This document shows, piece after piece, positions 1-64,000 of a stretch of DNA of 64,000 nt. The notes under the pieces are model-generated. The model was not told the DNA's origin and did no database searches. It saw only the letters and a program-made list of their open reading frames with translations. The stretch is taken from the NCBI RefSeq assembly GCF_005503625.1, contig NZ_SCMX01000023.1:1-64000 (forward strand). Direction: 5' to 3'. How positions within the stretch are numbered: position 1 is the stretch's first letter; each line of letters begins with the position of its first letter. Both the position numbers and the translations under genes were made by a program. Origin of the DNA: Cupriavidus sp. 2SB (GTDB lineage Bacteria > Pseudomonadota > Gammaproteobacteria > Burkholderiales > Burkholderiaceae).

Positions 1-159
1 GAGCTGCCGCAGGACAAGGAAATGGTCATGCCGGGTGACAACGTGTCGATCACCGTCAAGCTGATCGCCCCGATCGCCATGGAAGAAGGCCTGCGCTTCG
101 CTATCCGCGAAGGCGGTCGTACCGTCGGCGCCGGCGTTGTGGCAAAGATCCTCGACTAA
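1..159 (+). CDS. tuf: Elongation factor Tu, C-terminal fragment (cut by window start)
   Basis: The first 52 codons in frame 1 encode the last part of EF-Tu, the GTPase that brings aminoacyl-tRNA to the ribosome. The segment runs from [14 protein letters not shown] through [17 protein letters not shown] to a TAA stop and belongs to beta-barrel domain 3. The 5' part lies outside the window. It sits directly upstream of rpsJ, the usual str-to-S10 junction. Bacteria of this group often carry two tuf genes, so which copy this is cannot be decided here. Confidence 0.96.
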
Positions 160-172
160 GCACAACCTTTTT

Positions 173-196
173 GGGGCATGCCTGCGGGCATGTCCC
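173..196 (+). terminator. Hairpin after tuf, weak terminator or attenuator
   Basis: A 10-bp stem (173-182 with 187-196, one G-T pair, loop TGCG) begins 14 bases after the tuf stop. Only two T follow before the TATAAT box at 198-203, so termination would be weak. The hairpin overlaps the spacer of the likely rpsJ promoter. Confidence 0.4.
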
Positions 197-197
197 T

Positions 198-203
198 TAT
201 AAT
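198..203 (+). promoter_or_regulatory. Likely rpsJ promoter, -10 box TATAAT
   Basis: A perfect TATAAT lies about 37 bases before the rpsJ start. No good -35 is visible: the nearest is TTGGGG at 171-176, with a 21-base spacer. If used, the mRNA leader would be only about 30 bases. Confidence 0.45.
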
Positions 204-240
204 CTGGGCGCTTCGCCCATCGCTCTTTTAAGGAACAATC

Positions 241-549
241 ATGCAGAACCAGAAGATCCGTATCCGCCTGAAGGCTTTCGACTATCGCCTGATCGACCAG
301 TCGGCCGCCGAAATCGTGGATACCGCCAAGCGTACCGGCGCGATCGTCAAGGGCCCGGTGCCCCTGCCGACTCGTATCCAGCGCTTCGACATCCTGCGTT
401 CGCCGCACGTCAACAAGACCAGCCGCGATCAGTTCGAGATCCGCACCCACCAGCGCCTGATGGACATCGTCGATCCGACGGACAAGACCGTCGACGCGCT
501 GATGAAGCTCGATCTGCCGGCAGGCGTGGACGTCGAGATCAAGGTATAA
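241..549 (+). CDS. rpsJ: 30S ribosomal protein S10 (NusE)
   Basis: 102 residues, against 103 in E. coli. S10 binds 16S rRNA in the 30S head and also acts as NusE in antitermination complexes with NusB. The conserved start [19 protein letters not shown] and the GPVPLPTR segment are clear. The ATG follows an AAGGAA ribosome binding site. It opens the S10 cluster, but a strong terminator lies 40 bases after its stop, so it may be expressed apart from rplC and the rest. Confidence 0.98.
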
Positions 550-588
550 GTATGTGTCGGGCCAGGCTTCTGGCCTGATTCAGCAAGA

Positions 589-618
589 CGGCGAACGCAA
601 GTTCGCCGTTTTTGTTTT
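589..618 (+). terminator. Intrinsic terminator between rpsJ and rplC
   Basis: An 8-bp perfect GC-rich stem (589-596 with 601-608, GCAA tetraloop) is followed by TTTTTGTTTT. A second short hairpin, GGCCAG-GCTT-CTGGCC at 560-575, precedes it. This is a textbook Rho-independent terminator placed inside the S10 cluster. Confidence 0.75.
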
Positions 619-739
619 CCAAATCGTCGCATGGTGTGCGAATAGTACGGAAAGCTACAGCATCGGCACGCAAAGTGCCGGATTCGGCGCCGTTTCCGAC
701 CCACAGGCGCAAGACCGTCGAGGAAAAGCGCGCCACCGC

Positions 740-768
740 TTGCCCTTTCCAAATTGCTGTGGTATGTT
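740..768 (+). promoter_or_regulatory. Candidate promoter for rplC and downstream genes
   Basis: TTGCCC (740-745), a 17-base spacer and TATGTT (763-768) lie downstream of the terminator at 589-618. The predicted leader to the rplC ATG at 901 is about 125 bases. It starts with a hairpin, CTACCC (775-780) with GGGTAG (789-794). The rest of the 351-base rpsJ-rplC gap shows no gene. Confidence 0.4.
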
Positions 769-900
769 GCAAGGCTACCCATTAATCCGGGTAGTGGGGG
801 CCATTTTGGTCACGCGCAATCCTTTTCGCGCAACCCGCACTCACACAGTTTTCGTGTATCAATCAGCCCCGGCCAATCGCAGCTGGGAATGGAGCAAACC

Positions 901-1545
901 ATGAGCCTTGGCCTTGTAGGTCGCAAGGTTGGCATGACCCGTATTTTCACGGACGACGGTGATTCGATTCCCGTTACCGTGGTCGAGGTCGGCGACAACC
1001 GCGTGACGCAAATCAAGACGGACGAGACCGACGGTTATACCGCGGTTCAAGTCACTTTTGGCAGCCGACGCGCAAGCCGTGTCACCAAGCCGCTGGCGGG
1101 TCACCTCGCCAAAGCCGGCGTGGAAGCTGGCGAAATCATCAAAGAATTCCGCATCGATGCAGCCAAGGCTGCCGAGCTGCAAGCTGGCGGCTCGATTTCT
1201 GTCGACCTGTTCCAGGTTGGTCAGAAGATCGACGTGCAGGGTGTGACGATTGGTAAGGGCTATGCCGGTACCATCAAGCGCCACCACTTCGCATCCGGTC
1301 GTGCCACCCACGGTAACTCGCGTTCGCACAACGTGCCGGGTTCCATCGGTATGGCGCAGGATCCGGGCCGCGTGTTCCCGGGCAAGCGCATGACGGGCCA
1401 CCTCGGTGACGCTACCCGTACCGTGCAAAACCTCGAGATCGCCAAGATCGACGCAGAGCGCAAGCTGCTGCTGGTCAAGGGCGCCATCCCCGGTTCCAAG
1501 GGCGGCAAGGTCATTGTGACCCCGGCCGTCAAGGCCAAAGCTTAA
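901..1545 (+). CDS. rplC: 50S ribosomal protein L3
   Basis: 214 residues (E. coli 209), starting [17 protein letters not shown]3 nucleates 50S assembly and sends a loop toward the peptidyl transferase centre. The loop segment with [18 protein letters not shown] keeps the glutamine that PrmB methylates in E. coli. The frame is open upstream to 754, but homology and the leader both favour the ATG at 901. The coding stretch is followed 12 bases later by rplD. Confidence 0.98.
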
Positions 1546-1557
1546 GGAGCGCATGTA

Positions 1558-2178
1558 ATGGAACTCAAGCTCCTCCAGGACAACGGTCAGATCGGTGCTG
1601 GCGTTACCGCCTCGCCCGAAGTGTTCGGCCGCGACTACAACGAAGCCCTGGTTCACCAGATCGTCGTTGCCTATCAGGCCAATGCTCGCAGCGGTAACCG
1701 CAAGCAGAAGGACCGCGAAGAGGTCAAGCACACGACGAAGAAGCCGTGGCGCCAGAAGGGTACGGGCCGTGCTCGTGCCGGTATGTCGTCCTCGCCTCTG
1801 TGGCGTGGCGGTGGCCGTATCTTCCCGAATTCGCCGGAAGAAAACTTCAGCCAGAAGGTCAACAAGAAGATGTTCCGTGCCGGTATGCGCTCGATTTATT
1901 CGCAGCTCGCACGTGAAGGTCGTATCAACGTAGTGGACGGTTTCGCTGTCGACGCGCCCAAGACCAAGCTGCTGGCCGACAAGTTCAAGGCCATGGGCCT
2001 GGACTCGGTGCTGATCATTACCGACAGCCTCGACGAAAACCTCTACCTGGCTTCGCGCAACCTGCCGAACGTGGCAGTCGTGGAGCCGCGTCATGCTGAT
2101 CCGCTGTCGCTCGTGCACTACAAGAAAGTGCTGGTGACGAAGGCAGCTGTCGCGCAGATCGAGGAGTTGCTGAAATGA
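1558..2178 (+). CDS. rplD: 50S ribosomal protein L4
   Basis: 206 residues (E. coli 201). L4 lines the polypeptide exit tunnel with L22. The long basic loop (residues about 40-95, with [19 protein letters not shown] and [14 protein letters not shown]) is intact. In E. coli L4 also represses the S10 operon through a long leader. No such leader exists before rpsJ here, so autoregulation, if present, must use another site. Its stop overlaps the rplW ATG by four bases (ATGA). Confidence 0.98.
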
Positions 2179-2489
2179 CGCAAGTAGCCAAGAACGATCA
2201 TCGTTTGATGCAGGTGCTGCTCGCGCCGGTGGTTTCCGAAAAGGCAACCCTGGTAGCCGACAAGAACGAACAGGTTGTGTTCGAAGTGGCTCGCGATGCC
2301 AACAAGGCAGAAGTGAAGGCCGCCGTCGAACTGCTGTTCAAGGTCGAGGTGCAGTCCGTTCAGATCCTGAACCAGAAGGGCAAGCAAAAGCGCTTTGGCC
2401 GCTTCATGGGCCGTCGCAATCACGTCAAGAAGGCATACGTGTCGCTGAAGCCGGGTCAGGAAATCAATTTTGAAGCGGAGGCCAAGTAA
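2175..2489 (+). CDS. rplW: 50S ribosomal protein L23
   Basis: 104 residues (E. coli 100). L23 sits at the tunnel exit and is the docking site for trigger factor and SRP. The N-terminal [19 protein letters not shown] and the loop [22 protein letters not shown] are typical. It starts within the rplD stop (four-base overlap), and rplB follows after two bases, so the three genes are probably translationally coupled. Confidence 0.98.
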
Positions 2490-2491
2490 TC

Positions 2492-3322
2492 ATGGCACTC
2501 GTCAAGACCAAGCCGACATCCCCGGGCCGTCGCTCGATGGTGAAGGTCGTTAATCGCGACCTCCACAAGGGTGCCCCGCACGCACCGCTGCTGGAAAAGC
2601 AATTCCAGAAGTCGGGTCGCAACAACAACGGTCATATCACCACCCGCCACAAGGGCGGTGGTCATAAGCACCACTACCGCGTGGTCGACTTCAAGCGCAA
2701 CGACAAGGACGGCATCGCCGCCAAGGTCGAGCGTCTGGAATACGATCCAAACCGTAGCGCGAACATCGCCCTGGTGCTGTTCGTCGACGGTGAGCGTCGC
2801 TACATCATCGCCACGAAGGGCATGGTTGCTGGCCAGGCTCTGATGAACGGCTCGGAAGCGCCGATCAAGTCGGGTAACAACCTGCCGATCCGCAACATCC
2901 CGGTCGGTACCACGATCAACAACGTGGAAATGCTGCCTGGCAAGGGTGCGCAGATCGCGCGCGCTGCTGGTGGGTCCGCAGTGCTGATGGCTCGTGAAGG
3001 CCTGTACGCTCAAGTGCGTCTGCGCTCCGGTGAAGTGCGTCGCGTGCATATCGAATGCCGCGCCACCATCGGTGAAGTGGGCAACGAAGAGCACAGCCTG
3101 CGCGTGATCGGCAAGGCCGGTGCAACGCGCTGGCGCGGTATTCGCCCGACCGTTCGCGGTGTGGTGATGAACCCGGTGGACCACCCCCACGGTGGTGGTG
3201 AAGGCAAGACTGCTGCTGGTCGTGATCCGGTTTCGCCGTGGGGTACCCCGGCCAAGGGTTACCGCACTCGCAGCAACAAGCGCACGGACAGCATGATCGT
3301 CCAGCGCCGCCACAAGCGCTAA
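2492..3322 (+). CDS. rplB: 50S ribosomal protein L2
   Basis: 276 residues (E. coli 273). L2 supports subunit association and the peptidyl transferase centre. The universally conserved C-terminal segment [14 protein letters not shown], holding the functional histidine, is present, as are the central RNA-binding beta-barrel folds. Start and stop fit a tight operon: two bases after rplW and 22 before rpsS. Confidence 0.98.
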
Positions 3323-3344
3323 TCGGTAGGTAGGAGCTAAAGAT

Positions 3345-3620
3345 ATGACTCGTTCCGCAAAAAAGGGTCCGTTCTGCGACGACCACCTGCTGAAGAAGGT
3401 GGAAACGGCGGTGAGCGGCAAGGACAAGAAGCCCATCAAGACTTGGTCGCGTCGTTCGACCATTCTGCCGGACTTCATCGGCCTGACGATCGCTGTGCAC
3501 AACGGCCGTCAACACGTGCCGGTGTACGTGACGGAAAACATGGTTGGCCACAAGCTCGGTGAATTTGCGATTACTCGCACGTTCAAGGGCCACGCGGCTG
3601 ACAAGAAAGCGAAGAGGTAA
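3345..3620 (+). CDS. rpsS: 30S ribosomal protein S19
   Basis: 91 residues (E. coli 92). S19 lies in the 30S head next to S13 and contacts the A-site finger. It begins [19 protein letters not shown] and contains [19 protein letters not shown] and the conserved [12 protein letters not shown] motif. A GGTAGGAGC ribosome binding site precedes the ATG. rplV follows nine bases after the stop. Confidence 0.98.
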
Positions 3621-3629
3621 GGTGCCATC

Positions 3630-3959
3630 ATGGAAGTGAAAGCGATTCATCGCGGTGCCCGCATCTCCGCCCAGAAAACGCGTCTGGTTGCTGACCAGAT
3701 CCGCGGTCTGCCGATTGAGCGCGCTCTGAACATCCTGGCCTTCAGCCCGAAGAAGGCTGCCGGGATCGTGAAGAAGGTCGTCGAATCGGCCATCGCCAAC
3801 GCCGAGCATAACGAAGGCGCCGACATCGACGAACTGAAGGTCACTTCGATCTTCGTCGACAAGGCCACTTCGCTCAAGCGCTTCACTGCGCGTGCAAAGG
3901 GCCGCGGCAACCGCATCGAGAAACAAACCTGTCACATCACTGTGACGCTCGGCAACTAA
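3630..3959 (+). CDS. rplV: 50S ribosomal protein L22
   Basis: 109 residues (E. coli 110). L22 spans the 50S subunit and its beta-hairpin narrows the exit tunnel next to L4; macrolide resistance mutations map there in other bacteria. The hairpin region [22 protein letters not shown] and the N-terminal [20 protein letters not shown] are clear. It is nine bases upstream of rpsC. Confidence 0.98.
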
Positions 3960-3968
3960 GGAGTCACG

Positions 3969-4766
3969 ATGGGACAGAAGATTCATCCGACTGGCTTCCG
4001 TCTGGCCGTCAGCCGTAATTGGGCTTCGCGTTGGTACGCCAACAACACGAAGTTCGCCGGCATGCTGAAGGAAGACATCGAAGTTCGAGACTTCCTGAAG
4101 AAAAAGCTGAAGAACGCATCGGTTGGCCGCGTGGTCATCGAGCGTCCGGCCCGTAATGCACGCATCACCATTTACAGCTCGCGTCCGGGCGTGGTGATCG
4201 GCAAGAAGGGTGAGGACATCGAACTGCTCAAGGCCGAGCTGCAACGTCGCATGGGTGTGCCCGTGCACGTGAACATCGAAGAAATCCGCAAGCCGGAAAC
4301 CGATGCGCAGCTGATTGCCGATTCGATCACGCAGCAGCTCGAGCGCCGCATCATGTTCCGTCGCGCCATGAAGCGCGCGATGCAGAACGCCATGCGTCTG
4401 GGTGCACAAGGCATCAAGATCATGAGCTCGGGCCGTCTGAACGGTATCGAAATCGCACGTACCGAGTGGTACCGCGAAGGCCGTGTGCCCCTGCACACCC
4501 TGCGCGCCGACATCGACTACGGTTTCTCGGAAGCCGAAACCACCTACGGCATCATCGGTGTCAAGGTGTGGGTCTACAAGGGTGATCACCTGGGCCGCAA
4601 TGACGCGCCTGTGGTGGAAGAGCCGCAAGAAGACCGTCGTCGTCGTCCGGGTCGCCCGGAAGGCCGCCGCCGTGAAGGCGAAGGTCGTCCGTCGGGCAAC
4701 CGCCGCGGTGGTGCCGGTGCTGGTCGTCGTGCTGCGCCAGGCGCAGACGCGAAGAGTGGAGAATAA
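3969..4766 (+). CDS. rpsC: 30S ribosomal protein S3 with a basic C-terminal tail
   Basis: 265 residues against 233 in E. coli. S3 forms part of the mRNA entry tunnel. A KH domain with the GXXG loop ([13 protein letters not shown], about residues 75-88) and the C-terminal S3 domain are complete. After about residue 215 comes a tail of roughly 45 residues rich in Arg, Gly and Pro ([17 protein letters not shown], then GNRRGG and GRRAAPGA). Such tails occur in related betaproteobacteria; their function is not known to me. Confidence 0.98.
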
Positions 4767-4768
4767 CA

Positions 4769-5185
4769 ATGCTGCAACCGAAGCGTAGGAAGTATCGCAA
4801 GGAGCAGAAGGGCCGCAACACGGGTAAAGCTACCCGTGGCAACGCCGTGTCTTTTGGCGAGTTCGGCCTGAAGGCAATGGGCCGTGGCCGTCTGACCGCT
4901 CGTCAGATCGAGTCGGCACGTCGTGCGATGACCCGTCACATCAAGCGTGGCGGCCGCATCTGGATCCGGATCTTCCCGGACAAGCCGATTTCGAAGAAGC
5001 CTGCCGAAGTCCGTATGGGTAACGGTAAGGGCAATCCGGAATACTACGTGGCTGAAATTCAGCCGGGCAAGATGCTGTACGAAATGGACGGCGTGACGGA
5101 AGAGCTGGCACGTGAGGCGTTCCGCCTCGCGGCCGCCAAGCTGCCGATCGCCACGAATTTCGTGGTGCGTCAGGTCGGTACGTAA
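4769..5185 (+). CDS. rplP: 50S ribosomal protein L16
   Basis: 138 residues (E. coli 136). L16 organises the A-site tRNA and peptidyl transferase region and is needed late in 50S assembly. It begins [17 protein letters not shown] and contains [19 protein letters not shown] and [18 protein letters not shown]. It starts two bases after the rpsC stop, and rpmC follows after ten bases. Confidence 0.98.
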
Positions 5186-5195
5186 GGAGATTGGG

Positions 5196-5390
5196 ATGAA
5201 AGCATCCGAACTGCGCGGCAAGGACGCCGCAGGCCTGAACCAGGAGCTCTCCGAGCTGCTGAAGGCTCAATTTAGCCTGCGCATGCAAAAGGCCACCCAA
5301 CAGCTGCAGAACACCAGCCAGCTGAAGAAGGTGCGCAAGGACATCGCGCGCGTGCAAACCGTGCTGAACGAGAAGGCAGACGCGAAATGA
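5196..5390 (+). CDS. rpmC: 50S ribosomal protein L29
   Basis: 64 residues (E. coli 63), a two-helix protein near the tunnel exit next to L23. It starts [20 protein letters not shown]. The frame is open farther upstream, into rplP, but an AAGGAG site at 5185-5190 and the family length set the start at 5196. Its stop overlaps the rpsQ ATG (ATGA). Confidence 0.97.
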
Positions 5391-5665
5391 CTGAAGCTGC
5401 GAAGACTGAAACGTCGCTTCGCCGGACCCTCGTGGGCCGTGTCGTGAGCGACAAGATGGACAAGACCGTGACGGTCCTGATCGAAAACCGCGTCAAGCAC
5501 CCTCTGTACGGCAAGTACGTGCTGCGTTCGAAGAAGTACCACGCACACGACGAAGCCAACCAGTACAAGGAAGGCGACAAGGTCGAGATCCAGGAAACCC
5601 GTCCGCTGTCGCGGACCAAGTCCTGGGTTGTTTCCCGGCTGGTAGAAGCTGCACGCGTCATCTAA
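5387..5665 (+). CDS. rpsQ: 30S ribosomal protein S17
   Basis: 92 residues (E. coli 84), an OB-fold protein that binds 16S rRNA early in 30S assembly. The core [20 protein letters not shown] and [19 protein letters not shown] is conserved. The N terminus is slightly longer than in E. coli ([14 protein letters not shown]). It overlaps rpmC by four bases and is the last gene before the 271-base gap with the rplN promoter. Confidence 0.98.
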
Positions 5666-5686
5666 GTACAACAGTACTGAGTTGAC

Positions 5687-5715
5687 TTGCAAGTCCAGGA
5701 TTGTGTTGCTATAAT
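5687..5715 (+). promoter_or_regulatory. rplN (spc) promoter with extended -10
   Basis: TTGCAA (5687-5692), a 17-base spacer and TATAAT (5710-5715) preceded by TG at 5707-5708, giving an extended -10. A second -35-like TTGACT is at 5682-5687. The start point would be near 5722, about 215 bases before rplN. The rest of the gap (5725-5936) shows no gene. Confidence 0.65.
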
Positions 5716-5724
5716 CCTGGACTT
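5691..5724 (+). repeat. Perfect 12-bp inverted repeat over the rplN promoter
   Basis: AAGTCCAGGATT (5691-5702) and its exact complement AATCCTGGACTT (5713-5724) flank a 10-base centre. The right arm takes in the last three bases of the -10 box and runs to about the start point. It could be an operator, or, in read-through RNA, a strong hairpin. Only a short T-rich stretch follows, so it is not a standard terminator. Confidence 0.8.
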
Positions 5725-5936
5725 CCGCTTTATTGCATCCGCCCAAGCAGCATCACCCGGGTGGGTCTGTATAGCGAGCCAGAGCCTGGCATCCTGAAGT
5801 CTGGGGTGTCGGCACTACCGACTTCCAAGTTGATCAACCCAAACGGCGCTGGCGCAATGCCTGGCTCCGACGGGACCAAGACTGACCGGCGGCCTTCATT
5901 TGAGGGACTGGCGGATTAAGTTGGGAAGATAACACC

Positions 5937-6305
5937 ATGATTCAGACAGAAAGCCGGCTCGAAGTGGCCGATAACACTGGTGCGCGCGAAGTGCTGTGCA
6001 TCAAGGTACTGGGTGGGTCCAAGCGCCGCTACGCGAGCGTGGGCGACATCATCAAGGTTACCGTGAAAGACGCAGCTCCCCGTGGCCGCGTGAAGAAGGG
6101 CGACATCTACAACGCCGTTGTCGTGCGTACCGCCAAGGGCGTGCGCCGCGCGGACGGTTCGCTCGTCAAGTTCGACGGCAATGCTGCTGTCCTGCTGAAC
6201 AACAAGCTCGAGCCGATCGGCACCCGTATCTTCGGGCCGGTAACTCGTGAACTCCGTACCGAGCGCTTCATGAAGATCGTGTCGCTCGCTCCGGAAGTGC
6301 TGTAA
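5937..6305 (+). CDS. rplN: 50S ribosomal protein L14
   Basis: 122 residues (E. coli 123). L14 forms the inter-subunit bridge with L19 and binds silencing factor RsfS. It begins [20 protein letters not shown] and contains [20 protein letters not shown] and the conserved [19 protein letters not shown] end. It is the first gene of the spc part of the cluster, transcribed probably from the promoter at 5687-5715. Confidence 0.98.
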
Positions 6306-6314
6306 GGAGCCGCC

Positions 6315-6623
6315 ATGAACAAGATTCGCAAAGGCGACGAAGTCATCGTGCTGACCGGTAAGGATAAGGGCAAGCGCGGTGTCGTCCAGGCAGTGCAAGG
6401 CGACAAGCTCGTGGTTGACGGTGTGAACGTTGCGAAGAAGCACGCTCGCCCGAACCCGATGCTGGGTACCACCGGTGGCGTGGTCGACAAGCTGATGCCG
6501 CTGCATATTTCCAACGTTGCGCTCGTGGATGCCAATGGCAAGCCGTCGCGTGTCGGTATCAAGGTCGAAGACGGCAAGCGTGTGCGCGTGCTGAAGACGA
6601 CCGGTGCCGTCCTGGCCGCTTGA
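6315..6623 (+). CDS. rplX: 50S ribosomal protein L24
   Basis: 102 residues (E. coli 104). L24 starts 50S assembly by binding the 5' domain of 23S rRNA. An N-terminal KOW motif ([20 protein letters not shown]) and the loop segment [19 protein letters not shown] are clear. A GGAGCC site precedes the ATG. It is nine bases after rplN. Confidence 0.98.
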
Positions 6624-6648
6624 TTCTGGGCACAGATAGGAGTTGAGC

Positions 6649-7191
6649 ATGACAGCACGTCTGCAAGAGTTTTACAAAGAACAAGTTGTGCCGGCGCTGA
6701 TGAAGCAGTTCGGCTACAAGTCGGTCATGGAAGTGCCGCGTTTCACCAAGATCACCCTGAACATGGGTCTGGGTGAGGCCATCAATGACAAGAAGGTCAT
6801 TGAACTGGCCGTTGGCGACCTGACCAAGATCGCGGGTCAGAAGCCCGTGGTGACGAAGGCCAAGAAGGCCATCGCCGGCTTCAAGATCCGTCAGGGCTAC
6901 CCCATCGGTGCGATGGTGACCCTGCGCGGTGAGCGCATGTTCGAATTCCTCGATCGTTTCGTGACCGTGGCCCTGCCGCGCGTGCGTGACTTCCGTGGTG
7001 TGTCGGGCCGTTCGTTCGACGGTCGTGGCAACTACAACATCGGTGTGAAAGAGCAGATCATTTTCCCCGAAATCGAGTACGACAAGATTGACGCACTGCG
7101 TGGTCTGAATATCAGCATCACGACGACGGCTAAGAACGACGAGGAAGCCAAGGCTCTCCTGAATGCGTTCAAGTTCCCGTTCCGTAATTAA
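6649..7191 (+). CDS. rplE: 50S ribosomal protein L5
   Basis: 180 residues (E. coli 179). L5 binds 5S rRNA in the central protuberance and contacts P-site t[39 protein letters not shown] and [18 protein letters not shown] are typical. A TTG two codons upstream is in frame, but the ATG at 6649, six bases after AGGAG, matches the family start. Confidence 0.98.
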
Positions 7192-7200
7192 GGGGTAACC

Positions 7201-7506
7201 GTGGCTAAATTGGCTCTGATTGAACGTGAGAAGAAGCGCGCAAAGCTCGTGGCGAAGTACGCCGACAAGCGCGCAAACCTCAAGGCCATTATCGACGACC
7301 AAGAGAAGTCGGAAGAAGAGCGTTATCTGGCGCGTCTCGAGCTGCAAAAGCTCCCGCGCAACGCTAACCCGACTCGCCAGCGTAACCGCTGCGCGATCAC
7401 CGGTCGTCCCCGCGGTACCTTCCGCAAGTTTGGCCTGGCGCGTAACAAGATCCGCGAGATCGCCTTCAAGGGCGAAATTCCGGGTCTGACGAAAGCCAGC
7501 TGGTAA
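7201..7506 (+). CDS. rpsN: 30S ribosomal protein S14, zinc-independent type
   Basis: 101 residues, the long form as in E. coli. It lacks the CXXC zinc-finger pairs of the short type; only one cysteine is present. The end [23 protein letters not shown] and LPGLT-like IPGLTKASW identify it. It starts with GTG at 7201 after an AAGGGG site. S14 completes the 30S head near S3 and S10. Confidence 0.97.
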
Positions 7507-7533
7507 TTACGCACAGGCTACAGGAGAAACAGT

Positions 7534-7929
7534 ATGAGCATGAGCGATCCTATCGCCGATATGCTGACGCGCATCCGCAACGCTCAAGGCGTGCAGAAAG
7601 CGTCGGTGGCCATGCCCTCGTCGAAGCTGAAGGTTGCGATCGCCAAGGTCCTCAAGGACGAAGGCTATATCGACGACTACTCGGTGGCGGAAGATGGCGG
7701 CAAGGCGCAATTGACCATTGGTCTGAAGTACTACGCCGGTCGTCCGGTTATCGAACGCATTGAACGCGTCTCGAAGCCCGGCCTGCGCGTGTACAAGGGC
7801 CGCAGCGACATCCCCCAAGTGATGAACGGCCTGGGTGTGGCGATCATTTCGACCCCGCAGGGTCTGATGACCGACCGCAAGGCACGTGCCACTGGCGTGG
7901 GCGGTGAAGTTCTCTGCTACGTCGCGTAA
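7534..7929 (+). CDS. rpsH: 30S ribosomal protein S8
   Basis: 131 residues (E. coli 130), starting [19 protein letters not shown]8 binds helix 21 of 16S rRNA and in E. coli represses the spc operon by binding rplE mRNA; whether this occurs here was not tested. The C-terminal [33 protein letters not shown] is conserved. An AGGAGAAA site precedes the start. Confidence 0.98.
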
Positions 7930-7938
7930 GGAGCAAAC

Positions 7939-8472
7939 ATGTCCCGTGTAGGTAAGGCTCCCATCGCGCTGCCGAAAGGCGCTGAAGTGAACGTGGCGGC
8001 TGGCGTGCTCTCCGTGAAGGGCCCGCTGGGTACGCTGTCCCAGCCGATTCACAGCCTGGTGAAGGTCAACGTTGCCGAAGGCAACCTGACGTTCGAACCG
8101 GCCGACGAATCGCGTGAAGCTAACGCCCTGCAAGGCACCATGCGCGCCCTGGCGGCAAACATGGTCAAGGGTGTGACCACCGGTTTCGAGCGCAAGCTGA
8201 ACCTGGTTGGCGTGGGTTACCGCGCTCAACTGCAAGGCTCCGCGCTGAAGCTCCAGCTTGGTTTCTCGCACGATGTGATTCACGAAATGCCGGAAGGCGT
8301 AAAGGCTGAAACGCCGACGCAGACCGAGATCGTGATCAAGGGTGCTGACAAGCAGAAAGTCGGTCAGGTTGCCGCGGAAGTTCGCGCATACCGTCCGCCT
8401 GAGCCCTACAAGGGCAAGGGTGTTCGTTATGCCAACGAGCGCGTCATCCTGAAGGAAACCAAGAAGAAGTAA
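7939..8472 (+). CDS. rplF: 50S ribosomal protein L6
   Basis: 177 residues, the same as E. coli. L6 has two homologous folds and sits near the factor-binding stalk base. [20 protein letters not shown], the [12 protein letters not shown] joint and the C-terminal [18 protein letters not shown] are characteristic. It begins nine bases after rpsH, with an AAGGAG site between them. Confidence 0.98.
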
Positions 8473-8483
8473 GGGGTCCAATG

Positions 8484-8840
8484 ATGAACAAGAAAGACGC
8501 TCGTTTGCGCCGTGCACGTCAGACCCGCGCCAAGATCGCGGAACTGAAGATCAATCGTCTGACCGTGTTCCGTACGAATTCGCATATTTACGCTCAGGTG
8601 TACTCGCCGTGCGGCACGCAAGTGCTGGCTTCGGCTTCGACCGCCGAGGCAGAAGTGCGCAAGGAACTGACTGGCAGCGGTGCTACCGTTGCCGCCGCCA
8701 CCCTGGTGGGCAAGCGCGTTGCCGAGAAGGCAAAGGCTGCTGGCGTGGAAACCGTTGCGTTCGATCGCGGCGGCTTCCGCTTCCACGGTCGCGTGAAGGC
8801 CCTGGCTGATGCCGCGCGTGAAGCCGGCCTCAAGTTCTAA
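8484..8840 (+). CDS. rplR: 50S ribosomal protein L18
   Basis: 118 residues (E. coli 117). L18 carries 5S rRNA into the 50S subunit with L5. [37 protein letters not shown] and the end [18 protein letters not shown] are conserved. Two adjacent ATGs (8481 and 8484) are possible. The second is seven bases from AAGGGG and aligns with the E. coli start, so it was chosen. Confidence 0.97.
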
Positions 8841-8861
8841 GCGCTCAGAGAGAGATACGTC

Positions 8862-9380
8862 ATGGCAAAGATGCAAGCAAAAGTCCAACAGGACGAACGC
8901 GACGACGGCCTCCGCGAGAAGATGATTTCGGTCAACCGTGTCACCAAGGTGGTGAAGGGTGGTCGTATCCTCGGTTTCGCTGCGCTGACCGTGGTTGGTG
9001 ACGGCGATGGCCGCATCGGCATGGGCAAGGGCAAGGCCAAGGAAGTTCCGGTAGCCGTGCAGAAGGCAATGGACGAAGCCCGTCGCAAGATGGTCAAGGT
9101 CTCGCTGAAGAACGGCACGCTGCAGCACGAAGTCGTTGGCAAGCACGGCGCCGCAAAGGTGCTGATGATGCCCGCCAAGGAAGGTACCGGTGTTATCGCT
9201 GGTGGTCCGATGCGCGCGATCTTCGAAGTAATGGGTGTGACGAACGTTGTGACCAAGTCGCACGGTTCGACGAACCCTTACAACATGGTTCGCGCCACCC
9301 TCGATGGTCTGCAAAAGATGAGCACGCCGGGCGAAATCGCCGCCAAGCGTGGCAAGTCGGTTGAAGACATCCTCGGCTAA
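8862..9380 (+). CDS. rpsE: 30S ribosomal protein S5
   Basis: 172 residues (E. coli 167). S5 forms part of the mRNA entry channel and affects decoding accuracy. The N-terminal double-stranded RNA-binding fold ([21 protein letters not shown]) and the C-terminal domain ([20 protein letters not shown]) are complete. The ram and spectinomycin regions show nothing unusual by eye. Confidence 0.98.
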
Positions 9381-9390
9381 GGTGAACGAA

Positions 9391-9573
9391 ATGTCGCAGA
9401 AAACCGTAAAAGTGCAACTCGTGCGCAGCCTCATCGGCACGCGCGAGGATCATCGCGCCACCGTACGTGGCCTGGGCCTGCGTCGCCTGAACTCCGTTTC
9501 GGAGCTGCAGGACACGCCCGCCGTGCGCGGCATGATCAACAAGGTCTCGTACCTGGTGAAGGTTCTGGCCTGA
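9391..9573 (+). CDS. rpmD: 50S ribosomal protein L30
   Basis: 60 residues (E. coli 59), starting [20 protein letters not shown] and containing [22 protein letters not shown] only in part as usual for the family. The open frame extends upstream into rpsE, but the ATG at 9391, shortly after AAGGTG, gives the family length. It lies between rpsE and rplO as in E. coli. Confidence 0.96.
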
Positions 9574-9592
9574 TCAGGACTCGGAGAGCAAC

Positions 9593-10027
9593 ATGCAACT
9601 TAACAACCTGAAACCGGCTGACGGTTCGAAGCACGCCAAGCGTCGCGTCGGCCGCGGTATCGGCTCCGGCCTGGGCAAGACGGCTGGTCGCGGTCACAAG
9701 GGTCAGAAGTCGCGTTCGGGCGGCTTCCATAAGGTTGGCTTCGAAGGCGGTCAAATGCCGCTGTATCGTCGTCTGCCGAAGCGTGGTTTTACCTCGCTGA
9801 CCAAGGCCTTCAACGCCGAAGTGACCCTGCGTGACATCGAACGCCTGGAAGCTGCTGAAGTGGACCTGCTGGTCCTGAAGCAAGCTGGCCTGGTGGGCGA
9901 ACTGGTCAAGAACGCAAAGGTCATCAAGGCCGGCGAGCTGACGCGCAAGGTAACGATCAAGGGTCTGGGTGCCACCGCTGGTGCCAAGGCTGCGATCGAA
10001 GCCGCGGGCGGCCAAGTCGAAGCGTAA
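9593..10027 (+). CDS. rplO: 50S ribosomal protein L15
   Basis: 144 residues, the same as E. coli. L15 has a long basic N-terminal arm that threads through 23S rRNA ([23 protein letters not shown], here with the usual Gly/Lys/Arg repeats) and a globular C-terminal domain. [18 protein letters not shown] is diagnostic. It lies just upstream of secY. Confidence 0.98.
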
Positions 10028-10076
10028 TTTACGCATAGCATTCGCAGCATAGGCGAAGTCACAGTCGGAGCATCGT

Positions 10077-11420
10077 TTGGCCACGGCGAAACCCAATGCA
10101 AGCTCGCAGGCCAGGAACACAGCTAAGTACGGCGATCTCAAGCGTCGGCTGATGTTCCTGGTGCTGGCTCTGATCGTCTACCGCATCGGTGCACATATTC
10201 CGGTGCCGGGGATTGATCCGGACCAGCTTGCGAAGCTTTTCCAGAGTCAGTCGGGTGGCATCCTCGGGATGTTCAACCTGTTTTCGGGCGGTGCGCTGTC
10301 GCGCTTTACCGTCTTCGCGCTCGGCATCATGCCGTACATCTCGGCGTCGATCATCATGCAATTGCTGACGATCGTGTTGCCGCAGCTGGAAGCGCTGAAG
10401 AAGGAAGGGCAGGCGGGGCAACGCAAGATCACGCAGTACACGCGTTACGGTACGGTGATCCTCGCTACGTTCCAGGCGCTGTCCATCGCGGTAGCGCTGG
10501 AGTCTCAGCCGGGTCTGGTCATCGATTCGGGGCTGATGTTCCGGGCGACGGCCGTGATCACGTTGGTGACCGGTACGATGTTCCTGATGTGGCTGGGTGA
10601 GCAGATCACCGAGCGAGGTCTGGGCAACGGTATCTCGATCATCATCTTCGGCGGTATCGCGGCGGGGCTTCCCAATGCGATCGGCGGGCTGTTCGAACTG
10701 GTTCGTACGGGGTCGATGAGCATCATCGCGGCAATTTTCATCGTCGCGATCGTGATCGGTGTGACGTTCGCTGTGGTCTTCGTGGAGCGCGGCCAGCGAA
10801 AGATTCTGGTGAACTATGCCAAGCGTCAGGTCGGCAACAAGGTGTACGGCGGTCAGTCGTCGCACCTGCCGCTGAAGCTGAACATGGCAGGGGTGATTCC
10901 GCCGATCTTTGCATCGTCGATCATTCTGTTCCCGGCGACGATTGCAGGCTGGTTCACGTCGGACTCGACGGGGTCGGTGGGGCGGGTCATCAAAGACCTC
11001 GCCGCAACGCTGTCTCCCGGCCAGCCGGTGTATATCCTGCTGTATGCGACTGCGATTGTTTTCTTCTGCTTCTTCTACACGGCTCTTGTGTACAACAGTC
11101 GGGAAGTGGCAGATAACCTGAAGAAAAGTGGAGCCTTCATTCCGGGCATCCGTCCGGGCGAGCAAACGACGCGCTATATCGACAAGATCCTGGTGCGCCT
11201 GACGCTGGCTGGTGCGATTTACATCACACTGGTCTGCCTGTTGCCGGAATTCCTGGTGCTGCGCTGGAACGTTCCGTTCTACTTTGGCGGAACCTCGCTG
11301 CTGATCATCGTGGTCGTCACGATGGACTTCATGACGCAGGTGCAGTCCTATGTCATGTCGCAGCAGTACGAGTCGCTGCTGAAGAAGGCGAATTTCAAGG
11401 GTAACCTGACCTTGCGCTGA
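10077..11420 (+). CDS. secY: Protein translocase subunit SecY
   Basis: 447 residues (E. coli 443), the channel-forming inner-membrane protein of the Sec translocon with about ten membrane helices. [24 protein letters not shown] (first helix), [28 protein letters not shown] (plug region and helix 2) and [16 protein letters not shown] (cytoplasmic loop) are conserved family landmarks. It starts with TTG at 10077, shortly after CGGAG. It is the usual spc gene before the alpha genes. Confidence 0.97.
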
Positions 11421-11450
11421 CAAAGCCGGGGTTGGTGGATTGCACCAGGT

Positions 11451-11669
11451 ATGGCAAAAGACGACGTCATCCAGATGCAAGGGGAGGTCCTGGAAAATCT
11501 CCCCAACGCGACGTTCCGCGTCAAGCTTGAGAATGGCCATGTAGTACTCGGACATATCTCCGGCAAGATGCGAATGAACTACATCCGGATTCTTCCGGGT
11601 GACAAGGTGACGGTTGAGCTGACTCCATATGATCTGTCACGCGCACGGATCGTCTTCCGGACGAAGTGA
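11451..11669 (+). CDS. infA: Translation initiation factor IF-1
   Basis: 72 residues, a single S1/OB-fold protein that blocks the ribosomal A site during initiation. It starts [20 protein letters not shown] and contains [20 protein letters not shown]. Its place between secY and rpmJ is common in betaproteobacteria but differs from E. coli, where infA lies elsewhere. A second infA copy elsewhere in the genome is common in this group but cannot be checked here. Confidence 0.97.
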
Positions 11670-11700
11670 AGCGAACAGGAATTGAAGGAAGAGGAAAATC

Positions 11701-11817
11701 ATGAAAGTGCTGGCTTCTGTGAAGCGCATTTGCCGCAACTGCAAAATCATCAAGCGCAACGGTGTCGTGCGCGTGATCTGCTCGTCGGATCCCCGCCACA
11801 AGCAACGCCAAGGCTAA
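11701..11817 (+). CDS. rpmJ: 50S ribosomal protein L36, zinc-ribbon type
   Basis: A 38-residue protein starting [19 protein letters not shown], ending [11 protein letters not shown]. It has the zinc ligands Cys11, Cys14, Cys27 and His33, so it is the zinc-binding (C+) form of L36. L36 helps shape domains II, V and VI of 23S rRNA. A GGAAGAGG site precedes the ATG. It sits between infA and rpsM. Confidence 0.97.
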
Positions 11818-11836
11818 TCGGAAAGAGGATTGACGA

Positions 11837-12202
11837 ATGGCACGTATCGCAGGGGTTAACATCCCGAACCATAAGCACACCGAAATCGGTCTGACGGCCA
11901 TTTATGGTGTCGGCCGCTCGCGCGCCCGCAAGATTTGCGAGGCTACCGGTGTACCGTTTGACAAGAAGGTCAAGGATCTGACCGACGCCGACCTGGAAAA
12001 GCTTCGTGACGAAGTGGGCAAGGTCACGGTCGAGGGTGACCTGCGTCGTGAAACCACGATGAACATCAAGCGTCTGATGGACCTTGGTTGCTATCGTGGC
12101 ATGCGTCACCGCAAGGGTCTGCCGATGCGCGGTCAGCGTACCCGCACCAATGCACGTACTCGCAAGGGTCCGCGCAAGGCCGGCGTGGCACTGAAGAAGT
12201 AA
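11837..12202 (+). CDS. rpsM: 30S ribosomal protein S13
   Basis: 121 residues (E. coli 118). S13 contacts the 50S head bridge and P-site t[24 protein letters not shown], the helix-two-turn-helix region and the basic tail [17 protein letters not shown] are typical. It opens the alpha part of the cluster (rpsM-rpsK-rpsD-rpoA-rplQ). A GAAAGAGGA site precedes the ATG. Confidence 0.98.
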
Positions 12203-12226
12203 AGCCGAAGGCATAGGAAGAATCGA

Positions 12227-12628
12227 ATGGCAAAAGGTCCGAATAACGCCGCTCAGCGCGCGCGTAAGAAGGTCAAGAAGAACGTTGCCGACGGCATCGC
12301 ACACGTCCACGCTTCGTTCAACAACACCATCATCACGATCACCGATCGCCAGGGCAACGCCCTGTCGTGGGCAACTGCCGGTGGCCAAGGCTTCAAGGGT
12401 TCGCGTAAATCGACCCCGTTCGCAGCCCAGGTCGCAGCAGAAAATGCCGGTCGCGTGGCGCAAGACCAGGGTATCAAGAACCTGGAAGTGCGCATCAAGG
12501 GCCCGGGTCCGGGTCGCGAATCGGCTGTCCGCGCGCTGAACGCGCTCGGCATCAAGATCGCTATCATCGAAGACGTGACGCCAGTGCCGCACAATGGCTG
12601 CCGTCCGCCGAAGCGCCGCCGTATCTAA
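12227..12628 (+). CDS. rpsK: 30S ribosomal protein S11
   Basis: 133 residues (E. coli 129). S11 forms the platform of the 30S subunit near the E site. [37 protein letters not shown] and the end [18 protein letters not shown] are conserved. It is followed by a 283-base gap with a long hairpin and a terminator, so rpsD may be transcribed separately. Confidence 0.98.
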
Positions 12629-12640
12629 GCGTCGAGGCTA

Positions 12641-12679
12641 ACCGGAGGTGAGGTTGGGGGCTTTCCCCCAAACTCCGGT
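12641..12679 (+). other. Long interrupted hairpin downstream of rpsK
   Basis: An outer 7-bp stem (ACCGGAG 12641-12647 with CTCCGGT 12673-12679) encloses an inner 7-bp stem (TTGGGGG 12654-12660 with CCCCCAA 12665-12671). It begins 12 bases after the rpsK stop. No T-run follows, so it may be an RNA processing, stability or protein-binding structure. Confidence 0.5.
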
Positions 12680-12683
12680 ACTG

Positions 12684-12692
12684 TGGTAGTAT
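12684..12692 (+). promoter_or_regulatory. Weak extended -10 promoter candidate before rpsD
   Basis: TG at 12685-like context followed by TAGTAT (12687-12692) resembles an extended -10. No -35 is evident. The terminator at 12703-12737 would lie directly downstream, so this may not drive rpsD. The remaining bases to 12911 show no gene. Confidence 0.2.
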
Positions 12693-12702
12693 CGCGCGTT
12701 GA

Positions 12703-12737
12703 CCTGCTGCAAGTTCATTGCGGCAGGTTTTCGTTTT
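12703..12737 (+). terminator. Intrinsic terminator between rpsK and rpsD
   Basis: A 10-bp stem with one G-T pair (CCTGCTGCAA 12703-12712 with TTGCGGCAGG 12718-12727, loop GTTCA) is followed by TTTTCGTTTT. This suggests that much rpsM-rpsK transcription stops, or is attenuated, before rpsD. Confidence 0.7.
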
Positions 12738-12911
12738 GCGCTCGCACAAACGAAAGCGTAGCTTTCATGCGGGCGATATCGTCATGCTTTTGCGTTGCCT
12801 CCGCTTGCCTTGGTGCTGGCGGATGAAGAACCATAAGCCCACCGTCTGTCACACAGGTGACGGACTCGCGGCGCGTCCTGATGGCGTCGCGATCGATCAA
12901 AGGAAGATAAA

Positions 12912-13535
12912 GTGGCACGTTATACCGGCCCGAAGGCCAAACTTTCCCGCCGCGAAGGCACTGACCTGTTCCTGAAGAGCGCACGCCGCTCGCTGGCTGA
13001 CAAGTGCAAGCTGGACAGCAAGCCGGGCCAGCATGGCCGCACGTCGGGCGCCCGTACGTCGGACTATGGCAACCAACTGCGCGAAAAGCAGAAGGTCAAG
13101 CGCATCTATGGTGTGCTCGAGCGCCAGTTCCGCCGCTACTTTGCCGAAGCCGATCGCCGCAAGGGCAACACGGGTGAGAACCTGCTGCAACTGCTGGAAT
13201 CGCGTCTGGACAACGTCGTGTATCGCATGGGCTTCGGCTCGACCCGCGCTGAAGCGCGTCAGCTGGTGTCGCACAAGGCGATTCTGGTGAACGGTCAGAC
13301 CCTGAATGTCCCGTCGGCCCAGATCAAGTCGGGCGATGTCGTGACGATCCGCGAACAATCGAAGAAGCAAGTCCGCATCGCCGAGTCGCTGTCGCTGGCC
13401 GAGCAATCGGGCTTCCCGACCTGGGTGAATGTCGATTCGAAGAAATTCGAAGGCACGTTCAAGCAAGTCCCGGATCGCGCCGATATCTCTGGCGATATCA
13501 ACGAAAGCCTGATCGTCGAACTGTATTCGCGTTAA
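12912..13535 (+). CDS. rpsD: 30S ribosomal protein S4
   Basis: 207 residues (E. coli 206). S4 is a primary 16S rRNA-binding protein and, in E. coli, the alpha-operon repressor. It starts with GTG at 12912 after [28 protein letters not shown], the S4 RNA-binding domain ([31 protein letters not shown]) and the end are intact. Its upstream gap with a terminator suggests independent control. Confidence 0.98.
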
Positions 13536-13592
13536 TCGCGGACCGGTACTCGCACGGTTTAGCGCTTGCCTTTCGTACAAGGCTTCGCTTTC

Positions 13593-13649
13593 AGCCCGAC
13601 GCGCTCTGTGGCGCGTCGGGCTTATTGCCCATCATGCGATGGGCTTTTT
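13593..13649 (+). terminator. Tandem terminator hairpins between rpsD and rpoA
   Basis: First, a perfect 12-bp stem (13593-13604 with 13611-13622, loop TCTGTG). Then a 7-bp stem GCCCATC-ATGC-GATGGGC (13627-13644) followed by TTTTT. The second has classic terminator form. rpoA would then need its own promoter within 13650-13710 or depend on read-through. Confidence 0.7.
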
Positions 13650-13710
13650 CAGGTTCCAAACGTCAGCCTTATCGGTGTAACGAGCCGAGGGTATTGAAAA
13701 GGACAACCTA

Positions 13711-14691
13711 ATGCAAACAGCACTCCTCAAACCTAAAATCATCGCCGTCGAACCGCTGGGCGACCACCACGCCAAAGTCGTGATGGAGCCGTTTGAGCGC
13801 GGTTATGGGCATACGCTTGGTAACGCCCTGCGTCGCGTCCTGTTGTCGTCGATGGTCGGCTATGCCCCGACTGAGGTCACGATCGCTGGGGTGGTCCACG
13901 AGTACTCCACTATTGATGGCGTGCAGGAAGACGTCGTCAATCTGCTCCTCAATCTGAAGGGCGTGGTATTCAAGCTCCACAACCGCGACGAAGTCACGGT
14001 CTCGCTGCGCAAGGACGGTGAAGGCATTGTTACGGCTGCCGACATCGAGCTGCCGCACGACGTCGAAATCATCAACCCGGGTCATGTCATTGCTCACCTG
14101 TCCGCAGGCGGGAAGCTGGACATGCAGATCAAGGTCGAGCAAGGCCGCGGCTATGTGCCGGGCAACGTGCGCAAGTTTGGTGATGAATCCGGCAAGGTTA
14201 TTGGCCGCATCGTCCTGGACGCATCGTTCTCGCCGGTTCGCCGTGTGTCGTACGCCGTGGAATCGGCGCGTGTGGAACAGCGTACCGACCTGGACAAGCT
14301 CGTGATGAACATCGAAACCGACGGCGTCATCTCGCCGGAGGAAGCGATTCGTCAATCGGCACGTATCCTGGTCGACCAACTGTCGGTGTTTGCCGCGCTG
14401 GAAGGCACGGAATCGGCTGCCGAGGCTGCTTCGAGCCGCGCACCGCAGATCGATCCGATCCTGCTGCGCCCGGTGGACGATCTCGAGTTGACGGTGCGCT
14501 CGGCCAACTGCCTGAAAGCCGAAAACATCTACTACATCGGCGACCTGATCCAACGTACCGAGAACGAACTGCTCAAGACCCCGAACCTGGGTCGCAAGTC
14601 GCTCAACGAGATCAAGGAAGTCCTGGCTTCGCGTGGTCTGACGCTCGGCATGAAGCTCGAGAACTGGCCGCCCGCAGGTCTGGAGAAGTAA
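13711..14691 (+). CDS. rpoA: RNA polymerase alpha subunit
   Basis: 326 residues (E. coli 329). The N-terminal domain (residues 1 to about 230, with [30 protein letters not shown] split across the dimer interface) assembles RNA polymerase. The C-terminal domain (from about 250, with [33 protein letters not shown] and MKLENWPP) contacts UP elements and activators. It is the usual alpha-cluster gene between rpsD and rplQ. Confidence 0.98.
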
Positions 14692-14698
14692 TTGACGG

Positions 14699-14726
14699 TG
14701 CGGAACGGCCGCGAGGCGGTTCCGCA
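14699..14726 (+). other. Hairpin in the rpoA-rplQ spacer
   Basis: TGCGGAAC (14699-14706) and GTTCCGCA (14719-14726) form a perfect 8-bp stem just after the rpoA stop, with no T-run. It may attenuate transcription or protect the rpoA mRNA end. The rest of the 160-base spacer shows no gene. Confidence 0.45.
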
Positions 14727-14851
14727 TGTCATTCGCGTCCCGTGCAATGTCGTACGGGGCTTGGAAGCACTACCGGCCCGCGCCGTAGCTGCGTTGTGCA
14801 TGCGGCGGCGATAGAAGAGCTGGTCAAACACTGTAATCGAAAGGAATCATC

Positions 14852-15247
14852 ATGCGTCACCGTCATGGTTTGCGGAAACTGAACCGCACCTCGTCGCACC
14901 GTCTCGCGATGCTGCGCAACATGTCCAACTCGCTGTTCCAGCACGAGCTGATCAAGACCACGCTGCCGAAGGCCAAGGAACTGCGCAAGGTTGTCGAGCC
15001 GCTCATCACGCTGGCCAAGAAGGATACCGTTGCAAACCGCCGTCTGGCATTTGCCCGTCTGCGCGACCGCGACATGGTCACGAAGCTGTTCAACGAACTG
15101 GGCCCGCGTTACAACGCTCGCCCGGGCGGCTACACCCGTATCCTGAAGTTCGGCTTCCGTCAGGGCGACAACGCGCCGATGGCACTGGTCGAGCTGGTGG
15201 ATCGTCCGGAAATCACGGAAGCCCCGGCTGACGAAGCCGCGGAATAA
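14852..15247 (+). CDS. rplQ: 50S ribosomal protein L17
   Basis: 131 residues (E. coli 127). L17 lies near the tunnel exit. [40 protein letters not shown] and [20 protein letters not shown] identify it. An AAAGGAA site precedes the ATG. It is the last gene of the ribosomal cluster, followed by a strong terminator. Confidence 0.98.
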
Positions 15248-15298
15248 GTGAAAGCCGTAGCCCGTCGCTGACGGGTTATCGGACACCGCACTACAATC

Positions 15299-15329
15299 GA
15301 GCCAGGCAATTGCCTGGCTCTTTTGTTTT
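15299..15329 (+). terminator. Terminator at the end of the ribosomal cluster
   Basis: A perfect 11-bp palindrome (15299-15309 with 15310-15320) is followed by TTTTGTTTT. It ends the rplQ transcript before cutA. Confidence 0.85.
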
Positions 15330-15354
15330 GTGCGCGCCACACGACCCATTCGTC

Positions 15355-15744
15355 ATGAAAGATTCAGAATCTGCTTATGTTGTATCGCTTGCGGACCCGT
15401 CAGAATCGGTCTGGATGGCGATGACCAACCTGCCCGATGAAGCCTCCGCGATGCGGGTGGCGCGCGCAGTGCTCGAGGCTCGCGTGGCGGCGTGCGTGAA
15501 CCGGCTGGCGCCCTGCCAGTCGGAGTACTGGTGGCAGGGCAAGCTGGAGCAGGCGCAGGAGTACCCGTTGCTGATCAAGACGACAGCGGGCCAATACGCG
15601 GTGCTTGAAGCCGTCATTAGCGCAGTGCACCCGTACGACGTGCCAGAGGTCGTGGCGTGGCCGCTGGCGGCCGGATTGCCGGCCTATCTGGGCTGGGTCC
15701 GGAGTGAGGTCACAGGCAGCGTGGCAGTGCCTCCTACAAACTGA
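15355..15744 (+). CDS. cutA: Divalent-cation tolerance protein CutA
   Basis: 129 residues from ATG 15355. CutA is a small trimeric cytosolic protein linked to copper tolerance and metal binding; its exact role is unsettled. The family pattern is clear: VARAVLEARVAACVNRL, SEYWWQGKLEQAQEYPLLIK and HPYDVPEVVAWPLAAG. An in-frame TTG at 15310 lies inside the rplQ terminator, so the later ATG is preferred. dsbD starts 12 bases downstream, a pairing common in proteobacteria. Confidence 0.92.
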   Translation: MKDSESAYVVSLADPSESVWMAMTNLPDEASAMRVARAVLEARVAACVNRLAPCQSEYWWQGKLEQAQEYPLLIKTTAGQYAVLEAVISAVHPYDVPEVVAWPLAAGLPAYLGWVRSEVTGSVAVPPTN

Positions 15745-15756
15745 ACGGAATGATTC

Positions 15757-17751
15757 ATGGGAATGTCGGGTAACTGGGTGGATGCAAGCATGCCGAAGGG
15801 TGCGACGTCATTTTTCGCACGGCAAATCCTGCGTCATATCGCCGCACGGTCGGCTACGTTGCTGATTGCGATGTTTGCGACGTGGGTCTGCCTGTTCGCG
15901 TGGAACCCGGCACACGCAGCGAGCGAGGATGACTTCCTGCCGCCCGAGCAGGCATTCCGTTTTTCCGCAAAGCAGCTCGATCCGAAGACTGTCGAGATCC
16001 GATTCGACGTTGCCGATGGCTACTACCTGTACCGGGAGCGTTTCGCGTTCGCCGCGAAGCCGCAGGATGTCAGGCTCGGTAAGCCCGAATTGCCGCAGGG
16101 GAAGGTGCATTTCGACGAGACCTTCGGCAAGGACATGGAAACGTACCGCGGTGCGGTGGTGATCAAGGTGCCTGTGGAACAGGCGCCCTCGGATGGGCAA
16201 TGGAGCCTTGTGGTGACGTCGCAAGGCTGTGCCGACAAGGGCCTGTGCTACCCGCCCATGGAGAGTGTCTACAAGGTTGGCGGCTCGGTACTGGGCAAGC
16301 TGTTTGGCGATCGCAATGCGGCACCTCGGTCCAGCCCAGGCGAGTCCAACGCGGATACGGCGAGTGGTTCCTCCGCTCAGTCGGACGTACCCACATCAGC
16401 GGGCGCGACGGTGAAGCGCAGCCTGACGGCGGACGACGGTGATCGAATCGCCGGAGCGCTCGCCACGCGCAACCTTGCCTTGATTGGCGGGTTGTTCTTC
16501 GGCCTCGGGCTGCTGCTGACCTTTACGCCTTGCGTGCTGCCCATGGTGCCGATCCTGTCGTCGATCGTCGTGGGCGAGCATGTGACGCGCGGACGGGCTT
16601 TCATCGTTTCGCTGGCCTATGTGCTTGGCATGGCCGTCGTCTATACGGCGGTTGGTGTGGCGGCAGGTCTGGCTGGCGAAGGACTGTCGGCTGCGCTGCA
16701 GACGCCATGGGTGTTGGGCGCCTTTGCGTTGCTGATGGTCGCGTTGTCGCTATCGATGTTTGGTTTGTACGAACTGCAACTACCGCAACGCTGGCAGACT
16801 GGTCTGACAGCTACCTCGAATCGGCGCCAGGGCGGACAGATCGCCGGCGCCGTGGCGATGGGGGCCATCTCGGCACTGATCGTTGGACCATGCGTCACTG
16901 CGCCGCTCGCTGGGGCACTGGCCTATATCGCTCAGACGGGCGATGCGCTGACCGGTGGTGCTGCGCTGCTGGCAATGGCTCTTGGCATGGGGGTGCCGCT
17001 AATTCTGGTGGGCGTGGGTGCGGGCAACCTGCTGCCGCGCGCCGGCAAGTGGATGGAGGCCACCAAGCGCTTCTTCGGATTCATGCTGTTGGGACTGGCG
17101 ATCTGGATGGTCACACCCGTGCTGCCGTCGTGGATCGTGATGCTCGCATGGGCGGCGTTGCTGATCGTGGCGTCGGTATATCTCGGCGCGTTCGACGCAC
17201 TCGCACCGGATGCGCGCGGTCTGCTGCGGCTTGGCAAGGGACTCGGTCTGGTCGCTGCGCTGGCCGGTGCAATCCAGGTCGTGGGCGTGGCTTCGGGCGG
17301 GCGCGATCCGCTGCAGCCGCTTTCGCATATCGGTGCCGTGTCGGGCACGGTGGGCAGTACGCCAGGCAAGGGCGAAGTCAGATTCGAGCGTGTACGTAGC
17401 GTCGCAGAGCTTGACGCGCGCGTGGCGCAAGCGGCGGCTGCGGGACGTCCGGTATTGCTCGATTTCTATGCGGACTGGTGCGTGAGTTGCAAGGAGATGG
17501 AGAAACTGACGTTTCCCGATCCCAAGGTGCGGGCCCGCCTTGCCAACGTCGTGTTGCTGCAGGCCGATGTGACGGCGAACAATGCCGACGACAAGGCGCT
17601 GCTGAAGCGCTTCGGCCTGTTTGGGCCGCCGGGCATCATCATGTTCGGCGCCGATGGTCGGGAGCGACCAGTGCGCGTGATCGGCTACCAGTCGGCCAAT
17701 CGCTTCCTCGATAGTCTCGAGCGCGCACTCGGCAAGACGCCGCAGACCTGA
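15757..17751 (+). CDS. dsbD: Thiol:disulfide interchange protein DsbD
   Basis: 664 residues. DsbD moves electrons from cytoplasmic thioredoxin across the inner membrane to periplasmic DsbC and cytochrome c maturation partners. A signal-like segment ends AHAASEDD. An N-terminal periplasmic domain carries CADKGLCYPP (near 157), a central membrane domain has TPCVLPMVP (near 258) and GPCVTAPLAG, and a C-terminal thioredoxin domain has YADWCVSC (near 573). All three redox cysteine pairs are present. It is downstream of cutA and convergent with the next gene. Confidence 0.95.
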   Translation: MGMSGNWVDASMPKGATSFFARQILRHIAARSATLLIAMFATWVCLFAWNPAHAASEDDFLPPEQAFRFSAKQLDPKTVEIRFDVADGYYLYRERFAFAAKPQDVRLGKPELPQGKVHFDETFGKDMETYRGAVVIKVPVEQAPSDGQWSLVVTSQGCADKGLCYPPMESVYKVGGSVLGKLFGDRNAAPRSSPGESNADTASGSSAQSDVPTSAGATVKRSLTADDGDRIAGALATRNLALIGGLFFGLGLLLTFTPCVLPMVPILSSIVVGEHVTRGRAFIVSLAYVLGMAVVYTAVGVAAGLAGEGLSAALQTPWVLGAFALLMVALSLSMFGLYELQLPQRWQTGLTATSNRRQGGQIAGAVAMGAISALIVGPCVTAPLAGALAYIAQTGDALTGGAALLAMALGMGVPLILVGVGAGNLLPRAGKWMEATKRFFGFMLLGLAIWMVTPVLPSWIVMLAWAALLIVASVYLGAFDALAPDARGLLRLGKGLGLVAALAGAIQVVGVASGGRDPLQPLSHIGAVSGTVGSTPGKGEVRFERVRSVAELDARVAQAAAAGRPVLLDFYADWCVSCKEMEKLTFPDPKVRARLANVVLLQADVTANNADDKALLKRFGLFGPPGIIMFGADGRERPVRVIGYQSANRFLDSLERALGKTPQT

Positions 17752-17763
17752 GCGGTCAACTTC

Positions 17764-19023
17764 CTATCGATCCAGCCACCGGCCAAGTCCCCAGATTCCG
17801 CCGATCGTGGCAACCACGGCGCCCATCAGCCCGATGGTCCACCAGAAGCCATTGGTCTCCTGCAGCCACGGCATGCGCGCGAAGTTCATGCCGAAAATGC
17901 CGGTGATCAACGTCAGCGGCATGAACAATGCGGTGATGATGGTGAGTGCCCGCATCGTGCGATTGGTACGATGTGCCACGGCGGAAAAATGAATCTGCAC
18001 GGCCGACTCGATCGAGTCCTCCAGCCGTCGCGCATGGGCGAGCACGCGCAGGATGTGCTCCATCAGATCGGTCAGGCGCACGAGCAGCACTTCATCGCGA
18101 CTGGCCGTTGTGGCGTTCTCACCATCCTCGGTGCTGTAGCGATTGTCCAGCAGGCTGTCGCGAAACTCCTGTAGCGCATCGCGTTGCTCCTCGCTCAGGT
18201 GCTCAAGCCGGCGTAGCTGGATGCGGGCGTCGAGCAACCCTTCCCAACTGGAGAAGCTCCGGCGCGTGCTGAGCAGCGCGCGCTGCCAGCGATCGAGTTG
18301 GCGGGTCAGTGGCGCCCGCAGATCCAGGTAACGATCGACCATGGCATTGAGCAGCCGCAGCATCAAGTCTTCAGGCCGCGTAGGCGGGCGCACGCCATGC
18401 ACCAGCGCACTGATACCGTTGGCACGCGGTGCGGCGATGCGTGGCGCACCGCAGGTATCGAGCAGCCGTTGCCGGACCTGATCGACCGTACGCGACGGCG
18501 ACGGCCGTACGGTCACCAGCACGGTGTCGAATACGAAGAAAGTGATTGGCTGGGTGTCGATCCTCGCCAGCGCGGGCAGGAAGCCGGGTGCGTACTTGCG
18601 AGCTGCCTTCTGAGGCGCCGGCATTGGCGTTACCGGTGTTCCTGACGGCTCGACCGCGGTGGGCGTGGCGCCCGAAGATGCCTGCGCGGCGGCATCGCCT
18701 GCATGCTCCGCTTCCTCTTCCGCAAACTGCCGACTGGTTTCAAACGTCAGCTTGCGGAAGATGACCATGTCGTACGCATTGGTCGTATCGAAGAACGACG
18801 GATGCGCCGGATTGGTGGCGTCGGAGAGGTGCAGGTCGAGGATCGGTGCACCTGTCAGCGCCACAAGGTTGTCACGCCACGCGGCAGGCGCAGCAGTGAC
18901 TTCTTCCGTGGCGAAATCCGCCCAGACAAAACGCGCGGCCGCATTGTCAGCCAGGAAGTCACGCGCCGCGTCCAGCGTGGCCAGCGGATGCACCTGGCTG
19001 GCCGAGAACCCAAGTAGTTGCAT
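17764..19023 (-). CDS. CorA/ZntB-family metal transporter
   Basis: 419 residues on the minus strand. The C terminus has two membrane helices with the GMNF motif between them (TGIFGMNFARMPWLQETNGF), the hallmark of CorA-type Mg2+/Co2+/Zn2+ channels. A large cytoplasmic N-terminal domain with helical segments precedes them, and a Pro/Ala-rich insert (VEPSGTPVTPMPAPQ, about residues 125-140) is unusual. ZntB and CorA types cannot be told apart safely. It lies 24 bases downstream of hemB and ends 12 bases from dsbD, with no terminator seen between the convergent genes. Confidence 0.88.
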   Translation of the reverse strand: MQLLGFSASQVHPLATLDAARDFLADNAAARFVWADFATEEVTAAPAAWRDNLVALTGAPILDLHLSDATNPAHPSFFDTTNAYDMVIFRKLTFETSRQFAEEEAEHAGDAAAQASSGATPTAVEPSGTPVTPMPAPQKAARKYAPGFLPALARIDTQPITFFVFDTVLVTVRPSPSRTVDQVRQRLLDTCGAPRIAAPRANGISALVHGVRPPTRPEDLMLRLLNAMVDRYLDLRAPLTRQLDRWQRALLSTRRSFSSWEGLLDARIQLRRLEHLSEEQRDALQEFRDSLLDNRYSTEDGENATTASRDEVLLVRLTDLMEHILRVLAHARRLEDSIESAVQIHFSAVAHRTNRTMRALTIITALFMPLTLITGIFGMNFARMPWLQETNGFWWTIGLMGAVVATIGGIWGLGRWLDR

Positions 19024-19047
19024 GCAGGCGATATCGGGGCCGGAGCC

Positions 19048-20157
<1,110 letters not shown>

Positions 20158-20158
20158 C

Positions 20159-20164
20159 TATCAT
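20159..20164 (+). promoter_or_regulatory. -10-like box for the hemB-engB RNA candidate
   Basis: TATCAT (20159-20164) lies seven bases before the first base of the first hairpin (GGACACC at 20171). No convincing -35 is seen; the matching region at about 20136-20141 is A-rich. Confidence 0.35.
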
Positions 20165-20170
20165 ACTCGC

Positions 20171-20287
20171 GGACACCTTGTGTTGCTTCGCGCAGCGCGG
20201 TGTCCCCCGCTACTCCTCCCTGAGCGGGTACCCGCCCTGAACCGGTGGGAAAGTTTGTCCCCGTTGCTTGCAACGGGGCTTTTTTTT
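20171..20287 (+). ncRNA. Structured small RNA candidate between hemB and engB
   Basis: About 117 bases on the plus strand, opposite to both neighbours. Hairpin 1: GGACACC (20171-20177) with GGTGTCC (20199-20205), capped by GTTGC/GCAGC. Hairpin 2: CCCGCT (20206-20211) with AGCGGG (20223-20228). Hairpin 3: CCCGCC (20231-20236) with GGTGGG (20244-20249). The end is a perfect terminator stem, CCCCGTTG/CAACGGGG (20259-20278), then C and eight T. An RNA motif named after hemB has been described in betaproteobacteria; this may be it, from memory and unverified. No protein frame fits. Confidence 0.6.
20259..20287 (+). terminator. Strong intrinsic terminator of the RNA candidate
   Basis: Perfect 8-bp stem (20259-20266 with 20271-20278, loop CTTG), then C and T8. 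It is oriented on the plus strand, with no plus-strand protein gene upstream to need it, which supports an RNA gene. Confidence 0.85.
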
Positions 20288-20331
20288 GTCCGGCCAATGC
20301 GGGGATGGCTGCGGGAATATGCGCGAGGGAA

Positions 20332-21006
20332 TCAGGGTTGCGGCGTGACCGTGCCCTGCTCGGGCGGCTGGGCTTCCGGTAGCGCCAGCCATCCGGCTAC
20401 TACGCGCTGGGCTTCCTCGATACCGCGCCTTTTAAGGCTGGAGAACAACTGCGCAGTCAGAGGCGGCGGGTTGTCCATCTGCTGGGAATAGTTCGCCAGG
20501 ATGCGCCGCGTTTCCCGAAGCGCATTGGTGTTGTCGTTTTGCGTCAACTTGTCGGCCTTGGTCAACAGCACGTGGATCGGCTTGCCCGTGGGCAGGAACC
20601 ACTCGACCATCTGGCAATCGAGGTCCGTGAAAGGGCGTCGCGCGTCCATCATCAAGATCAGGCCCATCAGTTGCTGTCGCGTCTGGACATAGTCCGACAG
20701 CAGTCCCTGCCAGTGGAACTTGGCACTCCCCGACACCTGCGCATAGCCATAGCCGGGCAGGTCCACGAGGAAGGCAAGCGGATCGGTGGCCTTGACCGGT
20801 GCCACCGTGAAATAGTTGATGTGCTGCGTGCGGCCAGGCGTGCGCGACGAGAAAGCCAGGCGCTTCTGGTTGCACAGCGTGTTGATGGCCGTCGATTTGC
20901 CGGCATTGGAGCGGCCGGCAAACGCCACCTCGGGCACTGCCGTGGCGGGCAGGTCGCGCAGATGGTTGACGGTATCGAAGAAGCGGGCCTGATGAAGAAG
21001 GGACAT
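20332..21006 (-). CDS. engB: Ribosome-biogenesis GTPase EngB (YihA/YsxC)
   Basis: 224 residues on the minus strand. EngB is a GTPase needed for 50S assembly. Motifs: G1 GRSNAGKS (31-38), the G3 region [12 protein letters not shown], and G4 LTKADKL. The C-terminal end (GTVTPQP) is short. It is divergent from cytochrome c4, an arrangement also known in Pseudomonas. The start [13 protein letters not shown] at 21006 fits the family. Confidence 0.96.
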
Positions 21007-21102
21007 GCGCGAATGCGGTAAGGAGGGCGAAAAGCCGGACTTGGCAAGCTGCCAGTGCAGACGTCGCCACAGAGAATGACCTAAGTCAATCCGGAAAGCG
21101 AT

Positions 21103-21116
21103 TTATTGTACAATAA
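21103..21116. repeat. 14-bp perfect palindrome in the engB-cytochrome c4 gap
   Basis: TTATTGTACAATAA is its own reverse complement and lies about 100 bases before the engB start. It contains TACAAT on both strands, so it may be a promoter element or an operator. The rest of the 368-base gap holds a small hairpin (TTGCCG/CGGCAA near 21153-21175) and no credible gene. Confidence 0.5.
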
Positions 21117-21374
21117 CCCGGTTTACGGTCTCCTGAGCAGGTGGCGTGTGGCATTCTTGCCGGATGTCATCGGCAATGCTTTAAATCGATCGCTTGAGCT
21201 TGAAGTTGTTCGCGATCAATTCAAAGGCTTGCGCATACGCGGTACCAGGCTCTCTGTTTTTTCTGCTCACATAGGCGCTTCCTCACCGCCAGGCAGGACA
21301 AAGGCAGGGGTCAGGAAAGGGACGACCGGCGGCATGCATTACGGTGTTCATAACAAATCTGACAAGGTGTACTA

Positions 21375-22037
21375 ATGAACCGCATTGCGAAACTTTTGGG
21401 TGTCATGGCGCTGGCTGTTCCGCTTGGCGCAATGACTGGGCTGGCAACTGCCGCAGAGCAGGCCGCCACCACGAAAGCTGATCCCGCCAAGGGCGAAACG
21501 CTTTACACACAGGGCGTCCCTGATCGCAATGTTCCCGCCTGCTTCTCCTGCCACGGCGCCGCTGGCAACAGCAGCGCCGCAGTCAATCCCAAGCTGGCTG
21601 GCCAGCAGGCCGACTATACACACAAGCAGCTTGTCGATTTCAAGGCCAAATCGCGGGACAACCCGATCATGTCGCTCTACGCTGGCGCGCTGTCGGATCA
21701 GGACATGCGTGATATTGGCGCCTACCTGGCCAAGCAGCCACTGAAGCCTGCCACGGCCAAGAACAAGGATACGATCGAACAGGGCCAGAAAATCTACCGT
21801 GCGGGTATTGCCGCGAAGGGTATCCCGGCTTGTGCCGGCTGCCACGGACCGACCGGCGCCGGGATTCCGGCGCAGTATCCCCGTATCGGAGGCCAGTATT
21901 CCGAGTACACCGAAGCACAACTGGTGGCATTCCGCCAGGGCACCCGCAAGAACAATTCGGTCATGACCACGATTGCCGCCAGGATGTCGGATGCCGAGAT
22001 CAAGGCGGTGGCGGATTACGTCGCCGGCGTCCGTTAA
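21375..22037 (+). CDS. Di-haem cytochrome c4
   Basis: 220 residues. A signal peptide of about 26 residues precedes two similar haem domains with CFSCH (Cys56-His60) and CAGCH (Cys153-His157). Each domain also has a methionine in the usual axial position. Cytochrome c4 is a periplasmic electron carrier feeding terminal oxidases. It sits just before System II cytochrome c maturation genes, and a terminator follows. No start ambiguity is seen. Confidence 0.94.
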   Translation: MNRIAKLLGVMALAVPLGAMTGLATAAEQAATTKADPAKGETLYTQGVPDRNVPACFSCHGAAGNSSAAVNPKLAGQQADYTHKQLVDFKAKSRDNPIMSLYAGALSDQDMRDIGAYLAKQPLKPATAKNKDTIEQGQKIYRAGIAAKGIPACAGCHGPTGAGIPAQYPRIGGQYSEYTEAQLVAFRQGTRKNNSVMTTIAARMSDAEIKAVADYVAGVR

Positions 22038-22104
22038 GTCGTATCGCGCGCGATCCGGTATATCCCGTAGTGGGATGAACCGGAGACGCGGGCAACAATC
22101 GAAG

Positions 22105-22141
22105 AGGGTGGCCTGCTTGCCGAAGCATGTCCACCCTTTTT
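22105..22141 (+). terminator. Terminator after cytochrome c4
   Basis: AGGGTGG...TGCTT pairs with AAGCA...CCACCCT (22105-22137, small internal loop), followed by five T. It covers the upstream in-frame ATG at 22127 of ccsB, which supports the later start at 22217. Confidence 0.7.
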
Positions 22142-22216
22142 CATTTTTTGCGCCGCACCGTGGCGTCACACCGGCGCGAGAGACTCGCGCCACATGGATT
22201 TCAGGCGTTTCCGCAC

Positions 22217-24436
22217 ATGTCGAACCCTTCCACTTCAGGGCTGCACCTGAAGACCTCCCACCGCGTCCTGCGCGATACCGTCGAGTTGCTGTCCTCGATG
22301 CGGTTCGCCATCACGCTGCTGACGGTGATTGCCATCGCCAGCGTGATCGGCACGGTGCTCAAGCAGAACGAGCCGTATCCGAATTACGTCAACCAGTTCG
22401 GACCGTTCTGGGCTGATCTCTTCCACACGCTGTCGTTGCAGAAGGTGTACGGCTCGTGGTGGTTCCTGTTGATCCTGGCCTTCCTGGTGATTTCCACATC
22501 GCTGTGCATCTCCCGCAACGCCCCGAAGATGCTGGTCGAGATGCGTTCGTGGAAAGACCATGTGCGCGAGCGCAGTCTCCGTGCGTTCCATCATCGCGGG
22601 GAATATGACGCGCCACGCGGTCGTGCGGAAGCGGTCGGCCGCGTGGCCGCACTGCTACGCAATCGGGGTTATCGCATCAAGCCGGTGGAGCATGAGGGTG
22701 CCACGCTGCTGGCGGCGAAGGCCGGGGCTGCGAACAAGCTTGGCTACATTCTTGCCCATACAGCCATCGTCGTGATCTGTATCGGCGGTTTGCTCGATGG
22801 CGATATGCTGATTCGCGCGCAGATGTGGTTTGGCGGCAAGTCGCCGATCAGTGGCAACGCCCTCATCAGCGAAATCGGGGCCCAGCATCGTTTGTCGACG
22901 AGCAACCCGGGATTCCGTGGCAATGCGTTCGTGCCCGAGGGCGCTACCGTGTCGACGGCCATTCTCAACGTCGCGGACGGCGCGCTGGTGCAGGACCTGC
23001 CGTTCACGATCATGCTCAAGAAGTTCACGGTCGACTACTACTCGACCGGCATGCCCAAGCTGTTTGCGTCCGATGTCATTGTGACCGACCGTGCAACAGG
23101 CAAGCAGACTGAGGCGACGATCAAGGTCAACGAGCCGCTGACGATCGATGGCATTGCGATTTACCAGTCGAGCTTCGAGGATGGCGGCTCGCAATTGAAA
23201 TTCGAGGGCTATCCGATGGCCGGTAGCAGCCATGCCACCTTCGCGCTCGGTGGCACGGTGGGCGGTAACGTGCAGCTTGCGGGTACGGGTCCCGACGTCG
23301 ACGGCCTGACCGTCGAGTTCAGCGATTTCCGGCAGATCAATGTCGAGACGGTGACCGATGGCTCGGGCAAGGCCGATGTGCGCGGCGTCGCGCGCAAGCC
23401 GCTCGGCACGCTGGATCAGCACCTGGGCTCTGCGGTAAATCTCGACAAGGAAAAGAACCTGCGCAACGTCGGCCCCTCGGTCCAGTACAAGCTGCGTGAT
23501 CGCAACGGTCAGGCGCGCGAGTTCAACAATTACATGCTGCCGGTGCAACTCGAAGGACAGACGGTATTCCTGGCTGGCATGCGCGAATCCCCTAGCGAGT
23601 CGTTCCGTTACCTGCGGATTCCCGCGGATGACCAGCGCAGCCTGAATGACTGGATGCGGTTGCGTGCGGCACTGCAGGACAAGGCGATGCGTGAACAGGC
23701 CGCACGCCGGTTTGCGGAAGCCTCGATGCCCGGGGCCGGCAAGGAAGCGCTGCGTGGCCAGCTTGCCGAAAGCGCCTTGCGTGCGATGGATCTGTTTGCC
23801 GGTGCCACGCGTCCTTCGCCGGACTCTCCGCCGGGCGGCTTCACGGCCATTGCGGCGTTCCTGGAGAAGTCCGTGCCGCAGGGCGAGCAGCAGAAGGCCG
23901 CCGATGTATTGCTGAAGATTCTGAATGGTTCGATGTGGGAATTGTGGCAACTGTCGCGTGAGCAGGCCAAGCAGCCGACGATCCCGGGTGATGCGCAAAG
24001 TGCGGCATTCCTGCAGCAGTCCATTAACGCGTTGTCAGACAGCTTTTTCTATCTGGCACCGGTATTTTTGCAGCTTGATGACTTCAAGGAGGTCAAGGCA
24101 AGCGTGTTCCAGATGACCCGTGCGCCGGGCAAAAACATCGTGTATCTTGGCTGCCTGCTGTTGACGCTGGGCGTGTTCGCGATGTTCTACATTCGCGAGC
24201 GCCGGGTCTGGGTCTGGGTGCGCGACAGGCGCGAAGACGAGAGCGACGCGACAGGCAGTCACGTCATGATGGCGATGTCCACGCAGCGACGCACGCTCGA
24301 CTTCGAGAAGGAGTTCACGGCACTGCGCGACGATATCGGACGCGCGGTAGGGGCCGGGGTCACGGCAGCGATGTCTTCCGCAGCACATCGATCGGAAACA
24401 TCAGCGCGCGATGATCAACGCGGCGCGTCGCTATAG
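22217..24436 (+). CDS. Cytochrome c biogenesis protein CcsB/ResB (System II)
   Basis: 739 residues from ATG 22217 (MSNPSTSGLHLK). ResB-type membrane protein with three early helices (RFAITLLTVIAIASVIGTVL, WWFLLILAFLVISTSL, LAHTAIVVICIGGLLDG), a large periplasmic domain, and a last helix near the C terminus (NIVYLGCLLLTLGVFAMFYI). With CcsA it forms the synthetase that brings haem to apocytochromes c. It overlaps the upstream extension of ccsA. Confidence 0.93.
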   Translation: MSNPSTSGLHLKTSHRVLRDTVELLSSMRFAITLLTVIAIASVIGTVLKQNEPYPNYVNQFGPFWADLFHTLSLQKVYGSWWFLLILAFLVISTSLCISRNAPKMLVEMRSWKDHVRERSLRAFHHRGEYDAPRGRAEAVGRVAALLRNRGYRIKPVEHEGATLLAAKAGAANKLGYILAHTAIVVICIGGLLDGDMLIRAQMWFGGKSPISGNALISEIGAQHRLSTSNPGFRGNAFVPEGATVSTAILNVADGALVQDLPFTIMLKKFTVDYYSTGMPKLFASDVIVTDRATGKQTEATIKVNEPLTIDGIAIYQSSFEDGGSQLKFEGYPMAGSSHATFALGGTVGGNVQLAGTGPDVDGLTVEFSDFRQINVETVTDGSGKADVRGVARKPLGTLDQHLGSAVNLDKEKNLRNVGPSVQYKLRDRNGQAREFNNYMLPVQLEGQTVFLAGMRESPSESFRYLRIPADDQRSLNDWMRLRAALQDKAMREQAARRFAEASMPGAGKEALRGQLAESALRAMDLFAGATRPSPDSPPGGFTAIAAFLEKSVPQGEQQKAADVLLKILNGSMWELWQLSREQAKQPTIPGDAQSAAFLQQSINALSDSFFYLAPVFLQLDDFKEVKASVFQMTRAPGKNIVYLGCLLLTLGVFAMFYIRERRVWVWVRDRREDESDATGSHVMMAMSTQRRTLDFEKEFTALRDDIGRAVGAGVTAAMSSAAHRSETSARDDQRGASL

Positions 24437-24497
24437 TAGAAAGACCGTAGAGATAGCAGATATAACAGGCGCGCAAGCGTCGCATAGCAGGAATGCC

Positions 24498-25721
24498 ATG
24501 TCCTCCAATCTGAACCACGCCAATCCGGGGTTGCCAGCACGACCGAGCGTCGCAGCCCAAGATATCCCTCAGGTCGATGCCTCGCTCGATGCCGACTATC
24601 TGGAACCGTCGTTCCTTCGCCGGCTGACCTGGGTTGACTGGGCCTTTGCGCTGTTGCTGGTTGTGGGTGCCGGCTTCGCGCTGGCGCAGTACGGACACTG
24701 GATGAACGTCTACGACAAGGCCGTGCTGATTGCGTCGGTGCCGACGTTCGCGCTGCTTGGCTGGCACTGGAAGGCGGTGCGGCCGTTGATGGTAGGCATC
24801 GCCGTACTGTCGCTGCTGGCGATCCAGATGTACCAGGGCAACCTGGCGCGTGCCGAAGAGGCATTTTTCCTGAAGTATCTGCTGTCGAGCCAGTCGGCCA
24901 TCCTGTGGATGAGCGCGCTGGTGTTTCTCTCGACGGCGTTCTACTGGGTGTCGTTGATCACCCGATCCGAAACGGGCGCGAGCATCGGCAGCAAGCTCTG
25001 CTGGGCCGCCGTGGTCCTCGGTTTTACCGGTTTGATGGTGCGCTGGTACGAGTCGTATCTGATCGGCGCAGACATCGGTCACATTCCCATCTCGAACCTC
25101 TACGAGGTCTTCGTCCTCTTCACGCTGATCACGTCGCTGTTCTACCTGTACTACGAGCGTCGCTACGCCACGCGCGCGCTGGGCGCCTTCGTCATGCTGG
25201 TAGTGTCGGCAGCGGTGGCGTTCCTGCTTTGGTATACGGTGTCCCGCAATGCGCAGGAGATCCAGCCGCTGGTACCGGCGCTGCAAAGCTGGTGGATGAA
25301 GATCCACGTGCCGGCGAACTTCATTGGCTACGGCACGTTTGCACTGGCTGCAATGGTGGCGGTGGCCTACCTGCTCAAGCAGCGCGGCATCATGGCGGAG
25401 CGCCTGCCATCGCTCGAACTGCTCGACGACGTGATGTACAAGGCGATCGCCGTGGGCTTCGCGTTCTTCACGATTGCGACGATCCTGGGCGCACTGTGGG
25501 CGGCCGAAGCGTGGGGTGGCTACTGGAGTTGGGACCCCAAGGAAACCTGGGCGCTGATCGTGTGGCTGAACTATGCGGCATGGCTGCACATGCGCCTGAT
25601 GAAGGGGCTGCGCGGCACCATGGCGGCGTGGTGGGCGTTGGTGGGCCTGTTGGTCACGACCTTTGCGTTCCTGGGCGTCAACATGTTCCTTTCGGGCTTG
25701 CATAGCTACGGCGAACTCTGA
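24498..25721 (+). CDS. ccsA: Cytochrome c biogenesis protein CcsA (System II)
   Basis: 407 residues from ATG 24498, preceded by AGGA. It is a polytopic membrane protein with about eight helices. The tryptophan-rich haem-handling WWD motif, WGGYWSWDPKETWALIVW, is near residues 337-354, with conserved histidines nearby (MKIHVPANF, LHMRLM). It works with ResB. The pair next to cytochrome c4 suggests a haem-delivery unit; dsbD, which supplies reductant, is also nearby. Confidence 0.94.
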   Translation: MSSNLNHANPGLPARPSVAAQDIPQVDASLDADYLEPSFLRRLTWVDWAFALLLVVGAGFALAQYGHWMNVYDKAVLIASVPTFALLGWHWKAVRPLMVGIAVLSLLAIQMYQGNLARAEEAFFLKYLLSSQSAILWMSALVFLSTAFYWVSLITRSETGASIGSKLCWAAVVLGFTGLMVRWYESYLIGADIGHIPISNLYEVFVLFTLITSLFYLYYERRYATRALGAFVMLVVSAAVAFLLWYTVSRNAQEIQPLVPALQSWWMKIHVPANFIGYGTFALAAMVAVAYLLKQRGIMAERLPSLELLDDVMYKAIAVGFAFFTIATILGALWAAEAWGGYWSWDPKETWALIVWLNYAAWLHMRLMKGLRGTMAAWWALVGLLVTTFAFLGVNMFLSGLHSYGEL

Positions 25722-25755
25722 GACGCGCCGACGCTGGACCCGAGCTTGTCGATCG

Positions 25756-25787
25756 AAGAGCCCGTCCAATACGACGGGCTCTTTTTC
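25756..25787 (+). terminator. Terminator after ccsA
   Basis: AAGAGCCCGT (25756-25765) pairs perfectly with ACGGGCTCTT (25774-25783), and TTTTT follows. Confidence 0.85.
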
Positions 25788-25923
25788 GTTTGTCTTGTCG
25801 AGTAGCGCCCGCATCACAGGTGACATTTATTTGAACTCGACGGCGACAAACGCATCACATTCGGTGTTTACTGAGGGTGAACGGCACCGGTTGTCGGCGC
25901 CGACCGAGAAGGGAGACTTGAAG

Positions 25924-26346
25924 ATGACTATTCGTCACAACGCCATGTCTGCATTGCGACCGGCTGCCTTGGCACTGGGTACGGCAGCGCTGCTGCTGGG
26001 CGGTTGCGCGAGCATGGGAATGGGAGGTGGAAACATGCCGCCGACCGTCAAGGTCGCCAACGGCGTACTGACCGATCCGCAGGGCCTGACGCTTTACACG
26101 TTTGACCGCGACACGGCGAGCAGTGGCAAGAGCGTCTGCAACGGCGCGTGTGCCACCAACTGGCCGCCGCTGTTGGCAGAGCCCGGCCGTACGGCATCGG
26201 GCGATTATTCGATCATCACGCGCGACGACGGCGCACGCCAGTATGCGTACAAGGGCAAGCCGCTCTATCGCTTTGCCAAGGACGCCAAGGCTGGCGATCG
26301 TGCAGGCGACAACCTGAACAACGTCTGGCACGTCGCAAAGCCCTGA
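25924..26346 (+). CDS. COG4315-type predicted lipoprotein
   Basis: 140 residues. A signal peptide ends in a lipobox, LLLGGCAS (Cys28), so the protein is likely lipid-anchored in the envelope. The mature part has two copies of the secreted-repeat pattern of the COG4315/PF03640 family: LTLYTFDRDTASSGKSVCNGACATNWPP and RQYAYKGKPLYRFAKD-like segments. Function is not established. ATG 25924 follows a GGGAG site. It stands alone between two terminators. Confidence 0.85.
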   Translation: MTIRHNAMSALRPAALALGTAALLLGGCASMGMGGGNMPPTVKVANGVLTDPQGLTLYTFDRDTASSGKSVCNGACATNWPPLLAEPGRTASGDYSIITRDDGARQYAYKGKPLYRFAKDAKAGDRAGDNLNNVWHVAKP

Positions 26347-26367
26347 GCGGGCACGGCGACCCGCCAG

Positions 26368-26412
26368 AAGGCCGCGCCGGCTCCCGGGTAGAAGGGGCGG
26401 GCGCGGCCTTTT
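26368..26412 (+). terminator. Terminator after the lipoprotein gene
   Basis: AAGGCCGCGCC (26368-26378) pairs perfectly with GGCGCGGCCTT (26400-26410), and TTTT follows in part. Confidence 0.7.
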
Positions 26413-26483
26413 GTCGCAATGTCGGGGGCGGCATCGCACGTTTGAGACCGTTTTCGTGTCCAATGCAGCATCGTCCAGAATAA

Positions 26484-27493
<1,010 letters not shown>

Positions 27494-27494
<1 letters not shown>

Positions 27495-28153
27495 TGGATG
27501 GGCGCGGTCCGTCGGCTACCCCGACGCGTGCGGGCGAGGCGCGCGGGCTGGCGATGCCCACGCCAGCGCAACTGCGTGCCGTGAAGGTCGTGGTGTGGTT
27601 GCTGGCATTGCTGCCGTTCGCGCGATTGATGTACCTGGGCGCGACCTCGCAGTTCGGCGCCAATCCATTGGAATTCGTGACGCGGTCCACTGGGACGTGG
27701 ACGCTGGTGATGCTCTGCGTGACGCTGGCTGTCACTCCGCTACGCAGGCTGACCGGTTGGAACTGGTTGCTTCGGCTGCGTCGCATGCTGGGCCTGTTCA
27801 CGTTCTTCTACGCGCTGCAGCACTTCCTGCTGTGGCTGGCCGTGGATCGAGGATTCGAACTGGCGGCCATTCTCAAGGACATCGGCAAACGCCCGTTTAT
27901 CACGGTCGGGTTTGCGGCGTTCGTGCTGATGGTGCCGCTGGCTGCCACCTCGGCCAATGTTATGGTGCGATGGCTCGGCGGCAAGCGGTGGCAGAGCCTG
28001 CATCGGGCGATCTATGCCATCGCCGTGCTGGCGATCCTGCACTTCTGGTGGCACAAGGCCGGCAAGAACGATTTTGGTGAAGTGTCGATCTATGCTGCCG
28101 TGGTGTTTGTGCTGCTGGCAGCGCGGGTGTGGTGGCGGGGCAAGCGGGCATAA
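27494..28153 (+). CDS. msrQ: Haem-containing membrane subunit MsrQ (YedZ)
   Basis: 219 residues, an inner-membrane protein with about six helices and ferric-reductase-like histidines (FYALQHFLLWLAV, LHRAIYAIAVLAILHFWWHK). It passes electrons from the quinone pool or cytosol to MsrP. Its ATG overlaps the msrP stop, so the two are translationally coupled. A bidirectional terminator separates it from lysA. Confidence 0.94.
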
Positions 28154-28186
28154 AGCGGCTTCTGCACGTCGTCCCGGAGTGCGATG

Positions 28187-28227
28187 AAAAAACGGCGACG
28201 TGCGGTAGTCGCAGCATCGCCGTTTTT
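28187..28227. terminator. Bidirectional terminator between msrQ and lysA
   Basis: AAAAACGGCGA (28188-28198) pairs perfectly with TCGCCGTTTTT (28217-28227). The A-run on one side and the T-run on the other suit both convergent transcripts. Confidence 0.75.
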
Positions 28228-28268
28228 GGCGTGCCGATGCAGGGCGCATCGGGATGTCTGAGGCGTCT

Positions 28269-29531
28269 TCAGTCTTTCAGGAGGCGCTCATTGGCGAACA
28301 GGTCCGCCGGCAGTTCGCGCTCGCGCACGAGGTGCACGGTGTTGCCATCGACCATGACTTCGGCGGCGCGGCCACGCGTGTTGTAGTTCGAGCTCATGAC
28401 GAAGCCATACGCGCCAGCCGACATCACCGCCAGCAGGTCGCCCGGCTGCACAGCCAGCGCGCGATCACGGCCCAGCCAGTCACCTGATTCGCACACGGGG
28501 CCGACCACATCGTAGGTGCTGGCGGCGTCGTCGCGCGGCGCCACGGGTTCGATGCGATGGAACGCCTCGTACATTGCAGGGCGGGCCAGATCGTTCATGG
28601 CGGCATCGACAATGCAGAAATTCTTTGCCGCGCCCGGCTTCAGGAACTCCACTTGGGTGAGCAGCACGCCAGCATTGCCAACTAGCGAACGGCCCGGTTC
28701 GAACAGCACTTCGCGGTGACCGTGACCTCGCGCCGCCACGCGGTCGATCAGCGTCGTGGCGAAGCCGGTGATGTCCGGCGGCGTCTCGTCGTCGTACGTG
28801 ATGCCGAGACCACCGCCTACGTCGATGTGTTCGAGCTTGATCCCTTCGGCTTCGAGCGCTTCCACTACGTCCAGCACCTTGTCCAGTGCTTCAAGGTACG
28901 GGGCGACTTCCGTGATCTGCGATCCGATGTGGCAATCGATACCTGCCACGTCGATGTGCGGAAGTGCGGCGGCGCTGCGGTAAGTCGGCAGCACGTCTTC
29001 AAATGCGACACCGAACTTGTTGCCTTTCAGGCCCGTGGAGATGTAGGGGTGGGTCTTGGCATCGACGTCGGGGTTGATGCGCAGCGACACGCGCGCGCGC
29101 TTGCCCAGGCGTCCCGCCACGGCGTTGAGCCGGTCGAGTTCGGGAATCGATTCGACATTGAAGCCACGCACGTCATGTTGGAGTGCCAGCGCCATGTCGG
29201 CCTCGCTCTTGGCGACGCCGGAGAAGACCACCTTGCGTGGGTCGCCGCCAGCGGCGATCACGCGCAGTAGTTCACCGCCCGAGACGATGTCGAAGCCCGC
29301 GCCCAGCTTTGCGAAGACCTGCAGCACGGCCAGATTCGAGTTGGCCTTGACTGCGTACTGCACGTGCGCATTGCGGCCCTTGCAGGCAGCCGCGTAGGCA
29401 TTGTAGGCGGTGGTCAGCGCGGCGCGCGAATAGATGTAGGTCGGCGTACCGAACTCGGTGGCGATACGGGCCAGCGGCACCTGTTCGGCGGCGAGGGTGC
29501 CGTCCGGACGGCGGGAGAAGAATTCAGTCAT
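28269..29531 (-). CDS. lysA: Diaminopimelate decarboxylase
   Basis: 420 residues from ATG 29531. LysA makes lysine from meso-diaminopimelate with PLP. The PLP lysine is Lys62 in [14 protein letters not shown] and [11 protein letters not shown] carry further active-site residues. An in-frame GTG at 29549 exists, but [11 protein letters not shown] is the better match to the family. It lies 18 bases downstream of the lptM-like gene, so the two are likely co-transcribed. Confidence 0.96.
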
Positions 29532-29549
29532 GTTCGTGGCGTGCAGCAC

Positions 29550-29795
29550 TCAGCGTGCGGAGGGGGCGGAAGCGCCGGTGGCCGGCTGGACGGGTACTGG
29601 CGTGGTGGCCGGTTCGCCCATGGGTTGGGCCGGCGTCACGGCACCCGGCTTGCCCAGGCCCGGATCGGGCACGGTCGGCGGGGTGGGTTCGCCCGGTACC
29701 CGGGGCATGTACAACGGGCCGCGGATGCCGCAGCCGGCGAGGGTCATCGCGAGAACGGCGGCAAACGCCGATACAATCGCACCACGACGCAGCAT
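29550..29795 (-). CDS. Small lipoprotein, LptM (YifL)-like
   Basis: 81 residues starting MLRRGAIVSAFAAVLAMTL, with lipobox LAGCG (Cys22) followed by IRGPLYMPRVP. LptM in E. coli helps LptD maturation in the outer membrane; its GxKGPLY-like segment is seen here as GIRGPLYMP. The C-terminal half is rich in Pro, Ala and Thr. AAGGA lies seven bases before the ATG. The setting next to lysA and opposite cyaY matches yifL in E. coli. Confidence 0.85.
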   Translation of the reverse strand: MLRRGAIVSAFAAVLAMTLAGCGIRGPLYMPRVPGEPTPPTVPDPGLGKPGAVTPAQPMGEPATTPVPVQPATGASAPSAR

Positions 29796-29927
29796 CGGGG
29801 AGTCCTTCATTTGTCTGGATGGGCTTTCGGATGGCTGGGGGAGGCGTGCTGCTTCCCTGATTTCCATCAATTGATGCCGGCCCCAAAGCCTGTCGGAAAC
29901 GGGCCGCCGGCGGTCTTGGAGTGTAGC

Positions 29928-30263
29928 ATGCCCCCCCTCAATGAAACGGAGTTCCTGGCGCTGGCCGGGGCCGCGCTGGACAAGCTGGAAGCCGACATCG
30001 AGTCGGCCGCCGACGCGGTAGATGCCGATGTCGAAATCAACCGCACCGGCAATGTCATGGAGCTCGAATTCGAGGATGGCTCCAAGATCATCGTCAACAG
30101 CCAGGCGCCGATGCAGGAATTGTGGGTGGCGGCCAAGGCAGGAGGCTTCCACTTTCGCCATGACGGCGCCAAATGGATCGATTCGCGCAGCGGGGCGGAG
30201 CTGTACGCGGCGCTGTCGGGTTACATGAGCCAGCAGGCCGGTGCGACGCTGACGCTGAAGTAA
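29928..30263 (+). CDS. cyaY: Iron-sulfur assembly regulator CyaY (frataxin)
   Basis: 111 residues from ATG 29928. Frataxin homologue that binds iron and modulates IscS. It starts MPPLNETEFLALAGAALDKLE and has the acidic helix (DIESAADAVDADVEI) and the sheet motif IIVNSQAPMQELWVAAKAGGFHF. The frame stays open farther upstream, opposite lptM, but the family length supports this start. It diverges from lptM-lysA, as in E. coli. Confidence 0.95.
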   Translation: MPPLNETEFLALAGAALDKLEADIESAADAVDADVEINRTGNVMELEFEDGSKIIVNSQAPMQELWVAAKAGGFHFRHDGAKWIDSRSGAELYAALSGYMSQQAGATLTLK

Positions 30264-30289
30264 GCGCTGGGGCGCTTCGGCGCCATGAT

Positions 30290-30320
30290 AAAAAAACCGG
30301 CCGCCAGGGCCGGTTTTTTT
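30290..30320. terminator. Bidirectional terminator between cyaY and mrcA
   Basis: AAAAAAACCGGCC (30290-30302) pairs with GGCCGGTTTTTTT (30308-30320). It serves both convergent genes. Confidence 0.85.
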
Positions 30321-30344
30321 CGTTTTGAAGCCGGAGGCCGCACA

Positions 30345-32723
30345 TCATGCGCCGCCGAACATCTCCAGGATCTTCTTCTTTTCCTGCTCGGTGTCCTGGA
30401 TCGGACGCGAGCTTTCCTCGGGCTTGCCCGGCCACGGATCGCCCAGGCCCACGGAGGCCACGCCAGCGCCGCCCGCGTTCTCCTCAAGCGTCCAGTCGCC
30501 AGCCACGTTGACCACGCCTTCCGGCGCCTGGCGATCCGGGCTTTCCGGTACGCCCTTCAGCGCCTTGCTCATGTACCCCACCCAGATCGGCAGGGCCAGC
30601 CCGCCGCCGGTTTCGCGCACGCCCAGGCTCTTGGGCTGGTCATAGCCCATCCAGGCGATGGCCACGAGCTTCGGTGTATAGCCTGCGAACCAGGCATCGA
30701 CCGCGTCGTTGGTGGTACCGGTCTTGCCGGCCAGATCGTTGCGGCCCAGCCGCTGCTTGGCCGGATTGGCCGTGCCACTGCGCACCACCTCCCGCAGCAT
30801 ACTGTCGGCGATAAAGGCGGTCCGCGCATCCAGCACACGCACCGCATCGGCACCGGCCGTCTGCGGATGGGTTTCCGAGATGACCTTGCCGCGCGAATCT
30901 TCCACACGCTGGATCAGGTACGGATTCACGCGGTAACCGCCATTGGCGAAGACCGAGTAGGCGCCGGCCATCTGCAACGGCGTCACGCTTCCCGCGCCCA
31001 GTGCCATTGGCAGGTAGGCCGGATGCTTGTCGGCTTCGAAGCCGAAGCGTGTGATGTAGTCCTGGGCGTACTGCGTGCCAATGGCGCGCAGGATACGGAC
31101 GGAAACGAGGTTCTTCGATTTGGCCAGCGCGCGGCGCATCGTCATCGGACCTTCAAACTTGCCGTCGTAGTTCTTCGGTTCCCATACCTGGCCGCCAGTG
31201 TCCGGGCCAATCGTCAGCGGCGCGTCATTGATCACCGTCGCCGGCGAGAAACCCTTTTCCAATGCGGCCGTGTAGATGAACGGCTTGAAGCTCGAGCCGG
31301 GCTGGCGCCACGCTTGCGTGACGTGGTTGAACTTGTTCCGGTTGTAGTCGAAGCCGCCCACCATGGAGCGAATCGCACCGTCCTCCGGATTCAGCGAGAC
31401 GAATGCCGCGGCTACCTCGGGCAGCTGCGTCACGGACCACGAGTTGGACTTCTCGTCCTGCGTCACGCGGATGATTGCGCCCGGGCGGATCTTGACCTTG
31501 GGCTGGGCATTGGCCGACAACGACGGCGCGATAAAGCGCAGCGCGTTACCTTCGATCGTTGCCACCTCGCCGGACAGCAGCGTGGCCTTGACCTGCTTGG
31601 CCGTCACGCTGGTCACCACGGCGGAGCGCAGGTCGTCACTGCCCGGATGCTCGACGAGTGCATCGTCGATGGCCTGCTCGCGCTCGGCGGAGTCCGACGG
31701 CAGGTCGATGAATGCCTCCGGACCGCGGTAGCCGTGCTTGCGCTCGTACGTCATGATGCCGCTGCGCACAGCCTCGTATGCGGCGTCCTGGTCGGTCTTG
31801 TTCAACGTGGTGTGGACCGTCAGGCCGCGCGTGTAGGTTTCCTCACGATACTGCGCGTACATCAGTTGCCGCACGATTTCAGCCACGTACTCGGCGTGGG
31901 TCGAGAACTCGTTGCCCTCGCTGCGTACCTTCAACTCCTCGCGTACCGCCTGATCGTACTGTTCGGGCGTGATGTAGCCGAGGTCGCGCATGCGCTGGAG
32001 AATGTATTCCTGGCGCACCTTGGCGCGGCGCGGATTGACCACCGGGTTGTACGCCGACGGTGCTTTGGGCAGCCCGGCCAGCATCGCGGCTTCGGCCGGC
32101 GTCACGTCCTTGATCGACTTGCCGAAATACACGCGTGCGGCGCTGGAGAACCCGTAGGCGCGCTGGCCCAGGTAGATCTGGTTCATGTACACCTCGAGGA
32201 TCTGATCCTTGGTCAGATTGGCCTCGATCTTGTACGCGAGGAGCATCTCGTAGATCTTGCGCGTGTAGGTCTTCTCGCTGGACAGGAAGAAGTTGCGTGC
32301 CACCTGCATCGTGATCGTCGATGCGCCTTGCGATAGGCCGCCGCGCAGGTTGGCCAGGCCAGCCCGCAGCACGCCTACGAAGTCCACGCCGCCGTGTTCG
32401 TAGAAGCGGTCGTCCTCGATCGCGAGCACGGCCTTCTTCATCACGTCGGGAATTTCGCCGATCGGCACGAAGTTGCGGCGCTCCTCGCCGAACTCGCCAA
32501 TGAGGATGTTGTCGGCCGTGTAGATCCGCAACGGGATCTTGGGACGGTAGTCGGTGATGGTGTCCAGCGACGGCAGGTTCGGGGCTGCCACAACCAGCGC
32601 ATAGCCTACCAGCAGCGCCACCGCAACCATGCCGGCAACAAGCAGTCCGAGCACCCAGAACATGATGCGCGTCCAGAGCGGACGGCGGACGGGGAGGGAC
32701 GGCTTCTGTTGTGCTGTGGCCAT
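30345..32723 (-). CDS. mrcA: Penicillin-binding protein 1A
   Basis: 792 residues on the minus strand. One N-terminal membrane helix (about 18-43) is followed by a GT51 glycosyltransferase (EDDRFYEHGGVDFVG, QGASTITMQVARN) and a transpeptidase with SSFKPF (SxxK), SKN and KTGTT motifs. It polymerises and crosslinks peptidoglycan. The start MATAQQKPSLPVRR was chosen over an ORF extension of 18 codons. It is divergent from pilM, a pairing seen in many beta- and gammaproteobacteria. Confidence 0.96.
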   Translation of the reverse strand: MATAQQKPSLPVRRPLWTRIMFWVLGLLVAGMVAVALLVGYALVVAAPNLPSLDTITDYRPKIPLRIYTADNILIGEFGEERRNFVPIGEIPDVMKKAVLAIEDDRFYEHGGVDFVGVLRAGLANLRGGLSQGASTITMQVARNFFLSSEKTYTRKIYEMLLAYKIEANLTKDQILEVYMNQIYLGQRAYGFSSAARVYFGKSIKDVTPAEAAMLAGLPKAPSAYNPVVNPRRAKVRQEYILQRMRDLGYITPEQYDQAVREELKVRSEGNEFSTHAEYVAEIVRQLMYAQYREETYTRGLTVHTTLNKTDQDAAYEAVRSGIMTYERKHGYRGPEAFIDLPSDSAEREQAIDDALVEHPGSDDLRSAVVTSVTAKQVKATLLSGEVATIEGNALRFIAPSLSANAQPKVKIRPGAIIRVTQDEKSNSWSVTQLPEVAAAFVSLNPEDGAIRSMVGGFDYNRNKFNHVTQAWRQPGSSFKPFIYTAALEKGFSPATVINDAPLTIGPDTGGQVWEPKNYDGKFEGPMTMRRALAKSKNLVSVRILRAIGTQYAQDYITRFGFEADKHPAYLPMALGAGSVTPLQMAGAYSVFANGGYRVNPYLIQRVEDSRGKVISETHPQTAGADAVRVLDARTAFIADSMLREVVRSGTANPAKQRLGRNDLAGKTGTTNDAVDAWFAGYTPKLVAIAWMGYDQPKSLGVRETGGGLALPIWVGYMSKALKGVPESPDRQAPEGVVNVAGDWTLEENAGGAGVASVGLGDPWPGKPEESSRPIQDTEQEKKKILEMFGGA

Positions 32724-32751
32724 AAGGGGTTTACCTGACAAGAGTGCCCGG

Positions 32752-32757
32752 ATTATA
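32752..32757 (-). promoter_or_regulatory. Likely mrcA promoter, -10 TATAAT
   Basis: On the minus strand TATAAT lies 28 bases upstream of the mrcA start. No clear -35 was found. The rest of the 449-base mrcA-pilM gap holds a repeated AGAGCAAAC (33089-33097 and 33128-33136) and no gene. Confidence 0.4.
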
Positions 32758-33172
32758 TCGTCGGCGCCTGGCCACACAGCGCGCCCGGTGGCGCGGAAGG
32801 CGCTATCGCGCTGTTACAAGATGTAATGACGTTGAGGTCTGCCTGTCACGCGGTGCAGATCGCTGACGCAGCGCGGGTCAGCGGGAGGTCTCGCAGCGTT
32901 GGTGAAAACGACCCGTCTGACGTGACGTCGGAAGGGGCGCGTTGCCGGGAAACGACGCCCTGCGACGGCGATGTTTCGGAGCGTCGGATTTTGGCAACGG
33001 ATTCGCGACGACCTTCTGAAAATGGATGCGTGGTCAAACCGGCACATTGCCAGCGCCCATGGTTTGAGTGAGAATCCACGAACATAAAAGAGCAAACGTT
33101 TCATCCAAGAAACTGGCTCGCACCATTAGAGCAAACAAGCCGTGGGCGAGTTCAAATGTCAGGGGGTCAACC

Positions 33173-34258
33173 TTGCGACGGGGCATCTTGTCGGGTCTTC
33201 TACGCCGTACTACGGTCGGCGTAGATATTGGGTCGTCTAGCGTCAAGGTCGTCGAACTGTCCGTCGGGGCAGGGAAGAACGACTTCAGGCTGGAGAAATG
33301 CGCCAGCGAACTGCTGGATCGCAATGCCGTTGCCGATGGCAACGTGGTCAACATCGAGGCCGTGGGGATCGCGCTGAAGCGTGCCCTTGGCAAGGCCGGC
33401 ATCCGCACCAAGGACGTAGTCCTGGGTGTGCCGTCCATGCTCACGGAATCCCAGACGGTCAGTCTTCCGGACAACCTGTCCGAGGACGAACTCTATTCGC
33501 AGGTCGAATCGGAGGCGCACCGCCTCTATCCGCCTTCCCAGGCGGTGAATTTCGACTTCGCGGTGATTGGTCCCAGCGAAACCGAAGGTGGCATTGGCGT
33601 ACGCGTCACGGCCGCCAACAGCGATCGTGTGCAGGAGCGCGTGACGGCTGCCGAAATGGCCGGCCTCAAGCCGCAGGTCATGGACGTGGAGGAGTACGCC
33701 GTACAGCGTTCGGTCGTGCAGATGCTTGGCGTTCCGGTGGGTGTGACGGAAACCGACGCCAAGGATCTGCCGGTCGTGGCGGTCGTGCATCTTGGCGGCA
33801 GCCGTTCCAAGGCCATCTTCTACCAGGGCTGGAAGGAACTGTACGAGCAGCCTCTGAACAGCTACGGCGACCAGCTCACGCAGAGCGCCGCTCGCATGTT
33901 CACACTGGACGCGCTCAAGGCCGAGATCAAGAAGCGCAAGAACACGCTTCCCGAAGCGTGGCGTGCGCAACTGCTCAAGCCGTCGCTCGATGCACTCGCC
34001 ATGGAAGTGCAGGGTGCCATCGGCAACTTCATCGCCAGTTCCAGCCTGGGACGTGTCGACGAGATCCTGCTGTCCGGCGGCCACGCTTCGCTGCTGGGTG
34101 TCCAGGCGGCGATCCAGCAGCAGACGCAGATCACGACCACGCTGGCCAATCCCTTCGCCAACATGATGACCGCAGGCAAGGTCAACGAACGCTATCTCCA
34201 GCGTGACCTGCCTGCGTACATCGTCAGTGCGGGACTGGCGCTGCGCGGACTGCAATAA
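33173..34258 (+). CDS. pilM: Type IV pilus inner-membrane platform protein PilM
   Basis: 361 residues from TTG 33173, six bases after AGGGGG. It is an actin-like ATPase fold: VGVDIGSSSVKVVELS at the N terminus and LLSGGHASLLG toward the C terminus. PilM binds the N terminus of PilN. The open frame continues 35 codons upstream, but the ribosome binding site and the family start (RRGILSGLL) support TTG. It heads pilMNOPQ. Confidence 0.94.
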   Translation: MRRGILSGLLRRTTVGVDIGSSSVKVVELSVGAGKNDFRLEKCASELLDRNAVADGNVVNIEAVGIALKRALGKAGIRTKDVVLGVPSMLTESQTVSLPDNLSEDELYSQVESEAHRLYPPSQAVNFDFAVIGPSETEGGIGVRVTAANSDRVQERVTAAEMAGLKPQVMDVEEYAVQRSVVQMLGVPVGVTETDAKDLPVVAVVHLGGSRSKAIFYQGWKELYEQPLNSYGDQLTQSAARMFTLDALKAEIKKRKNTLPEAWRAQLLKPSLDALAMEVQGAIGNFIASSSLGRVDEILLSGGHASLLGVQAAIQQQTQITTTLANPFANMMTAGKVNERYLQRDLPAYIVSAGLALRGLQ

Positions 34259-34277
34259 CCCACCTTGGGGGACACGC

Positions 34278-34925
34278 ATGTCCACGACGACGAATACCAT
34301 TCCGTCGGTCAACCTGCTGCCTTATCACGAGGCGCGCAAGGCAGCCCGACGCAAGAAGGTCTACACGATGCTGGGCGGTGCGGCGGGCGCAGGTGCGCTC
34401 GTGGTGCTGGCTGGCGGCTTCTACATTGACGCGCAGATCGAGGATGTCAGCCGTCTGAATCAGACGCTTTCGACCGAGAACGCCCGCATGGACGGGCAGA
34501 TCAAGGAAGTCAACTCGCTCAAGAAGGATATCGAGGCACTGCTCGACCGGCAGCGCGCCATCGAAAGCTTGCAGGCCCAGCGCAACCTGCCGGTGCAGTT
34601 GCTCGAGGAACTGGTTCGCCAGGTACCCGAAGGCGTGTACCTGACAAGCCTCAAGCAGACGGGCGACAACTTTGTCATGGCCGGCATCGCGCAATCCAAC
34701 GAGCGTGTCTCCGAACTGCTTCGCAACATCGACCAGGTGCAATGGCTCGATCGAGCCGAGTTGGTCGAGTCGAAGGCCACCGTGATGACGAACAACCTGA
34801 AGGAGCAACGCAGGCTGTTCGACTTCTCGATGCGCTTCTCGTATCGCGTGGAAGAACCCGCCGTCAAGAAGGGCGCCGGCGGCGCATCGGCGGCCGCGGC
34901 CAAGCCCGCGAAAGGCAAGGTCTGA
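34278..34925 (+). CDS. pilN: Type IV pilus assembly protein PilN
   Basis: 215 residues from ATG 34278 with a GGGGGA site. A short cytoplasmic N terminus contains INLLPYHEARKA-like SVNLLPYHEARKAARRKK, which is the PilM-binding motif. One membrane helix (YTMLGGAAGAGALVVLAGGFY) and a periplasmic coiled coil and ferredoxin-like domain follow. PilN and PilO form the alignment complex between inner membrane and secretin. Confidence 0.94.
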   Translation: MSTTTNTIPSVNLLPYHEARKAARRKKVYTMLGGAAGAGALVVLAGGFYIDAQIEDVSRLNQTLSTENARMDGQIKEVNSLKKDIEALLDRQRAIESLQAQRNLPVQLLEELVRQVPEGVYLTSLKQTGDNFVMAGIAQSNERVSELLRNIDQVQWLDRAELVESKATVMTNNLKEQRRLFDFSMRFSYRVEEPAVKKGAGGASAAAAKPAKGKV

Positions 34926-34927
34926 CC

Positions 34928-35599
34928 ATGGCGCTGAATTCCGATATCTCCCTGCAGGATCTGACCGCGCAGTTCCGCGGCCTGAACCTGAACGAGCCCG
35001 AAACGTGGCCTACCGCCCCGCGCCTGCTGTTCTCGGTTCTGGCCGCGGTGATCGTGCTGGTACTCGGCTGGCAGTTCTACTGGAGCGACAAAACCGCCGA
35101 TCTTGATCGCCGTCATGCCGAACACGAGACTCTCAAGACACAGTTCCGAAGCAAGGTGGCGCAGGTGGCCAACCTCGAAGCATTGCGCAAGCAGAAGGTG
35201 GAAGTGGAAAAGCGCGTCGCGCTTGCCGAACGCCAGTTGCCGAACAGTACCGAGATGGACGCGCTGCTCGCGGACGTGAACCACGCTGGTGTGGCGCGCG
35301 GCCTCCAGTTCGAACTGTTCAAGCCACAGGCCGCCATCATCAAGCCGTACTTTGCCGAGATTCCGGTCAACCTCAAGGTCACCGGCCGCTACCACGACGT
35401 TGCGCTGTTCAATGCGGACGTGGCGGCCCTGTCGCGGATCGTGTCGATGCGTAACCTGAACATGTCGGTGGCCAAGGACGGCACGCTTTCGATGGAAGGT
35501 GTGGCGATGGCCTATCGTGCGCTGGACCCGGACGAGCAGGCAGCACAACGCAAGGCGGCTGCCGATGCCGCGGCGAAGAAGAAGGGAGGTGCCAAGTGA
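34928..35599 (+). CDS. pilO: Type IV pilus assembly protein PilO
   Basis: 223 residues starting MALNSDISLQDLTAQFRGLN. One membrane helix (LLFSVLAAVIVLVLGWQFYW) is followed by a coiled coil (KTADLDRRHAEHETLKTQF) and a periplasmic domain. The C-terminal end is Ala/Lys-rich. It pairs with PilN and binds PilP. It starts two bases after pilN, and pilP overlaps its stop by four bases (GTGA). Confidence 0.94.
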   Translation: MALNSDISLQDLTAQFRGLNLNEPETWPTAPRLLFSVLAAVIVLVLGWQFYWSDKTADLDRRHAEHETLKTQFRSKVAQVANLEALRKQKVEVEKRVALAERQLPNSTEMDALLADVNHAGVARGLQFELFKPQAAIIKPYFAEIPVNLKVTGRYHDVALFNADVAALSRIVSMRNLNMSVAKDGTLSMEGVAMAYRALDPDEQAAQRKAAADAAAKKKGGAK

Positions 35600-36138
35600 G
35601 TCGCCTTCTCGAACGATGCCCCCCGGTTGCGCTGCATACGTTGGCTGCTGCGGCACTGGCGGTGCTCGCGCTGACCGGATGCGGCCCTAGCGAGGACGAC
35701 GGCCTGAGACTGTGGATGGACCAGACGCGTGCCGCTAAGGCGCCCGCGCCCGAGCCGCTGCCCGACGTCAAGCCTTACACGCCGCGCGAGTATGCCGGCC
35801 GTAGTTCGCCGGAGCCATTTGCGCAGACCAAGATCGGCGAGCTGAACAAGTCGATGACCGAGTCGCCGGAGGCCGGACGGCGACGCGAGCCGCTTGAAGA
35901 CTATCCGCTGGAGAACTTCAAGATGCTCGGCATGCTGAAGAAAAACGGCGAGACCTACGGTGTCGTACGCGTAGATAACAAGATCCACCACGTCAAGGTG
36001 GGTCAATATCTCGGCCAAAGCTATGGCCGGGTCGTCCGCATCAACGATCAGGAGATCGTGTTGCGCGAATTGGTTCGGGAAGGGGTCTCAGATTGGAAAG
36101 AGAAAATGACCAGCCTGAAGCTGGAGGCATCCGCATGA
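35596..36138 (+). CDS. pilP: Type IV pilus assembly lipoprotein PilP
   Basis: 180 residues starting with GTG 35596. A lipobox LALTGCG (Cys29) indicates an inner-membrane lipoprotein. An unstructured Pro-rich linker (APAPEPLPDVKPYTPREY) leads to a beta domain with YGVVRVDNKIHHVKVGQYLG that docks the secretin PilQ. It overlaps pilO and pilQ by four bases each. Confidence 0.94.
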   Translation: MSRLLERCPPVALHTLAAAALAVLALTGCGPSEDDGLRLWMDQTRAAKAPAPEPLPDVKPYTPREYAGRSSPEPFAQTKIGELNKSMTESPEAGRRREPLEDYPLENFKMLGMLKKNGETYGVVRVDNKIHHVKVGQYLGQSYGRVVRINDQEIVLRELVREGVSDWKEKMTSLKLEASA

Positions 36139-38267
36139 TCACCGCACGTTGGGTCAGGACGCTTGCGGGCGCGTCCGCTATGGCGCTGATGCTGGCCGCT
36201 CCGGCCGCATTTGCACAGAACAACCAGCTCAAACAGGTGGACGCCAACGTGGTTGGCGAGCAGACCGTGTTCACGGTCGACCTCAAGAGCCCGCTGGCGC
36301 AGAAGCCGGTGGATTTCACGACGCAGAATCCGTCGAAGATCGCGATCGATTTCTTCGATACCGGGTTTGTAGCGGGCCGGGCACAGTATGAGTACGCCGG
36401 CAAGCTGCTCAAGAGCGCCAACGTGATGCAGATCGGGGACCGCACCCGCGTGGTGCTGAACCTGAGTCGCAACGCGACGTATCGCACGGAAATTCGGGGC
36501 ACGCAGTACGTGGTGTTGATGGACAACGTCACGCAGTCGGCTACCGCCGCCGCACCGACGTTCGCGCCATCGCCGACCGTGACCGCCGCCGTGGCGGCCA
36601 ACCGTCCGTCGGTACGCAATATCGATTTCCGTCGCGCAGGCGAGAGTGCGGGCCGCGTGGTGGTGGACCTGTCCTCGCGCGATACCGGCATCAACATCCA
36701 GCAGCAGGGCCAGAACCTGGTCGTGGATTTCATGGGCACCGCGCTGCCCGCCGATCTGCGCCGCCGCTTCGACGTGACGGATTTCGGCACGCCGGTGCAA
36801 GGTCTGCGTGCCAACGATGCCAACGGCAGCGCTCGCCTCATCATCGAGCCGCGGGGCAACTGGGAATATAGCTCTTACCAGACCGACACTCAGTTCGTGG
36901 TGGAGGTGCGGCCGGTCAAGAACGATCCGAACAAGCTGATCGCCGGTCAGGGATATCGCGGCGAGAGGTTGTCGCTGAACTTCCAGAACATCGATATCCG
37001 GTCGCTGCTGCAGGTCTTTGCGGACTTCACGAACCTGAACATCATCACGAGCGACACGGTGCAGGGCAACCTGACGCTGCGCCTCAAGGATGTGCCGTGG
37101 GACCAGGCGCTCCAGATCGTGATGGACTCGAAGGGGCTGGCGTCGCGCCGCAACGGCAACGTGCTGTGGGTGGCGCCGAAGGCCGAGCTGGCCACGAAGG
37201 AAAAGCTCGAGCTTGAGTCGATGCAGCAGATCAACGAACTCGAGCCGATCCGCAGCCAGGTGTTCCAACTCAACTACCAGCGTGCCGACGATGTGCGCCG
37301 CATGCTGCTGGGGTTGCCGGTTGCGGGCAGTGGCGGCGGTGCTGCACCGGCGGGTGGTGCAGCGGGTGCCGCGAGCGTGACGCGCATGCTGTCGAAGCGC
37401 GGCTCGCTGACGGCGGATCCGCGTACGAACCAGCTGTTCGTGTCGGACATCGGCAGCAAGCTGGAAGAAGTGCAAGGCTTCCTGCAGAAGATCGACATTC
37501 CTGTACGCCAGGTCATCATCGAGGCGCGCATCGTCGAGGCGAGCGATACGTTCAGCCGCAATCTCGGTGTGAAGCTGGGTTTTGCCCTGCCGCGCTCGGG
37601 CAGCGCAATCGGCAATTCCTATCAGAACGTGGCCTCGCCATTCACGGCCGACAGCAAGTGGACCAACGCGCCGGCGCTGAGTTTGCCGGCAGCGGCGATC
37701 AATGGCGTGGACCCGGCATCGGTGGCGTTCAGCATCTTCAACGCCGGCGCAGGCCGCTTCCTGGATCTGGAAATCTCGGCGCTGGAAGCTGACGGCAAGG
37801 GCAAGATCATCTCCAGCCCGCGTGTCGTGACGGCAAACAACATCAAGGCGCTGATCGAGCAGGGTACCGAACTGCCGTACCAGTCGGCTACGTCGAGCGG
37901 CGCCACGTCGATCCAGTTCCGCAAGGCCAACCTGAAGCTGGAAGTCACGCCGCAGATCACGCCCGAAGGCAATGTGCTGCTGGACGTCGATGTGAACAAG
38001 GACAGTGTCGGTATCCAGACCGTCAACGGCTTTGCCATCGACACCAAGCACGTGCAGACCCAGGTGCTGGTCGACAACGGCGGCACGGTGGTGATTGGCG
38101 GTATCTACAGCCAGGACGAAAGCAACAACGTCAACAAGGTGCCCTTCCTGGGCGATATCCCGGTGATCGGCAACCTGTTCAAGAACAACGCCAAGGTCAA
38201 CAACCGGACCGAGCTCCTGGTGTTCCTGACGCCGCGCATCCTGAACGATAACGTCTCGCTGAAATAG
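36135..38267 (+). CDS. pilQ: Type IV pilus secretin PilQ
   Basis: 710 residues from ATG 36135. A signal peptide ends AAPAAFAQ. AMIN domains bind peptidoglycan (about 30-260). An STN/secretin-N region (GERLSLNFQNIDIRSLLQVF, SDTVQGNLTLRLKDVPWDQAL) precedes the secretin barrel (VIIEARIVEASDTFSRNLGV, GGIYSQDESNNVNKVPFLGD). A Gly/Ala-rich insert lies in the N3 domain. It forms the outer-membrane pore for the pilus. A terminator follows. Confidence 0.96.
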   Translation: MITARWVRTLAGASAMALMLAAPAAFAQNNQLKQVDANVVGEQTVFTVDLKSPLAQKPVDFTTQNPSKIAIDFFDTGFVAGRAQYEYAGKLLKSANVMQIGDRTRVVLNLSRNATYRTEIRGTQYVVLMDNVTQSATAAAPTFAPSPTVTAAVAANRPSVRNIDFRRAGESAGRVVVDLSSRDTGINIQQQGQNLVVDFMGTALPADLRRRFDVTDFGTPVQGLRANDANGSARLIIEPRGNWEYSSYQTDTQFVVEVRPVKNDPNKLIAGQGYRGERLSLNFQNIDIRSLLQVFADFTNLNIITSDTVQGNLTLRLKDVPWDQALQIVMDSKGLASRRNGNVLWVAPKAELATKEKLELESMQQINELEPIRSQVFQLNYQRADDVRRMLLGLPVAGSGGGAAPAGGAAGAASVTRMLSKRGSLTADPRTNQLFVSDIGSKLEEVQGFLQKIDIPVRQVIIEARIVEASDTFSRNLGVKLGFALPRSGSAIGNSYQNVASPFTADSKWTNAPALSLPAAAINGVDPASVAFSIFNAGAGRFLDLEISALEADGKGKIISSPRVVTANNIKALIEQGTELPYQSATSSGATSIQFRKANLKLEVTPQITPEGNVLLDVDVNKDSVGIQTVNGFAIDTKHVQTQVLVDNGGTVVIGGIYSQDESNNVNKVPFLGDIPVIGNLFKNNAKVNNRTELLVFLTPRILNDNVSLK

Positions 38268-38310
38268 CCCGGTCCGGGTGCAGCACCAAGCCCGGATGCA
38301 GTAAACTGGC

Positions 38311-38341
38311 AGGCCGCGTCGCAACCCGACGCGGCCTTTTT
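38311..38341 (+). terminator. Terminator after pilQ
   Basis: AGGCCGCGTCG (38311-38321) pairs perfectly with CGACGCGGCCT (38327-38337), followed by TTTTT. Confidence 0.85.
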
Positions 38342-38483
38342 CCTTTTGGCGGCGTCGTGGGCGGTATCGATGGCTGGCCGGGACGGGAGCCATGCAATGA
38401 TGCACAATGGCGTTTGCATCACGTCGCGTCCCCTCCCAGGCGACCGCGCGTGCCCCGAGCCTTATCGTGCAAGACAGTCTCCT

Positions 38484-39095
38484 GTGACAGCCAATCGCCC
38501 GAACCTATTCTTTGTTGGCCTGATGGGCGCCGGCAAGACCACCGTGGGCCGCGCCGTAGCCCGACGCCTGAACTATCCGTTCTTCGATTCGGACCATGAA
38601 CTCGAAGCGCGGTGTGGCGTGCGCATCCCGGTAATTTTCGATCACGAAGGTGAAGCCGGATTCCGGGACCGCGAGGAACACGCCATTGCAGAACTGACGT
38701 CGCGCAGCGGCATTGTGCTGGCAACCGGCGGCGGCGCCGTGCTGCGCGAGGCCAACCGGGCGGCCCTGAAGGCCAATGGCACGGTCGTCTACCTGCGCGC
38801 CAGCCCGCATGACCTGTGGCTGCGCACCCGGCATGACCGCAACCGTCCACTGCTGCAAACCGCCGATCCCAAGGGGCGCCTGGAAGCGCTCTACGCCGAG
38901 CGCGATCCGCTCTATCGGGAAGTGGCGGACTTCATTATCGAAACCGGCAAGCCGACCGTGGCACAGCTTGCTAATATGGTTCTCATGCAACTTGAAATGG
39001 CCGGCTTCACGCTTCCGCCCGTCGATACTGCCGCCGATTCGATTTCGGAAACGGACGAGCCAGACGGGCGCCCGGCCCAGGACACCCATTCATGA
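38484..39095 (+). CDS. aroK: Shikimate kinase
   Basis: 203 residues from GTG 38484. AroK phosphorylates shikimate. Walker [10 protein letters not shown] (12-20), the substrate segments FFDSDHELE and [16 protein letters not shown], and the lid [10 protein letters not shown] are present. The start is uncertain: ATG 38397, seven bases after GGGAG, would add 29 residues unlike the family. The C-terminal tail ([14 protein letters not shown]) is longer than usual. It overlaps aroB by four bases. Confidence 0.93.
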
Positions 39096-40198
39096 TCACG
39101 CTGGAAGTCGATCTCGGGACGCGTAGCTACCCGATCCATATCGGCGGCGGCCTGCTGGACCGCGCCGAACTGCTGCAACCGCATGTGCGGGGGCAGCACG
39201 CTGTCATCGTCACCAACGAAACCGTGGGGCCACTATACGCGGCGCGCGTCGAGGCCGTGCTGGCGAAGCTCGGCAAGACCGTACGGACGGTGGTACTGCC
39301 CGACGGCGAGCGCTTCAAGCAGTGGGAAACGCTGAACCTTATCTTCGATGCGCTATTGCAGGCTGGCGCCGATCGCAAGACGACACTGATCGCACTGGGC
39401 GGCGGCGTGGTGGGCGACATGACGGGGTTTGCAGCCGCCTGCTATATGCGTGGCGTGCCGTTCGTGCAGATGCCGACGACGCTGCTGTCACAGGTGGACT
39501 CGTCCGTGGGCGGCAAGACTGGTATCAACCACCCGCTCGGCAAGAACATGATCGGCGCGTTCCACCAGCCGAATGCTGTGATCGCCGATATCGACACGCT
39601 GCGAACGCTGCCGCCGCGGGAACTCGCAGCGGGGCTGGCCGAGGTCATCAAGCATGGTGCCATCGCCGATGCGGACTACTTCGGCTGGATCGAATCGAAT
39701 ATCGGCGGACTCAATGACTGCGACGTCGTGCTGATGGCCGAAGCCGTGCGCCGCTCGTGCGAGATCAAGGCAAGTGTGGTGGCGCAGGACGAGCGCGAAG
39801 GCGGCCTGCGCGCCATCCTCAATTTTGGGCACACGTTCGGCCATGCCATCGAAGCCGGCATGGGCTACGGCGAATGGCTGCACGGGGAGGCCGTGGGCTG
39901 CGGCATGGTGATGGCAGCGGACCTGTCGCATCGGCTGGGCTTCATCGACGTGCAGACCCGCGCGCGTATCCGCACGCTGACGCAAGCGGCCATGCTGCCC
40001 GTGGTGGCGCCGGACCTGGGCGTGGATCGCTATGTCGAACTGATGAAGGTGGACAAGAAAGCCGAAGCCGGCAGCATCAAGTTCATCCTGTTGCGCAAGC
40101 TGGGCGAAGCATTCATTACCACGGTGCCGGACCCCGATCTGCGCGATACGTTGCGCCACGCCGTCCTCAAACCGCCTACCGAGGCACCGGTCGCGTGA
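39092..40198 (+). CDS. aroB: 3-dehydroquinate synthase
   Basis: 368 residues. AroB converts DAHP to 3-dehydroquinate with NAD and a divalent metal. [20 protein letters not shown] and [19 protein letters not shown] form the NAD and substrate sites; the metal ligands include the E in AEVIKHG and histidines in [10 protein letters not shown] and LHGEAV. It is coupled to aroK (ATGA). dgt follows 55 bases later, the common order in the group. Confidence 0.97.
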
Positions 40199-40253
40199 GC
40201 GACAGGTTATGCCTTGCAACCCCGAACCAGCCACGGATTAACGGATTGCCCGC

Positions 40254-41420
40254 ATGACCACCGCTCCCCTGAAAGTCACACCCGCCGACCTCGACGCCCA
40301 CCTCGCCCCGTATGCCGCGCTCTCTGCGCGGTCGCGCGGGCGCGTGCATGCGGAGCCGGCCTCGTCGTCGCGCAGCGAATTCCAGCGCGACCGCGATCGC
40401 GTCATCCACAGCACAGCCTTCCGCCGACTCGAATACAAGACGCAGGTCTTCGTGAATCACGAGGGCGACCTGTTTCGCACGCGGCTGACGCACAGCCTCG
40501 AAGTGGCGCAGATCGCGCGGTCCATCGCCCGCAACCTCCGGCTGAACGAGGATCTGGTAGAGGCCATTTCGCTGGCGCACGATCTTGGGCACACCCCATT
40601 CGGCCACGCCGGTCAGGATGCGCTCAACGGCTGCATGAAGAACCACGGAGGCTTCGAGCACAATCTGCAGAGCCTGTTGGTGGTGGACGAGTTGGAGGAG
40701 CGCTACGGCGGCTTCAACGGGCTGAACCTGACGTTCGAAACGCGCGAGGGCATCCTGAAGCATTGTTCGCGCGTGAACGCCGCTGCGCTGGGTGAGCTGG
40801 GGCGCCGCTTTCTGGAGGGGGCGCAGCCCTCGCTGGAGGCGCAACTGGCCAACCTGGCCGACGAGATCGCCTACAACAACCACGATATCGACGATGGCCT
40901 GCGGTCGGGTTTGCTGACCCTGGAGCAACTCGACGAGATCCCGATGTGGGGACGCCATCGCGCGGAGGTGATGGCGGCGTTCCCGGGTATCAACGGCAGG
41001 CGTGTGATCAATGAGACGGTGCGCCGTATGATCAACACGCTGATCGTCGATCTGATCGAGACCACGGGGCGCAATATCGTGGCGGCCAACCCGAAGACGA
41101 TCGATGACGTACGCGCCGCCGGCCCGCTGGTGTCGTTCAGTCCGAAGGTGCATGAAGAGGCCCAGGCACTCAAGCGTTTCCTGTTCCGCCATTTGTATCG
41201 CCACTACCTGGTGATGCGGATGTCGGCCAAAGCCCAGCGCATTATTACCGACCTGTTCGGCGCATTCATTCAGGATCCGCGCCTCCTGCCGCCGCAATAC
41301 CAGGCGGCGGGCCACGGCACCGATCAGCCACGGTTGATCGCGCACTATATCGCCGGCATGACGGACCGCTATGCCATCCGCGAGCATCGCCGCATTTTCG
41401 CAGTCAGCGAAAGCAACTGA
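40254..41420 (+). CDS. dgt: Deoxyguanosinetriphosphate triphosphohydrolase-like protein
   Basis: 388 residues. HD-domain dNTPase that hydrolyses dGTP to deoxyguanosine and tripolyphosphate. The HD motif is seen as [30 protein letters not shown] and NHDIDDGL. It starts at ATG 40254, [14 protein letters not shown]. In related genomes the next gene is gltB; here a transposase gene intervenes. Confidence 0.94.
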
Positions 41421-41446
41421 CTCGCCGGGGATGCATTGAAATAAAC

Positions 41447-41492
41447 GGGGACAGATCAGGCTATCATTGGGGCCACCCAAGATCAGATAGCC
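41447..41492 (+). repeat. Left flanking repeat and hairpin of the transposase unit
   Basis: GGGGACA (41447-41453) has an inverted copy TGTCCCC at 42259-42265, beyond the gene. A hairpin GGCTATC (41459-41465) with GATAGCC (41486-41492) lies just before the transposase start. These look like terminal or REP-like sites of an IS200/RAYT element. Confidence 0.45.
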
Positions 41493-41502
41493 GGATTGCC
41501 CC

Positions 41503-42234
41503 ATGGCTCGCCTTCCCCGATTCTCTCCCCCTGACATGCCTGTGCTGGTGTTGCAGCGCGGGAACAACCGCCAGCCGGTGTTCCTCGGCACAGACGACTA
41601 CCTGCATTACCTCGATTGCCTGCGCATGGCAGCCCGCGAACACGAGTTGTCGATCCACGCCTATGCATTGCGGCCCAACCATATCCACCTGGTCGCCACG
41701 CCCAAGGGGGCTGATTCGCTGAGCTTGACGATGCAAGCGGTGGGCCGGCGCTACGCTCGGCATTTCAATCGGGTGGCAGAGCGTACTGGCACCCTCTGGG
41801 AAGGACGGTTTCGCTCGGCGGTCATCGAACCCGGCCTCTGGATGATGCCCGCCATGCTCTATGTCGAGGGGAATGCGGTTCGTTCTGCCGATGTCTTGAC
41901 GCCTGACGCCGACCGCTGGAGCAGCTATCGCCATCATGCCGGCATCGAAGCCAGTCCGCTTGTAAGCGATCACTCCGTGTATTGGGATCTCGGTAACACG
42001 CCATTCGAGCGTCAATCCAACTACCGGGCGCTGATGGCTGACGGCCTGTCCGGCAAGGCGCTCGCCACTCTGCAAAAACATGCCCATAGCGGCTGGCCGC
42101 TGGGTAGCGATGCGTTCCTGGCGCAGTTGGAGCGGCAGTCCACCCGGCGCGTGCAACCCCTTCCCAAAGGCCGGCCGCGCAAGGTGGGGGGCGAGGACGC
42201 GTTGACGGCGCCGTCGGAGCACGCACCAAGTTGA
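41503..42234 (+). mobile_element. IS200-like (Y1/RAYT) transposase gene
   Basis: 243 residues. The HUH motif is NHIHLV (His60, His62), preceded by LQRGNNRQPVF and AYALRPNHIHLVATP-like strands. The candidate catalytic tyrosine is Tyr84 in GRRYARHFNR. GTLWEGRFRSAV is typical of REP-associated tyrosine transposases. Such proteins move or maintain REP-like repeats. It appears intact. It interrupts the usual dgt-gltB neighbourhood, so it is probably acquired. The long C-terminal tail is basic and poorly defined. Confidence 0.88.
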
Positions 42235-42247
42235 GGCATTTGTGCGC

Positions 42248-42320
42248 GAAATTTAATGTGTCCCCATTAATTGACCCTACAAAAATGGTGCGATTTTTAA
42301 TGTGTTCTGACCCCATTTAA
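42248..42320 (+). repeat. Two related repeats downstream of the transposase
   Basis: GCGAAATTTAATGTGTCCCC (from 42246) and GCGATTTTTAATGTGTTCTG (from 42290) are imperfect direct copies about 44 bases apart, each followed by CCCCATTA or CCCCATTT-like ends. They resemble AT-rich ends seen with IS200-like elements. 42321-42504, the gltB leader, shows only a weak TATAGT at 42349-42354. Confidence 0.45.
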
Positions 42321-42504
42321 AAAATCTGCACGGTTAAGTCGATTCTCTTATAGTTGCCCCACCCACACAGTCATTGTGCGGCGCGTCACGCTCGTGTACG
42401 CCGCTGCGGTGCCTGCTTGCCACGCCCGATAAAGAGGCCCTGCAGCAGCCACCCCTACGGTCTGCACGCGCGCTGATTGCGCAGCCTTCACCGGAATTCA
42501 GCCC

Positions 42505-47277
<4,773 letters not shown>

Positions 47278-47391
47278 TCGGGCAGCCCCACGAGAGGGCG
47301 CCTGCGGCCACGGGCCGCGGCGCCGACAAGATACTGACCCCACGCGAGGCTGGCCCGGCCGCCTCGCGCCAAGCAAGACCAAGGATGCAAC

Positions 47392-48858
47392 ATGGGTAAG
47401 GCGACTGGCTTTCTCGAATTTCCGCGCCAGAACGAAGGCTACGAACCGGTAGTCAAGCGGGTGAAGCACTACAAGGAGTTCGTGTTCGCGCTGTCGGACA
47501 ACGAAGCGAAGCTCCAGGGTGCGCGCTGCATGGACTGCGGAATTCCGTTCTGCAACAACGGCTGCCCCGTCAACAACATCATTCCCGACTTCAATGACCT
47601 GGTGTATCGCCAGGACTGGAAGTCGGCGATCGAGGTGCTGCACCAGACCAACAACTTCCCCGAGTTCACGGGCCGCATCTGCCCGGCACCGTGCGAGGCA
47701 GCCTGCACGCTCGGCATCAACGAACTGCCGGTGGGCATCAAGTCGATCGAGCACGCGATCATCGACAAGGCCTGGGAAGAAGGCTGGGTCGCACCGCAGG
47801 TAGCCAAGCACAAGACCGGCAAGACCGTGGCCGTGGTGGGTTCGGGCCCGGCGGGCATGGCCGCTGCGCAGCAACTGGCGCGCGCCGGTCACGACGTGAC
47901 CGTGTTCGAGAAGAACGACCGCGTGGGTGGCCTGCTGCGGTATGGCATCCCCGACTTCAAGATGGAAAAGACGCTGATCGACCGCCGCATCGAGCAGATG
48001 CAGTCGGAAGGCGTGACGTTCCGCACGGGCGTGATGGTGACCGATGGCGACAAGCTGCCGGCCGGCATCAAGAACTACGCTCGCGAAACGGTGACTGCGC
48101 AGGCGCTGATGGACCAGTTCGACGCCGTGGTGCTGGCGGGCGGCTCCGAAGTGCCGCGCGATCTGCCGGTGCCGAACCGCGATCTGGATGGCGTGCACTA
48201 CGCGCTGGAATTCCTGATTCCGCAAAACAAGGAAGTGGCCGGCGACGGCGCCAACGAGATCCGTGCCGAAGGCAAGCACGTGATCGTGATCGGTGGCGGC
48301 GATACGGGCTCTGACTGCGTGGGTACGTCGAACCGCCATGGCGCGGTGTCGGTGACGCAGTTCGAACTGCTGCCGCAGCCGCCGGAAGAAGAGAACAAGC
48401 CGCTGGTGTGGCCGTACTGGCCGATCAAGATGCGCACGTCGTCGTCGCACGACGAAGGCTGCTCGCGCGACTGGTCGGTGGCCACCAAGGAATTCATCGG
48501 CGAGAACGGCAAGGTCACGGCGCTGAAGGCGTGCCGCGTGGAATGGAAGGACGGACGCATGCAGGAAGTGCCGGGCAGCGAGTTCGTGCTCAAGGCCGAT
48601 CTGGTGCTGCTGGCAATGGGCTTCACGAACCCGGTAGGTTCGGTGCTCGAAGCGTTCGGCGTGGATACCGACGCTCGCAAGAACGCCAAGGCATCGACCG
48701 AAGGCGAGCGCGCGTATCACACCAACGTGCCGAAGGTCTTCGCCGCCGGCGACGTCCGTCGCGGCCAGTCGCTCGTGGTCTGGGCCATCCGCGAAGGCCG
48801 TCAGGCCGCGCGTTCGGTGGATGCGTTCCTGATGGGATATTCGGAACTGCCGCGGTAA
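47392..48858 (+). CDS. gltD: Glutamate synthase [NADPH] small chain
   Basis: 488 residues. It oxidises NADPH and passes electrons to GltB. N-terminal 4Fe-4S cysteines are in [20 protein letters not shown] and [17 protein letters not shown]. The FAD site is [17 protein letters not shown] and the NADPH site is [10 protein letters not shown] final ATPGVFAAGD-like [14 protein letters not shown] motif closes the FAD fold. A 114-base spacer separates it from gltB. Confidence 0.97.
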
Positions 48859-48884
48859 GCATCAACCGGTGCCTCCGGTTTTCG

Positions 48885-48911
48885 CCCCTCTCCCACCGTG
48901 TGGGAGAGGGG
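48885..48911. repeat. 12-bp perfect inverted repeat after gltD
   Basis: CCCCTCTCCCAC (48885-48896) pairs with GTGGGAGAGGGG (48900-48911), with loop CGT. It lies between convergent genes. No T-run follows, so it looks like a dispersed REP-like repeat or a hairpin mRNA end. Confidence 0.65.
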
Positions 48912-48933
48912 AGCCAGACGGCGGGTGATGAAT

Positions 48934-49452
48934 TTACAGCCCACACTCCATCAACACCGCCCCCTCCCCATACGTCGCCAGCTTCGCGCCAAGCGAATGC
49001 CTCGCCACCGGCGCGTACCCAAGCTTGCGCCAGAATCCATCGGCATCCTGTACGGCGACCAGCCGTGAAGACCGCAGGCCCGCATTCCACGCCACCTCGC
49101 GCGCCGCCTCGTAGAGCTGCACCGCCAGACCCGCCCCACGCCCGATCGGCGCTACGGCCATGTCATGCACGAACCACGTCAGCGATTCGCTATCGCGCCA
49201 GTCCCGCGCGAGTGCGCCATTCCATGGCGGCAACGATGTCTCGGGCCAGGCGTGCGTGAACAGATAGGCGGCCAATGTCCCATCGGGCAATCCGGAGATC
49301 CAGCAAGTGGAGGGCGAGAGGTCCAGTCGGCTCGCCAGCGCCGCGGCAGTTTCCACGAGCGCGGCGCCATAGCATTGCGCCTGGATATCGAGCACGGCGG
49401 GCAAGTCGGCGGCGCGCATCGGCCGCAGCGTGAATTCTGACTTCGGATGCAT
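48934..49452 (-). CDS. GNAT-family N-acetyltransferase
   Basis: 172 residues from ATG 49452 (MHPKSEFTLRPMRAADLP). The acetyl-CoA motif VAPIGRGAGLAVQLYEAA is clear, as is the C-terminal AGLRSSRLVAVQDADGFWRKLGY of the fold. The substrate is unknown. It is alone on the minus strand, between gltD and the plus-strand Bug gene. Upstream frame to 49554 is open but unlike the family. Confidence 0.83.
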   Translation of the reverse strand: MHPKSEFTLRPMRAADLPAVLDIQAQCYGAALVETAAALASRLDLSPSTCWISGLPDGTLAAYLFTHAWPETSLPPWNGALARDWRDSESLTWFVHDMAVAPIGRGAGLAVQLYEAAREVAWNAGLRSSRLVAVQDADGFWRKLGYAPVARHSLGAKLATYGEGAVLMECGL

Positions 49453-49626
49453 CGGCGGATTATACGAGCGCTCACATTGGGGTCCGCCCTGAGAGCGTTT
49501 ACGTGTCTGTGCCGCGCCCGCTCTTCTTCTTAGAATTTCCACAGAACATAACAAAAGAAACTGCCTCGAGAATCCCTTTCAGCCGAACTGGTGCCGCTGC
49601 GGTGGGCTGCGGCCCGGAGGAAATTG

Positions 49627-50715
49627 ATGACCGAAGTACGCGTTTGTATGCGGCTTTGGCGAGGTCAAGCGAAGTTGCCAATACTCGCTGCCAAGTGGTT
49701 GGGGTGTGCAGTTGTCTGCCTGAGCGGCATGACGACGGTCCTCGCTCAGCCTCCTGCTTTCGCCCAGCTTGCGAGCATTCCGCACAGCTCCCGCGCGGAA
49801 TTGCAGAATCGCCAGATATCTTTCCCGGCGCGGTCGCTGCGCATGATCGTGCCATTCCCGGCCGGCAGTGTGGCCGATGCCGTCGCGCGCCTGCTCGCCG
49901 AGCGGCTGGAGGTACGGCTGGCGGTGCCTGTCGAAGTGGATAACCGTCCGGGTGCATCGGGCACCATGGCCGGCGACCTCGTGGCCAAGGCCAGTTCCGA
50001 TGGGCACACGCTGTTGTTCCATCAGGCCAACATGCTGATCCAGCCAGGGCTGGAGCCCGTGCCTTACGACGTGATGCGCGACTTCACGCCCGTGGCCCGG
50101 GTGGCTGCCACGCCGCTGTTTCTCGTCATCGACGGACGGCTGCCGATGACGACGTCGCAGCAGTGGGTTACCGCTGTGCGCTCGAATCCGGCGTCGTACA
50201 GCTTCGGCTATGGTCAGCCCGGGAGTCCTTCCCATCTCTATGCCGAGTACGCGGTGCGCAGCGTCTCGAACGGTGTGCCGCTGGTCACCGCCAAGGGCGA
50301 GAATGCCGTCGTCCAGGAAATGCTGGCGGGCCGCATCAGCGCCTGTTTCTGTTCGTGGACGGCCGTGCAGAGTCATGTGCGATCAGGCGCACTCAAGATA
50401 CTTGGCGTGGCTGGGCCGCTGCGGTCGCCGCTGGCGCCGCAAGTGCCCACGCTGCAAGAGTCGGGCCTCGATGGCTATGGCGCCCTGGCGTGGTACGGCG
50501 TCATGGCCCCTGCCAAGACGCCACGAGCCATTGTCGCCCGCCTGGCCGGCGAGTTGGACAACGTGACAAACGAGCGGGACGTGCAGACCCAGTTGCTGGC
50601 TGCCGGGCTCACGCCGGTGCGGGATTCGCCCGAGGCTTTCGCCACGGCCATCCGGTCGGAATCCGTACAGTGGCAGGTCATCATGAGGCAAGGCGGGACA
50701 CGCGCTGAACCCTGA
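49627..50715 (+). CDS. Bug/TctC-type extracytoplasmic solute-binding protein
   Basis: 362 residues from ATG 49627, preceded by GGAGGAAATTG. A signal-like N terminus ends PPAFAQ. The Bug family pattern is visible: MIVPFPAGSVADAVARLLAERL, VEVDNRPGASGTMAGDLVAKA and FHQANMLIQPGLEPVPYDVMRDFTPV-like strands. Such proteins bind carboxylates for tripartite tricarboxylate transporters. No transporter genes are nearby, which is common because the family is greatly expanded in this group. The ligand is unknown. Confidence 0.85.
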   Translation: MTEVRVCMRLWRGQAKLPILAAKWLGCAVVCLSGMTTVLAQPPAFAQLASIPHSSRAELQNRQISFPARSLRMIVPFPAGSVADAVARLLAERLEVRLAVPVEVDNRPGASGTMAGDLVAKASSDGHTLLFHQANMLIQPGLEPVPYDVMRDFTPVARVAATPLFLVIDGRLPMTTSQQWVTAVRSNPASYSFGYGQPGSPSHLYAEYAVRSVSNGVPLVTAKGENAVVQEMLAGRISACFCSWTAVQSHVRSGALKILGVAGPLRSPLAPQVPTLQESGLDGYGALAWYGVMAPAKTPRAIVARLAGELDNVTNERDVQTQLLAAGLTPVRDSPEAFATAIRSESVQWQVIMRQGGTRAEP

Positions 50716-50874
50716 GTGCGGCCCGGCTGGTACGCCTCCCGAGGGCAGGTGGCGCGTAGTCCGCATCTGCAGATGCCACCTCGTTTCCCACCGGATGCCG
50801 ATTGTTGTCGTGCTGGCAATGGTGAGATCACCACACGGGACAGTGACCGGTAGGTAGTAGCCCTTATAATGGCG

Positions 50875-50880
50875 ACCTGC
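50875..50880 (+). promoter_or_regulatory. Likely mla operon promoter, -10 TATAAT
   Basis: TATAAT lies 18 bases before the mlaF GTG. No clear -35 is seen. The Bug-mlaF gap of 182 bases shows no gene. Confidence 0.4.
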
Positions 50881-50897
50881 CTAAAACCGGTGACATT

Positions 50898-51749
50898 GTG
50901 AGCGCTACCGTGCCGAACCCTGCTGGCCAGCTTGCTACCGGCCCGAACATCGTCGAACTCACGGACGTCGATTTCGCGTATGCCGATGGCGCCACGCCCA
51001 TACTTTCCGGGCTTTCGATGCGTTTTCCGCGTGGAAAGGTCGTAGCGGTCATGGGCGGATCGGGCTGCGGCAAGACCACCGTGATGCGGCTGATCGGCGG
51101 CATGGTGCGCCCCCAACGAGGCCGTGTGACGTTCAATGGCGCCGATATCGACACCATGGATCAGCCCGGTCTCTATGCCGTGCGGCGTCAGATGGGCATG
51201 CTCTTTCAGTTCGGGGCCCTGTTCACTGACCTCTCCGTCTTCGATAATGTGGCGTTTCCACTACGCGAGCACACTGATCTGCCCGCGTCGATGATTCGTG
51301 ATCTGGTGCTGATGAAGCTGAATGCCGTAGGGCTGCGCGGTGCGCGGGACCTGATGCCGGCACAGATCTCGGGCGGTATGGCACGGCGGGTGGCGCTGGC
51401 CCGGGCGATTGCCCTGGATCCGGCGCTGCTGATGTACGACGAGCCGTTCGCCGGACTCGACCCGATCTCGCTGGGCCTGACGGCCAACCTGATCCGCAAC
51501 CTGAATGACGCGCTGGGCGCCACCACGATCATCGTCTCGCACGATGTGCAGGAGACGTTCCAGATCGCGGACTACGTGTATTTCATTGCCAACGGCGGTA
51601 TCGCGGCCGAAGGCGTGCCAGAGGAGCTGCGCCGGTCGGAAGATCCGTTCGTGCGCCAGTTTGTCCGTGCCGAGGCGGACGGCCCGGTGCCATTCCACTA
51701 TGCCGGCCCCTCGTTGGCCGAAGATTTTCTCGCCGGAGGCTCGCGTTGA
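50898..51749 (+). CDS. mlaF: Phospholipid transport ABC ATP-binding protein MlaF
   Basis: 283 residues from GTG 50898. Walker A GGSGCGKT (53-60), signature [15 protein letters not shown] and Walker [14 protein letters not shown] are present. It powers retrograde lipid transport from the outer membrane with MlaE, D and B. It starts the mla operon. Its stop overlaps the mlaE TTG by four bases. Confidence 0.96.
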
Positions 51750-52522
51750 CCGGCTTCTTCATCTCCATCGGCGCCGCGCTGCGCCAGTTCGTGGGTGGCC
51801 TGGGCCGAGCGACGCGCATGTTCGTGGCATTGCTGGCGCTATCGCCTGCGCTCTTCCGCCGTTTCCGGCTGGTGACCGATCAGGTGTTCTTCGTGGGCAA
51901 CCTGTCCCTGCTGATCATCGCGGTGTCGGGGCTGTTCGTCGGATTCGTGCTGGGCTTGCAGGGCTACTACACGCTGAACCGGTACGGCTCGGAACAGGCG
52001 CTGGGGCTGCTCGTGGCGCTCTCGCTGGTGCGCGAGCTGGGTCCGGTGGTGTCGGCGCTGCTGTTTGCGGGCCGCGCCGGTACGTCGCTGACGGCCGAGA
52101 TCGGCCTGATGAAAGCGGGCGAGCAACTTACGGCCATGGAAATGATGGCCGTGAATCCGCTGCAACGCGTGATAGCGCCGCGCTTCTGGGGTGGCGTGAT
52201 TGCCATGCCGGTGCTGGCGGCCATTTTCAGCGCCGTGGGCATCCTGGGCGGCTATGTCGTGGGTGTGCAGTTGATCGGCGTGGATGCCGGCGCGTTCTGG
52301 TCGCAGATGCAGGGCGGTGTCGATGTGCGCGCCGACGTGCTCAATGGCGTGATCAAGAGCTTCATCTTTGGTGTCGCGGTGACGTTCATTGCGTTGTACC
52401 AGGGGTTTGAGGCCAACCCGACGCCTGAAGGGGTATCGCGCGCCACGACGCGCACCGTGGTGATGGCGTCGCTGGCCGTGCTGGGGCTGGATTTCCTGCT
52501 GACCGCGCTGATGTTCAGCTAA
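51746..52522 (+). CDS. mlaE: Phospholipid transport permease MlaE
   Basis: 258 residues from TTG 51746, which overlaps the mlaF stop (TTGA) and follows GGAGGC. The permease has several membrane helices ([39 protein letters not shown]). The motif [27 protein letters not shown], split as usual, is the conserved coupling region. It works with MlaF. Confidence 0.95.
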
Positions 52523-52543
52523 AGCTTTCCAAAAGAGACTCGC

Positions 52544-53119
52544 ATGAAGAAAAATTCGCTCGATTACTGGGTGGGGCTGTTTGTGGTGGTGGGCTTTGCT
52601 GCACTGCTGTTCCTGGCGCTCAAGGCCGGCAACCTGAGCAGCTTTTCGTTCCAGGACACCTATACGGTAACCGCCAACTTCGACAATATCGGCGGCCTGA
52701 AGCCGCGCGCACCGGTCAAGAGCGCGGGTGTGGTGGTGGGCCGTGTGTCGTCGATCACGTTCGACGACAAGGAGTACCTGGCCAAGGTGACGATGCACCT
52801 GGACAAGCGCTTCGAATTCCCGAGAGATACCTCGGCCAAGATTCTGACCTCGGGCCTGCTGGGCGAGCAGTACATCGGGCTCGAAGCGGGCGGCGACGAC
52901 AAGATGCTGGCGCAGGGCAGCAAGATCACGATGACCCAGTCCGCCGTGGTGCTCGAGAACCTGATCGGTCAGTTCCTCTATAACAAGGCCGCGGATGCGG
53001 GCGGCGGCAGCTCGCCGGCCCCTGCCTCGACGCCGGCTACCCCTTCTTCTTCGACGGATACGTCCGGCTCGGGCGCGGCAGCCTTGCCTGCGGCGCCGGG
53101 GCTTGGCGGCAGCAAATGA
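52544..53119 (+). CDS. mlaD: MCE-domain periplasmic protein MlaD
   Basis: 191 residues. One N-terminal membrane helix (YWVGLFVVVGFAALLFLALKA) anchors it, followed by one MCE domain (TANFDNIGGLKPRAPVKSAGV, LGEQYIGLEAGG). The hexamer forms a lipid channel above MlaE. The C-terminal tail is low-complexity, rich in Ser, Thr, Pro and Gly (GGGSSPAPASTPATPSSS). Its stop overlaps mlaA. Confidence 0.95.
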   Translation: MKKNSLDYWVGLFVVVGFAALLFLALKAGNLSSFSFQDTYTVTANFDNIGGLKPRAPVKSAGVVVGRVSSITFDDKEYLAKVTMHLDKRFEFPRDTSAKILTSGLLGEQYIGLEAGGDDKMLAQGSKITMTQSAVVLENLIGQFLYNKAADAGGGSSPAPASTPATPSSSTDTSGSGAAALPAAPGLGGSK

Positions 53120-53889
53120 GTTCCTATCAACGCCTGATCGCGGCCTCCGTTGCCGCCTTTGCCCTGGCGGGTTGCGCCACGGGTCCCCAAGCCAACCCGG
53201 CCGATCCGCTGGAACCCTTCAATCGCGGCGTCAGCACGTTCAACGACAACCTCGACCGCTACGCGCTGAAGCCGGTGGCCGAGGGTTACCAGAACGTCGT
53301 GCCTTCGCCGGTGCGCACGGCAGTAGGCAATTTCTTCTCCAACATCAGCGATGTCTACTCGGCCGGCAACAACCTGCTGCAGGGCAAGCCGACGCGTGCG
53401 ATGGAAGACACGATGCGCGTGGCCATCAACAGCGTGCTGGGTATCGGTGGCCTGATCGACATCGCCACGCCGGCTGGCCTGCCCAAGTACAAGGAAGATT
53501 TTGGCCAAACACTGGGGGTCTGGGGTGTGCCGACGGGCCCATACCTGGTGCTGCCGCTGTTCGGGCCGAGCAGCGTGCGCGACGCGTCGGGCATGGTGGT
53601 GGACCGTTTCATGGATCCCACCTTCTATATCTCGCCGTGGACCGCCAGCCTTGCAGTATCGGGGGTTCGCGTGGTCGACGGCCGGGCACAGTTGCTAGGT
53701 GCGTCCAACCTGATCGAGGCCGCGGCGCTGGACAAGTACTCGTTCCTGCGCGATTCGTACCTGCAGCGCCGCCAGTACCTGATCTATGACGGCAATCCGC
53801 CGAAGTCCAAGGACGACGAGGATGACGGAGACGACAAGCCGGCACCGAAGGACGATGGCGCGGCACCCACCACGACGAGCGCTGGCTGA
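53116..53889 (+). CDS. mlaA: Outer-membrane lipoprotein MlaA (VacJ)
   Basis: 257 residues with lipobox FALAGCA (Cys20). The family core LEPFNRGVSTFNDNLDRYALKPVAEG and DFGQTLGVWGVPTGPYLVLP is intact. MlaA removes misplaced phospholipids from the outer leaflet with porins. An acidic C-terminal tail (KSKDDEDDGDDKPAPKDDG) follows. In E. coli mlaA is elsewhere; here it lies in the mla operon, overlapping mlaD. Confidence 0.95.
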   Translation: MSSYQRLIAASVAAFALAGCATGPQANPADPLEPFNRGVSTFNDNLDRYALKPVAEGYQNVVPSPVRTAVGNFFSNISDVYSAGNNLLQGKPTRAMEDTMRVAINSVLGIGGLIDIATPAGLPKYKEDFGQTLGVWGVPTGPYLVLPLFGPSSVRDASGMVVDRFMDPTFYISPWTASLAVSGVRVVDGRAQLLGASNLIEAAALDKYSFLRDSYLQRRQYLIYDGNPPKSKDDEDDGDDKPAPKDDGAAPTTTSAG

Positions 53890-54109
53890 TCCGGCGCCAG
53901 CCCAGTCCAGTCAAGGACGTACGGCGCTGTGAGCGCGGTGTCAGCCCTGAAACAAAGTGTTTGAAAGTGGTGTCTCAAGCATGATTCGGGCAGCGTCGCG
54001 ACGGCGCCTATGTTTCAATGAGCCCGTCCCGGCGCCGTGTCTGGTGTACCGGGAGGGCGTGACCCTGCCGATATTGCAGTGTCACCACAATGAAAAGAGG
54101 AAAATTCAC

Positions 54110-54733
54110 ATGCTCAAGCGAGTTCTGCTTCCATTCCTGACTGTCCTGGCATTCTCGGGCGCCGCACAGGCCCAGGCCATCGACACTGCCACGCCGGATG
54201 GTCTGGTCAAGACCGTCGTGAACGACGTGATGGCGACCGTGCAGGCCGACAAGGACATGCAGGCTGGCAACATCGGCAAGATCACGCAACTTGTGGAACA
54301 GAAGATCCTGCCGCATGCCGATTTCACGCGCACCACGCAGATCGCCATGGGCCGTAACTGGTCGAAAGCGTCGCCCGAGCAGCAGAAAGTGATCGCCGAC
54401 GAGTTCAAGACGTTGCTGATCCGTACCTACGCAGGCGCCATCGCGCAGATCCGCGACCAGAAGGTGCAGTTCCGTCCGTACCGTGGCACTGCGGAGGACA
54501 CCGACGCGACGATCCGTACGCAGGTCATCAACAAGGGCGAGCCGATCCAGATGGATTACCGCCTTGAGAAGACCGCTGCAGGCTGGAAAGTCTATGACAT
54601 CAACGTGCTGGGCGCGTGGCTGACCGAAGCCTACAAGGGCAGCTTCAACACGATTGCTACCCAGCAGGGTATTGACGGCATCATCAAGACGCTGCAGGAC
54701 CGCAACCGCCAGTTGGCCAACGCCAAGGGCTGA
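54110..54733 (+). CDS. mlaC: Periplasmic phospholipid-binding protein MlaC
   Basis: 207 residues from ATG 54110, after AAGAGGA. Signal peptide MLKRVLLPFLTVLAFSGAAQ with cleavage near AQA. The family fold includes ILPHADFTRTTQIAMGRNW, LLIRTYAGAI and YRLEKTAAGWKVYDINVLG. It shuttles lipid between MlaA and MlaD. A 220-base gap before it may hold its own promoter; the upstream open frame to 53957 is unlike the family. Confidence 0.94.
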   Translation: MLKRVLLPFLTVLAFSGAAQAQAIDTATPDGLVKTVVNDVMATVQADKDMQAGNIGKITQLVEQKILPHADFTRTTQIAMGRNWSKASPEQQKVIADEFKTLLIRTYAGAIAQIRDQKVQFRPYRGTAEDTDATIRTQVINKGEPIQMDYRLEKTAAGWKVYDINVLGAWLTEAYKGSFNTIATQQGIDGIIKTLQDRNRQLANAKG

Positions 54734-54873
54734 CTGTCCATGTGACGCTGGAAACCGTTGCGCCGCAACATGGCGCGCGGATCTGGTCTACAATGGTCGC
54801 TCGCTCCCGGCTGTTGCACTTTTTTGTTTGCAGGCGGGAGTTTCGATTCCTCTCCCGAAGCCTCCCTGATCCC

Positions 54874-55173
54874 ATGCCAGCCTTTGGCTCCTCGCTGACC
54901 AACCGCAACGCCGCCGACGTGCTGCGTGACGGGCTGTCGCATGTGCGGCAGGGCGACGTGACGGTGGATTGCAGTGCGCTGACCCACGTCGATTCGTCGG
55001 CCGTGGCCGTGCTGCTGGCGTGGCAGCGTGCTGCCGAGCAACGTGGCCAGACACTGGCGCTCCAGGGTGTGCCACCGCAGTTGCAGTCGCTGGCCAGCCT
55101 TTACGGCGTCGACACCCTGCTGGGTCTGTCCGCCGGCGCCACCCTCCCGCAGCACCACCACCACCGACATTGA
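54874..55173 (+). CDS. mlaB: STAS-domain protein MlaB
   Basis: 99 residues from ATG 54874 (MPAFGSSLTNRNAADVL). A STAS fold with CSALTHVDSSAVAVLLAWQR, where the HVDSS motif is typical of MlaB, which binds MlaF. The tail is His-rich (QHHHHRH). The start is uncertain because the frame is open from 54742, but the family begins near here. It closes the mla set F-E-D-A-C-B. Confidence 0.85.
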   Translation: MPAFGSSLTNRNAADVLRDGLSHVRQGDVTVDCSALTHVDSSAVAVLLAWQRAAEQRGQTLALQGVPPQLQSLASLYGVDTLLGLSAGATLPQHHHHRH

Positions 55174-55282
55174 ACCGGCATCCGTTGCCGTGCGCGGACT
55201 CAAGCGCGCGGTCATGCGATGCCACGGCGTCGGGCCTGGCCCGCCGTCGCGCAGGTCAGAGCGGGAGAACCCCCGCATCCCC

Positions 55283-55288
55283 TATAAT
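55283..55288 (+). promoter_or_regulatory. Possible promoter of the YadGH-like operon, -10 TATAAT
   Basis: TATAAT lies 108 bases before the GTG at 55396. No clear -35. Short leader repeats CCCTGAG (55324) and CTCAGGG could pair. No gene in the gap 55174-55395. Confidence 0.35.
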
Positions 55289-55395
55289 TCCGGGTTGTTC
55301 GTCCCCAAGTCGCCCCCAACTGCCCTGAGACCATTCCCTCAGGTGCTTCGCGGCTAACCTCAGGGTCGCTTCCCAACTCCAAGAGAGGCCCGGCC

Positions 55396-56372
<977 letters not shown>

Positions 56373-56376
<4 letters not shown>

Positions 56377-57194
56377 AGAACCCCGTCGACGTGGATGTGA
56401 CCCAGCAGCAACGGCTGGATGCGATGGCCGTGGGCGGGCTGGTGGGCTTCCGCACGCTGCTCTACAAGGAAGTGCTGCGTTTCTGGAAGGTCGCCTTCCA
56501 GACCGTGGCCGCGCCGGTGCTGACCGCCGTGCTGTACCTGCTGATCTTCGGCCATGTGCTCGAAGGCCGCGTGCGCGTCTATGACCAGATCAGCTACACC
56601 GCATTCCTGGTGCCTGGCCTGGTGATGATGAGCGTGCTGCAAAATGCGTTCGCGAACAGTTCTTCGTCGCTGATCCAGTCCAAGATCACAGGCAATCTCG
56701 TATTTATCATGCTGCCGCCGCTGTCGCACTGGGAGATGTTCGGCGCCTATGTGGTGGCGTCGATCATCCGCGGACTCAGCGTTGGCCTGGGCGTGCTGCT
56801 GGTGACGGCATGGTTTGCCAACCTGCACTTCGCCCATCCGTTCTGGATCCTGCTGTTCGGTCTGGGCGGTGCGGGCATCCTGGGCACGCTGGGGCTGATC
56901 GCCGGCATCTGGGCGGAGAAATTCGATCAACTGGCCGCGTTCCAGAACTTCCTGATCATGCCGGCAACGTTCCTGTCCGGCGTGTTCTATTCGATTCATT
57001 CCCTGCCGCCGTTCTGGCAGGCGGTGTCGCACGCCAATCCGTTCTTCTACATGATCGACGGATTCCGCTACGGCTTCTTCGGCGTGTCCGACGTGCCGCC
57101 GCTGTACAGCCTGGCCGTGGTGGCGGTGGCATTCGTCGTGCTGGCCGCGCTGGCGCTGCACCTGCTGCGCAAGGGTTACAAGCTGCGGCATTGA
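56373..57194 (+). CDS. ABC-2 type permease, YadH-like
   Basis: 273 residues. About six membrane helices with the ABC-2 signature (FLVPGLVMMSVLQNAFANSS, FLIMPATFLSGVFYSIHSLP, VSHANPFFYMIDGFRYGFFG). It overlaps the ATPase gene by four bases (ATGA). The substrate is unknown. The pair lies between mlaB and the ibaG-like gene, which are direct neighbours in E. coli. Confidence 0.91.
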
Positions 57195-57239
57195 TCGACG
57201 TCGATCCGCCGCCATTCACTGATTACATTTGAGACAGAC

Positions 57240-57488
57240 ATGCTGCCTACACCGGAACAAGTCAGGGATTACATTGCCCAAGGGTTGCCCTGCGAACATC
57301 TGCAAGTGGAAGGCGATGGCCAGCACTTCTTCGCCACCATCGTGAGCGCGGAGTTCGATGGCAAGCGCCTGATCCAGCGTCACCAGCGGGTCTACGCGGC
57401 CCTGGGTGACCGTATGCGCGCGGAGATCCATGCGCTGTCGATGAAGACGCTGACGCCTGCCGAGTGGCAGGCCGGGGCCGACAAGTAA
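57240..57488 (+). CDS. ibaG: BolA-family protein, IbaG-like
   Basis: 82 residues. The BolA fold is shown by HLQVEGDGQHFFATIVSAEFDGKRLIQRHQRVYAALGD, with the conserved histidine in RHQRVY. These proteins work with monothiol glutaredoxins in Fe-S handling and stress. Its place just before murA matches ibaG-murA in E. coli. Confidence 0.9.
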   Translation: MLPTPEQVRDYIAQGLPCEHLQVEGDGQHFFATIVSAEFDGKRLIQRHQRVYAALGDRMRAEIHALSMKTLTPAEWQAGADK

Positions 57489-57540
57489 GCGGCGCCACAC
57501 AACAGATCAACTGCCGCCTGGACGTGTGTCGGGGCGGTGA

Positions 57541-58803
<1,263 letters not shown>

Positions 58804-58881
58804 GCCACGTACACCATCGACTATCGAACATCGACGAAGATCGTATCGAGTCGCCCCCTGAACGCGTTTGAAGAATCTACG

Positions 58882-59556
58882 ATGAGCCCCGCTTTCAATG
58901 CCTCGCCCAACCAGCTGACGCTGGCGCTCTCCAAGGGCCGCATCTTCAAGGAAACGCTGCCGCTCCTGGCCGCTGCCGGCATCGAGGTCACCGAGGACCC
59001 GGAAACCTCGCGCAAGCTGATCCTGCCCACGACCGATCCCGCCGTGCGCGTGATCATCGTGCGCGCTTCGGACGTGCCCACGTACGTGCAGTACGGCGCC
59101 GCGGACTTTGGCGTGGCGGGCAAGGACGTGCTGATGGAACATGGCATGACCGGCCTGTATGCACCGATCGATCTGAACATCGCTCGCTGCCGCATGTCGG
59201 TGGCGGTGCCGGCCGGTTTCGACTACGCCAATGCCGTGCGTCAGGGTGCGCGGCTGGCAGTGGCCACCAAGTATGTGCAGACCGCGCGTGAGCACTTCGC
59301 CAAGAAGGGCGTCCACGTGGATCTGATCAAGCTCTATGGGTCGATGGAACTGGGTCCGCTGGTAGGACTGTCCGACGCCATCGTCGATCTGGTCAGCACA
59401 GGTGGCACGCTGCGCGCGAACAACCTCGTCGAGGTGGAGGAGATCGTGCAGATCTCGTCGCGGCTGGTGGTCAACCAGGCGGCATTGAAGCTCAAGCGGG
59501 AACGGCTGACGCCGATTCTGGACGCATTTGAACGGGCCTCGGCGGCAATCGCCTGA
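58882..59556 (+). CDS. hisG: ATP phosphoribosyltransferase, short form
   Basis: 224 residues, lacking the C-terminal regulatory domain of the 300-residue type. First step of histidine synthesis. [18 protein letters not shown] and [21 protein letters not shown] bind ATP and PRPP. Short HisG needs HisZ as a partner, which is not in this window. It starts the his cluster, hisG-D-C-B. Confidence 0.96.
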
Positions 59557-59592
59557 GGTGAAGTTGATCGGGGACCCGCAAGGAACGAAGTC

Positions 59593-60927
59593 ATGAACGA
59601 ATCCGAAATGGACAACCTGTCGATCCGCAGGCTCGATTCGACCGAGCCCGGCTTCGCTGAAGCGTTGCGGCAGGTACTGGCCTTCGAAGCCTCGGAAGAC
59701 GAGGCCATCGACCGCGCCGCAGCCGACATCCTGGCCGATGTGCGCCGTCGTGGCGATGAGGCCGTGCTGGAATACACGCGCCGTTTCGACCGCGTGGAAG
59801 CCGCGTCGATGGGCGCGCTGGAAATCCCGCAGTCGGCGCTCGAAGCCGCGCTTGAAGAACTGGAACCCAAGCGCCGCGCCGCGCTGGAAGCGGCCGCTGC
59901 CCGCGTGCGTGCCTATCACGAGAAGCAGAAGATCGAGTGCGGCAGCCATAGCTGGGAGTACACCGAATCGGACGGCACGATGCTGGGTCAGAAGGTGACC
60001 CCGCTGGACCGCGTGGGCCTGTACGTGCCTGGCGGCAAGGCCGCATATCCGTCGTCTGTGCTGATGAACGCGATTCCGGCACGCGTGGCTGGCGTCAAGG
60101 AAGTGATCATGGTCGTGCCCACGCCCGGCGGCGTGCGCAACGAGCTGGTGCTCGCAGCCGCGCAGATCGCCGGTGTGGATCGTGTTTTCACGATCGGTGG
60201 CGCACAGGCTGTGGGCGCGCTGGCCTACGGTACGGCCACGCTGCCGCAGGTGGACAAGATCGTCGGCCCGGGCAATGCCTATGTGGCGGCGGCCAAGCGC
60301 CGCGTGTTCGGCACGGTCGGTATCGACATGATCGCCGGCCCGTCCGAGATCCTGGTGATCTGCGACGGCACGACCGATCCGGACTGGGTGGCGATGGATT
60401 TGTTCTCGCAGGCCGAGCACGATGAACTGGCGCAATCGATCCTGTTGTGCCCGGACGCCGACTATCTGCGTCGCGTCGAAGAGAGCATCCGTCGCCAGTT
60501 GCCGACGATGCCGCGCCGCGAGGTGATCGCCGCGTCGATCTCCGGGCGTGGCGCACTGATCAAGGTGCGCGACATGGAAGAGGCGTGCGACATCGCAAAC
60601 GCCATTGCACCGGAGCACCTGGAGATTTCGGCCGAGAACCCGCGCCAGTGGAGCGAGAAGATCCGCCATGCTGGCGCGATCTTCCTGGGCCGCTACACGA
60701 GCGAGTCGCTGGGCGACTACTGCGCCGGTCCCAACCACGTGCTGCCGACCTCGCGCACGGCGCGCTTCTCGTCGCCGCTGGGCGTGTATGACTTCCAGAA
60801 GCGTTCAAGCCTGATCGAGGTCAGCGAGGGCGGGGCGCAGATGCTGGGCCAGATCGCCGCCGAACTTGCCTATGGCGAAGGGCTGCAGGCCCACGCGCGC
60901 AGCGCCGAGTATCGCTTCAAACGTTAA
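59593..60927 (+). CDS. hisD: Histidinol dehydrogenase
   Basis: 444 residues. It converts histidinol to histidine with two [23 protein letters not shown] is the NAD-binding signature; [12 protein letters not shown] and [16 protein letters not shown] carry the zinc ligands. Start taken at ATG 59593; [10 protein letters not shown] (59608) is an alternative. It is 36 bases after hisG. Confidence 0.96.
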
Positions 60928-60960
60928 GTCAATTTCAGAGCCGCCTCCATAAGGATCGAT

Positions 60961-62061
60961 ATGTCAGCCGTAGACCCATCCCTGATCGAACGCATCATCC
61001 GTGACGACGTACGCGCCATGGGCGCCTATCATGTCGCCGATTCGCACGGACTGGTGAAGCTCGACGCGATGGAGAATCCCTACCGGCTGCCGCCCGCGCT
61101 GCGCGACCAGCTGGCCGCGCGGCTGGCCGAGGTGGCCCTGAACCGCTACCCGGTGCCCAGCAGCGAGGCACTGCGTGCCAAGCTGAAGACAGTGATGAAC
61201 GTGCCGGCTGGCATGGACGTCATCCTCGGCAATGGTTCGGACGAACTGATCAGCATCCTGTCGCTGGCGGCTGCAAAGCCTGGTGCGAAGGTGCTGGCGC
61301 CGTTGCCGGGTTTCGTCATGTATGCGATGTCGGCGCAGTTTGCAGGACTGGAGTTTGTCGGCGTGCCGCTGCGTGCCGATTTCTCGCTGGACCGTAGCGC
61401 GATGCTGGCAGCGATGGCCGAGCACAAGCCCGCCATCATCTATCTGGCTTATCCGAACAATCCGACGGGCAACCTGTTCGATGCCGCCGACATGGAAGCC
61501 ATCGTCCGCGCCGCACAAGGCGAGGTGTGCCAGAGCCTGGTGGTCGTCGACGAGGCCTACCAGCCGTTCGCGCAGGAAAGCTGGATGCCGAGACTGAAGG
61601 ATTTCGGCAACCTGCTGGTCATGCGCACGGTATCCAAGCTCGGGCTGGCTGGTATCCGCCTGGGCTACATGGCTGGTTCGCCCGATTGGCTGGCGCAACT
61701 CGACAAGGTGCGCCCGCCGTACAACGTCAACGTGCTGACCGAGGCCACCGCGCTATTCGCGCTCGAACATGTGGATGTGCTCGACGATCAGGCCGCGCAA
61801 CTGCGCGCAGAACGCGCGAAGCTGGCCGATGCGATGGCGGCGCTGCCGGGTGTGACGGTGTTCCCGAGCGCAGCCAACTTTCTGCTGGTCCGTGTGCCGA
61901 ACGCTACACAGGTATTCGACCGGGTGCTCGCACGGAGGGTATTGATCAAGAACGTGAGTAAAATGCACGCATTGCTGGCCAACTGTCTGCGCGTGACGGT
62001 CAGCACCCCCGAAGAAAACGCGCAGTTTCTTGAAGCATTCCAGGCTTCATTGCAGGATTAA
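60961..62061 (+). CDS. hisC: Histidinol-phosphate aminotransferase
   Basis: 366 residues. PLP enzyme of the his pathway. The PLP lysine is in [15 protein letters not shown], with [12 protein letters not shown] and [13 protein letters not shown] upstream. It begins ATG 60961 after an AAGGAT site. hisB follows eight bases after the stop. Confidence 0.96.
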
Positions 62062-62068
62062 CCCCACC

Positions 62069-62656
62069 ATGCGTGTTGTAGAGGTCACTCGCGATACCTC
62101 GGAAACGCAGATTCGCGTTTCGCTGAACCTTGATGGCACGGGCCGCCAGAAGCTGGCGTCCGGTGTGCCGTTCCTCGACCACATGCTGGACCAGATCGCC
62201 CGCCATGGCATGTTCGATCTCGAGGTCGAAGCCAAGGGCGATACCCATATCGACGATCACCATACGGTGGAAGACGTGGGCATCACGCTGGGCCAGGCCG
62301 TGGCGCGCGCCATTGGCGACAAGAAGGGCATCACCCGCTACGGCCACAGCTACGTGCCGCTGGACGAGTGCCTGTCGCGCGTGGTGATCGACTTCTCGGG
62401 CCGTCCGGGCCTGGAGTTTCACGTGCCGTTCACGCGCGCCCGCGTGGGTACGTTCGACGTGGACCTGCTCATCGAATTTTTCCGCGGCTTCGTGAACCAT
62501 GCCGGCGTGACGCTCCATATCGACAACCTGCGCGGCATCAATGCCCACCATCAGTGCGAGACCGTGTTCAAGGCTTTTGGCCGGGCACTGCGCATGGCGG
62601 TGGAGCTTGACCCGCGCGCGGTTGGCCAGATTCCATCGACCAAGGGAACGCTCTGA
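62069..62656 (+). CDS. hisB: Imidazoleglycerol-phosphate dehydratase
   Basis: 195 residues, monofunctional (no phosphatase domain, unlike E. coli). Metal-binding motifs: [23 protein letters not shown] and [14 protein letters not shown]. The frame is open 13 codons upstream, inside hisC, but ATG 62069 starts the family sequence ([16 protein letters not shown]). Confidence 0.96.
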
Positions 62657-62747
62657 ACGATACTGGGTACTGACCTGCGCCCCTTGCAGGCGAGCCGGCT
62701 GGTTGCGGCGACGCTGACACGCCACCACCGCTACTCACCCGCATCCG

Positions 62748-63371
62748 ATGGATACGCTGAAGTCTTTCATCTCGCTGCTAGCGCTGATCAACCCGATCGG
62801 TGCCATCCCGTTCTTCATCAGTCTGACCAGTCAGCAGACCGAGGCGGAAAAGCTGAAGACGATCAAGACGGCGTCGATTGCCGTGGCGATCGTGGTGGGG
62901 TTGTCGGCGTTGCTGGGCCAGCAGATCATCGCGTTCTTCAATATCTCGGTGGCATCGCTGCAGGTTGGCGGCGGACTCATCATGATCATGATGGCGATGA
63001 ACATGCTGAACGCGCAGGCCGGTCGGACCAAGGCCACACCCGAGGAAGAGGACGAGGCCGAAGCCAAGACGAGTATCGCGGTGGTGCCGCTGGCGTTGCC
63101 GCTGCTGACGGGGCCGGGATCGATCAGTACCGTGATCGTGTATGCCGGCAAGACGGATCACTGGTACGAACTGCTGATCCTGGTGGCGATTGGCGTGGTG
63201 TTGGGGTGCGTGGTGTATGGAACGTTCCGGGCCGCTGACCCGATCGCACGGGTGATCGGGCGGACCGGGATCAATATCGGTACGCGCCTGATGGGTCTGA
63301 TCCTGTCGGCGCTGGCCGTTGAATTCATTGTGGACGGGCTCAAGACATTGTTGCCTGTTTTGAAATCATGA
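62748..63371 (+). CDS. MarC-family inner-membrane protein
   Basis: 207 residues with about six membrane helices ([56 protein letters not shown]). The MarC/YhgN family has no established transport substrate. An acidic loop ([11 protein letters not shown]) separates two halves. It lies between hisB and hisH, and its stop overlaps the hisH ATG (ATGA), so it appears to be part of the his transcript. Confidence 0.9.
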
Positions 63372-64000
63372 CTACCATAGCAATTGTGGATTACGGCATG
63401 GGCAACCTGCGCTCGGTGGCGCAGGCGCTTCGCGCCGCAGCGCCGGAAGCGGATGTCCAGGTCGTGGATCGCCCGGAAGCGATTCGCGCGGCGGACCGCG
63501 TGGTATTGCCGGGGCAGGGCGCGATGCCGGACTGCATGGGTGCACTCGGCGAATCGGGCCTGCAGGAAGCAGTGATCGAAGCCGCCGCCTCGAAGCCGAT
63601 GCTCGGTGTGTGTGTTGGCGAACAGATGCTGTTCGACCGTAGCCACGAAGCTCGCATCGGCCAGGACGATACGCCTGCGCTGGGACTGATGCCAGGCGAG
63701 GTGATCCGCTTCGAGCTGGATGGCATGACGCAGGCAGACGGCTCGCGCTTCAAGGTGCCGCAGATGGGCTGGAACCGTGTTCGCCAGACGCGGGCCCACC
63801 CGCTGTGGAACGGTATTCCGGACGAGAGCTGGTTCTATTTCGTCCACAGCTATTATGTGCGGGCGCAAGACGCGGCCCATGTGGCTGGCGAGACGGATTA
63901 CGGCGTTGTGTTTACCAGCGCAGTGGCACGCGATAATATTTTCGCCACGCAGTTCCACCCGGAGAAGAGTGCCGCGATGGGTTTGCAGCTGTACCGGAAC
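63368..64000 (+). CDS. hisH: Imidazole glycerol phosphate synthase subunit HisH (3' end cut)
   Basis: The first 211 codons are in the window; the end is missing. HisH is the glutaminase that supplies ammonia to HisF. The nucleophile Cys82 is in [12 protein letters not shown] and the catalytic His/Glu are in [22 protein letters not shown] and VLPGQGAM are family landmarks. It is translationally coupled to the marC gene. hisA, hisF, hisI and hisE would be expected downstream. Confidence 0.95.

Follow-up and report, generated by a model that had tools for sequence, protein, structure and literature searches.

The anti-hemB RNAs (Rfam RF02837, Burkholderia RNA 7) have been on record since at least 2012, and the parts of the literature examined assign no function to them. 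The representative of B. cenocepacia J2315, ncS04, comes from a dRNA-seq study of transcription starts and is named as anti-hemB in PMC5688073; the available sections of that paper give a length of 105 nt and a 3' end confirmed with RACE, and describe its level as not significantly changed across seven tabulated conditions and largely uninduced by short stress exposures, SDS included. In the excerpts of two further reports, ncS04 is printed in the arrangement <- -> <- and was co-purified with Hfq (PMC4603805), and Anti-hemB of B. pseudomallei is listed as trans-acting (PMC3521395). ErsA of Pseudomonas (RF01719, Pseudomon-1) is governed by AlgU, represses algC with the aid of Hfq and is called a functional orthologue of Spot 42 in the portion of a review consulted (PMC8395346). 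According to an excerpt from another study, sigma-E turns on a small RNA (sRNA) that lowers target mRNAs (PMC1804206).

Anatomy and family of the RNA between hemB and engB

In the window (the whole stretch of 64,000 nucleotides that was analysed), an RNA with hairpins and a U8 terminator is encoded on the plus strand between hemB and engB, both of which are confirmed to lie on the minus strand. The features of the locus are as follows.

19048..20040, minus strand: hemB, transcribed away from the RNA, with its ATG at 20040; seen as a neighbour within the order only
20139..20144, plus strand: -35 element of sigma-E type, GAACTT, read from the letters; same element ([GA]AACTT) and spacing in 36/36 RNAs of the genus
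20161..20165, plus strand: -10 element of sigma-E type, TCATA, 16 bases after the -35 element and ending five bases before hairpin I
20171..20287, plus strand: whole small RNA, about 117 nt; putative start placed by promoter and hairpin I, 3' end by the terminator
20171..20205, plus strand: hairpin I, a 5' hairpin beyond the Rfam model, from the fold; the counterpart helix in relatives co-varies
20206..20228, plus strand: hairpin II with an exposed loop; pair probabilities 0.976-0.999, stem paired in 97.9% of alignment cells
20213..20220, plus strand: CTCCTCCC loop motif, complementary to Shine-Dalgarno sequences; CTCC and its neighbours invariant or nearly so in alignment A1
20231..20249, plus strand: hairpin III, from the fold; helix 3 co-varies
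20259..20287, plus strand: intrinsic terminator with U8 tail (stem 20259-20278, T8 20280-20287); helix 4 co-varies
20332..21006, minus strand: engB (yihA/ysxC), convergent with the RNA; seen as a neighbour across the class

Folding of positions 20140-20290 gave a z-score of -3.72, and 0/200 dinucleotide shuffles folded equally well. A cmscan search returned RF02837 (anti-hemB) at 20203-20287 with 71.4 bits against a cut-off of 49.5 (E 1e-14, model positions 1-81 of 81), the sole match at the gathering threshold in the 64-kb window. The original prediction of a structured, terminator-ended plus-strand RNA is thus borne out by the letters, the coordinates, the shuffle test and the Rfam match; the covariance search against Rfam that it had proposed was positive, and its guess of a hemB-associated betaproteobacterial motif was right. 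The window RNA is a member of RF02837, as is also indicated by its place between hemB and engB. In sequence and in the model's three hairpins, one of them the terminator, it agrees with the family, to which ncS04 belongs; the printed arrangement of ncS04 corresponds to the order hemB, RNA, engB in the window. The model, with 81 positions, lacks hairpin I, whereas the window RNA has it. The RNA probably starts near 20171, upstream of the Rfam-matched part; model R1, which was built from RNAs of the order and similar ones, matched 20167-20287 with 66.3 bits. The U8 terminator is the probable Hfq-binding end. A terminator serving engB on the minus strand was ruled out, as the stem is not followed by a T run there and the terminator scan lists the plus strand only.

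Covariation was counted in alignment A1, which holds 55 of the 93 extracted RNAs, the remainder (gamma-type forms that diverge, additional RNAs from the window's family, and L263) having been removed before the count. Changes on both sides were found in 26/30 pairs, a value reached in 0/500 shuffles, which ignore relatedness, and in 7/7 pairs of helix 1, the counterpart of hairpin I that is missing from Rfam. When the partners were slid, pairing fell from 90.8% to at most 50.0%, in a control that favours the structure because the latter was taken from one aligned sequence (L271). A further alignment, A2, was fitted to the model, so that its pair counts lean to the structure. The compensatory changes in relatives by which the RNA was to be checked are therefore present, and the RNA family has four co-varying hairpins. 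The RF02837 and RF01719 models both begin after hairpin I, and both are probably too short at the 5' end.

Two folds had also been deemed possible, with AGCGGG (20223-20228) choosing either CCCGCT upstream (20206-20211) or CCCGC downstream, which would make the RNA a two-state switch. The 12-base palindrome GCGGGTACCCGC (20224-20235) does exist and recurs in 34/36 RNAs of the genus, but it occurs in 0/119 RNAs outside it. The alternative hairpin has a probability of 0.0001, the forced fold reaches -49.5 kcal/mol versus -56.2 kcal/mol, and, because the gene that follows downstream (engB) is encoded on the minus strand, a switch would have no plus-strand gene nearby to control. The alternative fold exists on paper and is hardly populated; on pair probability, forced-fold energy and palindrome distribution, the switch was rejected as scarcely credible.

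RF02837 was found over its cut-off in 54/60 relatives, 57/80 family members and 14/274 class genomes, tallies that each count the window's own genome, the first two sets sharing a few more. At E <= 0.001, 124/274 class genomes matched, but so did 3/14 control genomes; weak matches therefore need other support, which was sought in their position, i.e. their relation to engB. No second copy over the RF02837 cut-off was found in the genome of origin. One candidate (C83, about 52037-52125) reached 27.7 bits with RF02837 and 23.3 bits with R1 (E 0.03), reads CTCCTCCACC, has no GAACT upstream and was taken as a chance match.

Several variant forms were seen alongside. In the other genera of the family, seven RNAs that pass the RF02837 cut-off (L104-L110) have no hemB or engB within about 1.5 kb and differ in hairpin III, possibly representing a moved or paralogous form. 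In L131 (genome G242) and L216, the third hairpin region reads TGTGTGACAGCAAAAAGGC; in G242, about 579 kb separate the variant from engB, and inspection by eye revealed no GAACT upstream of it. Many genomes of the family also contain several short weak RF02837 matches each, about 55-65 nt long, which are perhaps CU-rich double-hairpin RNAs (RF02278).

Neighbouring genes and the question of hemB antisense control

As a divergent neighbour, hemB was found for 36/36 RNAs of the genus, 39/48 of the other genera of the family and 15/19 families of the order; engB was convergent with the RNA in 36/36, 40/48 and 16/19, respectively. Among 50 RNAs from across the class, engB was found near 28 and was convergent in 26; no hemB turned up near any of the 50 in the short stretches covered (about 0.8-1.9 kb). 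Genome-wide positions relative to engB were taken from 51 of the 124 matching class genomes, with engB located in 44; of the other seven, six had no engB match over the cut-off and G342 was outside the engB search. In these 44, the RNA adjoins engB convergently in 27 (at 14-390 bases) and on the same strand in three, lies far from it in four and is on another contig in ten. Conversely, 30 loci were chosen by engB alone; at E < 0.001, R1 matched in 14 of them (13 convergent, one on the same strand), and eight of these 14 have polA on the other side, on the strand of the RNA. The tie of the RNA to hemB is thus local and its wider neighbour across the class is engB; the name anti-hemB points to a local neighbour.

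These counts bear on the reading suggested by that name, in which the RNA pairs with the hemB leader or its transcription interferes there. The constant divergent position of hemB in the genus (36/36), kept in 15/19 order families, speaks for it, as would the prediction, in the part of a review consulted (PMC6321483), of hemB as a target of the Hfq-bound RNA Bc7, should Bc7 be the window RNA. However, the RNA is directed away from hemB and does not overlap its coding region, and the 50 class RNAs have engB and polA beside them while hemB was found near none in their short stretches. Duplex energies, which ignore the folds of the RNAs, point both ways. At the hemB ATG (20040), the loop gave -5.2 kcal/mol, with 98/109 background starts as low, and the first 85 nt of the RNA gave -26.2 kcal/mol, with 108/109 as low. 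In the region of an upstream TTG (20085), the loop reached -8.5 kcal/mol (40/109 starts as low), but the first 85 nt formed a crude duplex of -54.2 kcal/mol, equalled by 10/109 crude window starts. A hemB-antisense role is accordingly disfavoured and very improbable, with some room left by the value at the TTG.

Promoter elements upstream of the RNA

The sigma-E consensus is GGAACTT, a spacer of about 16 bases and TCNNA. The rpoE operon of the window's own genome (TIGR02939, 322.2 bits) is preceded by GGAACC-N17-TCACAG, and the window RNA by GAACTT-N16-TCATA. Within 80 bases upstream, GAACT-N15-19-TCNNA was found in 13/19 order families, represented by one RNA each (shuffle mean 0.14, maximum 2), and in 29/50 class RNAs (shuffle mean 0.24, maximum 2); the class count includes tandem copies, the 50 RNAs coming from 39 loci picked from the better RF02837 matches. 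This strict motif occurs in 9/36 RNAs of the window's genus and in 1/48 of the other genera of its family. None of the four sets (order families, class, genus and other genera) had it on the reverse strand, and far upstream, as a control, it was found in 0/18 order, 2/50 class, 0/36 genus and 0/48 other-genera RNAs. In the genus, the -35 position is occupied by GAACTT in nine RNAs and by AAACTT in 27, so that [GA]AACTT-N16-TCATA is kept in 36/36.

Sigma-E-type elements are thus present in the window and mostly absent from the other genera of its family, many of whose RNAs (Burkholderia-like by eye) carry TGGTATATSATA near the -10 position instead. In these Burkholderia-like genera the elements appear to have decayed, which would explain the flat expression of the member studied there, ncS04, and the window's genus would have kept them as GAACTT or AAACTT. 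The same decay could extend further: the window RNA may be an ordinary RF02837 sRNA with a housekeeping promoter throughout its genus, the sigma-E link being ancestral and lost in the window's whole family as it apparently was in the Burkholderia-like genera. Consistent with this are the single strict motif among 48 RNAs of the other genera, a TATCAT that overlaps the window's -10 element, and the unchanged level of ncS04 in the seven conditions tabulated in the available part of PMC5688073. However, a promoter scan of 19900-21400 returned no sigma-70-type promoter, [GA]AACTT-N16-TCATA stands at one spot in all 36 genus RNAs examined, and the window itself carries the full GAACTT. We regard loss of the sigma-E link in the window's family as possible but unlikely. 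A sigma factor other than one of sigma-E type could also read the window promoter.

A pattern scan for GGAACT matched at least 119 stretches. Among the matches listed were 80 named loci, of which 23 were judged by eye to be chance; as all 80 bore GGAACT by design, none was counted for promoter frequency. The scan also matched a near-identical repeat in five Acinetobacter loci (L221, L266, L269, L270 and L284), which resembles 23S rRNA by eye and was dropped as a chance match. At eleven loci (L130, L132, L214, L225, L141, L173, L114, L117, L124, L133 and L135), two to five R1 matches adjoin each other, with five in L132, and many of the tandem copies scored are each preceded by a separate sigma-E-type promoter.

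Possible relation to ErsA and Spot 42 and a proposed role

The comparison with ErsA was made in a set of 24 engB loci from family f185, which was taken as Pseudomonadaceae because a member has PrrF. Judged by motif, 14/24 loci carry GAACT or GAACC at the place of ErsA, together with a TCAGA-like -10 element and an RNA whose terminator loop is C-rich; 11 such loci were submitted to Rfam, and RF01719 was over its cut-off in ten, the other scoring below it at 40.1 bits. R1 matched at this place with 12.6-21.3 bits in 12/24 loci. A second model, R2, was built from 84 class-wide RNAs, with no genome of f185 among its rows; it scored the window RNA at 63.5 bits and matched the place of ErsA with 24.7-38.8 bits in 15/24 loci (above 30 bits in nine), leaving nine of the 24 without a match. 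RF02837 was over its cut-off in 0/25 Pseudomonadaceae genomes, and of 13 weak matches none lay beside engB where engB is known. Because RF02837 itself misses ErsA, the link between anti-hemB and ErsA rests on R1, R2, place and promoter. No match to RF01719 at the gathering threshold was found in the window.

ErsA and the window RNA have in common a position convergent with engB, a promoter of sigma-E type, hairpins of which the terminator has a C-rich loop, and a match to R2, and the window RNA thereby shows the characters of an ErsA-type lineage: it converges with engB, bears sigma-E-type promoter elements and falls under the common covariance model R2. In contrast, hairpin II and its loop have diverged in ErsA, which has UGCUCCU where the window RNA has CUCCUCCC; the other neighbour of ErsA is polA and that of the window RNA hemB; and ErsA escapes the RF02837 model, which the window RNA matches.

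The resemblance could also be superficial, if anti-hemB, ErsA and other RNAs at the engB flank were unrelated, the shared site simply suiting convergent terminators and the likeness coming from terminators and C-rich loops. R2 did match what reads as a terminator on the strand of engB in L202 (20.8 bits) and gave 28.4 bits in a decoy (L274), and Rfam keeps anti-hemB and ErsA as separate families. Across 41 decoy loci (225 kb), however, the other nine of ten R2 matches stayed below 18 bits, whereas the 15 ErsA loci were matched at one place, nine of them above 30 bits, and forms from across the class have hairpin I, the CUCCUCCC hairpin and sigma-E-type promoters in common. Unrelated origins therefore appear improbable. 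The decoy match itself (L274:2254-2346) lies on a Chromatiales-titled contig that came in by a chance pattern match, and may be either a real copy or a terminator and thus a false match.

Spot 42 (RF00021, spf) has the same place and orientation as the engB-flank RNAs, lying in Escherichia coli between polA and yihA (engB), and is under cAMP-CRP control. Its R2 score of 17.4 bits is within decoy noise and gives no reliable match in sequence or structure, so that Spot 42 is at most a candidate homologue. RF00021 had no match in the window and was over its cut-off in 0/369 class genomes under strict filters. A weak RF00021 match in another genome (L352) has no engB or polA within 1.5 kb of it.

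We lean towards anti-hemB, ErsA and perhaps Spot 42 being a single, ancient sRNA gene in the 3' flank of engB, which would predate the split of beta- and gammaproteobacteria, would first have been controlled by sigma-E, and would have been copied in tandem in some lineages and have acquired new promoters in others, namely in the Burkholderia-like genera and, provided that it is a member, in Spot 42. A single lineage of sigma-E-type sRNAs flanking engB in both beta- and gammaproteobacteria would be new as far as the literature searched shows; its titles, abstracts and passages contained no tie of anti-hemB to ErsA or RpoE. Two or three Rfam families would then become one.

The window RNA itself is probably a free-standing base-pairing sRNA of the anti-hemB/ncS04 family and of ErsA lineage, an old resident of the engB 3' flank of envelope-stress type that would mask Shine-Dalgarno sequences through its CUCCUCCC loop. 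Envelope damage would cause an RpoE-type sigma factor to turn on the RNA, Hfq would hold its U tail, and the loop would pair with the Shine-Dalgarno regions of several mRNAs, perhaps including some for envelope proteins, and block their translation. In this putative way of working, a sigma-E-induced sRNA lowering target mRNAs, lies its likeness to RybB and MicA, sigma-E-dependent sRNAs of enterobacteria that are encoded at other loci than the window RNA. Anatomy, conservation, place and promoter type were read from the sequence of the window RNA and its relatives. For those relatives, in the parts of the reports available, others have demonstrated transcription and Hfq binding (ncS04; PMC5688073, PMC4603805) and sigma-22 control with Hfq-assisted repression (ErsA; PMC8395346).

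Several results run against this ErsA-type envelope-stress role: 14/44 class RNAs are far from engB or on another contig; the strict promoter occurs in 1/48 RNAs of the family's other genera, and AAACTT replaces GAACTT in 27/36 of the genus; ncS04 was flat in seven conditions and short stresses were largely non-inducing in the sections of PMC5688073 available; R2 gave false matches of 20.8 and perhaps 28.4 bits; and 9/24 Pseudomonadaceae engB loci had no R2 match. If the role holds, betaproteobacteria gain a candidate sRNA arm of the RpoE response, and the testable question becomes whether RpoE induces the RNA and which start sites the CUCCUCCC loop covers. The loop is complementary to nearly every strong Shine-Dalgarno sequence, and a target search for GGGAGGAG-N3-11-ATG returned 14 sites versus 10 in the reversed control, with no clear enrichment. 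Among these sites were many tiny frames and two starts of CopR/CusR-like response regulators (named by eye).
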